In this document: positions 1 to 38,324 of the stretch, in pieces
Numbering within the stretch: the stretch's first letter is position 1
Layout: each line of letters begins with the position of its first letter
DNA from: a virus
Virus record (IMG/VR): IMGVR_UViG_3300045996_000199
Coordinates: 1 to 38,324 of that record
Reading direction: 5' to 3' (one strand)
DNA length: 38,324 bases
Notes under the pieces: generated by a model
The model's database searches: none
What the model was told of the DNA's origin: nothing
Seen by the model: the letters and a program-made list of their open reading frames with translations, nothing else
Program-made: the position numbers and the translations under genes

Positions 1-127
1 CAGGCGCACAAGGGCCGATTGGCCCGCAAGGCCCAGCAGGCACGCCAGCGCCAACGTTCAACTTCAGCACGCCAGTAACGCGCACCATTGCTGTATCGAC
101 GGCCTATCAAGCTACTGACCCAACTAA
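1..127. repeat. Terminal direct repeat (copy 1), circular-assembly overlap
   Basis: The first 127 bases are identical to bases 38198-38324. A gene reads in frame across the joined ends. The repeat length of exactly 127 matches a common assembler k-mer, so I read it as the overlap of a circular contig and not as a physical terminal repeat of the virion DNA. It is consistent with a circularly permuted, headful-packaged genome but does not prove it. Confidence 0.9.
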
Positions 128-419
128 GGCTTCAATCATCACTGTCAGCCCACAATGCACCGCAGCACTGAGCCTTCTGGTAGGGCAGACCTGTTCCATG
201 CAGGCACGCGTCGGCTCGTTCGGCCTTACTTGCTCATCTGGCAACGTAGTCGCTCAGTGGACGAACGGCAATACCGGCGCACTGACCATTGGCCTTGCAC
301 TGAACCAGATCATGGGCGCACCGGGCGACATCAAGGTTCCTATCGGCGGGTATTTTGTACTATGCCCGACGAGTGGGACATTCACCATCAACAACGCTAT
401 CGACCAATCCGCAGGTTAA
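3..419 (+). CDS. Collagen-like phage protein, C-terminal part (gene starts at 37822)
   Basis: This is the 3' end of a gene that starts with GTG at 37822 and crosses the circle junction; codons fall at positions 3, 6, 9 here. Joined, the product is 264 residues. The part here begins in the last Gly-X-Y triplets, then gives a globular C-terminal domain of about 120 residues with four spaced cysteines and many small and beta-branched residues, ending at TAA 417-419. Collagen-like stems followed by a small globular head are common in phage fibre proteins. Its place directly before the terminase genes and after the late promoter suits a virion component. A methionine at 198 is internal and is not the start. 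The exact role is inferred. Confidence 0.85.
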   Translation, partial: GAQGPIGPQGPAGTPAPTFNFSTPVTRTIAVSTAYQATDPTKASIITVSPQCTAALSLLVGQTCSMQARVGSFGLTCSSGNVVAQWTNGNTGALTIGLALNQIMGAPGDIKVPIGGYFVLCPTSGTFTINNAIDQSAG

Positions 420-465
420 TAGCACAACCATTGAGGGCTGCTACCCGAAAGGGCGTGGCAAGGAT

Positions 466-771
466 ATGGACGAGTCAGTTAAAAAAACGGCTGAAAAACC
501 GAAACGAGCATTCCCAGGTGGCGCTGGGCCGGGTAGGCCAAAGGGCGTACCAAACAAGACTACCGCTGCCGCTAAAGACGCAATCGCACAAGCTGCTGAA
601 GCACTCGGCGGTTCCGCAAGGCTAGTGGAGTGGGCGCAATCTGATCCGCTTAATGAGCGTGCTTTCTGGTCATCGATCTACCCGAAGCTGTTGCCATTGC
701 AGGTAACTGGCGAGGGTGGGGGTGCGGTGCAGATGAACTGGCAGATTGATTTCGTCGGCCCCAAGCAATGA
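466..771 (+). CDS. terS: Putative small terminase subunit / DNA-packaging protein
   Basis: The product is 101 residues if started at ATG 466, which has AAGG just upstream; an in-frame ATG at 355 lies inside the previous gene and is unlikely. The N-terminus is lysine-rich and carries a GRPKGVPNKTT motif (about residues 22-32), which is AT-hook-like and typical of small phage packaging proteins that precede TerL. A helical middle region and a short acidic and hydrophobic C-terminus follow. The stop overlaps the next start by four bases (ATGA), indicating translational coupling with the large terminase. It would recognise the packaging site and load TerL. Function is inferred from position and the basic motif, since small terminases diverge strongly. 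Confidence 0.65.
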   Translation: MDESVKKTAEKPKRAFPGGAGPGRPKGVPNKTTAAAKDAIAQAAEALGGSARLVEWAQSDPLNERAFWSSIYPKLLPLQVTGEGGGAVQMNWQIDFVGPKQ

Positions 772-2024
772 AAGTACAGTTCCCCGAGAAGCTAGCCTTC
801 CTGCTTCAAAAGAAGTGCCGCTACAAGGGAGCGAAGGGCGGTCGAGGATCGGCTAAGTCTTGGAGCTTTGCACAGGCTCTGCTGATCCTGGGGACGAGCA
901 AGAAGCTTCGCATCCTCTGCACGCGAGAAGTCCAGAAGTCGATCAAGCAGTCTGTCCACAAGTTGTTGAAAGACCAGATTGAGCGTTTGAACCTCTCTGG
1001 CTTCTACGAAGTACTGGAGCATGAGATTCGCGGCAAGAACGGGACGGAGTTCTCATTCTCTGGTCTGTCGGATCAAACGGTTGACTCGATCAAGTCATTT
1101 GAGGGCTGCGATATTGTATGGGTTGAAGAAGCACAGAGCGTATCGAAGCGTTCGTGGTCTGTGCTGATCCCGACGATCCGTAAGGATGGATCTGAGATTT
1201 GGCTCACGTTCAATCCAGAGCTGGAGACAGACGAGACTTACGATAGGTTTGTAACGAACAAGCCGGAAGATTGCATCATCGTGGATATGAACTACACGGA
1301 TAATCCGTGGTTCCCAGAAGTGCTGGAAAAGGAACGGCTGCACGCAAAGAACACGCTTCCCAAGGCGGAGTACGAGAACATTTGGGAAGGAAAGTGCATG
1401 CCAGCGGTTGCTGGTGCGATCTATTACGAGGAAATGGCGAAAGCCGAATCGGATAACCGGATTCGTGAGGTTCCTTACGATCCAATGCTCAAGGTGCATA
1501 TCGTATTCGACTTGGGCTGGAACGACGCAATGTCGATCACGCTGGTTCAGCGACAGACTTCTGAGCTGCGGATCATCGAGAACATTGAGGACTCACACAA
1601 GACGCTGGATTACTACTCCGGCCTCTTGAAGGCAAAGAATATGAATTGGGGCAAAGTCTGGATGCCTCACGATGCACAACACAAGAATATCCAGACCGGC
1701 AAGAGCGCAAAGGAAGTGTTTGAGGCGCTAGGCTGGGAAGTAGAGATTACGCCGAACATGAGTATCGAAGATGGAATAAGGGCTACGCGAATGGCGTTTA
1801 GTCGCCTGTTCTTCGATAAGAACCGTGCAGCAAGGCTGGTGCAGTGCGCAAAGCGGTATCGCAGGGCAATCAACCAGACGACGAACGAGCCAGGAGCGCC
1901 GCTTCACGACGAGTGGAGCCACGGTGCTGACTGCTTACGTTATCTGTGCATCAATGCTGACAATTATCTGAACGAAGAATGGGGCGGGAAGTCGCTCAAC
2001 TACCCGAAATTAGGAACCTGCTAA
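768..2024 (+). CDS. terL: Terminase large subunit (packaging ATPase-nuclease)
   Basis: This 418-residue protein is the packaging motor. The N-terminal ATPase has a Walker A loop GGRGSAKS at residues 24-31, Walker B CDIVWVEEAQ at 114-123 and a coupling motif around WLTFNPE (145-151). The C-terminal RNase H-like nuclease shows acidic residues D248 and D253 in the stretch VFDLGWNDA, and a late D388 in HGAD. These are hallmarks of the Terminase_3/PBSX-type family, whose members have this length. It converts ATP energy into DNA translocation through the portal and cuts the concatemer. It starts four bases inside the small terminase gene and ends one base before the portal gene, so all three are co-translated. 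Confidence 0.95.
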   Translation: MKVQFPEKLAFLLQKKCRYKGAKGGRGSAKSWSFAQALLILGTSKKLRILCTREVQKSIKQSVHKLLKDQIERLNLSGFYEVLEHEIRGKNGTEFSFSGLSDQTVDSIKSFEGCDIVWVEEAQSVSKRSWSVLIPTIRKDGSEIWLTFNPELETDETYDRFVTNKPEDCIIVDMNYTDNPWFPEVLEKERLHAKNTLPKAEYENIWEGKCMPAVAGAIYYEEMAKAESDNRIREVPYDPMLKVHIVFDLGWNDAMSITLVQRQTSELRIIENIEDSHKTLDYYSGLLKAKNMNWGKVWMPHDAQHKNIQTGKSAKEVFEALGWEVEITPNMSIEDGIRATRMAFSRLFFDKNRAARLVQCAKRYRRAINQTTNEPGAPLHDEWSHGADCLRYLCINADNYLNEEWGGKSLNYPKLGTC

Positions 2025-4220
2025 ATGGCGCGAATGACTGACGACGAACTAGTCACTTTGGTGAACAAAGAAAAGACTATCAGTATCGCCTATGATTCTG
2101 GCCGTCTGTCGGAAATGCGACGCCGCGCAGAGTACTACTACCTTGGCGAAGCAAAGGGGGAACTGGCACCGCCTGAGATTGAGGGGCGTTCTGCTGTAGT
2201 CTCCACGGACGTATCCGACACTATCGAATGGATGCTGCCAAGCCTGCTCAAGATCTTCACCGCTGGCGACAATGCTGTGGAATTCACTCCGCAGCGCCAG
2301 GAGGATGAAGAGTCCGCAAAGCAGGCGACGAACTATATCAACTACGTGTTCTACAAGCAGAATCCGGGCTTCCAGATCCTGTACACGTGGTTTAAGGATG
2401 CTCTGTTGCAGAAGAATGGCATCCTCAAGGTGTGGTGGGACGACAAGAAGGACGAGACGAAAGAGGAATACAAGGGCCTGAATCCGATGCAGCTTACTAT
2501 GCTGCTGCAAGACCCTGAGATTGAGCCAGTAGCACAGAAGGCTTATCCTGACCCTGATCCTTTGGTGCAGCAACAGTATCAAGCCGCCTTGCAACAGTAT
2601 CAGCAAGCGGCCATGCAAGCCCAGCAAACGGGCCAGCCGCTGTCGCCTCCGCCGGAAGAGCCGATTGCCTACGATGTGACGGTAAAGCGCACGAAGGATT
2701 GCAGCAAGGTCTGTGTCGAAGCAGTGCCGCCAGAAGAATTCCTTATCTCGCGTACTGCCAAGACTATTCAGGACGCAAGTTTTACGGCCCATGTGACACT
2801 GCGTACGCTGTCCGATCTGCGCGCCATGGGCTACAAGAACGTCGATGATCTGCAATCTGACTCTGAGGGTGAGCTGAACGGCGAGCGCATTGAGCGCATG
2901 ACGTGGGACGATGAAATGGCCCCGTATGACTACGATGGTGCCGATCCTACGCAGCGCCGTATCTGGCTGACCGAAGCTTATATCAAGGTAGATTACGACG
3001 ATACGGGTATCGCAACGTGGCGCAAGGTCACTGTAGCTGGCAATCGCGTGCTGGATAACGAGGAATGCGACGGCCCACCGTTTGTGTCGATCACGCCTCT
3101 TCCACTGCCGCACCGCTTCTTTGGACGCTCTATCGCCGATCTGGCGATGGCTACACAGCGCATCAAGACTTCGATCTGGCGCGCAACGCTGGATAACCTG
3201 TGGCTTCAAGTCAATGGCCGCTACTTCGCTGTAGAGGGCCAAGTCAATCTGGACGACCTGCTGACGACTCGCCCAGGTGGCGTGGTTCGCGTGAAGAATC
3301 CGAACGCTGTCGGCCCGCTGCAACAAGGCTTGGCTGATTCTGGTGCGGCGTATCAGGCACTGGAGTTCGCAGAGAACGCGAAAGAGAACGCAACTGGTTT
3401 CACGCGCTATAGCCAAGGTGCTAGTGCTGACACGCTGAATAACACGGCAACCGGCATCAACATCATCACAAACCGTTCTGATGAGCGTGTCGAGCTGATT
3501 GCCCGCGTATTCGCTGAAACTGGCGTGCGTGAGCTGTTCCTCAAGATCCTCAAGCTGGTGAGCGAATATCAGACCACTAGCACGGTTATGCAGGTCAGCG
3601 GGCAATGGCTGCAAGTGAATCCACGTGAGTGGGCTACTCAGTTTGACTTCACGGTGAACGTCGGTCTTGGCACCGGCAACAAGGATCAAGTCGTGCAGCA
3701 CTTGATGGCGCTGAATCAGGTGCAAGGCCAAGCGCTGCAACTTGGCTATGCCACGCCGCAGAACCTGTACAACTCCGCGACGAAGCTTGCTGAAAACTTG
3801 GGCTTTAAGCAGCCCGACCAGTTCTTTACCGACCCATCGCAGCAGCAACCGCAAGAGCCGCAGCCTGATCCTGCATTGATCGAAATGCAGGAGCGCATGG
3901 CCCTTGAGCGACAGAAGGCTGAATGGCAGCACCAAGAGAAAATGGCACAGCTTGAGCTTGATCGCGAGAAGGCGATTGCAGAGGATGCACGCGCACGCGA
4001 AGAACTGCAACTGAAATACATCATCGCACCACAGCAAGAGGCGCAGATCAACGCCATGCTGAATGCCCAGACTGAAAGGGAATTTGCCGATGGATCTGCA
4101 TCAGGAAGTGAGCCGAGGCCAGCAGGCCAAGGAACTGTTGAACCATCCCCTGTTCCAGGAGGCGCTATCGACCCTCAGACAGCAGTATCAGCAGGCATGG
4201 GCGGATTCCCCGGCGCGTGA
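2025..4220 (+). CDS. Portal protein, P22 type
   Basis: This 731-residue protein has the size and features of P22-like portals (P22 gp1 is 725). The N-terminus (residues 1-130) holds the family pattern with an aromatic-rich YYYLG stretch, WMLPSLLKIF and a YVFYKQNPGFQILYTWFKDAL segment. The middle has the alpha/beta clip and wing, interrupted at about 175-215 by a Gln/Pro-rich loop. Residues 620-680 form a long charged coiled-coil helix (barrel-like), followed by a Gly/Pro/Ser-rich disordered tail from about 690. It is the dodecameric DNA channel at one vertex and docks TerL and later the adaptor. The last 131 bases are overlapped by another gene in a different frame. Confidence 0.93.
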   Translation: MARMTDDELVTLVNKEKTISIAYDSGRLSEMRRRAEYYYLGEAKGELAPPEIEGRSAVVSTDVSDTIEWMLPSLLKIFTAGDNAVEFTPQRQEDEESAKQATNYINYVFYKQNPGFQILYTWFKDALLQKNGILKVWWDDKKDETKEEYKGLNPMQLTMLLQDPEIEPVAQKAYPDPDPLVQQQYQAALQQYQQAAMQAQQTGQPLSPPPEEPIAYDVTVKRTKDCSKVCVEAVPPEEFLISRTAKTIQDASFTAHVTLRTLSDLRAMGYKNVDDLQSDSEGELNGERIERMTWDDEMAPYDYDGADPTQRRIWLTEAYIKVDYDDTGIATWRKVTVAGNRVLDNEECDGPPFVSITPLPLPHRFFGRSIADLAMATQRIKTSIWRATLDNLWLQVNGRYFAVEGQVNLDDLLTTRPGGVVRVKNPNAVGPLQQGLADSGAAYQALEFAENAKENATGFTRYSQGASADTLNNTATGINIITNRSDERVELIARVFAETGVRELFLKILKLVSEYQTTSTVMQVSGQWLQVNPREWATQFDFTVNVGLGTGNKDQVVQHLMALNQVQGQALQLGYATPQNLYNSATKLAENLGFKQPDQFFTDPSQQQPQEPQPDPALIEMQERMALERQKAEWQHQEKMAQLELDREKAIAEDARAREELQLKYIIAPQQEAQINAMLNAQTEREFADGSASGSEPRPAGQGTVEPSPVPGGAIDPQTAVSAGMGGFPGA

Positions 4221-4374
4221 TAAGGAAGGACGAGAAGAACTATGGAAACTACTCAAGTCGTTAAACGCGGTCGAAAGCCACGTGCAGCAAGTGCTGACAA
4301 CGGGCGAAATGGCGAAAATCCAGCTGGAGCAATCGAAGGTGCAGAAGCTGGTAGCGAACATCTGGCCCCGGTAA
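4090..4374 (+). CDS. Small helical protein between portal and scaffold
   Basis: The likely start is ATG 4090, preceded by an AAGGGA ribosome site; an upstream in-frame ATG at 4063 lacks one. The 94-residue product is almost entirely charged helix, with a pattern like LLNHPLFQEAL...WKLLKSLNAVESHVQQVL. Short proteins of this kind regularly follow the portal gene in podoviruses with this head type; their role is not known to me, perhaps assembly. It overlaps the portal gene by 131 bases in another frame and the next gene by 133 bases. The overlaps fall on low-complexity, probably disordered parts of the neighbours, so both reading frames can be functional. Confidence 0.7.
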   Translation: MDLHQEVSRGQQAKELLNHPLFQEALSTLRQQYQQAWADSPARDKEGREELWKLLKSLNAVESHVQQVLTTGEMAKIQLEQSKVQKLVANIWPR

Positions 4375-4595
4375 CGATTGATCTGGTTGCATCTCCTACT
4401 CCGTCCAAGACGATGCCATGGGAAGAACTGAGCGCATACGTCGCCAAGATGCAGGACGCCGACACTGAGCGCCGCATTGTGCGCGTATGGCATACGAGCG
4501 GGCCTGATATGTGGACTGGCCGCTTCGGCAATGCTCCTGTGGCACATGGCAAACCAGCATTCCAATGGAACACCGGAGAGATTACGAATCTTTAA
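4242..4595 (+). CDS. Hypothetical protein in head module
   Basis: A 117-residue protein starting at ATG 4242 behind AGGAAGGACGAG. The N-terminal 50 residues are basic then small and acidic, and likely disordered; a compact C-terminal part (about 60-117) has aromatic and beta-like character (VRVWHTSGPDMWTGRFG). No family recognised. It overlaps the preceding small helical gene by 133 bases and is followed by the scaffold gene after 45 bases, so it belongs to the head operon. It may be a minor capsid or assembly factor, but nothing in the sequence decides this. Confidence 0.6.
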   Translation: METTQVVKRGRKPRAASADNGRNGENPAGAIEGAEAGSEHLAPVTIDLVASPTPSKTMPWEELSAYVAKMQDADTERRIVRVWHTSGPDMWTGRFGNAPVAHGKPAFQWNTGEITNL

Positions 4596-4640
4596 CCGCT
4601 GCCGTTTGGCAGTATTACCGCCGACAGGCAGAGGAAAACT

Positions 4641-5579
4641 ATGGACGAAGCTACCCAATCGGGCGTGGAGAACCAGAGTCAAGCAACGCAAGAAGTATCG
4701 CAAGACAGTGATTTTGCTTCCATCATCAGCGGCATGAATAATGGTGGCGAGTCTGAGCAAGAAGGCGGTCAGGAAGCCGTCCAAGGTGCTGAAGGCACTG
4801 AGGGCCAAGCAGACCAAGGCCAACCGGAAAGCGAAGAGGAGCCAACGTTCACTCTGGTCATTGATGGTCAGGAAGTCACAAAGAAGCAGAGCGAGATCAT
4901 CGCAGATGCGCAGCGTGTAGCAGCAGCCAACAAGCGGTTTGAAGAGGCAGCAGCAGCACGCAAGGAAGTCGACGCGCAGAAGCAGCAAGCCGCTCAAGAT
5001 CGTGCACAGCTCCAACAGGCTCTGGCGCACTATCAGCAGCAACTTGAATCACTGGCTCCGCAGCCTCCGAATATGGAGCTGCTGAACACCGATCCAGTCG
5101 AGTATCTCCACCGTAAAGCGCAATACGACCAGTTGATGTCCGAGCGACAGCAGGCACAGGCGGCGCAAGCCTACCTCCAGCAGCAGTCGCAGGCAGAACA
5201 ACAGGCGCAGATGCAGCAATACATGGCAGATCAGAAGTCCCGACTGCTTGAAGCAATCCCCGAATGGAAGGACGAAGCCAAGGCCAAGGCAGGCGTCGAA
5301 GAGGTTAAGAACTACCTCTCCAAAAAGGGCTTTACCGAGCAGGAAATCGGCTCACTCGCAGATCATCGCCTGATCGTGCTGGCCCGCCAAGCAGCAATGT
5401 TTGAAAGCTTGGTCAGCAAGCAGGCACAAACCGTCAACAAGGTGCAGAAACTGCCGCCAAAGGTCGAAAAGACCGGTTCCGGCGTCCCCGTCACAGACGG
5501 TCGCACCGCAGGAATGCAACGACTCAAACAGTCCGGTAGCGCAAGAGACGCTGCCGCACTCATCGCACAAATACTCTAA
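4641..5579 (+). CDS. Capsid scaffolding protein
   Basis: A 312-residue protein placed directly before the major capsid gene, 12 bases apart. It is strongly acidic and Glu/Gln-rich in the first 75 residues, followed by a short beta segment (FTLVIDGQEVTKKQ) and a long Gln/Ala coiled coil from about 85 to 215. The last part is helical with basic residues, ending near SARDAAALIAQIL. This composition, order and position are typical of podovirus scaffolds, in which the C-terminal basic helix-turn-helix binds coat protein and the protein leaves the head before DNA packaging. Start ATG 4641 has AGAGGAAA upstream. The acidic head could be a built-in DNA mimic (inference only). Confidence 0.85.
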   Translation: MDEATQSGVENQSQATQEVSQDSDFASIISGMNNGGESEQEGGQEAVQGAEGTEGQADQGQPESEEEPTFTLVIDGQEVTKKQSEIIADAQRVAAANKRFEEAAAARKEVDAQKQQAAQDRAQLQQALAHYQQQLESLAPQPPNMELLNTDPVEYLHRKAQYDQLMSERQQAQAAQAYLQQQSQAEQQAQMQQYMADQKSRLLEAIPEWKDEAKAKAGVEEVKNYLSKKGFTEQEIGSLADHRLIVLARQAAMFESLVSKQAQTVNKVQKLPPKVEKTGSGVPVTDGRTAGMQRLKQSGSARDAAALIAQIL

Positions 5580-5591
5580 GGAGAAAATAAC

Positions 5592-6530
5592 ATGGCAGCT
5601 CCAACTAATACCTTCCAGACTTACCAAGCGATTGGTAACCGTGAAGATCTGTCGAACGTGATCTACAACATCGCGCCGACCGATACCCCATTCATGTCCG
5701 GCATCCCGAAAGGCACCGCCGATTCGACCCTGCATGAATGGCAGACCCAAGACCTCGCCGCTGCGGCCAACAACGCACAGATTGAAGGTGACGACGCAAC
5801 TGCTGCAGCTGTTACCCCAACTGTTCGCCTGAACAACCGCACGCAGATTTCCAGCAAGACCGTGATCGTGTCTGGCACCGAGATTTCGGGCATGAACCCT
5901 GCTGGCCGCAAGAATGAACTGGCCTACCAGATCAGCCTGAAAGGCAAGGAACTGAAGCGCGACATGGAAACCGCACTGACGCAGAACACCACTGCTGTCA
6001 CTGGTAACTCCACCACCGCACGTCAACTGCGCGGCCTGGAAGGCTGGATTGCAACCAACAACAGCCTTGGCGCTGGTGGTGCAGCTCCGAACTACAACAC
6101 CAACACTGCTCCGACTGACGGTACGCAACGTACCTTCACTGAAGCGCTGCTGAAAGACGTTCTGCAACAGATCTTCGTGCAGGGCGGCGATCCGAACCTG
6201 ATCACTGTAGGCCCATCGCAGAAGCAGACCTTCTCCACCTTCACTGGTGGTGCAACCCGCTTTGACAAGGCAGAGGACAAGTCGGTTACCGCCGCTGTGG
6301 ACGTGTACATCTCGGACTTCGGCACCATGAAGGTGATGCCAAATCGCTTCCAGCGCGCACGTACCGTGTTCATCCTGCAAACCGATATGTGGGAACTGTC
6401 GGTGATGCGCCCAATGCAGACCTATGAACTGGCGAAAACTGGTGACGCTGAGAAGCGCCAACTGCTGACCGAGTACACGCTGCAAGCCTCGCAAGAGAAA
6501 AGTTCTGGGGCCGTCCGTGATGTCTTGTGA
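5592..6530 (+). CDS. Major capsid protein, DUF5309 / SU10-like
   Basis: A 312-residue protein with an excellent ribosome site (AAGGAGAAAATAAC before ATG 5592). The N-terminus NTFQTYQAIGNREDLSNVIYNIAPTDTPF carries the signature of the DUF5309 (SU10 major capsid) family: a short N-arm, then the IAPTDTPFM block, then WQTQDLA and ISGTEISG-like strands. The HK97-fold A-domain lies in the second half. It is the shell protein, assembled on the scaffold encoded just upstream. A clean intrinsic terminator follows at 6556, which would make this the most abundant product of the head genes by partially ending transcription here. Confidence 0.93.
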   Translation: MAAPTNTFQTYQAIGNREDLSNVIYNIAPTDTPFMSGIPKGTADSTLHEWQTQDLAAAANNAQIEGDDATAAAVTPTVRLNNRTQISSKTVIVSGTEISGMNPAGRKNELAYQISLKGKELKRDMETALTQNTTAVTGNSTTARQLRGLEGWIATNNSLGAGGAAPNYNTNTAPTDGTQRTFTEALLKDVLQQIFVQGGDPNLITVGPSQKQTFSTFTGGATRFDKAEDKSVTAAVDVYISDFGTMKVMPNRFQRARTVFILQTDMWELSVMRPMQTYELAKTGDAEKRQLLTEYTLQASQEKSSGAVRDVL

Positions 6531-6555
6531 TTTTGACAACTAGTTAAGATCAACA

Positions 6556-6584
6556 GGGCTACCTCCGGGTGGCCCTTTTCTTTT
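6556..6584 (+). terminator. Intrinsic terminator after major capsid gene
   Basis: Stem GGGCTACC / GGTGGCCC (8 bp with one G-T pair), a TCCG loop, then TTTTCTTTT. It sits 26 bases after the capsid stop, and the late operon continues beyond it. It is probably leaky, or passed by an antitermination-modified polymerase. Confidence 0.85.
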
Positions 6585-6595
6585 GTGAGGAAATC

Positions 6596-7027
6596 ATGGG
6601 TGTGAATCTCAAACAACTGCCTGATAGCTCGATGGGGCTTGAGGGAAAGGATCTAGGCACCGGCTCGTTTTTGACGCGCTCGCTGAACTGGACTCCAACG
6701 TCTAGCGCAACGGCGATCATGCTGGTTGTGCCGCGCACTGTGGTCATTCAAAGCATCGTGGCCCGCGTGGAAACTGCTGGCTCCGATGGCGGTACGGTGA
6801 CTGCAACCATTTACAAGGCCCCGTCTGGTACTGCAATTGGTTCCGGTGTGGCCCTGCATAGCGGCACGATCAACCTGAAAGGCACGGCGGCAACGAATCA
6901 AACGCTGACCCTGTCCACGGTTGCTGGCGCACTGGAAGTGGCCGCAGGTAGTGCAATCGGCATCGTCTTTACTGGCACGCTGACTGCTGCTGTTGGCGGC
7001 GTCACGGTCAGTTTCAATCCAGCGTAA
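6596..7027 (+). CDS. Putative head decoration / capsid-associated protein
   Basis: A 143-residue protein from ATG 6596 (GAGG five bases upstream); an in-frame ATG at 6569 lies inside the terminator stem and is rejected. The sequence is rich in Thr, Val, Ala and Gly with alternating beta pattern, consistent with a single beta-sandwich. It follows the major capsid gene and is bracketed by two intrinsic terminators (6556 and 7031), so it forms its own late transcription unit. Beta-rich proteins directly after the capsid gene in phages of this type are often decoration proteins or fibre-like head proteins; this assignment is by position and composition. Confidence 0.6.
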   Translation: MGVNLKQLPDSSMGLEGKDLGTGSFLTRSLNWTPTSSATAIMLVVPRTVVIQSIVARVETAGSDGGTVTATIYKAPSGTAIGSGVALHSGTINLKGTAATNQTLTLSTVAGALEVAAGSAIGIVFTGTLTAAVGGVTVSFNPA

Positions 7028-7030
7028 CAC

Positions 7031-7054
7031 AAGCCCCTTCGGGGGCTTTTTTCT
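7031..7054 (+). terminator. Intrinsic terminator after decoration-like gene
   Basis: AAGCCCC-TTCG-GGGGCTT hairpin followed by TTTTCTT. It has a stable UUCG-type tetraloop and starts three bases after the stop codon of the preceding gene. Confidence 0.9.
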
Positions 7055-7064
7055 TGCCTAAGCC

Positions 7065-7358
7065 ATGAGCGAAATCTATACCCGCCATCACTACGTACCA
7101 GAAACGGATACGAGTGCGATTGAGCGCATCCAGGACTGCACGCCGATTGCCGAACACGCAAAGATGCTGCGCCAAATGGGACAGACGGGCGATAAAGAAT
7201 TCCGCCACGCTGCGCACTTTCCAGCCGTGGCAGTAGAGACGTATTGCAATACGCATCACATCACGTTCGAGGAATTCATCCGTGAGCCAAAGCACGCTAA
7301 GGCGATGCTCAATGACCCAGCACTGAAAGCATTCCGCGTTTGGGAAGGACAAGCATAA
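7065..7358 (+). CDS. Conserved small phage protein before tailspike
   Basis: A 97-residue protein with ATG at 7065, ten bases after a terminator and with only a poor ribosome site. The pattern is R-H-H-Y-V-P near the N-terminus, then a helical KMLRQMG...DKEFRHAAHFPAVAVETYC core and a C-terminal LNDPALKAFRVWEG. I know similar small proteins from structural regions of podoviruses, where the region F/LRHAA-P and a terminal NDP-W/F-L/FR are kept; the role is not established. The TAA stop shares its last A with the ATG of the tailspike gene (TAATG), so the two are coupled. Confidence 0.7.
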   Translation: MSEIYTRHHYVPETDTSAIERIQDCTPIAEHAKMLRQMGQTGDKEFRHAAHFPAVAVETYCNTHHITFEEFIREPKHAKAMLNDPALKAFRVWEGQA

Positions 7359-9508
7359 TGCAGCGCTACCAAAACAGCATCATAGACAATCGCGGCCTGC
7401 CACTCATTGGCGGCTCCGTGACGGTGTATATCCTGAACGGCCCAGCGGCTACGATCTACTCGGATAACGGCGTGACCATTACCGCCAATCCGCTGACGAC
7501 CGATGAAAACGGCTACTTTGAGTTTTACGCTGCCAATGGTCGCTACTCACTGACGATTAATGGCGAGAATATCCAGACGACCGTTATCAATGATGTGTAT
7601 CTGGCGGATGATCCGGTTACGCCAGAATCTTTGGCATCATCTGTTGGATCGTCACTTGTGGGCTTCATCCAGTATGGCACTGGTGCTACTAGGCAGACGG
7701 TAGAAACAAAACTCCGTGAGCGCGTTTCAGCGGAGGACTTTTTCCTGGCTTCAGACTCAGACCAGACCGGCATGATCCAGCGAGCCATTGACGCCATAGC
7801 GAATGTTGGTGGAGGCGATGTTGAGCTTACCGGCAATGCCACATATATCGTTACCGGCTTGACCATAAAAAGCAAAGTTCGACTTATTGGTCGGGGTCGG
7901 TACAAAACCATCATAAGGCTTAAGGATGGAACAAACACAGACGTTATCAAAACCGAGGACGCTGACACCCTCTGGCCTGGAACTACGACAGGAGGCGCTT
8001 ACGGCTGGACAATCGAGGGACTTCAGATTGATGGTAACCGCGCGAGCAACACATCTGGATCTGGGCTAAAAATCTACGGCTACAACTTTAACCTTTCGGA
8101 TCTTCTGATTAAGCACTGCGCAGACAGCGGAATTGAGTCGAAGTGGACGGTAGGCTCCCCAAGTTTTCCGGATATTCTAATGGAGGCGTATGTTGAGCGT
8201 GTCACTGTCTTGGAATGCGGAGAGCATGGCGTGTATTGGGCGGGGCCGCATGACACCCATTTCAATACCGTGATTTTGGTTCAGAACAGCCAGAAGACTC
8301 CGAATACTTATCACGGCCTGTTCGTTGATTCTGGAACCGGCTTCACTGGCGCAAGTACGTTCACCTACCTGCATGTGTGGGGCGTTTTCCATAAGTATGC
8401 AGCCTACGTGAACGCCGACCCATGCATATTCTCGAATAGTCACATCGAAGGTGCAGACGTAAATCTGTACATCAACAAAAACAACTGCATGGCTTCTGGC
8501 TGTGCCGTGTATGGCGTAGGAAGTGCACCGGATGGTGCGGGCGATGTTGGCATTTACTTCAACGCTGTATCAGGCTGCCACATCGACGCCAAAGTAATGA
8601 ATTGTGCTGGCGGATTAATTCAAGCGGCCGGGGCATGCTCATACAATAAGATTGACGTATCTGGTTTTAATACGACTGGCCCAGCTGTTGTGGGGACATT
8701 AAGCAGCACCAACGATCTGAATATTCAAATATTCGGATCGGCTGACGATGATACCTTCCAGATTGGCAGGACTTTCGCAAGCGGCCCTCTGATTCGTGGC
8801 ACCGTTTCTGGAATAGGTTTTTGCAACGACACGCTTTATGTGAAGGATAACTTTGTCGGTGTCGGGACAACTTCACCAGACCAAAAATTCCATGTTGCAG
8901 CAGATGGCAACTTATTCAGCAAGGTCGAGTCTGGTGGCGGGATTGCACTTTTTTCCGGCTTCCGATCTGGTGGAACTCTCGCTTCCAAAACCATTATTTC
9001 CAATGGCGATGAGGTAACTCGTTACGATGGACGCGGCTATGACGGATCGACCTACAGGCAGATGGGCTATATATCAGTTCGCTCTGCCGGAGTTCCTGCT
9101 GCTGGTAACACGCCAGGCAAGTTGGTTTTCGGCACGAATATCGGAAGTACGACAGCAGGAGACAGGCTAGAGCTTACTTCGGATGGCAATCTTATTCCTT
9201 GCACCAACAATGCATCTAGCCTTGGCAATACTAGCTTCGCGTATTCGGTCGTGTTCTCATACGGCCTACGCGTTAAAGAGGGGATTAATGCTAAACAGGG
9301 TACGGCAACACTAGTTGCTGGTACGGTGACTATCGCAAACACCAGTGTCACCGCAAACAGCAGAATTCTTTTGACTTCGCAAGTTGACGGCGGAACTCCT
9401 GGCTTCCTTCGTGTGTCGGCCCGCGTGGTTGGAACTAGCTTCACCATCACTAGCAGCAATGCTGCTGATACCTCCACTGTCGCTTACCAAATCTTTGAGC
9501 CCGCATAG
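7358..9508 (+). CDS. Tailspike / tail fibre with beta-helix domain
   Basis: A 716-residue protein starting at ATG 7358 (TAATG overlap, GGAAGGAC upstream). Residues 1-85 are a virion-binding module of the kind seen in many phage fibres (NSIIDNRGLPLIGGSVTVYI...NPLTTDENGYFEFYAANGRY). From about 120 to 440 there is a run of repeated short beta strands with the entry block GGGDVELTGNATYIVTGLTIKSKVR, typical of a right-handed parallel beta-helix of the pectate-lyase type used to bind or cut surface polysaccharide. The last 200 residues are beta-rich and contain a VGTTSPDQKFHV segment common in fibre C-terminal domains. It should recognise and perhaps depolymerise the host receptor; whether it has enzyme activity cannot be told from sequence. 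Confidence 0.85.
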   Translation: MQRYQNSIIDNRGLPLIGGSVTVYILNGPAATIYSDNGVTITANPLTTDENGYFEFYAANGRYSLTINGENIQTTVINDVYLADDPVTPESLASSVGSSLVGFIQYGTGATRQTVETKLRERVSAEDFFLASDSDQTGMIQRAIDAIANVGGGDVELTGNATYIVTGLTIKSKVRLIGRGRYKTIIRLKDGTNTDVIKTEDADTLWPGTTTGGAYGWTIEGLQIDGNRASNTSGSGLKIYGYNFNLSDLLIKHCADSGIESKWTVGSPSFPDILMEAYVERVTVLECGEHGVYWAGPHDTHFNTVILVQNSQKTPNTYHGLFVDSGTGFTGASTFTYLHVWGVFHKYAAYVNADPCIFSNSHIEGADVNLYINKNNCMASGCAVYGVGSAPDGAGDVGIYFNAVSGCHIDAKVMNCAGGLIQAAGACSYNKIDVSGFNTTGPAVVGTLSSTNDLNIQIFGSADDDTFQIGRTFASGPLIRGTVSGIGFCNDTLYVKDNFVGVGTTSPDQKFHVAADGNLFSKVESGGGIALFSGFRSGGTLASKTIISNGDEVTRYDGRGYDGSTYRQMGYISVRSAGVPAAGNTPGKLVFGTNIGSTTAGDRLELTSDGNLIPCTNNASSLGNTSFAYSVVFSYGLRVKEGINAKQGTATLVAGTVTIANTSVTANSRILLTSQVDGGTPGFLRVSARVVGTSFTITSSNAADTSTVAYQIFEPA

Positions 9509-9510
9509 CC

Positions 9511-10164
9511 ATGACCATCATCGTCCAACAGCTTGCCCAAGGCAAGGATTACGACTGGCTCAAGTCGGCCATTGCTACGTGGTTGCACCGCTCGGATATG
9601 GGCGACATTATTCCCGATCTGATCGTGCTGGCGGAATCAAAGCTGAGTGAGGATATCCAGTCCAAATCGATGGATACGATCATTCAGCTAACGACTGAAG
9701 CCGGAAATCCGTTCCTTGATCTGCCAACGGACTTCCGCAACATGCGCGGAATCACGCTGGTATCTGATCCTGCTCCCCCGCTGAAATACGCAACGCCTAC
9801 GGAACTGGCGGAGGATTACCAGATCCCATCGCAGCAAGAGAAGCCGCGTATCTACACGATTGTTGGCACGCAGATTCGTCTGGCTCCAACGCCCGACTCG
9901 GCCTATGACGTGGAAGTGACGTATGAGCGCCGTATTCCGGCCCTGACGGTCACGAGCACAACTAACTGGCTGCTGGATCGTTCGCCAAACGTGTATTTGT
10001 TCGCATCGCTGCTGATGGCACAGCCTTACATCATGGACGACGCCCGCATGGCTGTATTCCAGGCGATGTATCAGGATGCACTGAACGCGATCAACCTGAC
10101 CGATTGGCACACTGCCTCACAAATGCGCGTGCGTACCGATGTGCGCATGCCTTATACCTACTAA
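9511..10164 (+). CDS. Head-tail adaptor protein (SU10 adaptor-like)
   Basis: A 217-residue protein, two bases after the tailspike stop. The helical first half contains DYDWLKSAIATWLHR.D...IPDLIVLAESKL, followed by PTDFRNMRGITL and PLKYATPTELAEDY, and later YEVEVTYERRIPALT-like and LFASLLMAQPYIMDDARM segments. This is the recognisable pattern of the podovirus adaptor family found with DUF5309 capsids. Such proteins form a ring under the portal that closes the packaged head and connects it to the tail hub. Its place between two receptor-binding genes is a little unusual, since adaptors often come earlier in the cluster. Confidence 0.75.
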   Translation: MTIIVQQLAQGKDYDWLKSAIATWLHRSDMGDIIPDLIVLAESKLSEDIQSKSMDTIIQLTTEAGNPFLDLPTDFRNMRGITLVSDPAPPLKYATPTELAEDYQIPSQQEKPRIYTIVGTQIRLAPTPDSAYDVEVTYERRIPALTVTSTTNWLLDRSPNVYLFASLLMAQPYIMDDARMAVFQAMYQDALNAINLTDWHTASQMRVRTDVRMPYTY

Positions 10165-10176
10165 ACAGGAATCGAC

Positions 10177-11685
10177 ATGGGACTTGAAACGACCAACTAT
10201 ATCGATGGTCTGAACCCTGACAATCCGCCTCCAAACGATCCGAAAAGTCAGGGTGACGACCATATCCGCCTGATTAAGGACGTTCTGAAACAGGCGTTTC
10301 CGGGCTTTACTGGAACTGTTTGCGTGGGTGGCCCCGATACTGGCGCCGCTGATACCTATGTCCTTGCACCGACAGAAACGCTGCTGGCCTATGGCACTAA
10401 CATGATCGTGGCGTGGCTTCCGATCAACAACAACACTGGTGCTGCAACCCTGAATATTTCTGGCCTTGGTGCAAAAGCATATAAGGCTGTGGACGGCTCT
10501 GCATTGGTCAGCGGTGAGATTGTAGCCGGTCAGCCAGAGGTTGCGCTGTATAACGGCACAGAGTTCCGCAAGGTAGCTGTCAGCAAGCGCTACATCGACC
10601 AGCTCGCATTCTCTGCTGTGCTCCCAGCGCAACCCGGTGGCTCTGATACCTATTTCCTTGCTAGTATCGCTGGCTCTGCATCGTGGCAAATTACAGTGCC
10701 ACCTAATGTTATTCGCAGCGCTCGTACCGCCAACACCAACATAACTGCTGCTGACAAACAGAAGTTCATTGATATTACCAGTGGAACATTCGTTCAGACC
10801 TTTGATGCATGTACCACGCTGGGGTCTGGATGGTTCATCTGGTATCGCAACAACGGTACGGGTGACGTCCAGCTTGATCCAAATGGCACCGATCTGATCG
10901 ACGGTCTATCCAACTTCTTCATGTACCCAGGTGAAACGCGGCTTATTACCTGTGATGGCGCAACCCTGACATCGATGGTGCTGCATCCATACTACAAACG
11001 TTTCACATCGTCTGGCACTTGGACTAAGCCGCCCGGTTATCAACGGCATGGCGGTATCGTGGCAAGTGGCGGGACAAGTGGCGTAAAGAGTTCTGCCGGT
11101 GTATTGGCGCAAGGTGGCCCCGGTGGCGGAGCATTCCCATTCTCTATCGCCAGTAGTGCTCTTGGTGCATCTGAGGCGGTAACGGTTGGTGCTGGTGGCG
11201 CTCCGCAGACTTCAGCAAATACGGCTGGTAACTCTGGCGGCAATAGCAGCTTCGGTTCGTCTGTTGTTGTTATCGGTGGCGTATCGAGCACATCAACTGG
11301 CGGTGGCACTCAATGGGGCGGTTCGGTGGCCATCTTCGGCACTACAAGTACACGCGACACTTCTAAGGCCGCTGGCTATGGATTTGAGGCTGGTACAGCG
11401 CAAGACCCCGGAAATTCCGTATGGGCTGGTGGGAAGGGTTCAAACGATGCATCGGCCACGTCAGGAAGCTCGATTTATGGCGGTGGCGCGGGGGGTGCTG
11501 TTGATGCTGGCGGATCGGTTCGTGCACCCGGAAGTTCACGCTTCTCTGGTGCTGGTGGAGCGGCTAGTTCGGCATCCAATGGTACTGCTGGCGTATTCCC
11601 TTGCGGCGGTGGCGGTGCTACCCAAACAGGTGCGCAATCTGGTGCTGGCGCAAATGGGTTCGTTGATGTTTGGGGAGAAGTCTGA
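10177..11685 (+). CDS. Tail fibre with glycine-rich C-terminal domain
   Basis: A 502-residue protein with AGGA before ATG 10177. The start is a standard phage-fibre opening (NYIDGLNPDNPPPNDPKSQGDDHIRLIKDVLKQAFPGF), which attaches the fibre to the tail and is followed by beta-rich repeats. From about residue 285 the sequence becomes extremely Gly/Ser/Ala-rich (about 200 residues), with motifs such as GPGGGAFPF, TVGAGGAP and YGGGAGG, then ends GANGFVDVWGEV. Such glycine-rich modules form polyglycine-II-like sandwiches in phage adhesins and are variable between relatives. It is likely a second receptor-binding protein. Its stop overlaps the next small gene (TGATG). Confidence 0.85.
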   Translation: MGLETTNYIDGLNPDNPPPNDPKSQGDDHIRLIKDVLKQAFPGFTGTVCVGGPDTGAADTYVLAPTETLLAYGTNMIVAWLPINNNTGAATLNISGLGAKAYKAVDGSALVSGEIVAGQPEVALYNGTEFRKVAVSKRYIDQLAFSAVLPAQPGGSDTYFLASIAGSASWQITVPPNVIRSARTANTNITAADKQKFIDITSGTFVQTFDACTTLGSGWFIWYRNNGTGDVQLDPNGTDLIDGLSNFFMYPGETRLITCDGATLTSMVLHPYYKRFTSSGTWTKPPGYQRHGGIVASGGTSGVKSSAGVLAQGGPGGGAFPFSIASSALGASEAVTVGAGGAPQTSANTAGNSGGNSSFGSSVVVIGGVSSTSTGGGTQWGGSVAIFGTTSTRDTSKAAGYGFEAGTAQDPGNSVWAGGKGSNDASATSGSSIYGGGAGGAVDAGGSVRAPGSSRFSGAGGAASSASNGTAGVFPCGGGGATQTGAQSGAGANGFVDVWGEV

Positions 11686-11840
11686 TGCGCGCTCATGTCG
11701 TTGAAAATGGGATCGTGGTTAACACGATTGAGGTATCCAGCCTGTCCTCTATGCCAAACCTGATTGACGGTTCAGAGGGCGGCATTGGTGATCGCGTGGT
11801 AGATGGCAAGGTGGTTCCGAAAGAACCGGAGGCCGAATAA
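11685..11840 (+). CDS. Small protein following tail fibre
   Basis: A 51-residue frame from ATG 11685 to TAA 11840, overlapping the fibre stop by one base and the next start by one base (TAATG). It starts MRAHVVENGIVVNTIEV, continues with LIDGSEGGIGDRVVDGKV and ends KEPEAE. I recognise this pattern (H-V-V/I-E-N-G-V-V-N-T-I-E-V and G-G-I-G-D) from short proteins that follow fibre genes in many phages; they resemble fibre-assembly or fibre-tip peptides. The tight double overlap supports that it is translated. Confidence 0.75.
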   Translation: MRAHVVENGIVVNTIEVSSLSSMPNLIDGSEGGIGDRVVDGKVVPKEPEAE

Positions 11841-13396
11841 TGGCGCTCGTTCGCGTACCTAACTGCGGAAGCGCAGGGGTAATCAAGGATCTGTCGCAGC
11901 CAGAGTTGCCAATTCAGGCGTGGACTGATTCCAAGAACATCCGTTTTCTTGACGGCTACGCGCAGCAATTCCTAGGCCACGGGTCAGCATATGGCACGCC
12001 TCCTGTCATTCCATATCACGTACTAGCTGTTAACGTCGGCCCTGATCGTTATTGGCTCTATGCCGGTGAAGAAAAGATCTATGCCGTCACGATTGCTAGT
12101 GGAACGGCAGTCCATACTGATATCACGAATGCTGGTGGCGATTACACTGGCACGCCAAATGCATGGACTTCCACGCTGCTATCAGGCATCCCGATCTTCA
12201 ACGCTGGGAACACGGTTGATTACCCGCAGCGATGGGATTTGAACATCGCCAACAAGATGGTGGACTTGGACAACTGGCCAGCCAATACCTATTGCAAGGC
12301 CATGCGCACGTACAAGAATTTCCTCGTGGCGCTGAACGTGACCAAGGGTTCGACCAACTACCCATTTATGGTGAAGTGGTCTAGCCCTGCCGATCCGGGC
12401 GGCGTTCCTGCAACGTGGGATCCAACAGACCAGACGCAGGATGCTGGCGAAACGGACTTGGCTGAGAGTAACGGTCAGATCATCGACGGGCTACAATTAC
12501 GCGACTCCTTCATGATCTACAAAGAGGATAGCGTATGGCGTATGACCTACACTGGTGGACCGTTCGTGTTCTCGTTCCAAAAGGTACTTGGGGTGTCTGG
12601 TGCTTTGAATCGGAACTGCATCGTTGAAATTGACGGCTTCCATTTCGTGCTGACTGGCTCTGACGTGATCGTGCATGACGGCCAGAGCGCTACCCAAGTG
12701 CTAGATAAGCAGGCCCGCCGCGCATTGTTCCAAGACATGGACGTTGAGGCGATTGACCGCTCATTCGTGGTCAAGAATCCGTTCCTCAACGAAGTGTTTG
12801 TCTGCTATGCCAGCGTAGGGAACTCGATCCCCAACAAGGCTCTCGTCTGGAACTATAAGGACAAGACGGTTTCGTACCGCGATATCCCGAACCTGCACCA
12901 TGCGAACTACGGCACGGTTGATGCAGCATTGGGCGATACCTGGGCATCCGATAGCGATCCTTGGAATACCGATCTGACGCTATGGAATGGTCCTGACTTC
13001 ACGCCGAATACTACTCGCGTGCTCATGGCCTCCAATGACCAGCGCCTGTACCTGCTCGATACCTCTGCAAGCTATGACGGCGTGAAGCCTGAATGCTATC
13101 TGGAGCGCATTGGGCTGACGTTCGGAGCGCCGGAAAATATCAAAGTGGTGCGCCGTATCCGTCCGCGCATCACTGGCAACCTCGGGGATACGGTCGTTAT
13201 CAAGGTGGCTGGAATGAATGACCCATACGAGGAACCGGTGTACGTGAATGGCATGACGCACATCATCGGCACTACGGTATCGAACGACTGCTTCGTGAGT
13301 GGTCGCTACATCGCCATCCGCATTGAAAGCGGATCGGCTTACTTCGCACGCATCGACTCCTACGACATTGACGTTGTGACTCAGGGTGAATGGTAA
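11840..13396 (+). CDS. Tail hub / nozzle-like structural protein
   Basis: A 518-residue protein with a very beta-rich sequence throughout. The opening (MALVRVPNCGSAGVIKDLSQPELPIQAWTDSKNIRFLDGYAQQFLGHGSAYGTP) is a conserved podovirus block, followed by repeats such as VGPDRYWLYAGEEKIYAVTI and LLSGIPIFNAGNTVDYPQRWD that look like propeller blades. I place it with the large beta-propeller tail hub or nozzle proteins (equivalent in place to P22 gp10). It would attach under the adaptor and carry fibres. It is embedded in a run of single-base overlapping genes. The family label is from pattern and context and not from a search. Confidence 0.7.
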   Translation: MALVRVPNCGSAGVIKDLSQPELPIQAWTDSKNIRFLDGYAQQFLGHGSAYGTPPVIPYHVLAVNVGPDRYWLYAGEEKIYAVTIASGTAVHTDITNAGGDYTGTPNAWTSTLLSGIPIFNAGNTVDYPQRWDLNIANKMVDLDNWPANTYCKAMRTYKNFLVALNVTKGSTNYPFMVKWSSPADPGGVPATWDPTDQTQDAGETDLAESNGQIIDGLQLRDSFMIYKEDSVWRMTYTGGPFVFSFQKVLGVSGALNRNCIVEIDGFHFVLTGSDVIVHDGQSATQVLDKQARRALFQDMDVEAIDRSFVVKNPFLNEVFVCYASVGNSIPNKALVWNYKDKTVSYRDIPNLHHANYGTVDAALGDTWASDSDPWNTDLTLWNGPDFTPNTTRVLMASNDQRLYLLDTSASYDGVKPECYLERIGLTFGAPENIKVVRRIRPRITGNLGDTVVIKVAGMNDPYEEPVYVNGMTHIIGTTVSNDCFVSGRYIAIRIESGSAYFARIDSYDIDVVTQGEW

Positions 13397-13677
13397 TGCG
13401 CACGCCGAATCTAGGAACTATCCAGTTCTCGGTAGGTAATCCGGGAGATATACAGTCCGTTGGCGCGCTGCTTCGGTATGTGCAGGAACTTGAGCAACGA
13501 ATCTCCTCTGTGGTTATTGCCCTTGCACGAGGACATTTAGATGAACTGCATGCGCCACCACAAAAGCCACGTACAGGTGATTTGGCACTAGCGGACGGCA
13601 CAGATTGGAACCCTGGCTCAGGTCGTGGCGTCTATTGGTACGACGAGATTGCAATGCAATGGAATATTTTAGGTTAG
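13396..13677 (+). CDS. Small tail-associated hypothetical protein
   Basis: Started at ATG 13396, which overlaps the preceding stop (TAATG), giving 93 residues; an in-frame ATG two codons upstream (13390) is also possible. The N-terminal half is helical (VGALLRYVQELEQRISSVVIALARGHLDEL), the C-terminal half is short strands ending GVYWYDEIAMQWNILG. The position after the hub gene and before the ejection proteins suggests a small tail or virion protein. No family recognised. Confidence 0.65.
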   Translation: MRTPNLGTIQFSVGNPGDIQSVGALLRYVQELEQRISSVVIALARGHLDELHAPPQKPRTGDLALADGTDWNPGSGRGVYWYDEIAMQWNILG

Positions 13678-13694
13678 GTTAATAGGGGAAACAC

Positions 13695-14984
13695 ATGGGA
13701 CTTCTTAAGAGTTTGGCAGGGATTGCCGCGCCAATTGCTGGTAGTTTCTTCGGACCTGTCGGCACTGCTATCGGTGGCGCTTTGGGTGGTGCACTAAGTT
13801 CTTCAGGCCAGCCAAAGAGCCAAACTACCACGCAACAGCAGCAGCTTGATCCGCGCATTGCAAACATCGTCTTCGGCCAGAATGGAAGTGGTGGCTTGCT
13901 GTCGCAATATCAGACGCTTGGGCAAACTCCGCAGAATGACCGGCTGAAAGAGTATGCCAATGCCAATCTTAACTACCTGATGAATCAAGGCCCAGCGAAT
14001 CAAGCGCAGCAGCAAGAGTCTGCCATGCAGCTCCTGAACAGCTCGATTCAAGCGCCACAGTCTCAGGCGGCTCAGCTCGGCCCTGTAACGCAAGCACAGG
14101 CGGCGCAAGTGAATGCGCCAAGTCAGAATAATCTGAACCTGACTGGATCGTATAACAGCCTTATCAACGGTCAAGCAGGCAATAACCCGTATCTGACCGG
14201 TGCAATCCAGAAGGGTATCAACCAGAGTAATAACGCCTTTGGTAACTACCTTACTGACGCTAAGTCGGCCACGCAAGACCTGCTAGGCGGCATCCGTGGC
14301 GGTGCTATCGCATCCGGTCAATACGGCAGTTCGCGCCAAGGCATCGCGGAGGGTAAAGCTCTTGACTCGTTTAATACGAATATTGGACGCGCAGCATCGC
14401 AGTTCGGCCAGAACAATACGGATGCTGCCGTAGCTGCGCAGTCTGGTCAGTATAACGCCGACCGTGACCGCCAGTTGGCAGCGACACAAGGTCTGAGCGG
14501 CCAGCAATACGGTGTGGCATCGCAGAATGCGAACCTACAACAGCAAGCGAACCTGCAAAACGCCGGGGCTGCGAATGCTGCCGCACTTGCAAACGCTGGC
14601 TTCCAGCAGCAATCTGGCTTGGCGAACCAGAATGCACAGCTTGGCACGAACCAGCTCAATACCCAGCGCCAAGGCATGGGACAAGGCTTCCTGTCCGGAC
14701 TGACCAACAATGCCTATAACGTGGGCATGAATCAGGACAACTACGCTATCAACCGCGCGGGACAAGTCAACAACCTGCTGACGCCTTACCTTTCGGCAAA
14801 TAGTAGCCAGCAGTCAACTACTCCGCTGTACAATAACGCAGGAGCAAGCGCTCTCGGCGGTGCTGCGGCTGGCTTGGGGCTGATGAACATGCTTGGCGGT
14901 TCCAATAACCGTTCCGCTGGTTCCAATCCGGGTTCGATTATGGATCTGTTCGGTTCTAACGGTGGCCTGTCCTTCTGGAGCTAA
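13695..14984 (+). CDS. Putative internal virion / DNA-ejection protein 1
   Basis: A 429-residue protein with GGGGAAA before ATG 13695. Residues 5-38 are a Gly/Ala-rich hydrophobic stretch with small residues at regular spacing (glycine-zipper type), able to insert in a membrane. The remainder is exceptionally rich in Gln, Asn, Ala and Gly with few charges, except for a short helical centre (about 165-235). This composition, and the series of three such genes between the tail genes and lysis genes, is what is seen for podovirus ejection proteins (as P22 gp7/gp20/gp16), which leave the head with the DNA and form a channel through the envelope. Assignment is by context. Confidence 0.65.
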   Translation: MGLLKSLAGIAAPIAGSFFGPVGTAIGGALGGALSSSGQPKSQTTTQQQQLDPRIANIVFGQNGSGGLLSQYQTLGQTPQNDRLKEYANANLNYLMNQGPANQAQQQESAMQLLNSSIQAPQSQAAQLGPVTQAQAAQVNAPSQNNLNLTGSYNSLINGQAGNNPYLTGAIQKGINQSNNAFGNYLTDAKSATQDLLGGIRGGAIASGQYGSSRQGIAEGKALDSFNTNIGRAASQFGQNNTDAAVAAQSGQYNADRDRQLAATQGLSGQQYGVASQNANLQQQANLQNAGAANAAALANAGFQQQSGLANQNAQLGTNQLNTQRQGMGQGFLSGLTNNAYNVGMNQDNYAINRAGQVNNLLTPYLSANSSQQSTTPLYNNAGASALGGAAAGLGLMNMLGGSNNRSAGSNPGSIMDLFGSNGGLSFWS

Positions 14985-14987
14985 GAA

Positions 14988-16343
14988 ATGGGACTACTCG
15001 ATCAATTCGCCAATCTGTCTCCTGAGCAGAATCAGGGACTGCTGGCTGCTGCTGCACAACTTTTGCAAGCGGGCGGTCCTTCGCGTATGCCAACCAATCT
15101 TGGTCAGGCGTTCGGCCAAGGGCTGCAAGCATTCCAGCAAGGCACCGATGCAGCTCAACAGCGCAAGATGCAGCAGGAGCAGGCGCAATTCGCTTCGCTG
15201 GCAAACCAGTTCAAGCTCCGCGATCTGCAAAGCGATTATGAGAATCAAGAAGCGCAACGTAAGCGTGCAGCGGCATTGCAGGAGTTCAACAAAAGCTACT
15301 TCACAGGCGGCGGCACTCCTGCTGTGCAAACTCCGCAATTTGAACTATCTTCCACGCCGAAAGCATCTATGCCGGGCCAAGTTGCAATCTCCGGACAGCC
15401 AGGAATCGGCGGTCAGAAAGGCAACATCTTTGAGCAGCGCATGGCTTATGCGCAAGCCCTGCGTTCTGCTGGATATGGTCAAGAAGCTGCTGCGGCAGAG
15501 AAGGAAGCATTGCAATTCCAGCCAAAGGTGAAGAACTGGCAGGAAGTACGTCAAGGCGACAAGGTTCTGTACGCACCATTCTTTGAAGATGGCACGAATG
15601 GTCAGCCTGTTCCGCTGGAAGTGGCAAAGCAACTGGAATTCCGTGATGGGGGCGGCACGATTGAGGCCCTTGATTCATTCACCGGTAAAAGTGTGCGCTC
15701 TATTCGCAAAACCATGTCGCCAGACGCAATTGCGGCCAATGAGCGGGCCAAAGAGGCTAACCAGATTGCAGCCGGGACGAAAGTTGCCACGACCAGCACG
15801 AACCTACGCAAAGAGTTTGACGACCTTCCAGAGGTCAAGAGCTACAAAATGGCCCTCCCAGCTTTCAATGCCATTAGGGATGCTGTAGGCCGCAATACGA
15901 CGCAATCCGACATCAATATCGTCTACGGCCTCGCAAAGCTGTATGACCCGACCAGTGTTGTCCGTGAGGGCGAGTACGCGACTGTGGCGAATAGCCCGAA
16001 CATCCCGGAACGCATCAAGGGTTATGCACAGTACCTTGCCGGTGGTGGCCGTCTGACGCCAGAAACCAAACGCCAGATCATGGACGAGGCAACGGGCCGT
16101 ATTGGCTCGTATGAGACTGAGTACTCTGCTGCGCGTAACAACTACTCGGACATTGCAAAGCGCTCTGGCGCTGATTCCACCCTGCTGTTCCCAAGCGAAT
16201 TCAAGCCAGCCGCTGGCAAATCCGACACGAGCAAAACGATTTCTCTCTCTGACATCGCCGAAACGGCTCGTCGTAGCGGCAAGACGACTGCTGAGGTAAC
16301 TGCTGCTGCCCGCGCTAAGGGGTACACGATTGGAGGCAAATGA
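14988..16343 (+). CDS. Putative internal virion / DNA-ejection protein 2
   Basis: A 451-residue protein, three bases after the previous stop, with GGAG in the end of that gene. The N-terminal 110 residues are a Gln/Ala-rich helical coil (LGQAFGQGLQAFQQGTDAAQQ and onward), then a Gly/Pro-rich linker, then a more globular charged helical domain (about 170-400) and a C-terminal Ala/Thr helix ending ARAKGYTIGGK. It fits an internal virion protein of the ejection apparatus. The stop overlaps the next start (ATGATG). No enzymatic motif seen. Confidence 0.6.
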   Translation: MGLLDQFANLSPEQNQGLLAAAAQLLQAGGPSRMPTNLGQAFGQGLQAFQQGTDAAQQRKMQQEQAQFASLANQFKLRDLQSDYENQEAQRKRAAALQEFNKSYFTGGGTPAVQTPQFELSSTPKASMPGQVAISGQPGIGGQKGNIFEQRMAYAQALRSAGYGQEAAAAEKEALQFQPKVKNWQEVRQGDKVLYAPFFEDGTNGQPVPLEVAKQLEFRDGGGTIEALDSFTGKSVRSIRKTMSPDAIAANERAKEANQIAAGTKVATTSTNLRKEFDDLPEVKSYKMALPAFNAIRDAVGRNTTQSDINIVYGLAKLYDPTSVVREGEYATVANSPNIPERIKGYAQYLAGGGRLTPETKRQIMDEATGRIGSYETEYSAARNNYSDIAKRSGADSTLLFPSEFKPAAGKSDTSKTISLSDIAETARRSGKTTAEVTAAARAKGYTIGGK

Positions 16344-18004
16344 TGCCAGGACGTGATCTATCCGCTGAATTGTTCGGCTCGAATGGCGCACGCGATTTGA
16401 CGGCAGAATTGTTTGGCGATTCTCAGCCAGCACAAACAAAGCCTCTTACCCGCACTGAACGTGTGATGAAGGGCATCCGTGACCCTATCGATGCTGGCGC
16501 TCAACTGCTGACGAATCTGCTGCCTGATAGCGTGGTCAATGCCGGTAATCGGCTCAACAACATGCTTGCTGACTCCACGGGCCTTGTGGCGCGTCTGCCA
16601 GAAGGTGGTGTAGATGCGCAAGTGCGTCAGGCTGAACGCGAATATCAAGCGCGTCGTGCTGCTGGTGGTGAATCTGGCATTGATGCCTACCGCGCACTCG
16701 GCAATGCTGTCAGCCCTGCAAACTTGGCCGTGGCCTCTCGCCTGCCTGCTGCCGCCTCGCTGGCTGGTCGTATCGGCGTTGGCGTTCTCGGTGGTGCTGC
16801 CTCTGGCGCATTGACGCCTGTTGCTGATGGCGATTTCACCACTGAGAAGCTGAAACAAGCTGGCATGGGCGCTGCTGTAGGCGGCGTCCTACCGGCTGTT
16901 GCTGGTGGTGTGGCACGTGTTATCAGCCCGAACGCATCGAAGAATGCCAATCTTCAAATGCTGCAACAAGAAGGCGTGCGTCCGACAATTGGGCAAGCTC
17001 TTGGAGGGCGATGGAATGCCGCAGAAGAAAAACTTCAATCCCTTCCTATCATGGGCGATTCAATCGCTCTGGCGCGTGGCCGTTCGCTCTCTGACTTCAA
17101 CAAGGCTGCGATTAACCGTGCAACTGGTAAGGTTGGTGCTCAGGTGGATGAAATCGGGCAGGAGGGCGTAAAGCAGGCCGGTGACGCCATTTCCAAGTCC
17201 TATGACGATGCACTAGGTCAGATCAGCGGAGTTCGCCTTGACGGTGCGTTTAACCGTGATCTGATGCAGTTGCGCGGCATGGCTCAAGGTCTTACCGACA
17301 CGATGAAGGCCAAGTTCAACAACGCCATCAATCAGACGCTCCTGCGCAAGGTTAGCGGAAACGGCTCGATTCTGCCTGACGACTACAAGGCCATCGATAG
17401 CGAATTGGGCCAACTAGCAGCGCGCTATGGCAAGTCCCAGGTGGCGAGTGAACAAGAGCTTGGCGATGCGGTAACGCAGCTTCAATCCCTGCTGAAACAG
17501 CAAATGCTGCGCTCCAATCCCGATGTTGCGCAACGCCTTGCTCAGGCTGATGAAGCATGGGCAAATCTGGTACGGGTTGAAGGTGCGGCAGGCGCGGCAA
17601 AGAATGCCGAGGGTGTATTCACTCCTGCGCAACTGAATGCCGCTATCCGCTCTGGCGATAACAGCGTGCGTAAACGTGCCGTGGCGCGTGGTACTGCATT
17701 GATGCAAGATCTTGCCAATGCTGGTCAGCAGGTATTGGGCAACAAGGTTCCGAATAGTGGCACGCCTGAACGTCTGTGGCTTGGTGCTGGTGCGCTTGGT
17801 GGTGGTGCAGCGATCAATCCAGCTATCCCCGTTGGCCTACTTGGCGGTGCTGCGGCCTACTCCCCACAAGTGCAACGTGCGCTGGTAGCGGCGGCGACAA
17901 ATCGCCCAGCCGCAGCCGAGCCAGTAGCCGACTATCTCCGCCTGCTCGCGCCCTTCGCGCTGGGCGGCTCTGGTCAGATTGGCATGGGCTTGCTGGGCCA
18001 ATAA
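16340..18004 (+). CDS. Putative internal virion / DNA-ejection protein 3
   Basis: Start is ATG 16340 or the adjacent ATG 16343 (554 or 553 residues). The first residues carry a short tandem motif, RDLSAELFG then RDLTAELFG, that I know from the N-termini of podovirus structural proteins. Residues 120-200 hold two Gly/Ala-rich hydrophobic stretches (LAGRIGVGVLGGAASGAL and GMGAAVGGVLPAVAGGVA) suitable for membrane insertion. The middle (200-460) is a helical charged domain, and the C-terminus (475-554) is again Gly/Ala-rich. It is the largest of three consecutive ejection-type proteins. A lytic transglycosylase motif was looked for and not found. Confidence 0.65.
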   Translation: MMPGRDLSAELFGSNGARDLTAELFGDSQPAQTKPLTRTERVMKGIRDPIDAGAQLLTNLLPDSVVNAGNRLNNMLADSTGLVARLPEGGVDAQVRQAEREYQARRAAGGESGIDAYRALGNAVSPANLAVASRLPAAASLAGRIGVGVLGGAASGALTPVADGDFTTEKLKQAGMGAAVGGVLPAVAGGVARVISPNASKNANLQMLQQEGVRPTIGQALGGRWNAAEEKLQSLPIMGDSIALARGRSLSDFNKAAINRATGKVGAQVDEIGQEGVKQAGDAISKSYDDALGQISGVRLDGAFNRDLMQLRGMAQGLTDTMKAKFNNAINQTLLRKVSGNGSILPDDYKAIDSELGQLAARYGKSQVASEQELGDAVTQLQSLLKQQMLRSNPDVAQRLAQADEAWANLVRVEGAAGAAKNAEGVFTPAQLNAAIRSGDNSVRKRAVARGTALMQDLANAGQQVLGNKVPNSGTPERLWLGAGALGGGAAINPAIPVGLLGGAAAYSPQVQRALVAAATNRPAAAEPVADYLRLLAPFALGGSGQIGMGLLGQ

Positions 18005-18107
18005 TCGGACTAAACCAGTCCCAAAAGCGGCCATTCCAGCCCGTAATAAGTTATCATCCACGGCAACATTCCTCCCGGAATGATTATCCCACTGAAAGGA
18101 AAGTGAC

Positions 18108-18200
18108 ATGAAGAAAATTTGTGAGGCTATCGGCGGTAAGGGCAAACAAAAACCGCCAGAAGGTGCACGCAAGGTGCCTACCAAGCCAGCGAAGAAATGA
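18108..18200 (+). CDS. Short basic peptide before lysis cassette
   Basis: A 30-residue frame from ATG 18108 to TGA 18200 with a strong AAAGGAAA site and a four-base ATGA overlap with the next membrane-protein gene. The product is lysine and proline-rich (KKICEAIGGKGKQKPPEGAR and onward) with one cysteine. The strong site and the overlap are good evidence that it is translated, at least as a leader that couples translation to the downstream gene. Function unknown. Confidence 0.5.
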   Translation: MKKICEAIGGKGKQKPPEGARKVPTKPAKK

Positions 18201-18604
18201 ACAACTGGCGCTACCGTGTCGTTGTAGCCGCACTGCTCTATGTGCTGGCAGACATTCACAGCGATATCACGTCCACATGGCCTAACAATAGCTGGTGGAT
18301 GCTGGCTTATCACGGTAGCGCTGCAACACTTGAGTTTCTGATTTTTCTAAGCTTGCCTTGGCTTCTCAAAGGCAAGTTGCTGTACCAGATGCAAGCCCTA
18401 TCCGTCGCCTGCATTTGCGTGAACTTCTTTGGATTTTTCATATATCAGGCCGAAGCCCCGCCATTCCTAAATGATTTACTGATAGGAGTGCTGGGTTATG
18501 CACAGTACGGAAAACTATTTATGGGCGACCGCAATGTTAGCGACCTTATCCGCGATTGCGTGGGCTTGGGCTATTGGGCTAGGAATTCGCGCTCATCTGC
18601 GTAA
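18197..18604 (+). CDS. Membrane protein of lysis cassette
   Basis: A 135-residue protein with about four hydrophobic segments (roughly residues 8-20, 42-57, 65-83 and 92-107), opening with the basic MNNWRYR. It comes just before a holin candidate and the endolysin, so a role in lysis or superinfection control is likely, but no family is recognised. Translation is probably coupled to the 30-residue frame upstream. The last 107 bases also encode the start of another membrane peptide in a different frame (18498). Confidence 0.6.
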   Translation: MNNWRYRVVVAALLYVLADIHSDITSTWPNNSWWMLAYHGSAATLEFLIFLSLPWLLKGKLLYQMQALSVACICVNFFGFFIYQAEAPPFLNDLLIGVLGYAQYGKLFMGDRNVSDLIRDCVGLGYWARNSRSSA

Positions 18605-18671
18605 AAGGAAGAACGATGAATTGGCTAGAAGAATTACGCGCCATGATGGAAAGGGCATCAGAAAGCTCTAA
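18498..18671 (+). CDS. Nested small membrane protein (out-of-frame)
   Basis: A 57-residue frame from ATG 18498 with GGAG ten bases upstream. It lies mostly inside the 3' end of the preceding gene and overlaps the start of the next by 56 bases, in its own frame. The product has a short N-terminus, one clear hydrophobic helix (about residues 8-30) and a strongly basic C-terminus (RAHLRKRKNDELARRITRH). This is the layout of a type-I small holin, antiholin or spanin-like partner. Nested lysis genes are well known in phages (Rz1 within Rz). No family match is claimed; the evidence is the ribosome site plus a protein-like topology. Confidence 0.4.
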   Translation: MHSTENYLWATAMLATLSAIAWAWAIGLGIRAHLRKRKNDELARRITRHDGKGIRKL

Positions 18672-18894
18672 GGCGACTGGTGCGGTAGTCACATACACAA
18701 CTGCTAGCGGAACTGCTGCCATGTTGCAATGGATTACTGGAATAGGCGCTGCCATCGCTGTTTTCGCTGGCCTCGCTGCCACGCTGATTCTTGCTCGGCT
18801 CAACTGGATTCGCGGTGAGAACGAACGCATCCGTGGCGACATTCTTCGCAAAAAGCTGCAAGGCGCTGATATCCCACTAGACGAGGATGAATGA
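18616..18894 (+). CDS. Holin-like single-TM protein
   Basis: A 92-residue protein with AAGGAAGAACG before ATG 18616. It has an amphipathic N-terminal helix (MNWLEELRAMMERA), one or two hydrophobic Gly/Ala-rich helices at about 34-60, then a charged cytoplasmic tail (RGENERIRGDILRKK, ending DEDE). This is the usual topology of class II/III phage holins or of a spanin-type anchored protein. The stop overlaps the endolysin start (ATGATG), which ties it to lysis. A second, better recognised holin lies after the endolysin, so this may be an antiholin or spanin component. Confidence 0.6.
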   Translation: MNWLEELRAMMERASESSKATGAVVTYTTASGTAAMLQWITGIGAAIAVFAGLAATLILARLNWIRGENERIRGDILRKKLQGADIPLDEDE

Positions 18895-19439
18895 TGGGCA
18901 TCCCTGAAATCATCAACGGCATCATCGGCAAAGAAGGTGGATATAGCAATAATCCTAACGATGCTGGCGGTGAAACGATGTGGGGAATCACGCTCACAAC
19001 GGCCCGTGCAGAGGGCTACATGGGGCCAATGAAGGAAATGCCGCGCAGTACCGCAGAAGCCATCTATGCACGCCGCTACGTAACGCGGCCAGGATTCGAC
19101 AAAGTTGCTGCTGTAAATGTGCGCATCGCTGAAGAAATGGTCGATACCGGCGTCAACATGGGTACAAGCTTACCTGGCCCATGGCTGCAAAAGATCCTGA
19201 ATGCACTTAACCAACAAGGCAAGCTGTGGCCTGATCTGGAAGTGGATGGAGCCATTGGGCCTGCTACGTTATCGGCACTCAAATCGCTCCTGAAACAGCG
19301 TGGCAAGGATGGCGAAACCATCGTCTTGCGTGCGTTGAACTGCCTTCAAGGCGCAAGGTACATCGAAATTACAGAGTCTCGCCCAGCCAATGAGACTTTC
19401 TTTGCTGGATGGCTACTTAACCGCGTAGAGGTGGCATGA
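18891..19439 (+). CDS. Endolysin, glycoside hydrolase family 108 muramidase
   Basis: A 182-residue lysozyme. The N-terminal catalytic domain shows the family hallmark IIGKEGGYSNNPNDAGGETMWGIT with the catalytic Glu at position 15, followed by TARAEGY and the aromatic-rich YARRYVTRPGF segment (GH108, N-acetylmuramidase). Residues about 100-180 are the usual peptidoglycan-binding partner domain, with LNQQGKLWPDLEVDGAIGPAT and FFAGWLLNR. Length is normal for the family. There is no signal peptide, so it needs a holin to reach the wall. It starts four bases inside the preceding holin-like gene and ends four bases inside the 3-TM holin gene, so lysis proteins are made as a coupled set. Confidence 0.92.
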   Translation: MMGIPEIINGIIGKEGGYSNNPNDAGGETMWGITLTTARAEGYMGPMKEMPRSTAEAIYARRYVTRPGFDKVAAVNVRIAEEMVDTGVNMGTSLPGPWLQKILNALNQQGKLWPDLEVDGAIGPATLSALKSLLKQRGKDGETIVLRALNCLQGARYIEITESRPANETFFAGWLLNRVEVA

Positions 19440-19852
19440 TGTGGCAAGCTCTAATCCCAATTCTCGGCTCTGTCGTTGACAAGCTATTTCCAGACCCTAC
19501 GGCAGCAGCTAATGCCAAACTGGAAGTAATGCGCCTTGCTCAGACCGGCGAACTTGCTCAACTTAACGCCGACCTTCAGTTAGCCACAGGCCAGATGGAT
19601 ATTAATAAGGTCGAGGCGGCAAATTCCTCTCTGTTTGTCTCAGGGTGGCGTCCCATGGTGGGGTGGACATGCGCATGTGCGTTTGCCTTCAAGTACATTG
19701 GCGGCCCATCTGTATTCATGATCGCGCAGGCGTTTGGGCATAATTTGACCATGCCAGAAATCGACACTACGGAAATGATGCCGCTTCTGTTCGGCATGCT
19801 CGGCTTGGGCGCATACCGCACCTATGAGAAGTCTAAAGGTGTCACGAAATAG
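19436..19852 (+). CDS. Holin, 3-TM family
   Basis: A 138-residue protein matching the pattern of the 3-TM holins described from gene-transfer agents and phages: a short N-terminal hydrophobic segment (WQALIPILGSVVDKLFPDP), an amphipathic helix (30-60), then NSSLFVSGWRPMVGWTCA and hydrophobic segments at about 75-88, 91-102 and 113-127, with the end GAYRTYEKSKG. The SGWRP-VGW block is characteristic. It would open the inner membrane for the GH108 lysozyme encoded just upstream, with which its start overlaps. It is the last clear gene of the late operon. Confidence 0.85.
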   Translation: MMWQALIPILGSVVDKLFPDPTAAANAKLEVMRLAQTGELAQLNADLQLATGQMDINKVEAANSSLFVSGWRPMVGWTCACAFAFKYIGGPSVFMIAQAFGHNLTMPEIDTTEMMPLLFGMLGLGAYRTYEKSKGVTK

Positions 19853-19853
19853 C

Positions 19854-19881
19854 TTGCCTATCGTAAATATCGCCCTACACT
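19854..19881 (+). promoter_or_regulatory. Candidate promoter before 42-residue gene
   Basis: TTGCCT-N16-TACACT, four of six matches in each box, immediately after the holin gene. The predicted start (about 19888) is only 15 bases before the ATG of the small gene. A 10 bp inverted repeat overlaps the -10 box. Confidence 0.35.
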
Positions 19882-19904
19882 GAAACTCATCAGGAGGGCG
19901 ATAT
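19867..19904 (+). promoter_or_regulatory. 10 bp inverted repeat covering the start of a small gene
   Basis: ATATCGCCCT (19867-19876) and AGGGCGATAT (19895-19904) are perfect complements with an 18-base spacer. In RNA read through from the lysis operon the 3' arm would pair with half of the AGGAGG ribosome site and the first bases of the ATG at 19903, hiding the start. In DNA the 5' arm overlaps the -10 box of a candidate promoter, so it could equally be an operator. Confidence 0.5.
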
Positions 19905-20031
19905 GACTACTACCAAGCCATCGCAAGCGTATCTCAAGGCGTACCTAGAGCAACGCCACAAGAGCCAGACCCCACCGCCGACGCCGTCAGAAATCCGTCG
20001 TCAACTTGGGTGGGATCTGGTCAAGCGCTAA
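19903..20031 (+). CDS. 42-residue protein with perfect ribosome site
   Basis: ATG 19903 is preceded by AGGAGG at optimal spacing. The 42-residue product is polar: TTKPSQAYLKAYLEQRHKSQ, then a Pro-rich link, then a C-terminal SEIRRQLGWDLVKR. I have a faint memory of short phage proteins ending EIRRQLGWDL; role unknown. Its stop TAA overlaps the stop TAG of the convergent - strand gene (20028-20031), so this is the meeting point of late and leftward transcription. The start region lies inside a 10 bp inverted repeat. Confidence 0.65.
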   Translation: MTTTKPSQAYLKAYLEQRHKSQTPPPTPSEIRRQLGWDLVKR

Positions 20032-21224
20032 TCTGCTTTGCTCCCATTGGCAGCGTCAGAGCCAGCTTCGACCTCGCTCCAGCTTTTGTATCGGTAGCCG
20101 GTCTTGACGAGCAAAGCCTCAAGCTCACGCTCATTCGCTGTTTCTGCGTGGAAGCCGCCCGCAAAGTAGATCGAACCTACCAAGTGGGCAATCTTCTTCA
20201 AGTCGGTAGGCAGTGCTGCGCTGTTTGCCTGAACACATGCGGCGGCGGCGTATTCCTTGATGACATATTCCTCCAAGTCAGTCCAGAAGCCAGCGGTTGG
20301 ATGCGGTGGCAGCTTAGACAGTCCGCCTCCTGCGGGCGGCGAGTTGCCCACAGTGCTACCATAAATCTTTACGATACCATTAAGCAGAGATCCGTCGCCC
20401 ACAGGCTCAGCGCTCGGCGCTTCCGGGCGGTTATGTGGGCTGTTGTCCAGCAGCGCATTCACAGCCCAATGCAGCAGGCCCGCGCTGGTCTTGTAGCACG
20501 CAAATTCCTTTTCCAGCAGCGCATGCAGTTCCGCTTCGCCGTCGCTCCCCGCTTCCTTGCTGGGGACAGGCTGCGCGGCGAGAAGGTCACGAAGCTTATT
20601 CGCAGTCTCGCCCTCGGGAATGCCACCCCAATCGTGGGCATCGAGGTATTGAAGAAGGTCAGAGGCCAGTGTGTGGATATCGCTCCCCGCTGCTTCGGCG
20701 GGAAGGGCGGCGAGAACCTTCAAGCGCTCAGCGATTGCGCATATACAAGGGCGCAACTCGCTATCATCATGGGCAGCACTGTTCAGCAGATCGGAGGCGC
20801 ACAACAGGATCGAATCGCCTTCGGCTTCGGTGGGAAGGGAGCGAGAGGCAAGGGCGCGATTTCGCCATTCGTCAGCATTGCGGGCTTCGTGCGCTGCTGC
20901 ACTCTCGGCATGGGAAACCGCCGCTTCCAGTTCGCGCACGCGGGCCTCGGCGGCTTCGGTGCGGGCTATGGCGGCGCTCATTGTTTCGGCTGTGTAAAGC
21001 ACTACGCCCGCCGGCTGATAGACCACGGCGCCATCGCGTTCGCTCACGACTGCAAGTAACACGCCTTCCGGCATGCTCTGCACTCCCTCCGCTGCGCTGG
21101 TAGGGGTGGGCTGGGCCGCAAGTGCTTCTTTGAATTCGCTGTACGTGACCTTGCTTCGGATTTCTCCAGCTTCCACACGACGGCAGAACTTTTCGGCAGC
21201 TTCTTTCAGTTTTTGGGCATCCAT
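20028..21224 (-). CDS. Hypothetical accessory protein, modular, Ala/Glu-rich
   Basis: A 398-residue protein with AAAGGAACATC before the ATG at 21224. The N-terminal 35 residues are helical, then come alternating helical blocks joined by Ala/Pro linkers (ALAAQPTPTS, LLAAQPVPSKEAGSD, EAAGSD), including a coiled coil at about 88-125. The C-terminal 110 residues contain WTDLEEYVIKEYAAAACVQ and a region ending in YKSWSEVEAGSD. The repeated AQP-P and AGSD linkers look like modular phage accessory proteins built from recombined pieces. Last gene of the leftward operon, convergent with the late operon. No function recognised. Confidence 0.65.
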   Translation of the reverse strand: MDAQKLKEAAEKFCRRVEAGEIRSKVTYSEFKEALAAQPTPTSAAEGVQSMPEGVLLAVVSERDGAVVYQPAGVVLYTAETMSAAIARTEAAEARVRELEAAVSHAESAAAHEARNADEWRNRALASRSLPTEAEGDSILLCASDLLNSAAHDDSELRPCICAIAERLKVLAALPAEAAGSDIHTLASDLLQYLDAHDWGGIPEGETANKLRDLLAAQPVPSKEAGSDGEAELHALLEKEFACYKTSAGLLHWAVNALLDNSPHNRPEAPSAEPVGDGSLLNGIVKIYGSTVGNSPPAGGGLSKLPPHPTAGFWTDLEEYVIKEYAAAACVQANSAALPTDLKKIAHLVGSIYFAGGFHAETANERELEALLVKTGYRYKSWSEVEAGSDAANGSKAD

Positions 21225-21250
21225 GATGTTCCTTTAGTGGGAGGCGGGGA

Positions 21251-21445
21251 TTAGGGCGCAGTCGTGAAGCGGACGAAGGGCGCATAAACGGTGGCGATCT
21301 GACCATCCTCAAGCTCCACGATGGCAACAGGATTGCTCTGGCCCTCGCCGTCTGCCTCCTGCGCCCAAGCATGAAACACGGCTTGGCGCGGCTCATGCGT
21401 CTTGGTTTCGGGGTTCCAGATTTTTGCTTGTACTTCGCGCATCAT
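21251..21445 (-). CDS. Small hypothetical protein
   Basis: A 64-residue protein starting at 21445 or the next codon (two ATGs in tandem), with GAAGGAGATAC upstream. The sequence is beta-like and acidic: VQAKIWNPETKTHEPRQAVFH, then VAIVELEDGQIATVYAPFVRF. It may be a small OB or SH3-like fold (impression only). Part of the leftward accessory operon; the stop is followed by a CCCCGCCTCCC block shared with neighbouring intergenic gaps. Confidence 0.6.
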   Translation of the reverse strand: MMREVQAKIWNPETKTHEPRQAVFHAWAQEADGEGQSNPVAIVELEDGQIATVYAPFVRFTTAP

Positions 21446-21465
21446 GTATCTCCTTCAGATATACA

Positions 21466-21481
21466 GCCTCCAGGGGGAGGC
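21466..21481 (-). promoter_or_regulatory. Intergenic hairpin, anti-Shine-Dalgarno type
   Basis: GCCTCC / GGAGGC, 6 bp stem with a 4-base loop, in the gap between the genes at 21489 and 21445. In the leftward transcript it carries CCTCC, able to pair either with its own GGAGG or with the GGAG ribosome site that follows. Confidence 0.4.
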
Positions 21482-21488
21482 GGGGTGG

Positions 21489-21740
21489 TTATTTAGAATC
21501 GACGTAATCCTGCACTTGCTGGTGCAAAAATTCTTCGCACGTCGCCTCGCCCACGTTCCCGATATCGCTGTAGTGTTTGTCGTTCAGGATCGCGTAGGCT
21601 TCAAAAGATGACAGGCCGCCGCGCTCGTTCAGGCGCGTCAAAGTCTGGCCGTGGTTGCGCTCGGCCTGCGCAGCGTGCGGCAGGAAGATCGCCATCGGGA
21701 CTTGCTTGACGGTTTTGCCGTCCATGATTCGCATAAACAT
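21489..21740 (-). CDS. Small hypothetical protein
   Basis: An 83-residue protein starting at 21740 with AGGAGAGAAG upstream. The N-terminal part MRIMDGKTVKQVPMAIFLPHAAQAERNHGQTL is followed by a helical acidic C-terminal half (LSSFEAYAILNDKHYSDIGNVGEATCEEFL). Member of the leftward accessory operon. No family recognised. The HAAQAERNHGQ region suggests one long amphipathic helix. Confidence 0.6.
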   Translation of the reverse strand: MFMRIMDGKTVKQVPMAIFLPHAAQAERNHGQTLTRLNERGGLSSFEAYAILNDKHYSDIGNVGEATCEEFLHQQVQDYVDSK

Positions 21741-21755
21741 TCTTCTCTCCTGTAT

Positions 21756-21776
21756 CCCCTCCTATGGAGGGAGGGG
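21756..21776 (-). promoter_or_regulatory. Intergenic hairpin, anti-Shine-Dalgarno type (second copy)
   Basis: CCTCC-TAT-GGAGG core flanked by CCC and GAGGGG, in the gap upstream of the gene at 21740. In the leftward RNA it reads CCTCC-ATA-GGAGG, close to the next AGGAG ribosome site. It resembles the element at 21466 in sequence and position. Confidence 0.4.
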
Positions 21777-21779
21777 TGA

Positions 21780-22151
21780 TTATTGGGCGGCGGACATGCC
21801 ATGCTTCTTGGCATCCAGTGCGACGTGGCGCAGCGCGGCCAAGTATTCGACAGCTTTCGGCATAGTCCAGGCGTGCACCAGCGTTTCGTCCTTTGTCACA
21901 TCGTCTTTAGTCACAATGCCACGAACTGGCACGGTGCCGAAGGAACAGCCCTCCCAATCGATCTGGATCACGCGCTTGCGCCAGCCGATGCACACCGGGC
22001 CGATTTCAGTCATAACCAGCCACCACGGCGTTTCCTCGCGGATCTTGGCGTAGTGATCGTTGCGCGGCCAGTAGCCGTTTGGCAGCTCCCAGATACGGCC
22101 CACGCGGAACCCCGCCACGGTGAACAGGCTTTTCGCTTCGTCTTTGGTCAT
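21780..22151 (-). CDS. Hypothetical protein, aromatic-rich
   Basis: A 123-residue protein with AAAGGAGAAGAACG before the ATG at 22151. The first helix (MTKDEAKSLFTVAGF) is followed by a beta-rich middle with many Trp residues (RIWELPNGYWPR, TPWWLVMTEIGPVCIGWRKRVIQIDWEG) and a C-terminal helix AWTMPKAVEYLAALRHVALDA. It looks like a compact globular alpha/beta protein of phage accessory type. No family recognised. Within the leftward operon between two small genes. Confidence 0.65.
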   Translation of the reverse strand: MTKDEAKSLFTVAGFRVGRIWELPNGYWPRNDHYAKIREETPWWLVMTEIGPVCIGWRKRVIQIDWEGCSFGTVPVRGIVTKDDVTKDETLVHAWTMPKAVEYLAALRHVALDAKKHGMSAAQ

Positions 22152-22176
22152 CGTTCTTCTCCTTTCAGGTTTCCAG

Positions 22177-22305
22177 CTACTTGCTGGAGGATGGGGCGAA
22201 CCAATCGCACAGACGCTGCCAAATGGCCTTACTGCGACTGAACGGCCCGAAGCTTGTTCCGGGGCGGACGTTCTTGCGCCAAAATTCGATACTGCCTATG
22301 CTCAT
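22177..22305 (-). CDS. Short basic protein
   Basis: A 42-residue frame that starts at 22305, overlapping the stop of the upstream gene by four bases (ATGA) with GGGGAAGAAGC as ribosome site. The product SIGSIEFWRKNVRPGTSFGP and onward is basic and aromatic, ending CDWFAPSSSK. A longer in-frame version from 22401 has no ribosome site. The stop lies in a small CCAGC/GCTGG hairpin. Translation is plausible, function unknown. Confidence 0.5.
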   Translation of the reverse strand: MSIGSIEFWRKNVRPGTSFGPFSRSKAIWQRLCDWFAPSSSK

Positions 22306-22817
22306 GCTTCTTCCCCGCCTTCCTGCTTTGGCATGGCGGGGTAAATCGGGACAGCATTGGGGCCTGCTAAGTCCGCACTTCGGTGTATCGCAATCGTGCA
22401 AGATACATACAGAAGGTCATCGATAGCATGCCGGACATTTGCAAGCATCGCCGGACTCAGATAGCCAATCGGCTTCTGCTCGCTCTCCGGTGCTGCGGAA
22501 GGCTGTTGTGGTGGCCGGGGTGCTGCGGCGAGCATGGCATCGTATGCTTCGTCAGGGCTGACATAGCCACCGGCAGCGGTCACAAGGGCATCTGCTGCGA
22601 CGTGCATTTCCGGCGTCGGATTTACCGGCACCAGCTTCCAGCCGGTCGGCACAGCGGTTTGCTCTGCGCTTGCAGCGGTGCGGGAGACGATTTCACGTAG
22701 TCGTTCGATTTCGCGTGCCGCCCAGTGTTCGCGCTCGTTCTTCGGGATGCACGGATTGAGAATTTCGTTCTCCAGCTGGGATGCTGGCGTTGCTTCAAAT
22801 GTGCTTTCGGTGCTCAT
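22302..22817 (-). CDS. Hypothetical accessory protein with GWKLVPV module
   Basis: A 171-residue protein with AAGGAAAGGAAACC before the ATG at 22817. Residues about 55-102 carry the module PTGWKLVPVNPTPEMHVAAD...SPDEAYDAMLAAAPRPP, which is widespread in short phage proteins of proteobacterial hosts; a divergent form of the same block (PGWKLIKVND) occurs in the gene at 23052. The N-terminus is helical and acidic. The C-terminus has IGYLSPAMLANVRHAIDDLLY. The role of the module is unknown. Starts overlapped with the stop of the gene upstream. Confidence 0.65.
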   Translation of the reverse strand: MSTESTFEATPASQLENEILNPCIPKNEREHWAAREIERLREIVSRTAASAEQTAVPTGWKLVPVNPTPEMHVAADALVTAAGGYVSPDEAYDAMLAAAPRPPQQPSAAPESEQKPIGYLSPAMLANVRHAIDDLLYVSCTIAIHRSADLAGPNAVPIYPAMPKQEGGEEA

Positions 22818-23059
22818 TTGGTTTCCTTTCCTTCGTTAAGGGCGGCGCTCAGTTCAAAAGCCTCAGTCCACGTCTTTCCGCTGGCGACTTCCCGCAACGC
22901 TCGTGCGATATATCTGGATGCGTGAGCGCCATCCGTGTTCCCGTCACGGCGGTATTGCTGCGCACTCACTTCAATCACTTTTGCGGCCTCCTTCAATGTG
23001 GTAATCGGATGCGCGATGTGGTGAGGTGTCTTATCGAACCATTTCGGATGCTTAGCCAT
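22814..23059 (-). CDS. Small basic helical protein
   Basis: The likely start is 23059, with GGAGCAGGGTA upstream and an 8-base overlap with the preceding gene, giving 81 residues; an ATG at 23209 is inside that gene and has no site. The product begins AKHPKWFDKTPHHIAHPITT and continues as helix rich in Arg and Ala (EAAKVIEVSAQQYRRDGNTDGAHASRYIARALREV). It may be a nucleic-acid-binding or adaptor peptide; no family recognised. Overlaps the next start by four bases. Confidence 0.6.
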   Translation of the reverse strand: MAKHPKWFDKTPHHIAHPITTLKEAAKVIEVSAQQYRRDGNTDGAHASRYIARALREVASGKTWTEAFELSAALNEGKETK

Positions 23060-23585
23060 TACCCTGCTCCTTCGGATTGGATGGTGATGCAGTGGATTGG
23101 GGCCAAGCAGACCAATCAAACGCCTCCCATTCTTCGGAAATGGCATCGGGCATATATCCCTTGCTTTGTGCTCGATCCAAGCTTTCCATAAGGGCGTGAA
23201 ATTGGTCATTTACCTTGATCAGTTTCCAGCCGGGTTCCAGTTCAATCCCTTGCTGCTGGGCTACTGGAGAAGATGCGAGAGCGGCGGCAACAGCTTCCTC
23301 TGCATAGGCGCGCATCTGGTCGGCAGTGAAATGAACCAGCGCGCTATAGCAGATTTTGTGCTCCGGGTGATACTTGGTGCCTTCAATGGTCGGATCAGGC
23401 AGCGGCGGCAGTTCTGGCGGCACTACTACTGCTTGTGGTGCTGGTGCAGCAGGTCGGGCTGCGATCTGGCTTGCTGCCTCGCAATGGTGGCAGTCCAGAT
23501 AATCCGAGTGCGTCACCGCGCCATCATCAGCAACGTGCAGCACGCGCTTGCCAGTATCACGACATACTTCGCAGGAATAGCTCAT
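23052..23585 (-). CDS. Hypothetical protein with zinc-ribbon-like N-terminus
   Basis: A 177-residue protein. The N-terminus SYSCEVCRDTGKRVLHVADD...YLDCHHCEAA has two C-x-x-C pairs about 24 residues apart, which would fit a small zinc ribbon. A Pro/Ala linker (about 44-65) leads to a helical block (ADQMRAYAEEAVAAALASSP) and a C-terminal PGWKLIKVNDQFHALMESLDRAQ module similar to the one in the gene at 22302. Such assemblies are common among phage accessory proteins and their roles are open. Starts four bases inside the upstream gene's stop. Confidence 0.65.
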   Translation of the reverse strand: MSYSCEVCRDTGKRVLHVADDGAVTHSDYLDCHHCEAASQIAARPAAPAPQAVVVPPELPPLPDPTIEGTKYHPEHKICYSALVHFTADQMRAYAEEAVAAALASSPVAQQQGIELEPGWKLIKVNDQFHALMESLDRAQSKGYMPDAISEEWEAFDWSAWPQSTASPSNPKEQGNG

Positions 23586-23785
23586 TTCGATGCCTCACTT
23601 GGAGTAACTACACGCACGTCAAAGCCGATGTGCTTGCCAAACGTACCGATGCCAGAGGACATGCGCACGTCAACGAGTGCCAGCGTCTTAGCAGCTTCCT
23701 CGCCGGTGCTGATGCATACATCACGGCGTACAGTGCCATTGTCGAATTGCACACCGATATCGTACAAAACCATGCCGGGCATCAT
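23582..23785 (-). CDS. Small hypothetical protein
   Basis: A 67-residue beta-rich protein (MVLYDIGVQFDNGTVRRDVCI, then TLALVDVRM and HIGFDVRVVT). It ends PSEASK, and the gene upstream ends ESEASK; in both cases the codons of this end supply the GAGG ribosome site for the next gene, whose start overlaps by four bases. No family recognised. Confidence 0.6.
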   Translation of the reverse strand: MMPGMVLYDIGVQFDNGTVRRDVCISTGEEAAKTLALVDVRMSSGIGTFGKHIGFDVRVVTPSEASK

Positions 23786-23979
23786 TTGGAGGCCTCGGAT
23801 TCAACATGACGACGCGAAGGGATTTTCTTAGCGCCCGGACGGCCTTTCCAATAGGCCGAACCGCGCACAGCAGACTCGCTCAGGCCATATTTGCGGGCCA
23901 GCTCGGTTGCCGTGGTGCTGGGGTTTTCGCTCAGATATTTGGCAGCTTTGACTGCCGCTTTGCTAGGCTTGTTTGCCAT
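23782..23979 (-). CDS. Small helix-turn-helix DNA-binding protein
   Basis: A 65-residue basic protein with GGAGG before the ATG at 23979. Residues about 18-45 read NPSTTATELARKYGLSESAVRGSAYWK, a good helix-turn-helix with the turn at GLS; Lys/Ala-rich residues lead in and a basic tail follows. It is the first gene after a promoter (24009-24037) holding an 18 bp dyad, so it is a natural candidate for an autoregulator of this operon (inference). Related short HTH proteins occur in phages as regulators or terminase-like proteins, but the position here argues for regulation. Confidence 0.65.
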   Translation of the reverse strand: MANKPSKAAVKAAKYLSENPSTTATELARKYGLSESAVRGSAYWKGRPGAKKIPSRRHVESEASK

Positions 23980-24008
23980 TTCATTCCTCCATCAGGTTGA
24001 TGGAATTT

Positions 24009-24037
24009 AGTATGCAATAATGCATACAGAAATGCAA
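24009..24037 (-). promoter_or_regulatory. Leftward promoter for accessory operon
   Basis: On the - strand TTGCAT-N17-CATACT, with the start predicted about 30 bases before the ATG at 23979. The spacing is ideal. The region between and overlapping the boxes contains an 18 bp dyad. It would give the accessory operon (23979 to 20028) its own control, separate from the recombination genes. Confidence 0.55.
24010..24027. promoter_or_regulatory. 18 bp dyad operator candidate
   Basis: GTATGCA-ATAA-TGCATAC: perfect 7 bp arms around a 4-base AT centre. It overlaps the -10 box of the leftward promoter and part of its spacer, the place where a dimeric HTH repressor blocks polymerase. The adjacent 65-residue HTH gene is the best candidate to bind it. 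Confidence 0.65.
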
Positions 24038-24047
24038 GCGCTTTCTA

Positions 24048-24440
24048 CTATAAATTTACTTGTCGCTCAGCAGCAACACTATGTATGAACTCCAAAAAAT
24101 CCGAAAACTCTTTCTTGTTCATCTTGGACGTGCGGAGGCCCAGCATAACTACACCACCATTTAGCCCCATTGCGAGGCGTGCAGTTTCTTGGCGGAAGGC
24201 GGCGGAAAGTACGTCTTTCCACTCTTCCGGATCCAGGCAGACCATCTGACCGTTGACAGGCCATTTCAGTTGCTGGCTGAACGCTTCCAGAAGCGGCCAC
24301 AAGGCAGCATTCTGCGAGAGGGATCTAGTAGCCGGTGCTATCTTGACCGCATGCCCATCCGGCGCGGTGCGGACTGCTTCTATTGCCCGCTGCCGCGCCT
24401 CTGGATGACCGCCTAGGACGAATGAACGAGTTTCAGCCAT
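24048..24440 (-). CDS. ninB: NinB-like recombination protein
   Basis: A 130-residue protein of the length and pattern of lambda NinB (ORF): residues 38-50 TRSLSQNAALWPL, 59-64 KWPVNG, 70-82 DPEEWKDVLSAAF, then LNGGVVMLGLRTSKM (93-107) and EFSDFLEFIHS. NinB binds single-stranded DNA and acts in recombination, replacing parts of RecFOR function in lambda. Here it is in one operon with RecT and a YqaJ exonuclease, a coherent strand-annealing recombination set. It overlaps the upstream small gene by eight bases. Last gene before the separate promoter of the accessory operon. Confidence 0.88.
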   Translation of the reverse strand: MAETRSFVLGGHPEARQRAIEAVRTAPDGHAVKIAPATRSLSQNAALWPLLEAFSQQLKWPVNGQMVCLDPEEWKDVLSAAFRQETARLAMGLNGGVVMLGLRTSKMNKKEFSDFLEFIHSVAAERQVNL

Positions 24441-24642
24441 AAAGCCACTCCATCAGCACATCAGCTTTAAGGCCAGTGCGCCGCGAGATATCCCAAACCG
24501 TATGTCCGTACATGAACTTACGGAAGCCATGGAATACCTCGTGCGCGTCCGATGCTCGCATTCCGGCCAGCTCGTGCAGATCGGCATGCGTCTTAGCGCC
24601 GGTTGCCTGCATGAGCTTCGTGATGAAGCGCTGGCCGTTCAT
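24433..24642 (-). CDS. Small HTH-like protein in recombination operon
   Basis: A 69-residue helical protein (QRFITKLMQATGAKTHADLHELAGMRASDAHEVFHGFR...VWDISRRTGLKADVLMEWLYG). The spacing of helices around THADLHELAGM and WDISRRTGLKADVLMEW resembles phage helix-turn-helix proteins, but the fit is moderate. It sits between the exonuclease and NinB, overlapping both by four to eight bases, and may modulate recombination or be a regulator. No family named. Confidence 0.55.
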   Translation of the reverse strand: MNGQRFITKLMQATGAKTHADLHELAGMRASDAHEVFHGFRKFMYGHTVWDISRRTGLKADVLMEWLYG

Positions 24643-25274
24643 TGCCGTACACCGTACTTTTCCAGCAGCCTCCGGACATTGTCGTTTATTTCCACAACGG
24701 CAGAGTGTACGTGCTTCGCCATTTCATCAATAAACGCTTGGTCGCGCTTGATCGTCTGAATGTATAGCTTCATTCCATCAGGAAAATTCGGGTTATAGCT
24801 CACAAAGTCCCATTCGTCACAGTCGCAAACCCACATTCCTCCCTGAACTTGCCACATATGCTCCTCTGGCATTCCGTTAAGCAGCGTATCCAGATGAACC
24901 GTTGGCGAGAAAGGGCATTTCGATTCATAGCCTTTCTTCCGCCCGCTGATTAAACCATCAGGTGACGCGCCAATCTGCATGTACTCTGGATGGCGGATAA
25001 ACCCAACCTCTTCGCAAAACTCGCCCGTAGCAGCTTCGTATAGACGGCGCGCATCGGGCTCATGCAGGTTGCCCCAATCCGTCGCCTTCGAAGTCCACAT
25101 TGCTCCTGGCTTACCCGTAAGAAGCTCAAGGGTTATTTCTGTGATCGTTGTTTCACGCGATTTCAGATAGCCTTTTCCGTTCTTCTGCATGGCGCATACG
25201 TCACCAAAACGAGACCCGGTTACGCAGCCAAGCCGCTCCAGAAGCCATTCTTCAGTCTTTTGCTCAGCGCTCAT
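24639..25274 (-). CDS. YqaJ-type viral exonuclease
   Basis: A 211-residue nuclease of the YqaJ / lambda-exonuclease superfamily. The PD-(D/E)XK core is visible: E72 in WGNLHEPDARRLYE, D106 in IGASPDGLI, and E117-x-K119 in YESKCP, with the following conserved Q142/Q144 in HMWQVQGGMWV. Length is normal. It would digest the 5' strand of double-stranded ends to give 3' overhangs for the annealing protein RecT encoded immediately upstream (four-base overlap). Together they give homologous recombination of the Red/RecET type, useful for genome circularisation, repair and acquisition of modules. Confidence 0.92.
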   Translation of the reverse strand: MSAEQKTEEWLLERLGCVTGSRFGDVCAMQKNGKGYLKSRETTITEITLELLTGKPGAMWTSKATDWGNLHEPDARRLYEAATGEFCEEVGFIRHPEYMQIGASPDGLISGRKKGYESKCPFSPTVHLDTLLNGMPEEHMWQVQGGMWVCDCDEWDFVSYNPNFPDGMKLYIQTIKRDQAFIDEMAKHVHSAVVEINDNVRRLLEKYGVRQ

Positions 25275-26275
25275 TGCTGCTCTCCAGCGTCAAGCCCAGC
25301 AATAAATTCCGGATCTGGCTCCGCCTTCTGAGGAACTTCCGGCATACGCTGCTCAATCGTGTTGGCCGCTTCTCGCAACTTAGTGCGGTGAATGGCAATC
25401 TCGTCTTTCAGACGCTTGTGCGAGGCAGGATATGCAGCAAACTGTGCGTTATGAGATTTCCAGAAGGCTAGTGCAGCATCGTCGCTGTCAGTCTTGCGTG
25501 CTTCGGCAATGACCGCCTCAACATCAGGGCCATCATCTGCAGGACGCTCGTTGATATCGCGCAGCCCCTCGCCGCCATCTGTATTCAAATGATGAATCGC
25601 GGTTTCAAGGCGCTCCGTCTTGGGCCAGTACTTGTACGCCTGCTTGACGCAGGTTTTCTTGACCATTTCAGATTCGTCAGTTACCCAAGGGCAGCTTCTG
25701 ATTTTCTTTTCACGGTACGCCTTCCACGCTTCGGAACGGTCACGAATGGCGAACACATCGTCAGCGCTCATGGTGTGCGTAAGGTACTCGTTATCTGCGG
25801 TCTTTACGACAACGTAAACGCCGATGATTGGGCCGCGATCCTTCGCAAATGGGTTGTATCGGTGGTGAGGCAGTTCGTCCATGCGGCCAAGCTCAAAGCC
25901 ATCCGACTCCCTTACGACTTCGGCCTTTGCCCACTTGATGGAGCCGGTAGCAATAGCTAAGTCCATCAGCCCCATGTAGCTAATATCCAAGCAGATAGCC
26001 GCTGGCTTGTCTTTGCCCATGCTGCGCGGCACCAGATACGCTTGCTTCTTTGCAGGATTCAAGCTGATGCCAATCGCAGCCAGATTCTTGACCGCCGCGA
26101 TCACAGAAGCCTTATTCTTTGTTGCCACACTCAGGGCATAATCGTTCGCGCTGAGAACTTGGATGGCGAATCCTGCCTCTTGCTCAAACTTGATTGCATT
26201 GTCCGAAAGCAGCGCCTGGAAATCTTCGCGTGCTGCCTGAATGTCACCAGCAATTAGGGCAAGTGCGTTACTCAT
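25271..26275 (-). CDS. recT: RecT-family single-strand annealing recombinase
   Basis: A 334-residue protein with family landmarks: an N-terminal helical part, then SVIAAVKNLAAIGISLNPAKKQAYLVPR (about 57-84), ICLDISYMGLMDLAIATG, WAKAEVVRESDGFEL, IIGVYVVVKTADNEYLTHTMSADDV and the KKTCVKQAYKYWP block. It binds single-stranded DNA and anneals complementary strands, working with the exonuclease encoded next. The C-terminal 90 residues are acidic and helical, as in many RecT proteins. It overlaps a tiny upstream frame by one base (TAATG), with GGAG as ribosome site. Confidence 0.92.
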   Translation of the reverse strand: MSNALALIAGDIQAAREDFQALLSDNAIKFEQEAGFAIQVLSANDYALSVATKNKASVIAAVKNLAAIGISLNPAKKQAYLVPRSMGKDKPAAICLDISYMGLMDLAIATGSIKWAKAEVVRESDGFELGRMDELPHHRYNPFAKDRGPIIGVYVVVKTADNEYLTHTMSADDVFAIRDRSEAWKAYREKKIRSCPWVTDESEMVKKTCVKQAYKYWPKTERLETAIHHLNTDGGEGLRDINERPADDGPDVEAVIAEARKTDSDDAALAFWKSHNAQFAAYPASHKRLKDEIAIHRTKLREAANTIEQRMPEVPQKAEPDPEFIAGLDAGEQQ

Positions 26276-26352
26276 TAGTTAATCTCCGTGGCTACTGCTT
26301 TCTGGTACTGCTCTTGTAGGCGCTTTCTTTGCTCGATTGTCATCACGTTCAT
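26275..26352 (-). CDS. 25-residue leader-like peptide before recT
   Basis: ATG at 26352 overlaps the stop of the upstream gene (ATGA), and the TAA shares a base with the recT ATG. The product is NVMTIEQRKRLQEQYQKAVA and onward, one charged helix. A start three codons later has a better-spaced AGGA. The two overlaps make translation likely; it probably serves to couple recT translation, though it may also be a functional peptide. Confidence 0.45.
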   Translation of the reverse strand: MNVMTIEQRKRLQEQYQKAVATEIN

Positions 26353-26555
26353 CCTAAGAACTCCAATCCAGTACCAGTCAATGTGCCATTAACCTGATGC
26401 GGGCCGGGAATGTAGGGCGTCGTCATGCGCAGCAAGTTTTGGCGCTCACTTTGCAATTCAATCGCATACTCCAGTACAGCCCTCCAGCTTGGAGGACTGA
26501 TCAGCACGCCTTTATCGAGGTCTTGCAGGATTTGTTTGAGGTCTGGTTTGTTCAT
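26349..26555 (-). CDS. Small helical protein, first gene of recombination operon
   Basis: A 68-residue protein with TATGGAGAAACA before the ATG at 26555. It reads KPDLKQILQDLDKGVLISPP, then an amphipathic helix SWRAVLEYAIELQSERQNLLRM and a C-terminal Gly/Thr-rich tail. No family recognised. It follows a 450-base non-coding stretch with several inverted repeats that forms its leader. Confidence 0.6.
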   Translation of the reverse strand: MNKPDLKQILQDLDKGVLISPPSWRAVLEYAIELQSERQNLLRMTTPYIPGPHQVNGTLTGTGLEFLG

Positions 26556-26675
26556 TGTTTCTCCATAAGTTACCCAAGGGTGATAGCCCGTAGTTTCCTA
26601 CGCAGTCCTATCTTCCCAATCCAGATTACCAATGATTCCTGGCAATCCCAATTCCACCTGAGTGGCACATTCATC

Positions 26676-26709
26676 CCGATAGTGTTGTCTCACCACTTGC
26701 CACTATCGG
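26676..26709. repeat. 9 bp inverted repeat
   Basis: CCGATAGTG (26676-26684) and CACTATCGG (26701-26709), perfect, 16-base spacer. Lies about 120 bases ahead of the first gene of the recombination operon; not followed by a T tract on either strand. Confidence 0.7.
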
Positions 26710-26825
26710 TTGCTCCAGTCGCTGTGCAACGCTGGGTCGGTCATACGGGGTGCAGCGCAGACCTGTCTTTCTGTGGTTTAGCCCGACTCAAGGCTATCCT
26801 TGGTGACGCTTTCCATCCACTCGCG

Positions 26826-26860
26826 CCAGTCTAGAAATAAAAAAGGCCGCATTAGACTGG
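26826..26860. repeat. 8 bp inverted repeat around an A-rich core
   Basis: CCAGTCTA (26826-26833) and TAGACTGG (26853-26860), perfect, with a 19-base spacer containing an AAATAAAAAAGG run. On the - strand the core reads GGCC then six T; the GC hairpin normally needed for a terminator is missing. Confidence 0.65.
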
Positions 26861-26869
26861 AATCCTGTT

Positions 26870-26966
26870 GTGAGAAGGGCGGAGTGCGAGCAACCGAACA
26901 AACCGACCTACAGAATTCCAAACTAATACAGCCTTGTAGGTTGCTCTGACTACTAACCGTTCTCAC
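26870..26966. repeat. Nested three-part inverted repeat (possible structured RNA)
   Basis: Three pairs of complementary arms are nested: GTGAGAA 26870-26876 with TTCTCAC 26960-26966 (7 bp); GAGCAACC 26888-26895 with GGTTGCTC 26939-26946 (8 bp); CCTACA 26907-26912 with TGTAGG 26935-26940 (6 bp, sharing two bases with the second pair). They would form one long interrupted hairpin of about 97 bases in either strand's RNA. There is no coding frame to explain it. Confidence 0.6.
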
Positions 26967-27014
26967 GCGGTTGAGCGAATTGTGCCACCAGTAAATCTAT
27001 ATTGCAAGAAACTT

Positions 27015-27090
27015 TGGAGCGCCCGGCAGGAATCGAACCTGCGTATGTCGGAGTAGAAATCCGATGCATCATCCACTATGCTACGGGCGC
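27015..27090 (-). tRNA. tRNA-Arg (anticodon UCU)
   Basis: A full 76-base cloverleaf on the - strand. Acceptor GCGCCCG/CGGGCGC (7 bp), D stem GCAT/ATGC with a GG-bearing loop, anticodon stem TCGGA/TCCGA with loop TTTCTAC giving anticodon UCU, T stem GCAGG/CCTGC with loop TTCGATT, and an encoded CCA end. Residue 73 is U, unusual for an arginine tRNA (A or G in E. coli). It reads AGA/AGG codons, rare in many proteobacterial hosts; several AGA codons fall in the purine tract of the replication gene. It lies in the leftward transcript between two small genes and the structured region. Confidence 0.93.
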
Positions 27091-27181
27091 ATGTGCCGCA
27101 CTATTCACGGCAGTCAGCGGCGCATCCTACCTGCCACATGGCCTGTTTCCTTAGCTGGCCTAGCCAATCCCCGTAGGGGCG

Positions 27182-27409
27182 TTAATCTTTAGCGGGAACT
27201 GCAAAATTCTTGCAGCGCAGATGCTCTGGAACGTCGCGAACCATTAAAAAACCAGAATTGCCTTCCGCTCGGAAAAGGCCCATATAGGCATCAAGCCATT
27301 GGCATTTCATCCTGCCTCCTGGCCCTACAAGGTCAAAGGTTGCGCTATCGTAAGCATCGGCATCTTTTGCCACGCGCTGGCATTCATGGATAGAAAAATC
27401 TTCGGACAT
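27182..27409 (-). CDS. Small hypothetical early protein
   Basis: A 75-residue protein starting at 27409 (ribosome site CTGAGAGAGAGCAAAA, moderate). The sequence SEDFSIHECQRVAKDADAYD is followed by a beta-like part (ATFDLVGPGGRMKCQWLDAYMGLFRAEGNSGFLMV) and has two cysteines. No family recognised. Second gene of the leftward transcript from the promoter at 27603-27631. Confidence 0.65.
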   Translation of the reverse strand: MSEDFSIHECQRVAKDADAYDSATFDLVGPGGRMKCQWLDAYMGLFRAEGNSGFLMVRDVPEHLRCKNFAVPAKD

Positions 27410-27428
27410 TTTTGCTCTCTCTCAGGTT

Positions 27429-27578
27429 TCACTTCATCACATTTTCAGCACTAGGCGCTTCGTCCTCGTCCTGATCCTCTTGCTCTGCTTCCTGGCGCTC
27501 GATTTCTGCATCGCGTGCAGCATCTTGCGCTTCTTCGTACTTCTCATCGCTGATATAGCGGCCTGCTACGTGGGGCAT
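27429..27578 (-). CDS. Small acidic protein, first leftward early gene
   Basis: The start is set at 27578, which has a perfect GGAGG site and lies downstream of the predicted transcription start near 27596; a frame-compatible ATG at 27611 would lie upstream of it. The 49-residue product is an extremely charged helix (ISDEKYEEAQDAARDAEIER, then EAEQEDQDEDEAPS), net strongly acidic. Very acidic small early phage proteins can act as DNA mimics against host nucleases or transcription factors; this is only a suggestion. Confidence 0.6.
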   Translation of the reverse strand: MPHVAGRYISDEKYEEAQDAARDAEIERQEAEQEDQDEDEAPSAENVMK

Positions 27579-27602
27579 GATTTCCTCCGTTTCAGAGATT
27601 CC

Positions 27603-27631
27603 ATAGTACATCGTCGTATTTCAGATTGCAA
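27603..27631 (-). promoter_or_regulatory. Leftward early promoter
   Basis: On the - strand TTGCAA-N17-TACTAT, with ideal spacing and a predicted start near 27596, 18 bases before the start codon at 27578. It would drive the two small genes, the tRNA and perhaps the recombination operon. Confidence 0.65.
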
Positions 27632-27645
27632 CAACAAAATACAAC

Positions 27646-27668
27646 ACCACAGCAAAATAAAATGTGGT
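27646..27668. promoter_or_regulatory. Candidate operator in divergent control region
   Basis: ACCACA and TGTGGT, perfect 6 bp arms, with an 11-base AT-rich spacer, in the 91-base gap between the leftward promoter and the Cro-like gene at 27703. It is the obvious dyad in that gap and could be bound by that HTH protein. No strong rightward promoter was found, so the exact arrangement is open. Confidence 0.4.
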
Positions 27669-27702
27669 AGCATGGAAACTCATAAATCACATGAGGAATA
27701 CC

Positions 27703-27942
27703 ATGAACGAACCAAATCCACAGTGGTCTGCGCAGGCCAAGGCACTCATTTCTTGCGTCCGTGCAAAGTTCAGGCTTGATAGTGATGCAGAGGTTTCTCG
27801 CTTCTTGGACATGTCTACCAGCCAGCTTTCCAACTTCAAAACTGGTCGCAAGCAAGTTGGTGCCGCAATGAAGCTGCGCCTGATCGAGCGCGCAAAGATG
27901 ACGGCGACTCAGATCAACAAGATTCTGGAGGATGCGAAATGA
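27703..27942 (+). CDS. Cro/CI-type helix-turn-helix regulator
   Basis: A 79-residue protein from ATG 27703 (GAGGAAT before it; an ATG at 27664 lacks a site). Residues about 28-50 read DAEVSRFLDMSTSQLSNFKTGRK, a clear helix-turn-helix of the Cro/CI kind, followed by two helices (AAMKLRLIERAKMTATQINKILE). Small single-domain proteins of this sort act as Cro-like repressors or CII-like activators. It is the first rightward early gene and faces the leftward operon across a 91-base gap with a dyad, the standard lambdoid control layout. No CI partner is present elsewhere in the genome. Confidence 0.8.
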   Translation: MNEPNPQWSAQAKALISCVRAKFRLDSDAEVSRFLDMSTSQLSNFKTGRKQVGAAMKLRLIERAKMTATQINKILEDAK

Positions 27943-28229
27943 ATGTGAAACAAGGCGATTTGGCTATCCAAATCAAGTCGGCTGCCGGTAATTCAGGGCG
28001 TATTGTCCGAGTCCTTCAGTTCCTTGGTGCTTTCCCATTTTATGATGGTAGACACTGGCACCGAGACGAAGCGGATTGCTGGCTCGTTGAATATGAGCGC
28101 CCAATATTTACGGCTAATGGGCATAAAGCTCTGATATGCCCAACCCCTGACGCATGGTTACGCCCAATTTCCGGCATCCCTGAAGAAGAATCCACCGATA
28201 CCAATCAGCCCATTAAGGAGCCAGCATAA
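27939..28229 (+). CDS. Conserved small phage protein
   Basis: A 96-residue protein, overlapping the HTH gene by four bases (ATGA). It reads VKQGDLAIQIKSAAGNSGRIVRVLQFLG, then a strand-rich middle with WHRDEADCWLVEYERPI and ends CPTPDAWLRPISGIP plus a polar tail. The closing PDAWLRPI block and the opening GD-A are familiar from short genes next to Cro-like genes in proteobacterial phages. It looks like an SH3-like small beta barrel; function unknown. Confidence 0.7.
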   Translation: MNVKQGDLAIQIKSAAGNSGRIVRVLQFLGAFPFYDGRHWHRDEADCWLVEYERPIFTANGHKALICPTPDAWLRPISGIPEEESTDTNQPIKEPA

Positions 28230-28651
28230 TGCGCAACAAAGGCAACAAATCCAGCGCCATGGCAGCCAAGACTGAGCGCTTACGCCGGTATCGCGTGATG
28301 ATCGACGCATTGCTCACTGGTGAGAAGACTCCTGCTGAGCTGTCCACACACGCAAACTGCCACGTTGCAAACGGTCGTGAGCTGATCCAATCCATGATGT
28401 ACTTCGGCTTGGTGCGCAGGGTATCGGAGGCTCACAGTACGCCTATCGGCCAGCCTGCCGTCTATGCACTCAATGATGAATCCAAGATCGGCCCATTCTT
28501 CGACTTCATCAACATTTGCCAGTCTGTGATGGAGGAGCGTGGCTTGCTGGATACGATTGATGACGAGCTGGAAGCAAAGCGAGACAGCAAGGATATCAAG
28601 CCGTTCCGTGATCCTCTGGTAGCTGCTTTCTTCGGAAAGGCCGCAGCTTGA
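28229..28651 (+). CDS. Winged-helix-like protein of replication module
   Basis: A 140-residue protein with TAAGGAGCCAGCATA before ATG 28229 and a one-base overlap with the preceding stop. After a basic N-terminus, residues about 20-70 form a likely winged helix (YRVMIDALLTGEKTPAELSTHANCHVANGRELIQSMMYFGLVRRV), then a helical acidic region DFINICQSVMEERGLLDTIDDELEAK. It fits a DNA-binding accessory protein of early replication or regulation. No named family is claimed. Confidence 0.6.
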   Translation: MRNKGNKSSAMAAKTERLRRYRVMIDALLTGEKTPAELSTHANCHVANGRELIQSMMYFGLVRRVSEAHSTPIGQPAVYALNDESKIGPFFDFINICQSVMEERGLLDTIDDELEAKRDSKDIKPFRDPLVAAFFGKAAA

Positions 28652-29265
28652 AGCCCTCCACGCTCACCCGTAAAGCGCCTATTACCAGGACAGGGTTTAA
28701 GCCAGCAGAGCCAAAGCCGCCGAAAGGCCCGCGCAAGAAGAAATGCCAAGCCTGTAAAACGCTCTTTACGCCGTTTCGTGCTCTGGAAGCATGGTGTAGT
28801 CCAGAATGCGGTTTAATCGTCGCCAAAGACCGTTTGGCAAAGCAGGAGCGCAAGGTTGACCGTGAGCGCAAGCAAGCACTGAAAAGCCGCAAGGATTGGG
28901 AGCGCGAGGCCCAGCAAGCCATGAACCAGTGGGTGCGCGAAGTGCGCGATGCCGACAAGCCTTGCATTAGCTGCGGACGGTGGCATGAGGGCCAGTGGCA
29001 TAACGGACATTACCTTAGCCGTGGTGCGCGCCCTAATCTGGCGTTGGAAGAAAGCAACACAGCAAAGCAATGCCAGCCCTGCAACGTGCATCTAAGCGGA
29101 AATCAGGTGCAATTCCGAGCCGGTCTGGTGGCTCGTATTGGCCTGCAAGCAGTCGAAGCGCTGGAATCTGACCATGTTCCGCGAAAGTACACGATTGAAG
29201 ACTTGCAGGCTATCCGTAACAAATACCGCGCTTTGGTGCGCCAAGCAAAGAAGGAGGAAGTATGA
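28648..29265 (+). CDS. ninG: NinG / Rap recombination protein
   Basis: A 205-residue protein starting at TTG 28648, overlapping the previous stop by four bases (TTGA). It has the complete NinG pattern: a basic N-terminus, first zinc pair KKCQACKTLF with later WCSPEC, a long charged coiled helix (LAKQERKVDRERKQALKSRK), then CISCGRWHEGQWHNGHYLSRGARPNLALEE and NTAKQCQPCNVHLSGN. Lambda NinG (Rap) is a Holliday-junction and D-loop endonuclease that boosts RecBCD-mediated recombination. Its presence with NinB, RecT and YqaJ means this phage has a full recombination kit on both arms. Confidence 0.92.
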   Translation: MKPSTLTRKAPITRTGFKPAEPKPPKGPRKKKCQACKTLFTPFRALEAWCSPECGLIVAKDRLAKQERKVDRERKQALKSRKDWEREAQQAMNQWVREVRDADKPCISCGRWHEGQWHNGHYLSRGARPNLALEESNTAKQCQPCNVHLSGNQVQFRAGLVARIGLQAVEALESDHVPRKYTIEDLQAIRNKYRALVRQAKKEEV

Positions 29266-29462
29266 AGAACTGTTGTGGTATTGGAGGATTGCTCTTCGGG
29301 CATTCATATGTCGCCAGATACAGTACTGGCCCAGTGGTTGGAAAGGTTCATCTAGCATTTTGCACGGCCAGTGAATTGGCGAATTTGGCTGAATCAACTA
29401 AGTCAAGAACCTATGTTCACGATATTTGCTTGCGGTGTGGCGATATAAAAAAGGAGAAGTGA
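29262..29462 (+). CDS. Small Cys-containing protein
   Basis: A 66-residue protein overlapping ninG by four bases with AAGGAGGAAGT as ribosome site. It has an N-terminal CC pair in KNCCGIGGLLFGHSYVARY and a C-terminal C-x-x-C in HDICLRCGDIKKEK, the layout of a small single zinc-site protein (DUF1660-like in outline). These short phage proteins are widespread and of unknown function. Confidence 0.65.
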   Translation: MKNCCGIGGLLFGHSYVARYSTGPVVGKVHLAFCTASELANLAESTKSRTYVHDICLRCGDIKKEK

Positions 29463-29463
29463 T

Positions 29464-29655
29464 ATGGAATCAGCATTTAAGAAGGTGTTTTCCCACATCA
29501 AAGAGCGCCTTGGGCTTGATCTTTTTGAGGCAGTTGACGAAAACGAGTGGGCTGGAGATACCGTATCTGGTTTCTACACCGAATACGATGTTTGCATCGA
29601 GAAGCTGGATGAGGAAATCGACCGCTTTATTGAGTCGTTCAAAGCCAAACCATGA
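29464..29655 (+). CDS. Small acidic helical protein
   Basis: A 63-residue protein one base after the previous stop with AAGGAGAAGTGAT upstream. Acidic helices flank a short YTEYDV segment (FKKVFSHIKERLGLDLFEAV, IEKLDEEIDRFIESF). No family recognised. It overlaps the next tiny frame by four bases. Confidence 0.6.
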   Translation: MESAFKKVFSHIKERLGLDLFEAVDENEWAGDTVSGFYTEYDVCIEKLDEEIDRFIESFKAKP

Positions 29656-29753
29656 CCCTCCCCGCCATCATCACCCTAAACGCTATCTACTGGCGCATGA
29701 CAAACGTCCAGTACAGGATGATGCTGGTCAAGTGTGGTGTAAAAGTGAAGTGA
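29652..29753 (+). CDS. 33-residue basic/hydrophobic peptide
   Basis: ATG 29652 overlaps the preceding stop (ATGA). The product is TLPAIITLNAIYWRMTNVQY and onward, ending LVKCGVKVK: hydrophobic N-terminal half and basic end. Translation is supported only by the coupled start; no ribosome site of its own is strong. Function unknown. Confidence 0.4.
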   Translation: MTLPAIITLNAIYWRMTNVQYRMMLVKCGVKVK

Positions 29754-29772
29754 TTACCTGAAAGGAAGTGAA

Positions 29773-30453
29773 ATGAAAAGTATCGTACAAGAGCGCGGAT
29801 CCGTAGCATTCCCGCAACACACCGGAGAACGCATCTACATGCGCGAGTTCCGCAAGTCTGACGGCCTTCCTTTCGATCTGGAGCGCTGGCAGCCTACGGT
29901 TGATTCCATGCTGGATGGCATTGATACTGACGGCCCGATCTACCTTATGGTCGACCAAGGTGTTGTGCGGGCCGGGCATACTCATCGTCGCCCCGGCCTC
30001 CATATTGACGGGTACTGGGTTCCGGCAAAACAGGCGCATAACGGCTCCGGTGGCGGGCATAGCAGCACGCCTTCACGCGACTCGGGCGGGCACCGAGGCT
30101 ACAGGGGCCATAGTTCTACGCCTCCTGCGCGAGATCCTGGCAGCCATCGCGGTAGCGGTCGCCATGCGTCTGGCAGCCATGGTGGGTGGATTAATGCCAA
30201 GTTTGAAGAGCATGAGGGATTGATTCTGGCATCAAGCATCACTGCTGCGCGAGCCTTTGATGGCGAATTCGAAGGCGCACCAAATGATGGCGGGGATTGC
30301 TCACATATCGATACGAAAGCCATGCGTGAAGTCATGTTATCGGCTGGCCGCATTTACGCTGGGAATGTAACGATGCTACATGAAAGTCTTCCGGTGTCAT
30401 TTGATTGCCTTCGCACTGTAGTACGCCTCAATGTACCGGGATGGCATCCATGA
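29773..30453 (+). CDS. Possible 2OG-Fe(II) oxygenase-like protein with His/Gly-rich insert
   Basis: A 226-residue protein with AAAGGAAGTG before ATG 29773. I know relatives from phages of Burkholderia- and Pseudomonas-type hosts, with no assigned function. It holds H77-I-D79 in GLHIDGYW and, far downstream, H203 in MLHESLP followed by R214 and R218. An HxD...H...R order with beta-rich surroundings is how 2-oxoglutarate/Fe(II) dioxygenases bind iron and cosubstrate, so that fold is a hypothesis. A second HID lies at 178-180. Between, residues 88-137 are a His/Gly/Ser/Arg-rich low-complexity insert with two copies of a GHSSTP...RD...HRG unit, which could bind metal or nucleic acid. Located between NinG and the replication genes. 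Confidence 0.5.
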   Translation: MKSIVQERGSVAFPQHTGERIYMREFRKSDGLPFDLERWQPTVDSMLDGIDTDGPIYLMVDQGVVRAGHTHRRPGLHIDGYWVPAKQAHNGSGGGHSSTPSRDSGGHRGYRGHSSTPPARDPGSHRGSGRHASGSHGGWINAKFEEHEGLILASSITAARAFDGEFEGAPNDGGDCSHIDTKAMREVMLSAGRIYAGNVTMLHESLPVSFDCLRTVVRLNVPGWHP

Positions 30454-30524
30454 TCCGCACCTCCCAATGGCTCCTAGCCATCTTCCCCTTTGCTGTACTG
30501 GTGGCTCTGTGGTGGAATTGCTGA
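30450..30524 (+). CDS. 24-residue membrane peptide
   Basis: ATG 30450 overlaps the preceding stop (ATGA) and gives one hydrophobic helix (IRTSQWLLAIFPFAVLVALW and onward). Such micro-proteins after a coupled start are often real in phages, but this is weak evidence alone. Confidence 0.35.
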   Translation: MIRTSQWLLAIFPFAVLVALWWNC

Positions 30525-30528
30525 TGGC

Positions 30529-30558
30529 AGGAAAGATTTCTTGATTGAAGTCTTTCCT
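30529..30558 (+). other. 12 bp hairpin in intergenic region
   Basis: AGGAAAGATTTC / GAAGTCTTTCCT pair over 12 positions with one G-T wobble and a 6-base loop. No T tract follows, so it is not an intrinsic terminator. It lies in the roughly 200-base gap (30525-30725) before the replication genes and may protect or divide the transcript. The only frame in this gap (30615-30713, 32 residues) is poorly supported. Confidence 0.6.
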
Positions 30559-30685
30559 TACTGCATAATGTAACCGTTGGGCTAGTAATCCAACTCCTAC
30601 ACTCGGACGGCATTATGGACGACAGCAAAGCATTTTTAGAAGTGACATGGGCTACTGCCTGTGCCTCCGAGCGGGTGGCAGTTCT

Positions 30686-30704
30686 GCCGGTCTTACTAAC
30701 CGGC
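30686..30704 (+). other. GC-rich hairpin before replication genes
   Basis: GCCGGT-CTTACTA-ACCGGC, perfect 6 bp stem, 22 bases before the gene at 30726. Only CTCTTCTG follows, so termination would be weak at best. Confidence 0.45.
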
Positions 30705-30725
30705 CTCTTCTGAAAGTGCTTTGCC

Positions 30726-30950
30726 ATGCTCACATTCAAGCCGCTAGGGCCAGATGCAAACGGCCAGTTCTCAGTAGCCTATGAAACTCCAGGCATTCCT
30801 AATTCACTCACTTTGCACTCTGCTGGTATGACTGAAGATCGTGCTAAGGCTGAATGTGACCGGCTTAACGAAGAGCAAGTTGCTGATATGCGGCTTGAAC
30901 TGCGCGATAGTGCTAACCGAATCGTGAAGGACGTTAATCGTGGCCGGTGA
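30726..30950 (+). CDS. Small protein preceding replication initiator
   Basis: A 74-residue protein (ATG 30726, weak GAAAG site). The N-terminus is beta-like (LTFKPLGPDANGQFSVAYET) and the rest a charged helix (EDRAKAECDRLNEEQVADMRLELRDSANRIV). It overlaps the GTG start of the replication initiator by 11 bases and supplies its AAGGA ribosome site. No family recognised. Confidence 0.6.
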   Translation: MLTFKPLGPDANGQFSVAYETPGIPNSLTLHSAGMTEDRAKAECDRLNEEQVADMRLELRDSANRIVKDVNRGR

Positions 30951-32025
30951 TTGGATAAAAATGAGAAATGATCTTGCCGAAGACCCCGCTGTAATTGGTA
31001 TTGCCTGTGCGCTGGAGTTGAGTGAGGATGAAGTTGTCGGAAAACTTCATAGGCTATGGAGTTGGGCTGATAGGCATACAACAGATGGATGTGCGCCAGC
31101 TATTACGCCTAAATGGGTTGATAGGTACGTATCGGCACCGGGTTTTTCCTCTGCAATGGAAAGGTTCCACTGGATCGGATTCTCCGATGCTGGTGTCTCG
31201 TTTCCTAATTTCGATCGACATAATGGACAGTCAGCTAAGACGCGTGCTGAGGCAACAGAGAGGAAAAGGTTGTCACGGAAAAATCGTGACGACGGCGAGA
31301 CAGGCGATCAGCGCACGGCGATCCCAAGGCCATTTGTTCGCCATGTCATGGAAAGGGATCGCTATACATGTGTCTATTGCGGGACAGAAAGCTCCGAGAA
31401 AAAGGAGTCTAGCAATCGGGCGGTGATGAGTATCGATCACCTAGTCCCAGCGACACGAGGAGGCGCGAATGCTGTTAGCAATCTTGTTTGCGCGTGTAAA
31501 TTGTGCAATGCAGAGAAGAATGATCGGACTCCCCAAGAGTGGGGGTTACTGCCGACTTTCCTTCAGCCAGGAGTCTCCTACGATGGGAGGTTTATGTCAC
31601 AAGAATCTTGTGACAAATTTGAGACCAGAGAAGAGAAGAGAAGAGAAGAGAAAGAAGCTACTACTCCGTCATCTGACGATGACGTGCGGGCATGTCCTGT
31701 CGGCACACTTGTTGACCTATACCACGAGTGCATGCCAAACAATCCAAGGGTAAGAGTGCTGAACGAAGCACGCAAGGCAGCAATACGCCAACGCTGGCGA
31801 GAAGCTGCAACGATGGAATGCGAGCCATTCGGCTATAAGACTAAGGCGGAAGGGCTGGCAGCTTGGAGGCAGTTCTTCCTGATCTGCGCTGAGTCTGAGT
31901 TCCTGACTGGCCGATCGAAAGCGATTCCTGGCAAGCCCACGTTCATTGCCGACATTGAATTCCTTTTCTCACCTAGCGGCTTTGCTAAGACGCTGGAAAA
32001 CAAATACCACCGCGAGGCAGCATGA
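30940..32025 (+). CDS. Replication initiator (O-like) with internal HNH nuclease domain
   Basis: A 361-residue protein from GTG 30940. Residues 1-105 are the N-terminal DNA-binding domain of phage replication initiators (AGDWIKMRNDLAEDPAVIGI, RLWSWADRHTTDG, DAGVSFPNFDRHNG). Residues about 126-210 form an HNH endonuclease domain: C144-x-x-C147, D166-H167, the GGAN...NLV stretch and C186-x-x-C189 in CKLCNAEK. After it comes the usual TREEKRREEK segment and a C-terminal domain (250-361) with LAAWRQFFLICAESEFLTGR. In the relatives I recall, the NFDRHNG...KR part runs directly into REEKRREEK, so the HNH looks inserted. Two matched 21 bp dyads flank it, a possible origin. It overlaps the DnaB helicase gene by four bases, as O precedes P/DnaB in lambdoid phages. 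Confidence 0.85.
   Translation: MAGDWIKMRNDLAEDPAVIGIACALELSEDEVVGKLHRLWSWADRHTTDGCAPAITPKWVDRYVSAPGFSSAMERFHWIGFSDAGVSFPNFDRHNGQSAKTRAEATERKRLSRKNRDDGETGDQRTAIPRPFVRHVMERDRYTCVYCGTESSEKKESSNRAVMSIDHLVPATRGGANAVSNLVCACKLCNAEKNDRTPQEWGLLPTFLQPGVSYDGRFMSQESCDKFETREEKRREEKEATTPSSDDDVRACPVGTLVDLYHECMPNNPRVRVLNEARKAAIRQRWREAATMECEPFGYKTKAEGLAAWRQFFLICAESEFLTGRSKAIPGKPTFIADIEFLFSPSGFAKTLENKYHREAA
31271..31291. promoter_or_regulatory. Dyad 1 in initiator gene (possible iteron)
   Basis: TGTCAC-N9-GTGACG with 6 bp perfect arms (GTCACG/CGTGAC). Upstream of the HNH coding part. It has the same outer arms, spacer length and codon phase as dyad 2. Confidence 0.55.
31595..31615. promoter_or_regulatory. 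Dyad 2 in initiator gene: 21 bp perfect palindrome
   Basis: TGTCACAAGA-A-TCTTGTGACA, 10 bp perfect arms about a single base. Downstream of the HNH coding part, 324 bp (108 codons) from dyad 1 and 11 bases before a pure-purine repeat. Perfect dyads of this length are unlikely by chance in coding sequence. Confidence 0.65.
31627..31651 (+). repeat. Purine pentamer repeat (AGAGA)5
   Basis: Five tandem AGAGA units give a 25-base all-purine run, which encodes the charged REEKRREEK stretch. The unit length of five means gain or loss of a copy would shift the frame. All-purine tracts are easily unwound and often flank replication origins. Confidence 0.8.
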
Positions 32026-33428
32026 CAGAACAAGACCAAATCACCAATGACGCACGTATTGCCGTTATGGCTGAGCAAGAAGTGATCGGTGCACTCTTGC
32101 TGGACAACGATGCGATCGATCGTGTGCAAGACCTGATGCCGAGCCACTTCTACCGCGCAGACCATGCTGCAATCTTCTCAGAGATTCGCCGCCAGATCGG
32201 CATGGCTAACCGTGTTGACCCGCTTTCTTTGCTTGAGCCATTGCGCGGCAAGGTAGATGACTGCATGCGATACCTGATCGAACTGCGATCGAATTGCGGC
32301 AGTTCGGTGGTCATTCGTCGCCATGCCGACATCATCATGGATAAGGCCATGAAGCGCGAAATGATGTCGATCGGTCGTGATTTGGAAACTGCTGCGATCG
32401 GCAGCCTAACCCCTGCGGAAGAACTGATAGCCAGCGTTTCGGCACGGCTGGATGAACTGGTTAAGCAAAAGTCCGGTAGTGATCCTGTCTTGCTGGGCGA
32501 CATGCTTTCCGACTACGCTAATACGATCCAGCGCCGGATGGATGGCGAAGAAAAGCCGATCGCTATGGGGTTCGCTGATGTCGATCGAATGATGGGCGGC
32601 GGCATCGAGCGAGGAACGCTTACGGTAGTCGCTGGGCGTCCTGCAATGGGCAAGACGGCATTTGGCCTTACTGTGGCCCGTAACGTGGCTCTGGACGGCG
32701 TTTCGCTGTTCCTATCCATGGAAATGTCCTCCACCCAAGTCAACGACCGTAATATCGCGGCGATCGGCAAGATTCCTGTTCAGTGGCTGCGCCGTCCACC
32801 TGAGAACTACGGCAAAGGCTCTATCGACGAGCAGCATTGGGACAACATGACACGGGCCTACAGCCTAGCCCAGAAATATCGCCTCTACATTGACGACCAA
32901 ACCGCGCTGAACCTGCTTGCCATTCGATCGAAAGCGCGCAAGGTGCGGCGAACGGCTGGCGCGCTGGATCTGATCGTGATCGACCAGCTGAGCTTCCTCA
33001 CCGGCGCTCAGTCGGATAAGTCCTACGAGCAAGTAGGAGAATACACACGCGGCCTGATCGCGCTGGCGAAGGAATTAAACTGCGCCGTAATGCTGCTGGC
33101 CCAGCTTAACCGTAAGTGCGAGGAAAGAACGAACAAGCGCCCGATGGCCGCTGACCTAGCCCAATCCGGCTCGATCGAGCAGGACGCATCCAACATCATC
33201 TTGCTATACAGGGACGAAATCTACAGCCCCGAGTCGCCAGACAAAGGCGTTTGCGAAATCAACGTGGTAAAGCAACGGCAGGGCCAGCCTGGAACTGTCG
33301 GGCTCGGCTACGTACACGACCAAACGCGCTTTCAAGACCTTGCCTACCAATGGAATCCACATCGGCGCGAGAGTGATAAGCCGGAACTTGGTGAGCGTCG
33401 CCGTGGATTCGGACTTCCGCGCAACTAA
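32022..33428 (+). CDS. dnaB: Replicative DNA helicase, DnaB family
   Basis: A 468-residue helicase. The N-terminal domain has AEQEVIGALLLDNDAIDRVQDLMPSHFYRADHAAIF, standard for DnaB, followed by a linker and the RecA-like motor with Walker A GRPAMGKT at 205-212, FLSMEMSSTQV, Walker B LDLIVIDQLSFL near 317, LAQLNRKCEER and the C-terminal arginine-finger region VKQRQGQPGTV. It forms a hexamer that unwinds the phage fork and is presumably loaded by or with the initiator whose gene overlaps by four bases. No primase domain or phage DNA polymerase was seen, so it must recruit host primase and polymerase III. Confidence 0.95.
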   Translation: MTEQDQITNDARIAVMAEQEVIGALLLDNDAIDRVQDLMPSHFYRADHAAIFSEIRRQIGMANRVDPLSLLEPLRGKVDDCMRYLIELRSNCGSSVVIRRHADIIMDKAMKREMMSIGRDLETAAIGSLTPAEELIASVSARLDELVKQKSGSDPVLLGDMLSDYANTIQRRMDGEEKPIAMGFADVDRMMGGGIERGTLTVVAGRPAMGKTAFGLTVARNVALDGVSLFLSMEMSSTQVNDRNIAAIGKIPVQWLRRPPENYGKGSIDEQHWDNMTRAYSLAQKYRLYIDDQTALNLLAIRSKARKVRRTAGALDLIVIDQLSFLTGAQSDKSYEQVGEYTRGLIALAKELNCAVMLLAQLNRKCEERTNKRPMAADLAQSGSIEQDASNIILLYRDEIYSPESPDKGVCEINVVKQRQGQPGTVGLGYVHDQTRFQDLAYQWNPHRRESDKPELGERRRGFGLPRN

Positions 33429-33473
33429 ATCTGTCGCCACAAAGCAACAAGCAAAAATAACTCAACAATAGTA

Positions 33474-33502
33474 TTGACGAGCTATGATGGCTGGACTATA
33501 GT
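33474..33502 (+). promoter_or_regulatory. Strong sigma-70 promoter for right-arm accessory genes
   Basis: TTGACG-N17-TATAGT, five of six matches in both boxes and ideal spacing, start near 33509. It lies in the 123-base gap between the helicase gene and the accessory genes, and is the best early promoter in the window. Confidence 0.85.
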
Positions 33503-33551
33503 GGATACATGGACGCAGCGCACAGGGCGCGGCGGATAATAGGAGAACGAC

Positions 33552-33791
33552 ATGGCAACGGAAGATATCAACGAACCAATGGTAGGCGGTCCTTATCGCC
33601 CAGTGCTGACGAATGAAGGTTCACACGCCCCATTGCATGGCTACTGGATCGAAGATGTAGAGGGTTTGCAATTCACCGGGACGCGCTTCTACTCCAAAGA
33701 TGAGTTTGATGACGCGGCTGCCCTTTGCCTGCTGCTAAACCGCGCCTACACCGAAGGCTATGAAAACGGCCACATGGACGCATCCGAATAA
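33552..33791 (+). CDS. Small hypothetical protein under strong promoter
   Basis: A 79-residue acidic protein with AGGAGAACGAC before ATG 33552, about 40 bases after the predicted transcription start. Outline: a polar N-terminus, HGYWIEDVEGLQFTGTRFYS beta-like, then helix FDDAAALCLLLNRAYTEGYENG. It is the first gene of the 33.5-36.8 kb accessory operon and is probably made early and in quantity. No family recognised. Confidence 0.65.
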   Translation: MATEDINEPMVGGPYRPVLTNEGSHAPLHGYWIEDVEGLQFTGTRFYSKDEFDDAAALCLLLNRAYTEGYENGHMDASE

Positions 33792-33799
33792 CAACCCTC

Positions 33800-33815
33800 G
33801 CGCCCTTCGGGGCGC
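33800..33815 (+). other. UUCG hairpin after first accessory gene
   Basis: GCGCCC-TTCG-GGGCGC, perfect 6 bp stem with an extra-stable loop. ATTCTGAT follows, so there is no T tract. It may limit readthrough or stabilise the 3' end of the upstream message. Confidence 0.55.
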
Positions 33816-33837
33816 ATTCTGATGAATGGAGAGCAGC

Positions 33838-34038
33838 ATGCATAACATCGAATATTTGCAGCGCCTGATTGACTGCAAAGTGTCGGAACAAATGGATTGG
33901 GTTGCGCGTGCTGGGACTGCGCAAGTGTCGGCATTCGACATGAAATCTCATATCAAGAATTGCCTTCAAATCGCCGTGGAGGCTGGTGAATACGTGGATG
34001 CTGCCGCCAATGCCTTTGTGCTGGCCCATCTGTCCTAA
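33838..34038 (+). CDS. Small helical protein
   Basis: Started at ATG 33838 (GGAGAGCAGC before it), giving 66 residues; an in-frame ATG four codons upstream overlaps the ribosome site. The product is mostly helix (IEYLQRLIDCKVSEQMDWVARAG, then HIKNCLQIAVEAGEYVDAAANAFVLAHL). No family recognised. Confidence 0.6.
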   Translation: MHNIEYLQRLIDCKVSEQMDWVARAGTAQVSAFDMKSHIKNCLQIAVEAGEYVDAAANAFVLAHLS

Positions 34039-34072
34039 AAACCCCTCCGCGCTGCCAGAAAAGGAAAACATC

Positions 34073-34363
34073 ATGTCCGCAAAACGAGCCGCCGAAGCAT
34101 TGGTGCAATTCGATACCACGCTGCGCGAGAGCATCGAGAAACTGGATTCTCTCGGCGATTACTGGTGGATCACCGACGAAGGCATAGAAGCGGCAGCAGC
34201 CGTCATCCGTGAAGCCTCCGCTACGTGGACGCTGGGCCTTGCCGCCGCTTCCGCTGGCGTCACAGAGGTGCAAGTTTTGTGCGCTCTCGGACAGCGCCAC
34301 CTGCACATGGGGACTCAGGTTGCCGCAGGCGGCAGGGTTCGCCAAATTCTGGCCGCTAAATAA
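34073..34363 (+). CDS. Small hypothetical protein, Ala-rich helical
   Basis: Started at ATG 34073 with AAAAGGAAAACATC upstream, giving 96 residues; the upstream ATG at 33986 lies inside the previous gene. Helical: AKRAAEALVQFDTTLRESIEKLDSL, WWITDEGIEAAAAVIREAS, then an HTH-like AAASAGVTEVQVLCAL segment. DNA binding is possible but weakly supported. Confidence 0.55.
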   Translation: MSAKRAAEALVQFDTTLRESIEKLDSLGDYWWITDEGIEAAAAVIREASATWTLGLAAASAGVTEVQVLCALGQRHLHMGTQVAAGGRVRQILAAK

Positions 34364-34406
34364 ATCACCCGCGCTGCCAGCAAGGGGCGCTCACCTGGAG
34401 AAAGAA

Positions 34407-34583
34407 TTGAACGAACCAAAGCCAAGAGGATTTGCAGCAATGACGCCAGAGCGCCGCAAGGAGATTGCAGGCAAGGGCGGCAAGACTGCGCACGAGAGGG
34501 GAACTGCACGTGTATTCACCAGCGAGCAGGCTATTGAAGCAGGTAAAAAGGGCGCGGCTAAGCGCTGGGGGAATCTGAAATGA
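34407..34583 (+). CDS. KGG-repeat stress-protein-like small protein
   Basis: A TTG start at 34407 with GGAG eight bases upstream gives 58 residues; ATG 34440 would give 47. The core is MTPERRKEIAGKGGKTAHERGTARVFTSEQAIEAGKKGAAKRWG, two units of the KGG motif of the stress-induced acidophilic-repeat family (GsiB/YciG-like). Such motifs are disordered, glycine- and lysine-rich and appear often in phage accessory genes; their role there is unknown. The stop overlaps the next start by four bases. Confidence 0.65.
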   Translation: MNEPKPRGFAAMTPERRKEIAGKGGKTAHERGTARVFTSEQAIEAGKKGAAKRWGNLK

Positions 34584-34846
34584 GTGAGAGCAAACATACG
34601 CCGGGGCCGTGGCATATCAATCTTGACCAGATCGATTGCGGTGATGACAAACTTAGCATTGAAGCTGATGAAGAGTATTTCATTGCGCAGGTGGATTCTG
34701 GCATGTATCAGGAAGCCAACGCTCGTTTGATAGCTGCCGCGCCTGAACTGCTTGCCCTACTTATCGAATCTCAGGAAAACATCGGCGGTGATTGGCGGTC
34801 GCGCCGCGATGCAGTTATCGCCAAAGCAACCGGAGAACAGCAATGA
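34580..34846 (+). CDS. Widespread phage protein with HTPGPW start
   Basis: An 88-residue protein beginning SESKHTPGPWHINLDQIDCG and containing YQEANARLIAAAPELLALL. The pattern HTPGPW...ANARLIAAAPELL is common in small accessory proteins of phages and prophages of proteobacteria, so I am confident in the family though not in its role. It overlaps genes on both sides by four bases. Confidence 0.8.
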   Translation: MSESKHTPGPWHINLDQIDCGDDKLSIEADEEYFIAQVDSGMYQEANARLIAAAPELLALLIESQENIGGDWRSRRDAVIAKATGEQQ

Positions 34847-35097
34847 CCGCACAAATCGCACTGGAAATGTTCGTACTGTTCTGCGTATGCATCTGCGTAG
34901 TAGCAATGGCAGTCATCGGCGGTCATGCATACGGAAAATACGTGATGAAAGAGCCGGAAACGCCTCCAGACGCCTCCGAACACCTGCTGGACTACTCCTA
35001 CGCCCAACCAATGATGAAAGAGGCTCAGGACAGCGCAGAAGCAGTGCATCCCATGTTCAAGCCACAGTGCGAGCTGATTCGTTCGGATAAGAGGTAA
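34843..35097 (+). CDS. Single-TM small membrane protein
   Basis: Started at ATG 34843, overlapping the upstream stop (ATGA) with GGAGAACAGCA as ribosome site, for 84 residues. One strongly hydrophobic Cys-containing helix (about 7-27: LEMFVLFCVCICVVAMAVIGG) is followed by a polar tail. It could be a superinfection-exclusion or host-takeover membrane peptide, but nothing specific is visible. Confidence 0.6.
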   Translation: MTAQIALEMFVLFCVCICVVAMAVIGGHAYGKYVMKEPETPPDASEHLLDYSYAQPMMKEAQDSAEAVHPMFKPQCELIRSDKR

Positions 35098-35099
35098 GG

Positions 35100-35555
35100 A
35101 TGCCCCAAGTTAAGCACATACCATACGACCTGCTGAAGTCTTATTTGCGCTATGAGCCTGACACGGGGAAATTTTTCTGGACAGGACTGGTCAGGAAGTC
35201 GCATCAAGGCCGGGAGGCTGGGAGCATAGCTAAAGACGGCTACAGAGTCATATTGCTGCACAAAAAGATATATACCGCTGGGCGCGTGGCATGGGTTTTG
35301 ACTCACGGTGACATTGATGAAACTAAGCAAATTGATCATATTAACCGAGTTCGTGACGATAATAGGTTGGCCAATCTAAGATTAGTAACTCAAGCTGTTA
35401 ATAGTATGAATCGAGGGGAATTTAAGTACTATTCAAAAACGAGCTACGGGAAATTCCAAGTAAAAGTGCGTGGTAGATACATAGGACTAGCCAGAACAGA
35501 AGAGGAAGCGAAGGAGATGGTGTCAAAAAATATCAACATAGAGGGTATGCCATGA
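35100..35555 (+). CDS. Free-standing HNH homing endonuclease
   Basis: A 151-residue protein, two bases after the preceding stop. It shows the phage HNH pattern: Y-D-L-L-KSYLRYEPDTGKFFWTG N-terminus, GYRVILLHKKIYTAGRVAWVL, then the HNH motif KQIDHINRVRDDNRLANLRLVTQAVN, and a C-terminal AP2-like DNA-binding part (SYGKFQVKVRGRYIGLARTEEEAKEM). It is probably a mobile gene that inserted between accessory genes. The coding sequence is visibly more A/T-rich than its neighbours (many ATA, TTA and AAT codons), consistent with recent arrival. It overlaps the next start by four bases. Confidence 0.88.
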   Translation: MPQVKHIPYDLLKSYLRYEPDTGKFFWTGLVRKSHQGREAGSIAKDGYRVILLHKKIYTAGRVAWVLTHGDIDETKQIDHINRVRDDNRLANLRLVTQAVNSMNRGEFKYYSKTSYGKFQVKVRGRYIGLARTEEEAKEMVSKNINIEGMP

Positions 35556-35899
35556 AATTCGAGAACAAATCCGAAGAAATGCGCGCCACTATCCTCCAGC
35601 ACTTCAAGGACAACCAAGGCAACATGATCCGCATTGCTGACTTGGCTAAGACGCTGGGGATTGGCTTTAGCTCGGCAAAGGCTGTGCTTGTCGATCTGCA
35701 CAACAGCGGAGCTATACGGAAATCTAACGGCGACCGTGCACGATACTGGATGCCGACACCTGAGCAAGTTGCGCAGGAACAACAAACCATGGCCCGTACA
35801 GCGCCAATGCACCGCCCACCAATGAAACCAAGGACGCAGCACGCAGCGGTATTGCAGCGTATTGCGGAAGAGAGAAACGCTATCAGGAGCAAAGGATAA
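35552..35899 (+). CDS. Winged-helix DNA-binding protein
   Basis: A 115-residue protein. Residues 1-65 form a probable winged helix (EEMRATILQHFKDNQGNMIRIADLAKTLGIGFSSAKAVLVDLHNSGAIRKSNGDRARYW), with the recognition helix around SSAKAVLVDL and the wing at SNGDRARYW. The remainder is polar, Gln- and Pro-rich with a helical end. It is probably a regulator or a DNA-associated accessory factor. Coupled to both neighbours by short overlaps. Confidence 0.65.
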   Translation: MKFENKSEEMRATILQHFKDNQGNMIRIADLAKTLGIGFSSAKAVLVDLHNSGAIRKSNGDRARYWMPTPEQVAQEQQTMARTAPMHRPPMKPRTQHAAVLQRIAEERNAIRSKG

Positions 35900-36531
35900 T
35901 GGGACAACCACACAAATGGGCTGAAATCATCAAGGAAAAGGCCGATGGCAAGGATATTCAGTACATGGACCCGCCAGATGATAACTGGTACGACATGGCT
36001 GAAACGGATTGGGATTTCGACGCTGAAGGGATGCTTTTCCGCATCAAGCCAGAAGCGCCGAAGTGGCCGACGACGAGCCTAACCGATAAGCAGCTTGATG
36101 CTATATGGGATCAGAGCGACCCATTTAACACTGGAGCATCGGCCATTCTATCTGCGCATCGCCGAGTGGCTGATGCTGCTGTAGCACAATTATGCGAAGT
36201 CGGAACGCTGGTGCCTGCTGAGCGCTACGCCCGTGCAGAGCGCGCACTGCTAAGAGCTGGGTTCGTGGACCACGGAGCCCAGGAATGGAAGCCGCCTGTC
36301 AACGAGGCAGCCGTGAAGCTGCGCCATGCCGAAGAGATGCTGATTCAGTACGGCTTCAGCTACTCGCCCGACGAAGGCTGGAGCCGCCCACTTGATGCGG
36401 TACCTATCTATATGCTGGAGAAGGTTGTCCAGGAAACTATGCGGCGTTGTGGTGGTTTTCACCTAGCCCCAGCATCACTTTCGGCCATCATCGCATCCGT
36501 ACTAAAGAAGGAGCAGGGGCATGGACAATGA
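35899..36531 (+). CDS. Phage accessory protein with PHKWAEIIKEKADGK module
   Basis: A 210-residue protein. The N-terminal 60 residues (GQPHKWAEIIKEKADGKDIQYMDPPDDNWYD...FRIKP) match a module common in phage accessory proteins (H-K-A-IKA-ADG-IQY...W...RI/VKP). The rest is helical with repeats of an aromatic-PxEW / GWSRP type, including RAGFVDHGAQEWKPPVNEAAV and YGFSYSPDEGWSRPLDAV, which look like two copies of a small unit. Function unknown. The last 11 bases overlap the next gene. Confidence 0.7.
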   Translation: MGQPHKWAEIIKEKADGKDIQYMDPPDDNWYDMAETDWDFDAEGMLFRIKPEAPKWPTTSLTDKQLDAIWDQSDPFNTGASAILSAHRRVADAAVAQLCEVGTLVPAERYARAERALLRAGFVDHGAQEWKPPVNEAAVKLRHAEEMLIQYGFSYSPDEGWSRPLDAVPIYMLEKVVQETMRRCGGFHLAPASLSAIIASVLKKEQGHGQ

Positions 36532-36796
36532 AGAAGGTGACGCAACCGTAAAGCGTCCTGACGAGCCAATCACATACCCAATTCGTGACCAGTACCTCAA
36601 GCGCCTAGACGAGAACGCAGCCGCCCAGCGCGCTCAAGTAGCCGCATGGGAGAACACAGTCAACGCTCGCTTTTTCGACCCCAGGCGCGCACAGATCCTA
36701 GCCATGTTCGACATGCTAGATGACAACGGGAAGAATGAAGCGGTGGAGTGGGTGGGTAAAGCGCTTGCAAAGCAGCAGAATAATGGTACTATGTAG
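36521..36796 (+). CDS. Small helical protein, last gene of accessory operon
   Basis: A 91-residue protein starting inside the preceding gene with GGAGCAGGGGC upstream. Polar N-terminus (DNEEGDATVKRPDEPITYPI) then charged helices (YLKRLDENAAAQRAQVAAWE, RAQILAMFDMLDDNGKNEAVEWVGKALAK). No family recognised. A terminator follows at 36834. Confidence 0.6.
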   Translation: MDNEEGDATVKRPDEPITYPIRDQYLKRLDENAAAQRAQVAAWENTVNARFFDPRRAQILAMFDMLDDNGKNEAVEWVGKALAKQQNNGTM

Positions 36797-36833
36797 CTGT
36801 CTCTTTCAGGTGACAATCCCAGTTTTGGTTAGG

Positions 36834-36861
36834 CCCTCGGCGCTCGCTGGGGGTTCTTTTT
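36834..36861 (+). terminator. Intrinsic terminator ending right-arm transcription
   Basis: CCCTCGGC-GCTC-GCTGGGGG, 8 bp stem with two G-T pairs, followed by TTCTTTTT. It lies 38 bases after the last accessory gene and five bases before the tRNA-like element. Confidence 0.8.
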
Positions 36862-36865
36862 CTAA

Positions 36866-36958
36866 GCAGCAGGAATCCGGGCGATGGCTTCCCGGTATCG
36901 GTAAACGATAAGCCCCAGCCTAAAAGGCAGGGCGATGGTTCGAATCCATACTGCTGCG
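36866..36958 (+). tRNA. tRNA-like RNA element (non-canonical)
   Basis: A 7 bp acceptor-type stem (GCAGCAG 36866-36872 with CTGCTGC 36951-36957) closes about 92 bases. At its 3' side is a T-arm-like hairpin ATGG-TTCGAAT-CCAT (36935-36949) with the universal TTCGAAT loop. Between are three more hairpins: CCGGG/CCCGG (36877-36895), TATCG/CGATA (36896-36910) and GCCC..GCC/GGC..GGGC (36912-36933). Size and arm count suggest a class II tRNA (long variable arm). If the second hairpin is the anticodon arm, a 7-base loop GGTAAAC would give UAA (Leu) but with G at position 33 where U is expected. I cannot assign an identity; it may be a divergent or decayed tRNA, or a tRNA mimic. Confidence 0.4.
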
Positions 36959-36971
36959 CTCCAAATTCTCA

Positions 36972-36999
36972 TTCCACACATCAATTTCCCTGCTACAAT
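36972..36999 (+). promoter_or_regulatory. Extended -10 promoter for Q-like gene
   Basis: TG-C-TACAAT (36991-36999), five of six in the -10 with the TGn extension; a weak -35 (TTCCAC) is 16 bases upstream. The start is expected near 37006, just before the AGGGGAAAG ribosome site of the gene at 37028. Confidence 0.6.
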
Positions 37000-37027
37000 T
37001 TCCCTTGTTCACCTACAGGGGAAAGCC

Positions 37028-37429
37028 ATGCAAACACTTCGCCGCGCACCAAGGATTGAAAAGCCTTCCATCCCTCCGCAAGACCCCCTAGAACTATGCC
37101 TCTCCATCTGGGCAGAATGGATGCACCGCAAGGCAGACAAGGATCTTGAGGCCAAGACCATGCGCACCTTGAAGGGCGACGGTGATGCATACGGCAAGGA
37201 CGCCTCCGAGCTGGACGAGCAGCGCGACATCAAGATTGCTGAAGCAGTCGATGCAACTGTTGCATCCTTACCACGAATTCACCAATGGGCCATCAGTAAA
37301 TCACAGAACCTTGCCCGCGTCTGGAACTTCCCTCATGCCGCTTACGTAGATGTGCTGGAAAGCGCTCAAGAGAACCTCCGCAACAAGCTCCGAAACAATA
37401 TTTGCACTGGCGTATTATTTGCAGTATAG
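37028..37429 (+). CDS. Q-like late antiterminator (putative)
   Basis: A 133-residue protein from ATG 37028 (AGGGGAAAGCC before it; the ATG at 36935 falls in the tRNA-like element). It is helical with DPLELCLSIWAEWMHRK near the start and a C-terminal pattern EAVDATVASLPRIHQWAIS...VWNFPHAAYVDVLESAQENLRNKL, resembling the late-gene antitermination regulators of phages (Q/DUF1133 outline). Position is the stronger evidence: last early gene, followed at once by a strong promoter overlapping its 3' end, then a terminator, then the entire late operon. That is the lambda Q / pR' / tR' order. It would load at the promoter and make polymerase terminator-resistant. Confidence 0.6.
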   Translation: MQTLRRAPRIEKPSIPPQDPLELCLSIWAEWMHRKADKDLEAKTMRTLKGDGDAYGKDASELDEQRDIKIAEAVDATVASLPRIHQWAISKSQNLARVWNFPHAAYVDVLESAQENLRNKLRNNICTGVLFAV

Positions 37430-37430
37430 T
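37402..37430 (+). promoter_or_regulatory. Late promoter (pR'-like)
   Basis: TTGCAC-N17-TATAGT, four and five of six matches with ideal spacing, overlapping the last codons of the Q-like gene; start near 37437. The same TATAGT box is used at 33497. It is the only strong promoter ahead of the late operon and is followed by a terminator some 45-65 bases downstream. Confidence 0.75.
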
Positions 37431-37478
37431 CACCAGTGAGGCACGCCGCCGCATGGCGAAATGCCACTTACACAGTTT

Positions 37479-37503
37479 AGCTCCCCTAGTGGGAGCTTTT
37501 TTT
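37479..37503 (+). terminator. Intrinsic terminator (tR'-like) ahead of late operon
   Basis: AGCTCCC-CTAGT-GGGAGCT, perfect 7 bp stem, followed by six T. It is placed between the late promoter and the first late gene, so without antitermination the late operon would be off. Confidence 0.9.
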
Positions 37504-37516
37504 ATGGGAAATCCAA

Positions 37517-37825
37517 ATGAGTGCTTCCCCCCGAGTAGTGCCGTTTGCCCCCGATAGCAACGGTACTCAAACCGTATCCGCCACGACCACCAGCGCATCG
37601 GTGACTGTCAGTGCCTATTCCAGCGCTGTGATGATTACCAATGCTGGCACTGGTACTGCATTCGTCCGCTTCGGCACTGGTGCGCAGACCGCAACGACTG
37701 CTGATACCCCAATCCTGCCAAGCATGTACTACGTACTGAGCAAGGGCCAGAACACCACTGTAGCCGTGGTATGCGGCACTGGCACTGCAACCGTGTACGT
37801 CACGACGGGCGAGGGGCTGAAGTGA
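37517..37825 (+). CDS. Small beta-rich virion protein, first late gene
   Basis: A 102-residue protein with GGGAAATCC before ATG 37517. It is composed of Thr, Ser, Val, Ala and Gly in strands ([70 protein letters not shown]). The pattern [16 protein letters not shown]...[13 protein letters not shown] is familiar from short beta-sandwich proteins in phage structural regions, perhaps head- or fibre-associated. The stop overlaps the GTG start of the collagen-like gene. Confidence 0.7.
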
Positions 37826-38324
37826 AACGCCTACTTGTCGCGCTGCTGGCAATCACTGCCTACAACGCCCACGCACAGACGGCTAACGCCCTGCGCATCG
37901 AGCAGCGCAACGCACTAAACACGGCCTACACAAGCCGCTTCATCCCGCCAAACGCTACGCAAGACTGTCTGGTGTGGATGGCTCCCACGTCTGCTGGGGC
38001 ATTGCCATCCTGCGCTGTCATGGGTACTGGCCTGACCAACTCTGGCGGCACTATCTCTGTGACGGGTGTAGTAGGCCCAACCGGCCCTCAGGGGCCACAA
38101 GGCCCACAAGGTATCCAAGGCGAACAAGGAGTTCAGGGTGAGCCAGGCGCAACCGGTGCAACTGGATCTCAAGGCATTCAGGGTATTCAAGGTCTGCCAG
38201 GCGCACAAGGGCCGATTGGCCCGCAAGGCCCAGCAGGCACGCCAGCGCCAACGTTCAACTTCAGCACGCCAGTAACGCGCACCATTGCTGTATCGACGGC
38301 CTATCAAGCTACTGACCCAACTAA
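37822..38324 (+). CDS. Collagen-like phage protein, N-terminal part (continues at window start)
   Basis: Starts with GTG 37822, overlapping the preceding stop (GTGA), with GAGGGG as ribosome site. Residues 1-18 ([18 protein letters not shown]) have the form of a Sec signal peptide with an AHA cleavage site, rare for a phage structural protein. About 60 residues of unknown fold, with two Cys, follow. Then comes a run of some 20 collagen-type Gly-X-Y triplets (for example [19 protein letters not shown] and [16 protein letters not shown]). The frame continues past the circle junction to 419 for a 264-residue total. Collagen stems trimerise fibres. The signal-like start raises the alternative of an exported protein. 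Confidence 0.85.
38198..38324. repeat. Terminal direct repeat (copy 2), circular-assembly overlap
   Basis: Identical to bases 1-127. See copy 1. It falls inside the collagen-like gene. Confidence 0.9.

What the first reader, a model, noticed from the sequence alone, without database searches (positions are those of the whole stretch)
31271..31651. Matched dyads flank the HNH domain in the replication initiator: possible origin
Two 21 bp dyads with identical outer design, TGTCAC-N9-GTGAC, lie at 31271-31291 and 31595-31615. They are 324 bp apart, in the same codon phase, and the second is a perfect 10+1+10 palindrome followed 11 bases later by the all-purine (AGAGA)5 run. In lambdoid phages the origin is a set of dyad iterons plus an easily melted tract inside the initiator gene. 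Here the two sites bracket the HNH coding part, so the HNH may have split an iteron array or brought a target duplication with it.
Basis: partly seen in the sequence, partly recalled or inferred. Interest (0 to 1): 0.8.

Follow-up and report, generated by a model that had tools for sequence, protein, structure and literature searches.

The report
Phage origin inside its initiator gene
The two matched DNA palindromes are very probably the docking sites that this phage's replication initiator recognises inside its own gene, next to a purine-repeat tract that probably melts to start replication; across more than 200 related phage genes two amino acids of the initiator predict which docking sequence is used, and here a nuclease domain has been inserted between two docking sites that lie side by side in relatives.

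Summary
Observation confirmed; the origin reading is strongly supported by comparison, though no experiment was possible. The gene at 30940-32022 is a phage initiator: an N-terminal PHROG_2509 domain, an HNH domain, an O-like C-terminal domain, then a DnaB-like helicase gene. Among 133 non-redundant relatives, 122 carry the same cassette in the hinge: 5-bp half-sites spaced 11 bp, a 19-bp dyad with a 9-bp centre, and 1-2 bp later an (AGAGA)n purine run. Half-sites come in classes (GTCAC, GTAAC, GTCCG, GTTGC, GTAGA), but geometry is fixed, and the cassette occurs in all three reading frames. A second dyad inside the N-domain matches the hinge class in 76 of 78 genes. Residues 105 and 109 of a predicted N-domain helix predict the half-site class: 105/113 genes on the discovery set, then 78/81 new genes with the rule frozen (3 no-calls, no wrong call). 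Site and residue classes switch on the same tree branch 14 of 18 times. In the HNH-free relatives L103 and L021 the two dyads are 45 bp apart at the same gene position; here 279 bp encoding the HNH separates them, so the HNH sits inside a pre-existing iteron array. It works like oriλ, with an initiator domain unlike λ O. What the HNH does is unknown.

The parts
30940..32022 (+). Replication initiator gene, 361 aa, GTG start: N-domain, HNH domain, disordered charged hinge, C-domain
   Evidence: PHROG_2509 replication initiation 1-121 (E 3.2e-48), HNH_5 144-200 (E 2.5e-10), PHROG_5810 and PHROG_345 O-like 220-359; predicted structure has confident N- and C-domains and a disordered 212-244
31228..31290 (+). 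Codons 97-117, predicted long helix after the wing; residues 105 (31252-31254) and 109 (31264-31266) predict the half-site class
   Evidence: DSSP of models H97-117; mutual information and rule
31271..31291 (+). Dyad 1: half-sites GTCAC 31272-31276 and GTGAC 31286-31290
   Evidence: same gene position (332) as dyad 1 of HNH-free L103 and L021
31369..31539 (+). HNH nuclease domain (Pfam HNH_5 extent); it lies in the 279 bp by which the dyad-to-dyad distance exceeds that of HNH-free relatives
31595..31615 (+). Dyad 2: perfect 10+1+10 palindrome, half-sites GTCAC 31596-31600 and GTGAC 31610-31614
   Evidence: HNH-free L026 has the identical 19 bp GTCACAAGAATCTTGTGAC before its run
31621..31625 (+). 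Degenerate third half-site GAGAC, in register 11 bp after GTGAC and 1 bp before the run
   Evidence: sequence; this position is GTGAC, GTTAC or CGGAC in most relatives
31627..31657 (+). Purine run, (AGAGA)5 at 31627-31651 and purines to 31657; candidate unwinding tract
   Evidence: only such run in the window; 99.1th percentile of low duplex stability within its gene, 99.2th in the window; run present in 122 of 133 relatives and 99 of 104 new ones
31690..32010 (+). C-terminal O-like / DnaD-like domain (helicase recruitment inferred)
   Evidence: PHROG_5810, 345, 10469 matches; pLDDT above 90 over most of 250-350
32022..33428 (+). DnaB-like replicative helicase gene directly downstream
   Evidence: Pfam DnaB_C E 6.8e-70 and DnaB N-terminal domain; PHROG_19

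Best explanation
The dyads are binding sites (iterons) of the initiator encoded by the same gene, and with the (AGAGA)5 run they form the phage's origin of replication, embedded in the hinge between the DNA-binding N-domain and the helicase-recruiting C-domain. Shown by sequence: the cassette geometry, its selection at DNA level, and its co-variation with N-domain residues 105 and 109. Inferred: the N-domain binds each 19-bp dyad as a dimer through helix 97-117, further monomers fill half-sites at 11-bp steps up to the purine run, the run opens with one strand captured, and the C-domain delivers the DnaB-like helicase encoded next door. The HNH domain was inserted in frame between two iteron dyads of an ancestor resembling L103 or L021. 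The array is thereby split, but the dyad next to the run, which should be the essential one, is kept intact.
For: Cassette in 122/133 relatives (<85% identical) collected by N-domain alone. L1/R1/R2 half-site match of 9-10 out of 10 in 57% of genes against 2.3% in codon shuffles; lag 11 is the lag with the largest excess over the shuffles (0.366 against 0.309); run starts fall in frames 0/1/2 = 81/4/37. Dyad spacer exactly 9 bp in 69/74 GTCAC, 71/72 GTAAC and 47/47 GTCCG dyads. N-domain dyad has the hinge class in 76/78 (permutation mean 25, maximum 41 of 10,000); Arg codons in the charged hinge are AGA in 216/233, elsewhere 271/2610. Residue rule 105/113, with 14 of 18 site switches on the same branch as a residue switch on a tree built without those columns, p about 3.5e-13. 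Frozen rule on 104 new genes: 78/81, no wrong call. Clean contrasts: L031 (D105, CGGAC) among A105/GTGAC sisters; L064 (AQ, GTGAC) beside L063 (TV, GTTAC); L209 and L215 (TV, GTTAC) in a D/E-K, CGGAC clade. The run is among the least stable 5% of 30-bp windows of its gene in 99% of genes. HNH insertion between dyads. Published ori-lambda: 19-bp inverted repeats bound by O dimers inside O, then a tract with nearly all purines on one strand (PMC5043065).
Against: No binding, melting or replication experiment. The residue rule was first read off the discovery data; the prospective set contains no GTGAC-class genes, the window's own class. The window lacks the extra N-domain dyad, and its third half-site is degenerate (GAGAC). 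Eight of 113 discovery genes break the rule or get no call. The fold search gave only weak winged-helix matches (best E 0.28). The tree rests on about 80-116 columns and many forks are unresolved.
Confidence: 0.88

Rival explanations
1. The dyads are operators: the N-domain binds them to shut down its own transcription, and they are not an origin.
For: Winged-helix-like N-domain; in many relatives a further dyad of the same class sits in the N-domain coding part.
Against: The hinge dyad is locked 1-2 bp from a melting-type purine repeat, which an operator does not need; sites lie inside the coding region, not at a promoter; the gene is followed by a DnaB-like helicase gene, in other phages by DnaC- or P-like loaders. 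Binding could serve both uses.
Confidence: 0.07
2. The repeats reflect the protein: a charged REEKR linker and SRxxRD-like peptides are selected, and the DNA pattern follows.
For: The run encodes the same KRREE-type peptide in any frame; GTCACGCxxxxxGCGTGAC encodes recurrent peptides.
Against: The cassette occurs in all three frames; half-sites are spaced 11 bp, not a multiple of 3; Arg in the run is AGA in 93% against 10% elsewhere; codon shuffling destroys the pattern.
Confidence: 0.02
3. The HNH arrived together with its own copy of the dyad (target duplication), so dyad 1 is a by-product. This concerns only the history of the HNH and is compatible with the origin reading.
For: GTCAC sites lie on both sides of the HNH in all four HNH genes of this clade.
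Against: Dyad 1 is at the same gene position, with similar peptide (LSRxxRD), in HNH-free L103 and L021, so it need not come from the insertion.
Confidence: 0.12

Closest known systems
Phage lambda origin (ori-lambda) inside gene O
   Same: Origin inside the initiator gene; 19-bp inverted-repeat iterons; adjacent tract with purines on one strand; initiator and helicase-delivery genes side by side (PMC5043065, PMC7466680).
   Different: N-domain does not match Pfam's lambda O family; half-sites of several classes on an 11-bp lattice; melting tract is a pentamer repeat (40% GC) rather than plain A+T-rich; HNH inserted here.
PHROG_2509 replication initiators (Salmonella phage epsilon15 p23, E. 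coli 442/2 Rac YdaU, phiPSA1 gp34)
   Same: Same N-domain and same kind of cassette: epsilon15 GTCCG class with AGAGA run, Rac 442/2 YdaU GTAAC class with AGAGGA run.
   Different: No HNH; different C-domains (epsilon15: DnaT).
ICP1 origin-directed nuclease Odn
   Same: Iteron-binding initiator domain and nuclease domain in one protein (PMC8263062).
   Different: Odn uses a T5orf172 nuclease and a RepA_N domain and attacks a satellite's origin; the window protein uses HNH, keeps an O-like C-domain and has its own origin inside its gene.
DnaA-boxes plus DnaA-trio of bacterial oriC
   Same: Double-strand binding sites followed at fixed distance by a short tandem repeat on one strand.
   Different: Repeat is AGAGA, not the DnaA-trio; initiator is unrelated to DnaA (comparison from general knowledge, not tested).

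Membership tests
Lambda-type in-gene phage origin | Inverted-repeat iterons inside the initiator gene, several copies | tested here: met
   Two 19-bp dyads in the gene; family-wide cassette
Lambda-type in-gene phage origin | Adjacent, easily opened, purine-asymmetric tract | tested here: met
   (AGAGA)5 11 bases after dyad 2; 99th percentile of low stability
Lambda-type in-gene phage origin | Initiator specifically recognises the iterons | tested here: inconclusive
   Strong co-variation of residues 105/109 with half-site, but no binding assay
Lambda-type in-gene phage origin | Replication starts there | not testable with these tools
   Needs origin mapping or mini-replicon
Lambda O protein family | Match of the N-domain to Pfam's lambda O family | tested here: not met
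   Only HNH families matched; C-domain alone matches PHROG_345 'O-like'
PHROG_2509 replication initiators | N-domain homology | tested here: met
   E 3.2e-48, residues 1-121
HNH homing endonuclease insertion | HNH motif with zinc cysteines | tested here: met
   HNH_5, HNH and HNH_4 above Pfam cut-offs; SIDHLVP...NL..C..CN conserved
HNH homing endonuclease insertion | Patchy presence at one site, empty in near relatives | tested here: met
   4 HNH and 6 HNH-free genes in one supported clade; at least 3 changes over the whole tree
HNH homing endonuclease insertion | Carried in an intron or intein | tested here: not met
   Continuous frame, no Rfam match, no intein domain
HNH homing endonuclease insertion | Cuts the empty site | not testable with these tools
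   Needs in vitro cleavage
Odn-type origin-directed nuclease | Initiator DNA-binding domain fused to a nuclease | tested here: met
Odn-type origin-directed nuclease | Cleaves a competitor's origin | not testable with these tools
   Needs infection and cleavage assays

The most novel reading that the evidence does not exclude
The HNH domain, steered by the initiator's own N-domain, cuts uninterrupted iteron arrays of the same specificity class: either homing into them or destroying the origins of competing phages and prophages, while its own array is protected by being split. A working initiator would then double as an origin-targeted weapon or homing device.
Probability: 0.22. Interest if true: 0.92.

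Novelty: new variant of a known kind. Interest (0 to 1): 0.78.

Why it matters
It gives a predicted, compact origin for a widespread group of temperate phages (hosts from Enterobacteriaceae, Pseudomonas and Burkholderiales to Akkermansia and Planctomycetes), whose initiators are mostly annotated as hypothetical, DnaT-like or primosomal protein I. It also gives a readable protein-DNA code: two residues predict which of five origin sequences is used. That makes origin specificity, replication compatibility between co-resident prophages, and the evolution of new origin types directly testable by swapping two residues. The fixed junction of iterons with a pentamer repeat offers a simple model for how an initiator turns double-strand binding into melting. 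The HNH variant is a natural case of a nuclease inserted into an origin.

Tried and rejected
GC skew: local minimum near 28 kb coincides with the switch of gene orientation, so it does not locate an origin. Intron, intein or RNA element around the HNH: no Rfam match, open frame throughout. Target-site duplication around the HNH: not distinguishable because half-sites repeat. Single ancestral HNH gain: not shown; the tree needs 4 changes (at least 3 forced) with 5 HNH genes, one of them (L100) a long branch; HNH identities (54-64%) roughly track N-domain identities (55-69%) among the four close ones. Finding relatives through the downstream helicase: no hit. Fold searches of the whole protein and of the N-domain: no significant match, only weak MarR/CRP-like winged-helix hits; no PDB sequence match. 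K-12 YdaU as a test case: it has another N-domain (DUF1376) and other hinge repeats. A codon-usage count restricted to pure-purine runs was discarded as circular and redone on peptide-defined stretches. Literature: ten searches found no description of this cassette or code in the held library; subscription papers are mostly not held, so priority is not certain.

Full report
Observation. TGTCAC-N9-GTGAC occurs exactly twice in the window; the second copy is a perfect 10+1+10 palindrome, the longest perfect inverted repeat in 38 kb, and two such dyads appear in only 0.03% of codon-shuffled genes. The run 31627-31657 is the only purine or pyrimidine stretch of 18 or more bases in the window.

The gene. 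30940-32022 encodes an N-domain matching PHROG_2509 replication initiators, an HNH domain and a C-domain matching O-like and DnaD-like initiators; a DnaB-like helicase gene follows. The predicted structure has confident N- and C-domains joined by a low-confidence stretch that covers the hinge.

The cassette is a family trait. Relatives were collected through the N-domain or the whole protein from viral contigs, prokaryote genomes and phage records and thinned to 133 genes below 85% identity. 122 have an AGAGA-type purine run in the hinge, and upstream of it half-sites in fixed register: about -41, -30, -16 and -5, i.e. 11-bp steps for the same orientation and a 9-bp centre for the dyad. The 9-bp centre is nearly invariant (187 of 193 dyads with spacers of 5-13 bp). 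Half-sites differ between families (GTCAC, GTAAC, GTCCG, GTTGC, GTAGA) while the geometry stays. The cassette lies in all three reading frames, the 11-bp step is not a codon multiple, and arginine in the charged stretch is AGA in 93% of cases against 10% elsewhere. So the DNA, not only the protein, is selected. The run is the least stable or nearly least stable part of its gene in almost all relatives. The purines are on the coding strand in the 122 genes; L100, an HNH gene of another lineage, has a pyrimidine-rich counterpart instead.

Two linked sites. Many relatives carry a further dyad inside the N-domain coding part (codons about 50-56, or about 21-27 in the GTCCG class). It has the same class as the hinge dyad in 76 of 78 genes, with amino acids changing to follow (GHA..VT against GNA..VT). 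The window lacks this N-domain copy.

A recognition code. Among N-domain columns the strongest association with half-site class is at residues 105 and 109, one helical turn apart in helix 97-117. The rule: A/S/G105 with Q/K109 gives GTGAC; T/G105 with V109 gives GTTAC; D/E105 gives CGGAC; A105 with M109 gives GCAAC; K105 gives TCTAC (right half-sites). It holds for 105 of 113 discovery genes. On a tree built without the helix and dyad-coded columns, 14 of 18 inferred half-site switches fall on a branch where the residue class also switches. I then froze the rule and fetched new genes: 104 independent ones, 99 with a run, 81 classifiable, 78 correct, 3 without a call, none wrong. That set contained no GTGAC-class genes, so the window's own class is supported only by the discovery set, including the contrasts L031 against its sisters and L064 against L063.

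Natural domain swap. E. coli 442/2 Rac YdaU and K-12 Rac YdaU share a nearly identical C-domain but have different N-domains; the first has GTAAC sites and a purine run, the second other repeats (TGTTCAAAC type) and no such run. Rac is reported to contain an active origin, oriJ (PMC3945230), but its position relative to ydaU was not found here. C-domain relatives of the window with other N-domains (L008-L019, L022, L023) lack the AGAGA run. The iterons and run thus travel with the N-domain.

The HNH. All four HNH genes in the window's clade have half-sites on both sides of the HNH. In the HNH-free relatives L103 and L021 the two dyads start at gene positions 332 and 377; in the window at 332 and 656. 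The simplest account is insertion (or retained ancestral presence) of the HNH between two existing dyads, leaving the dyad beside the run intact. L006 is 75% identical in its N-domain to HNH-free L032 but at most 62% to other HNH genes, so gain or loss has happened more than once. HNH motif residues look intact.

Mechanism proposed. By analogy with ori-lambda, where O dimers bind 19-bp inverted repeats inside gene O and open an adjacent tract with nearly all purines on one strand (PMC5043065), the N-domain binds dyads, fills the 11-bp lattice towards the run, opens it, and the C-domain loads the helicase. Binding, opening and loading are inferred. Whether the HNH homes, attacks rival origins as Odn does (PMC8263062), helps initiation, or is inert cannot be decided from sequence.

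Verdict. Works like a lambda-type origin; the initiator domain is not a lambda O family member by Pfam; new variant of a known kind, with an unusually clear protein-DNA code and an HNH-split array as the points of interest.

Noticed in passing
L255:4120-4977 (NC_000913 1421119-1421976) and L082:1228-2016: E. coli K-12 and E. coli 442/2 Rac YdaU share a nearly identical C-domain but differ in N-domain (DUF1376 against the PHROG_2509-type domain), hinge repeats and purine run: a natural origin-specificity swap.
   Followed up: partly
L255:4120-4977: The DUF1376 version has its own hinge repeats (TGTTCAAAC / GTTTGAACA), suggesting that DUF1376 initiators carry their own in-gene iterons.
   Followed up: no
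window 31212-33172: All 12 CGATCG sites of the window lie in the initiator and DnaB-like genes (total count below the expectation of 18).
   Followed up: no
L100:2998-3918: A distant HNH-bearing initiator has its putative run on the opposite strand (CTCTTCTCTTATCTCTTCTCC) after GTGAC half-sites.
   Followed up: no
L008-L019: Initiators sharing the window's C-domain but with other N-domains have different hinge dyads (for example TTCAACG.. / CGTTGAA) and no AGAGA run.
   Followed up: partly
L020:166-1158: A relative with a long continuous array of GTCAC half-sites (three dyads with centres 67 and 78 bp apart) before the run.
   Followed up: no
L204 and L207 (CP036432.1), L198: The same initiator and cassette type occurs in Planctomycetes chromosomes, with two initiator loci in TBK1r: a wide host range for this origin type.
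   Followed up: no
window 28648-29265: NinG/Rap-type recombination gene about 1.7 kb upstream of the initiator, a lambdoid-like gene neighbourhood.
   Followed up: no
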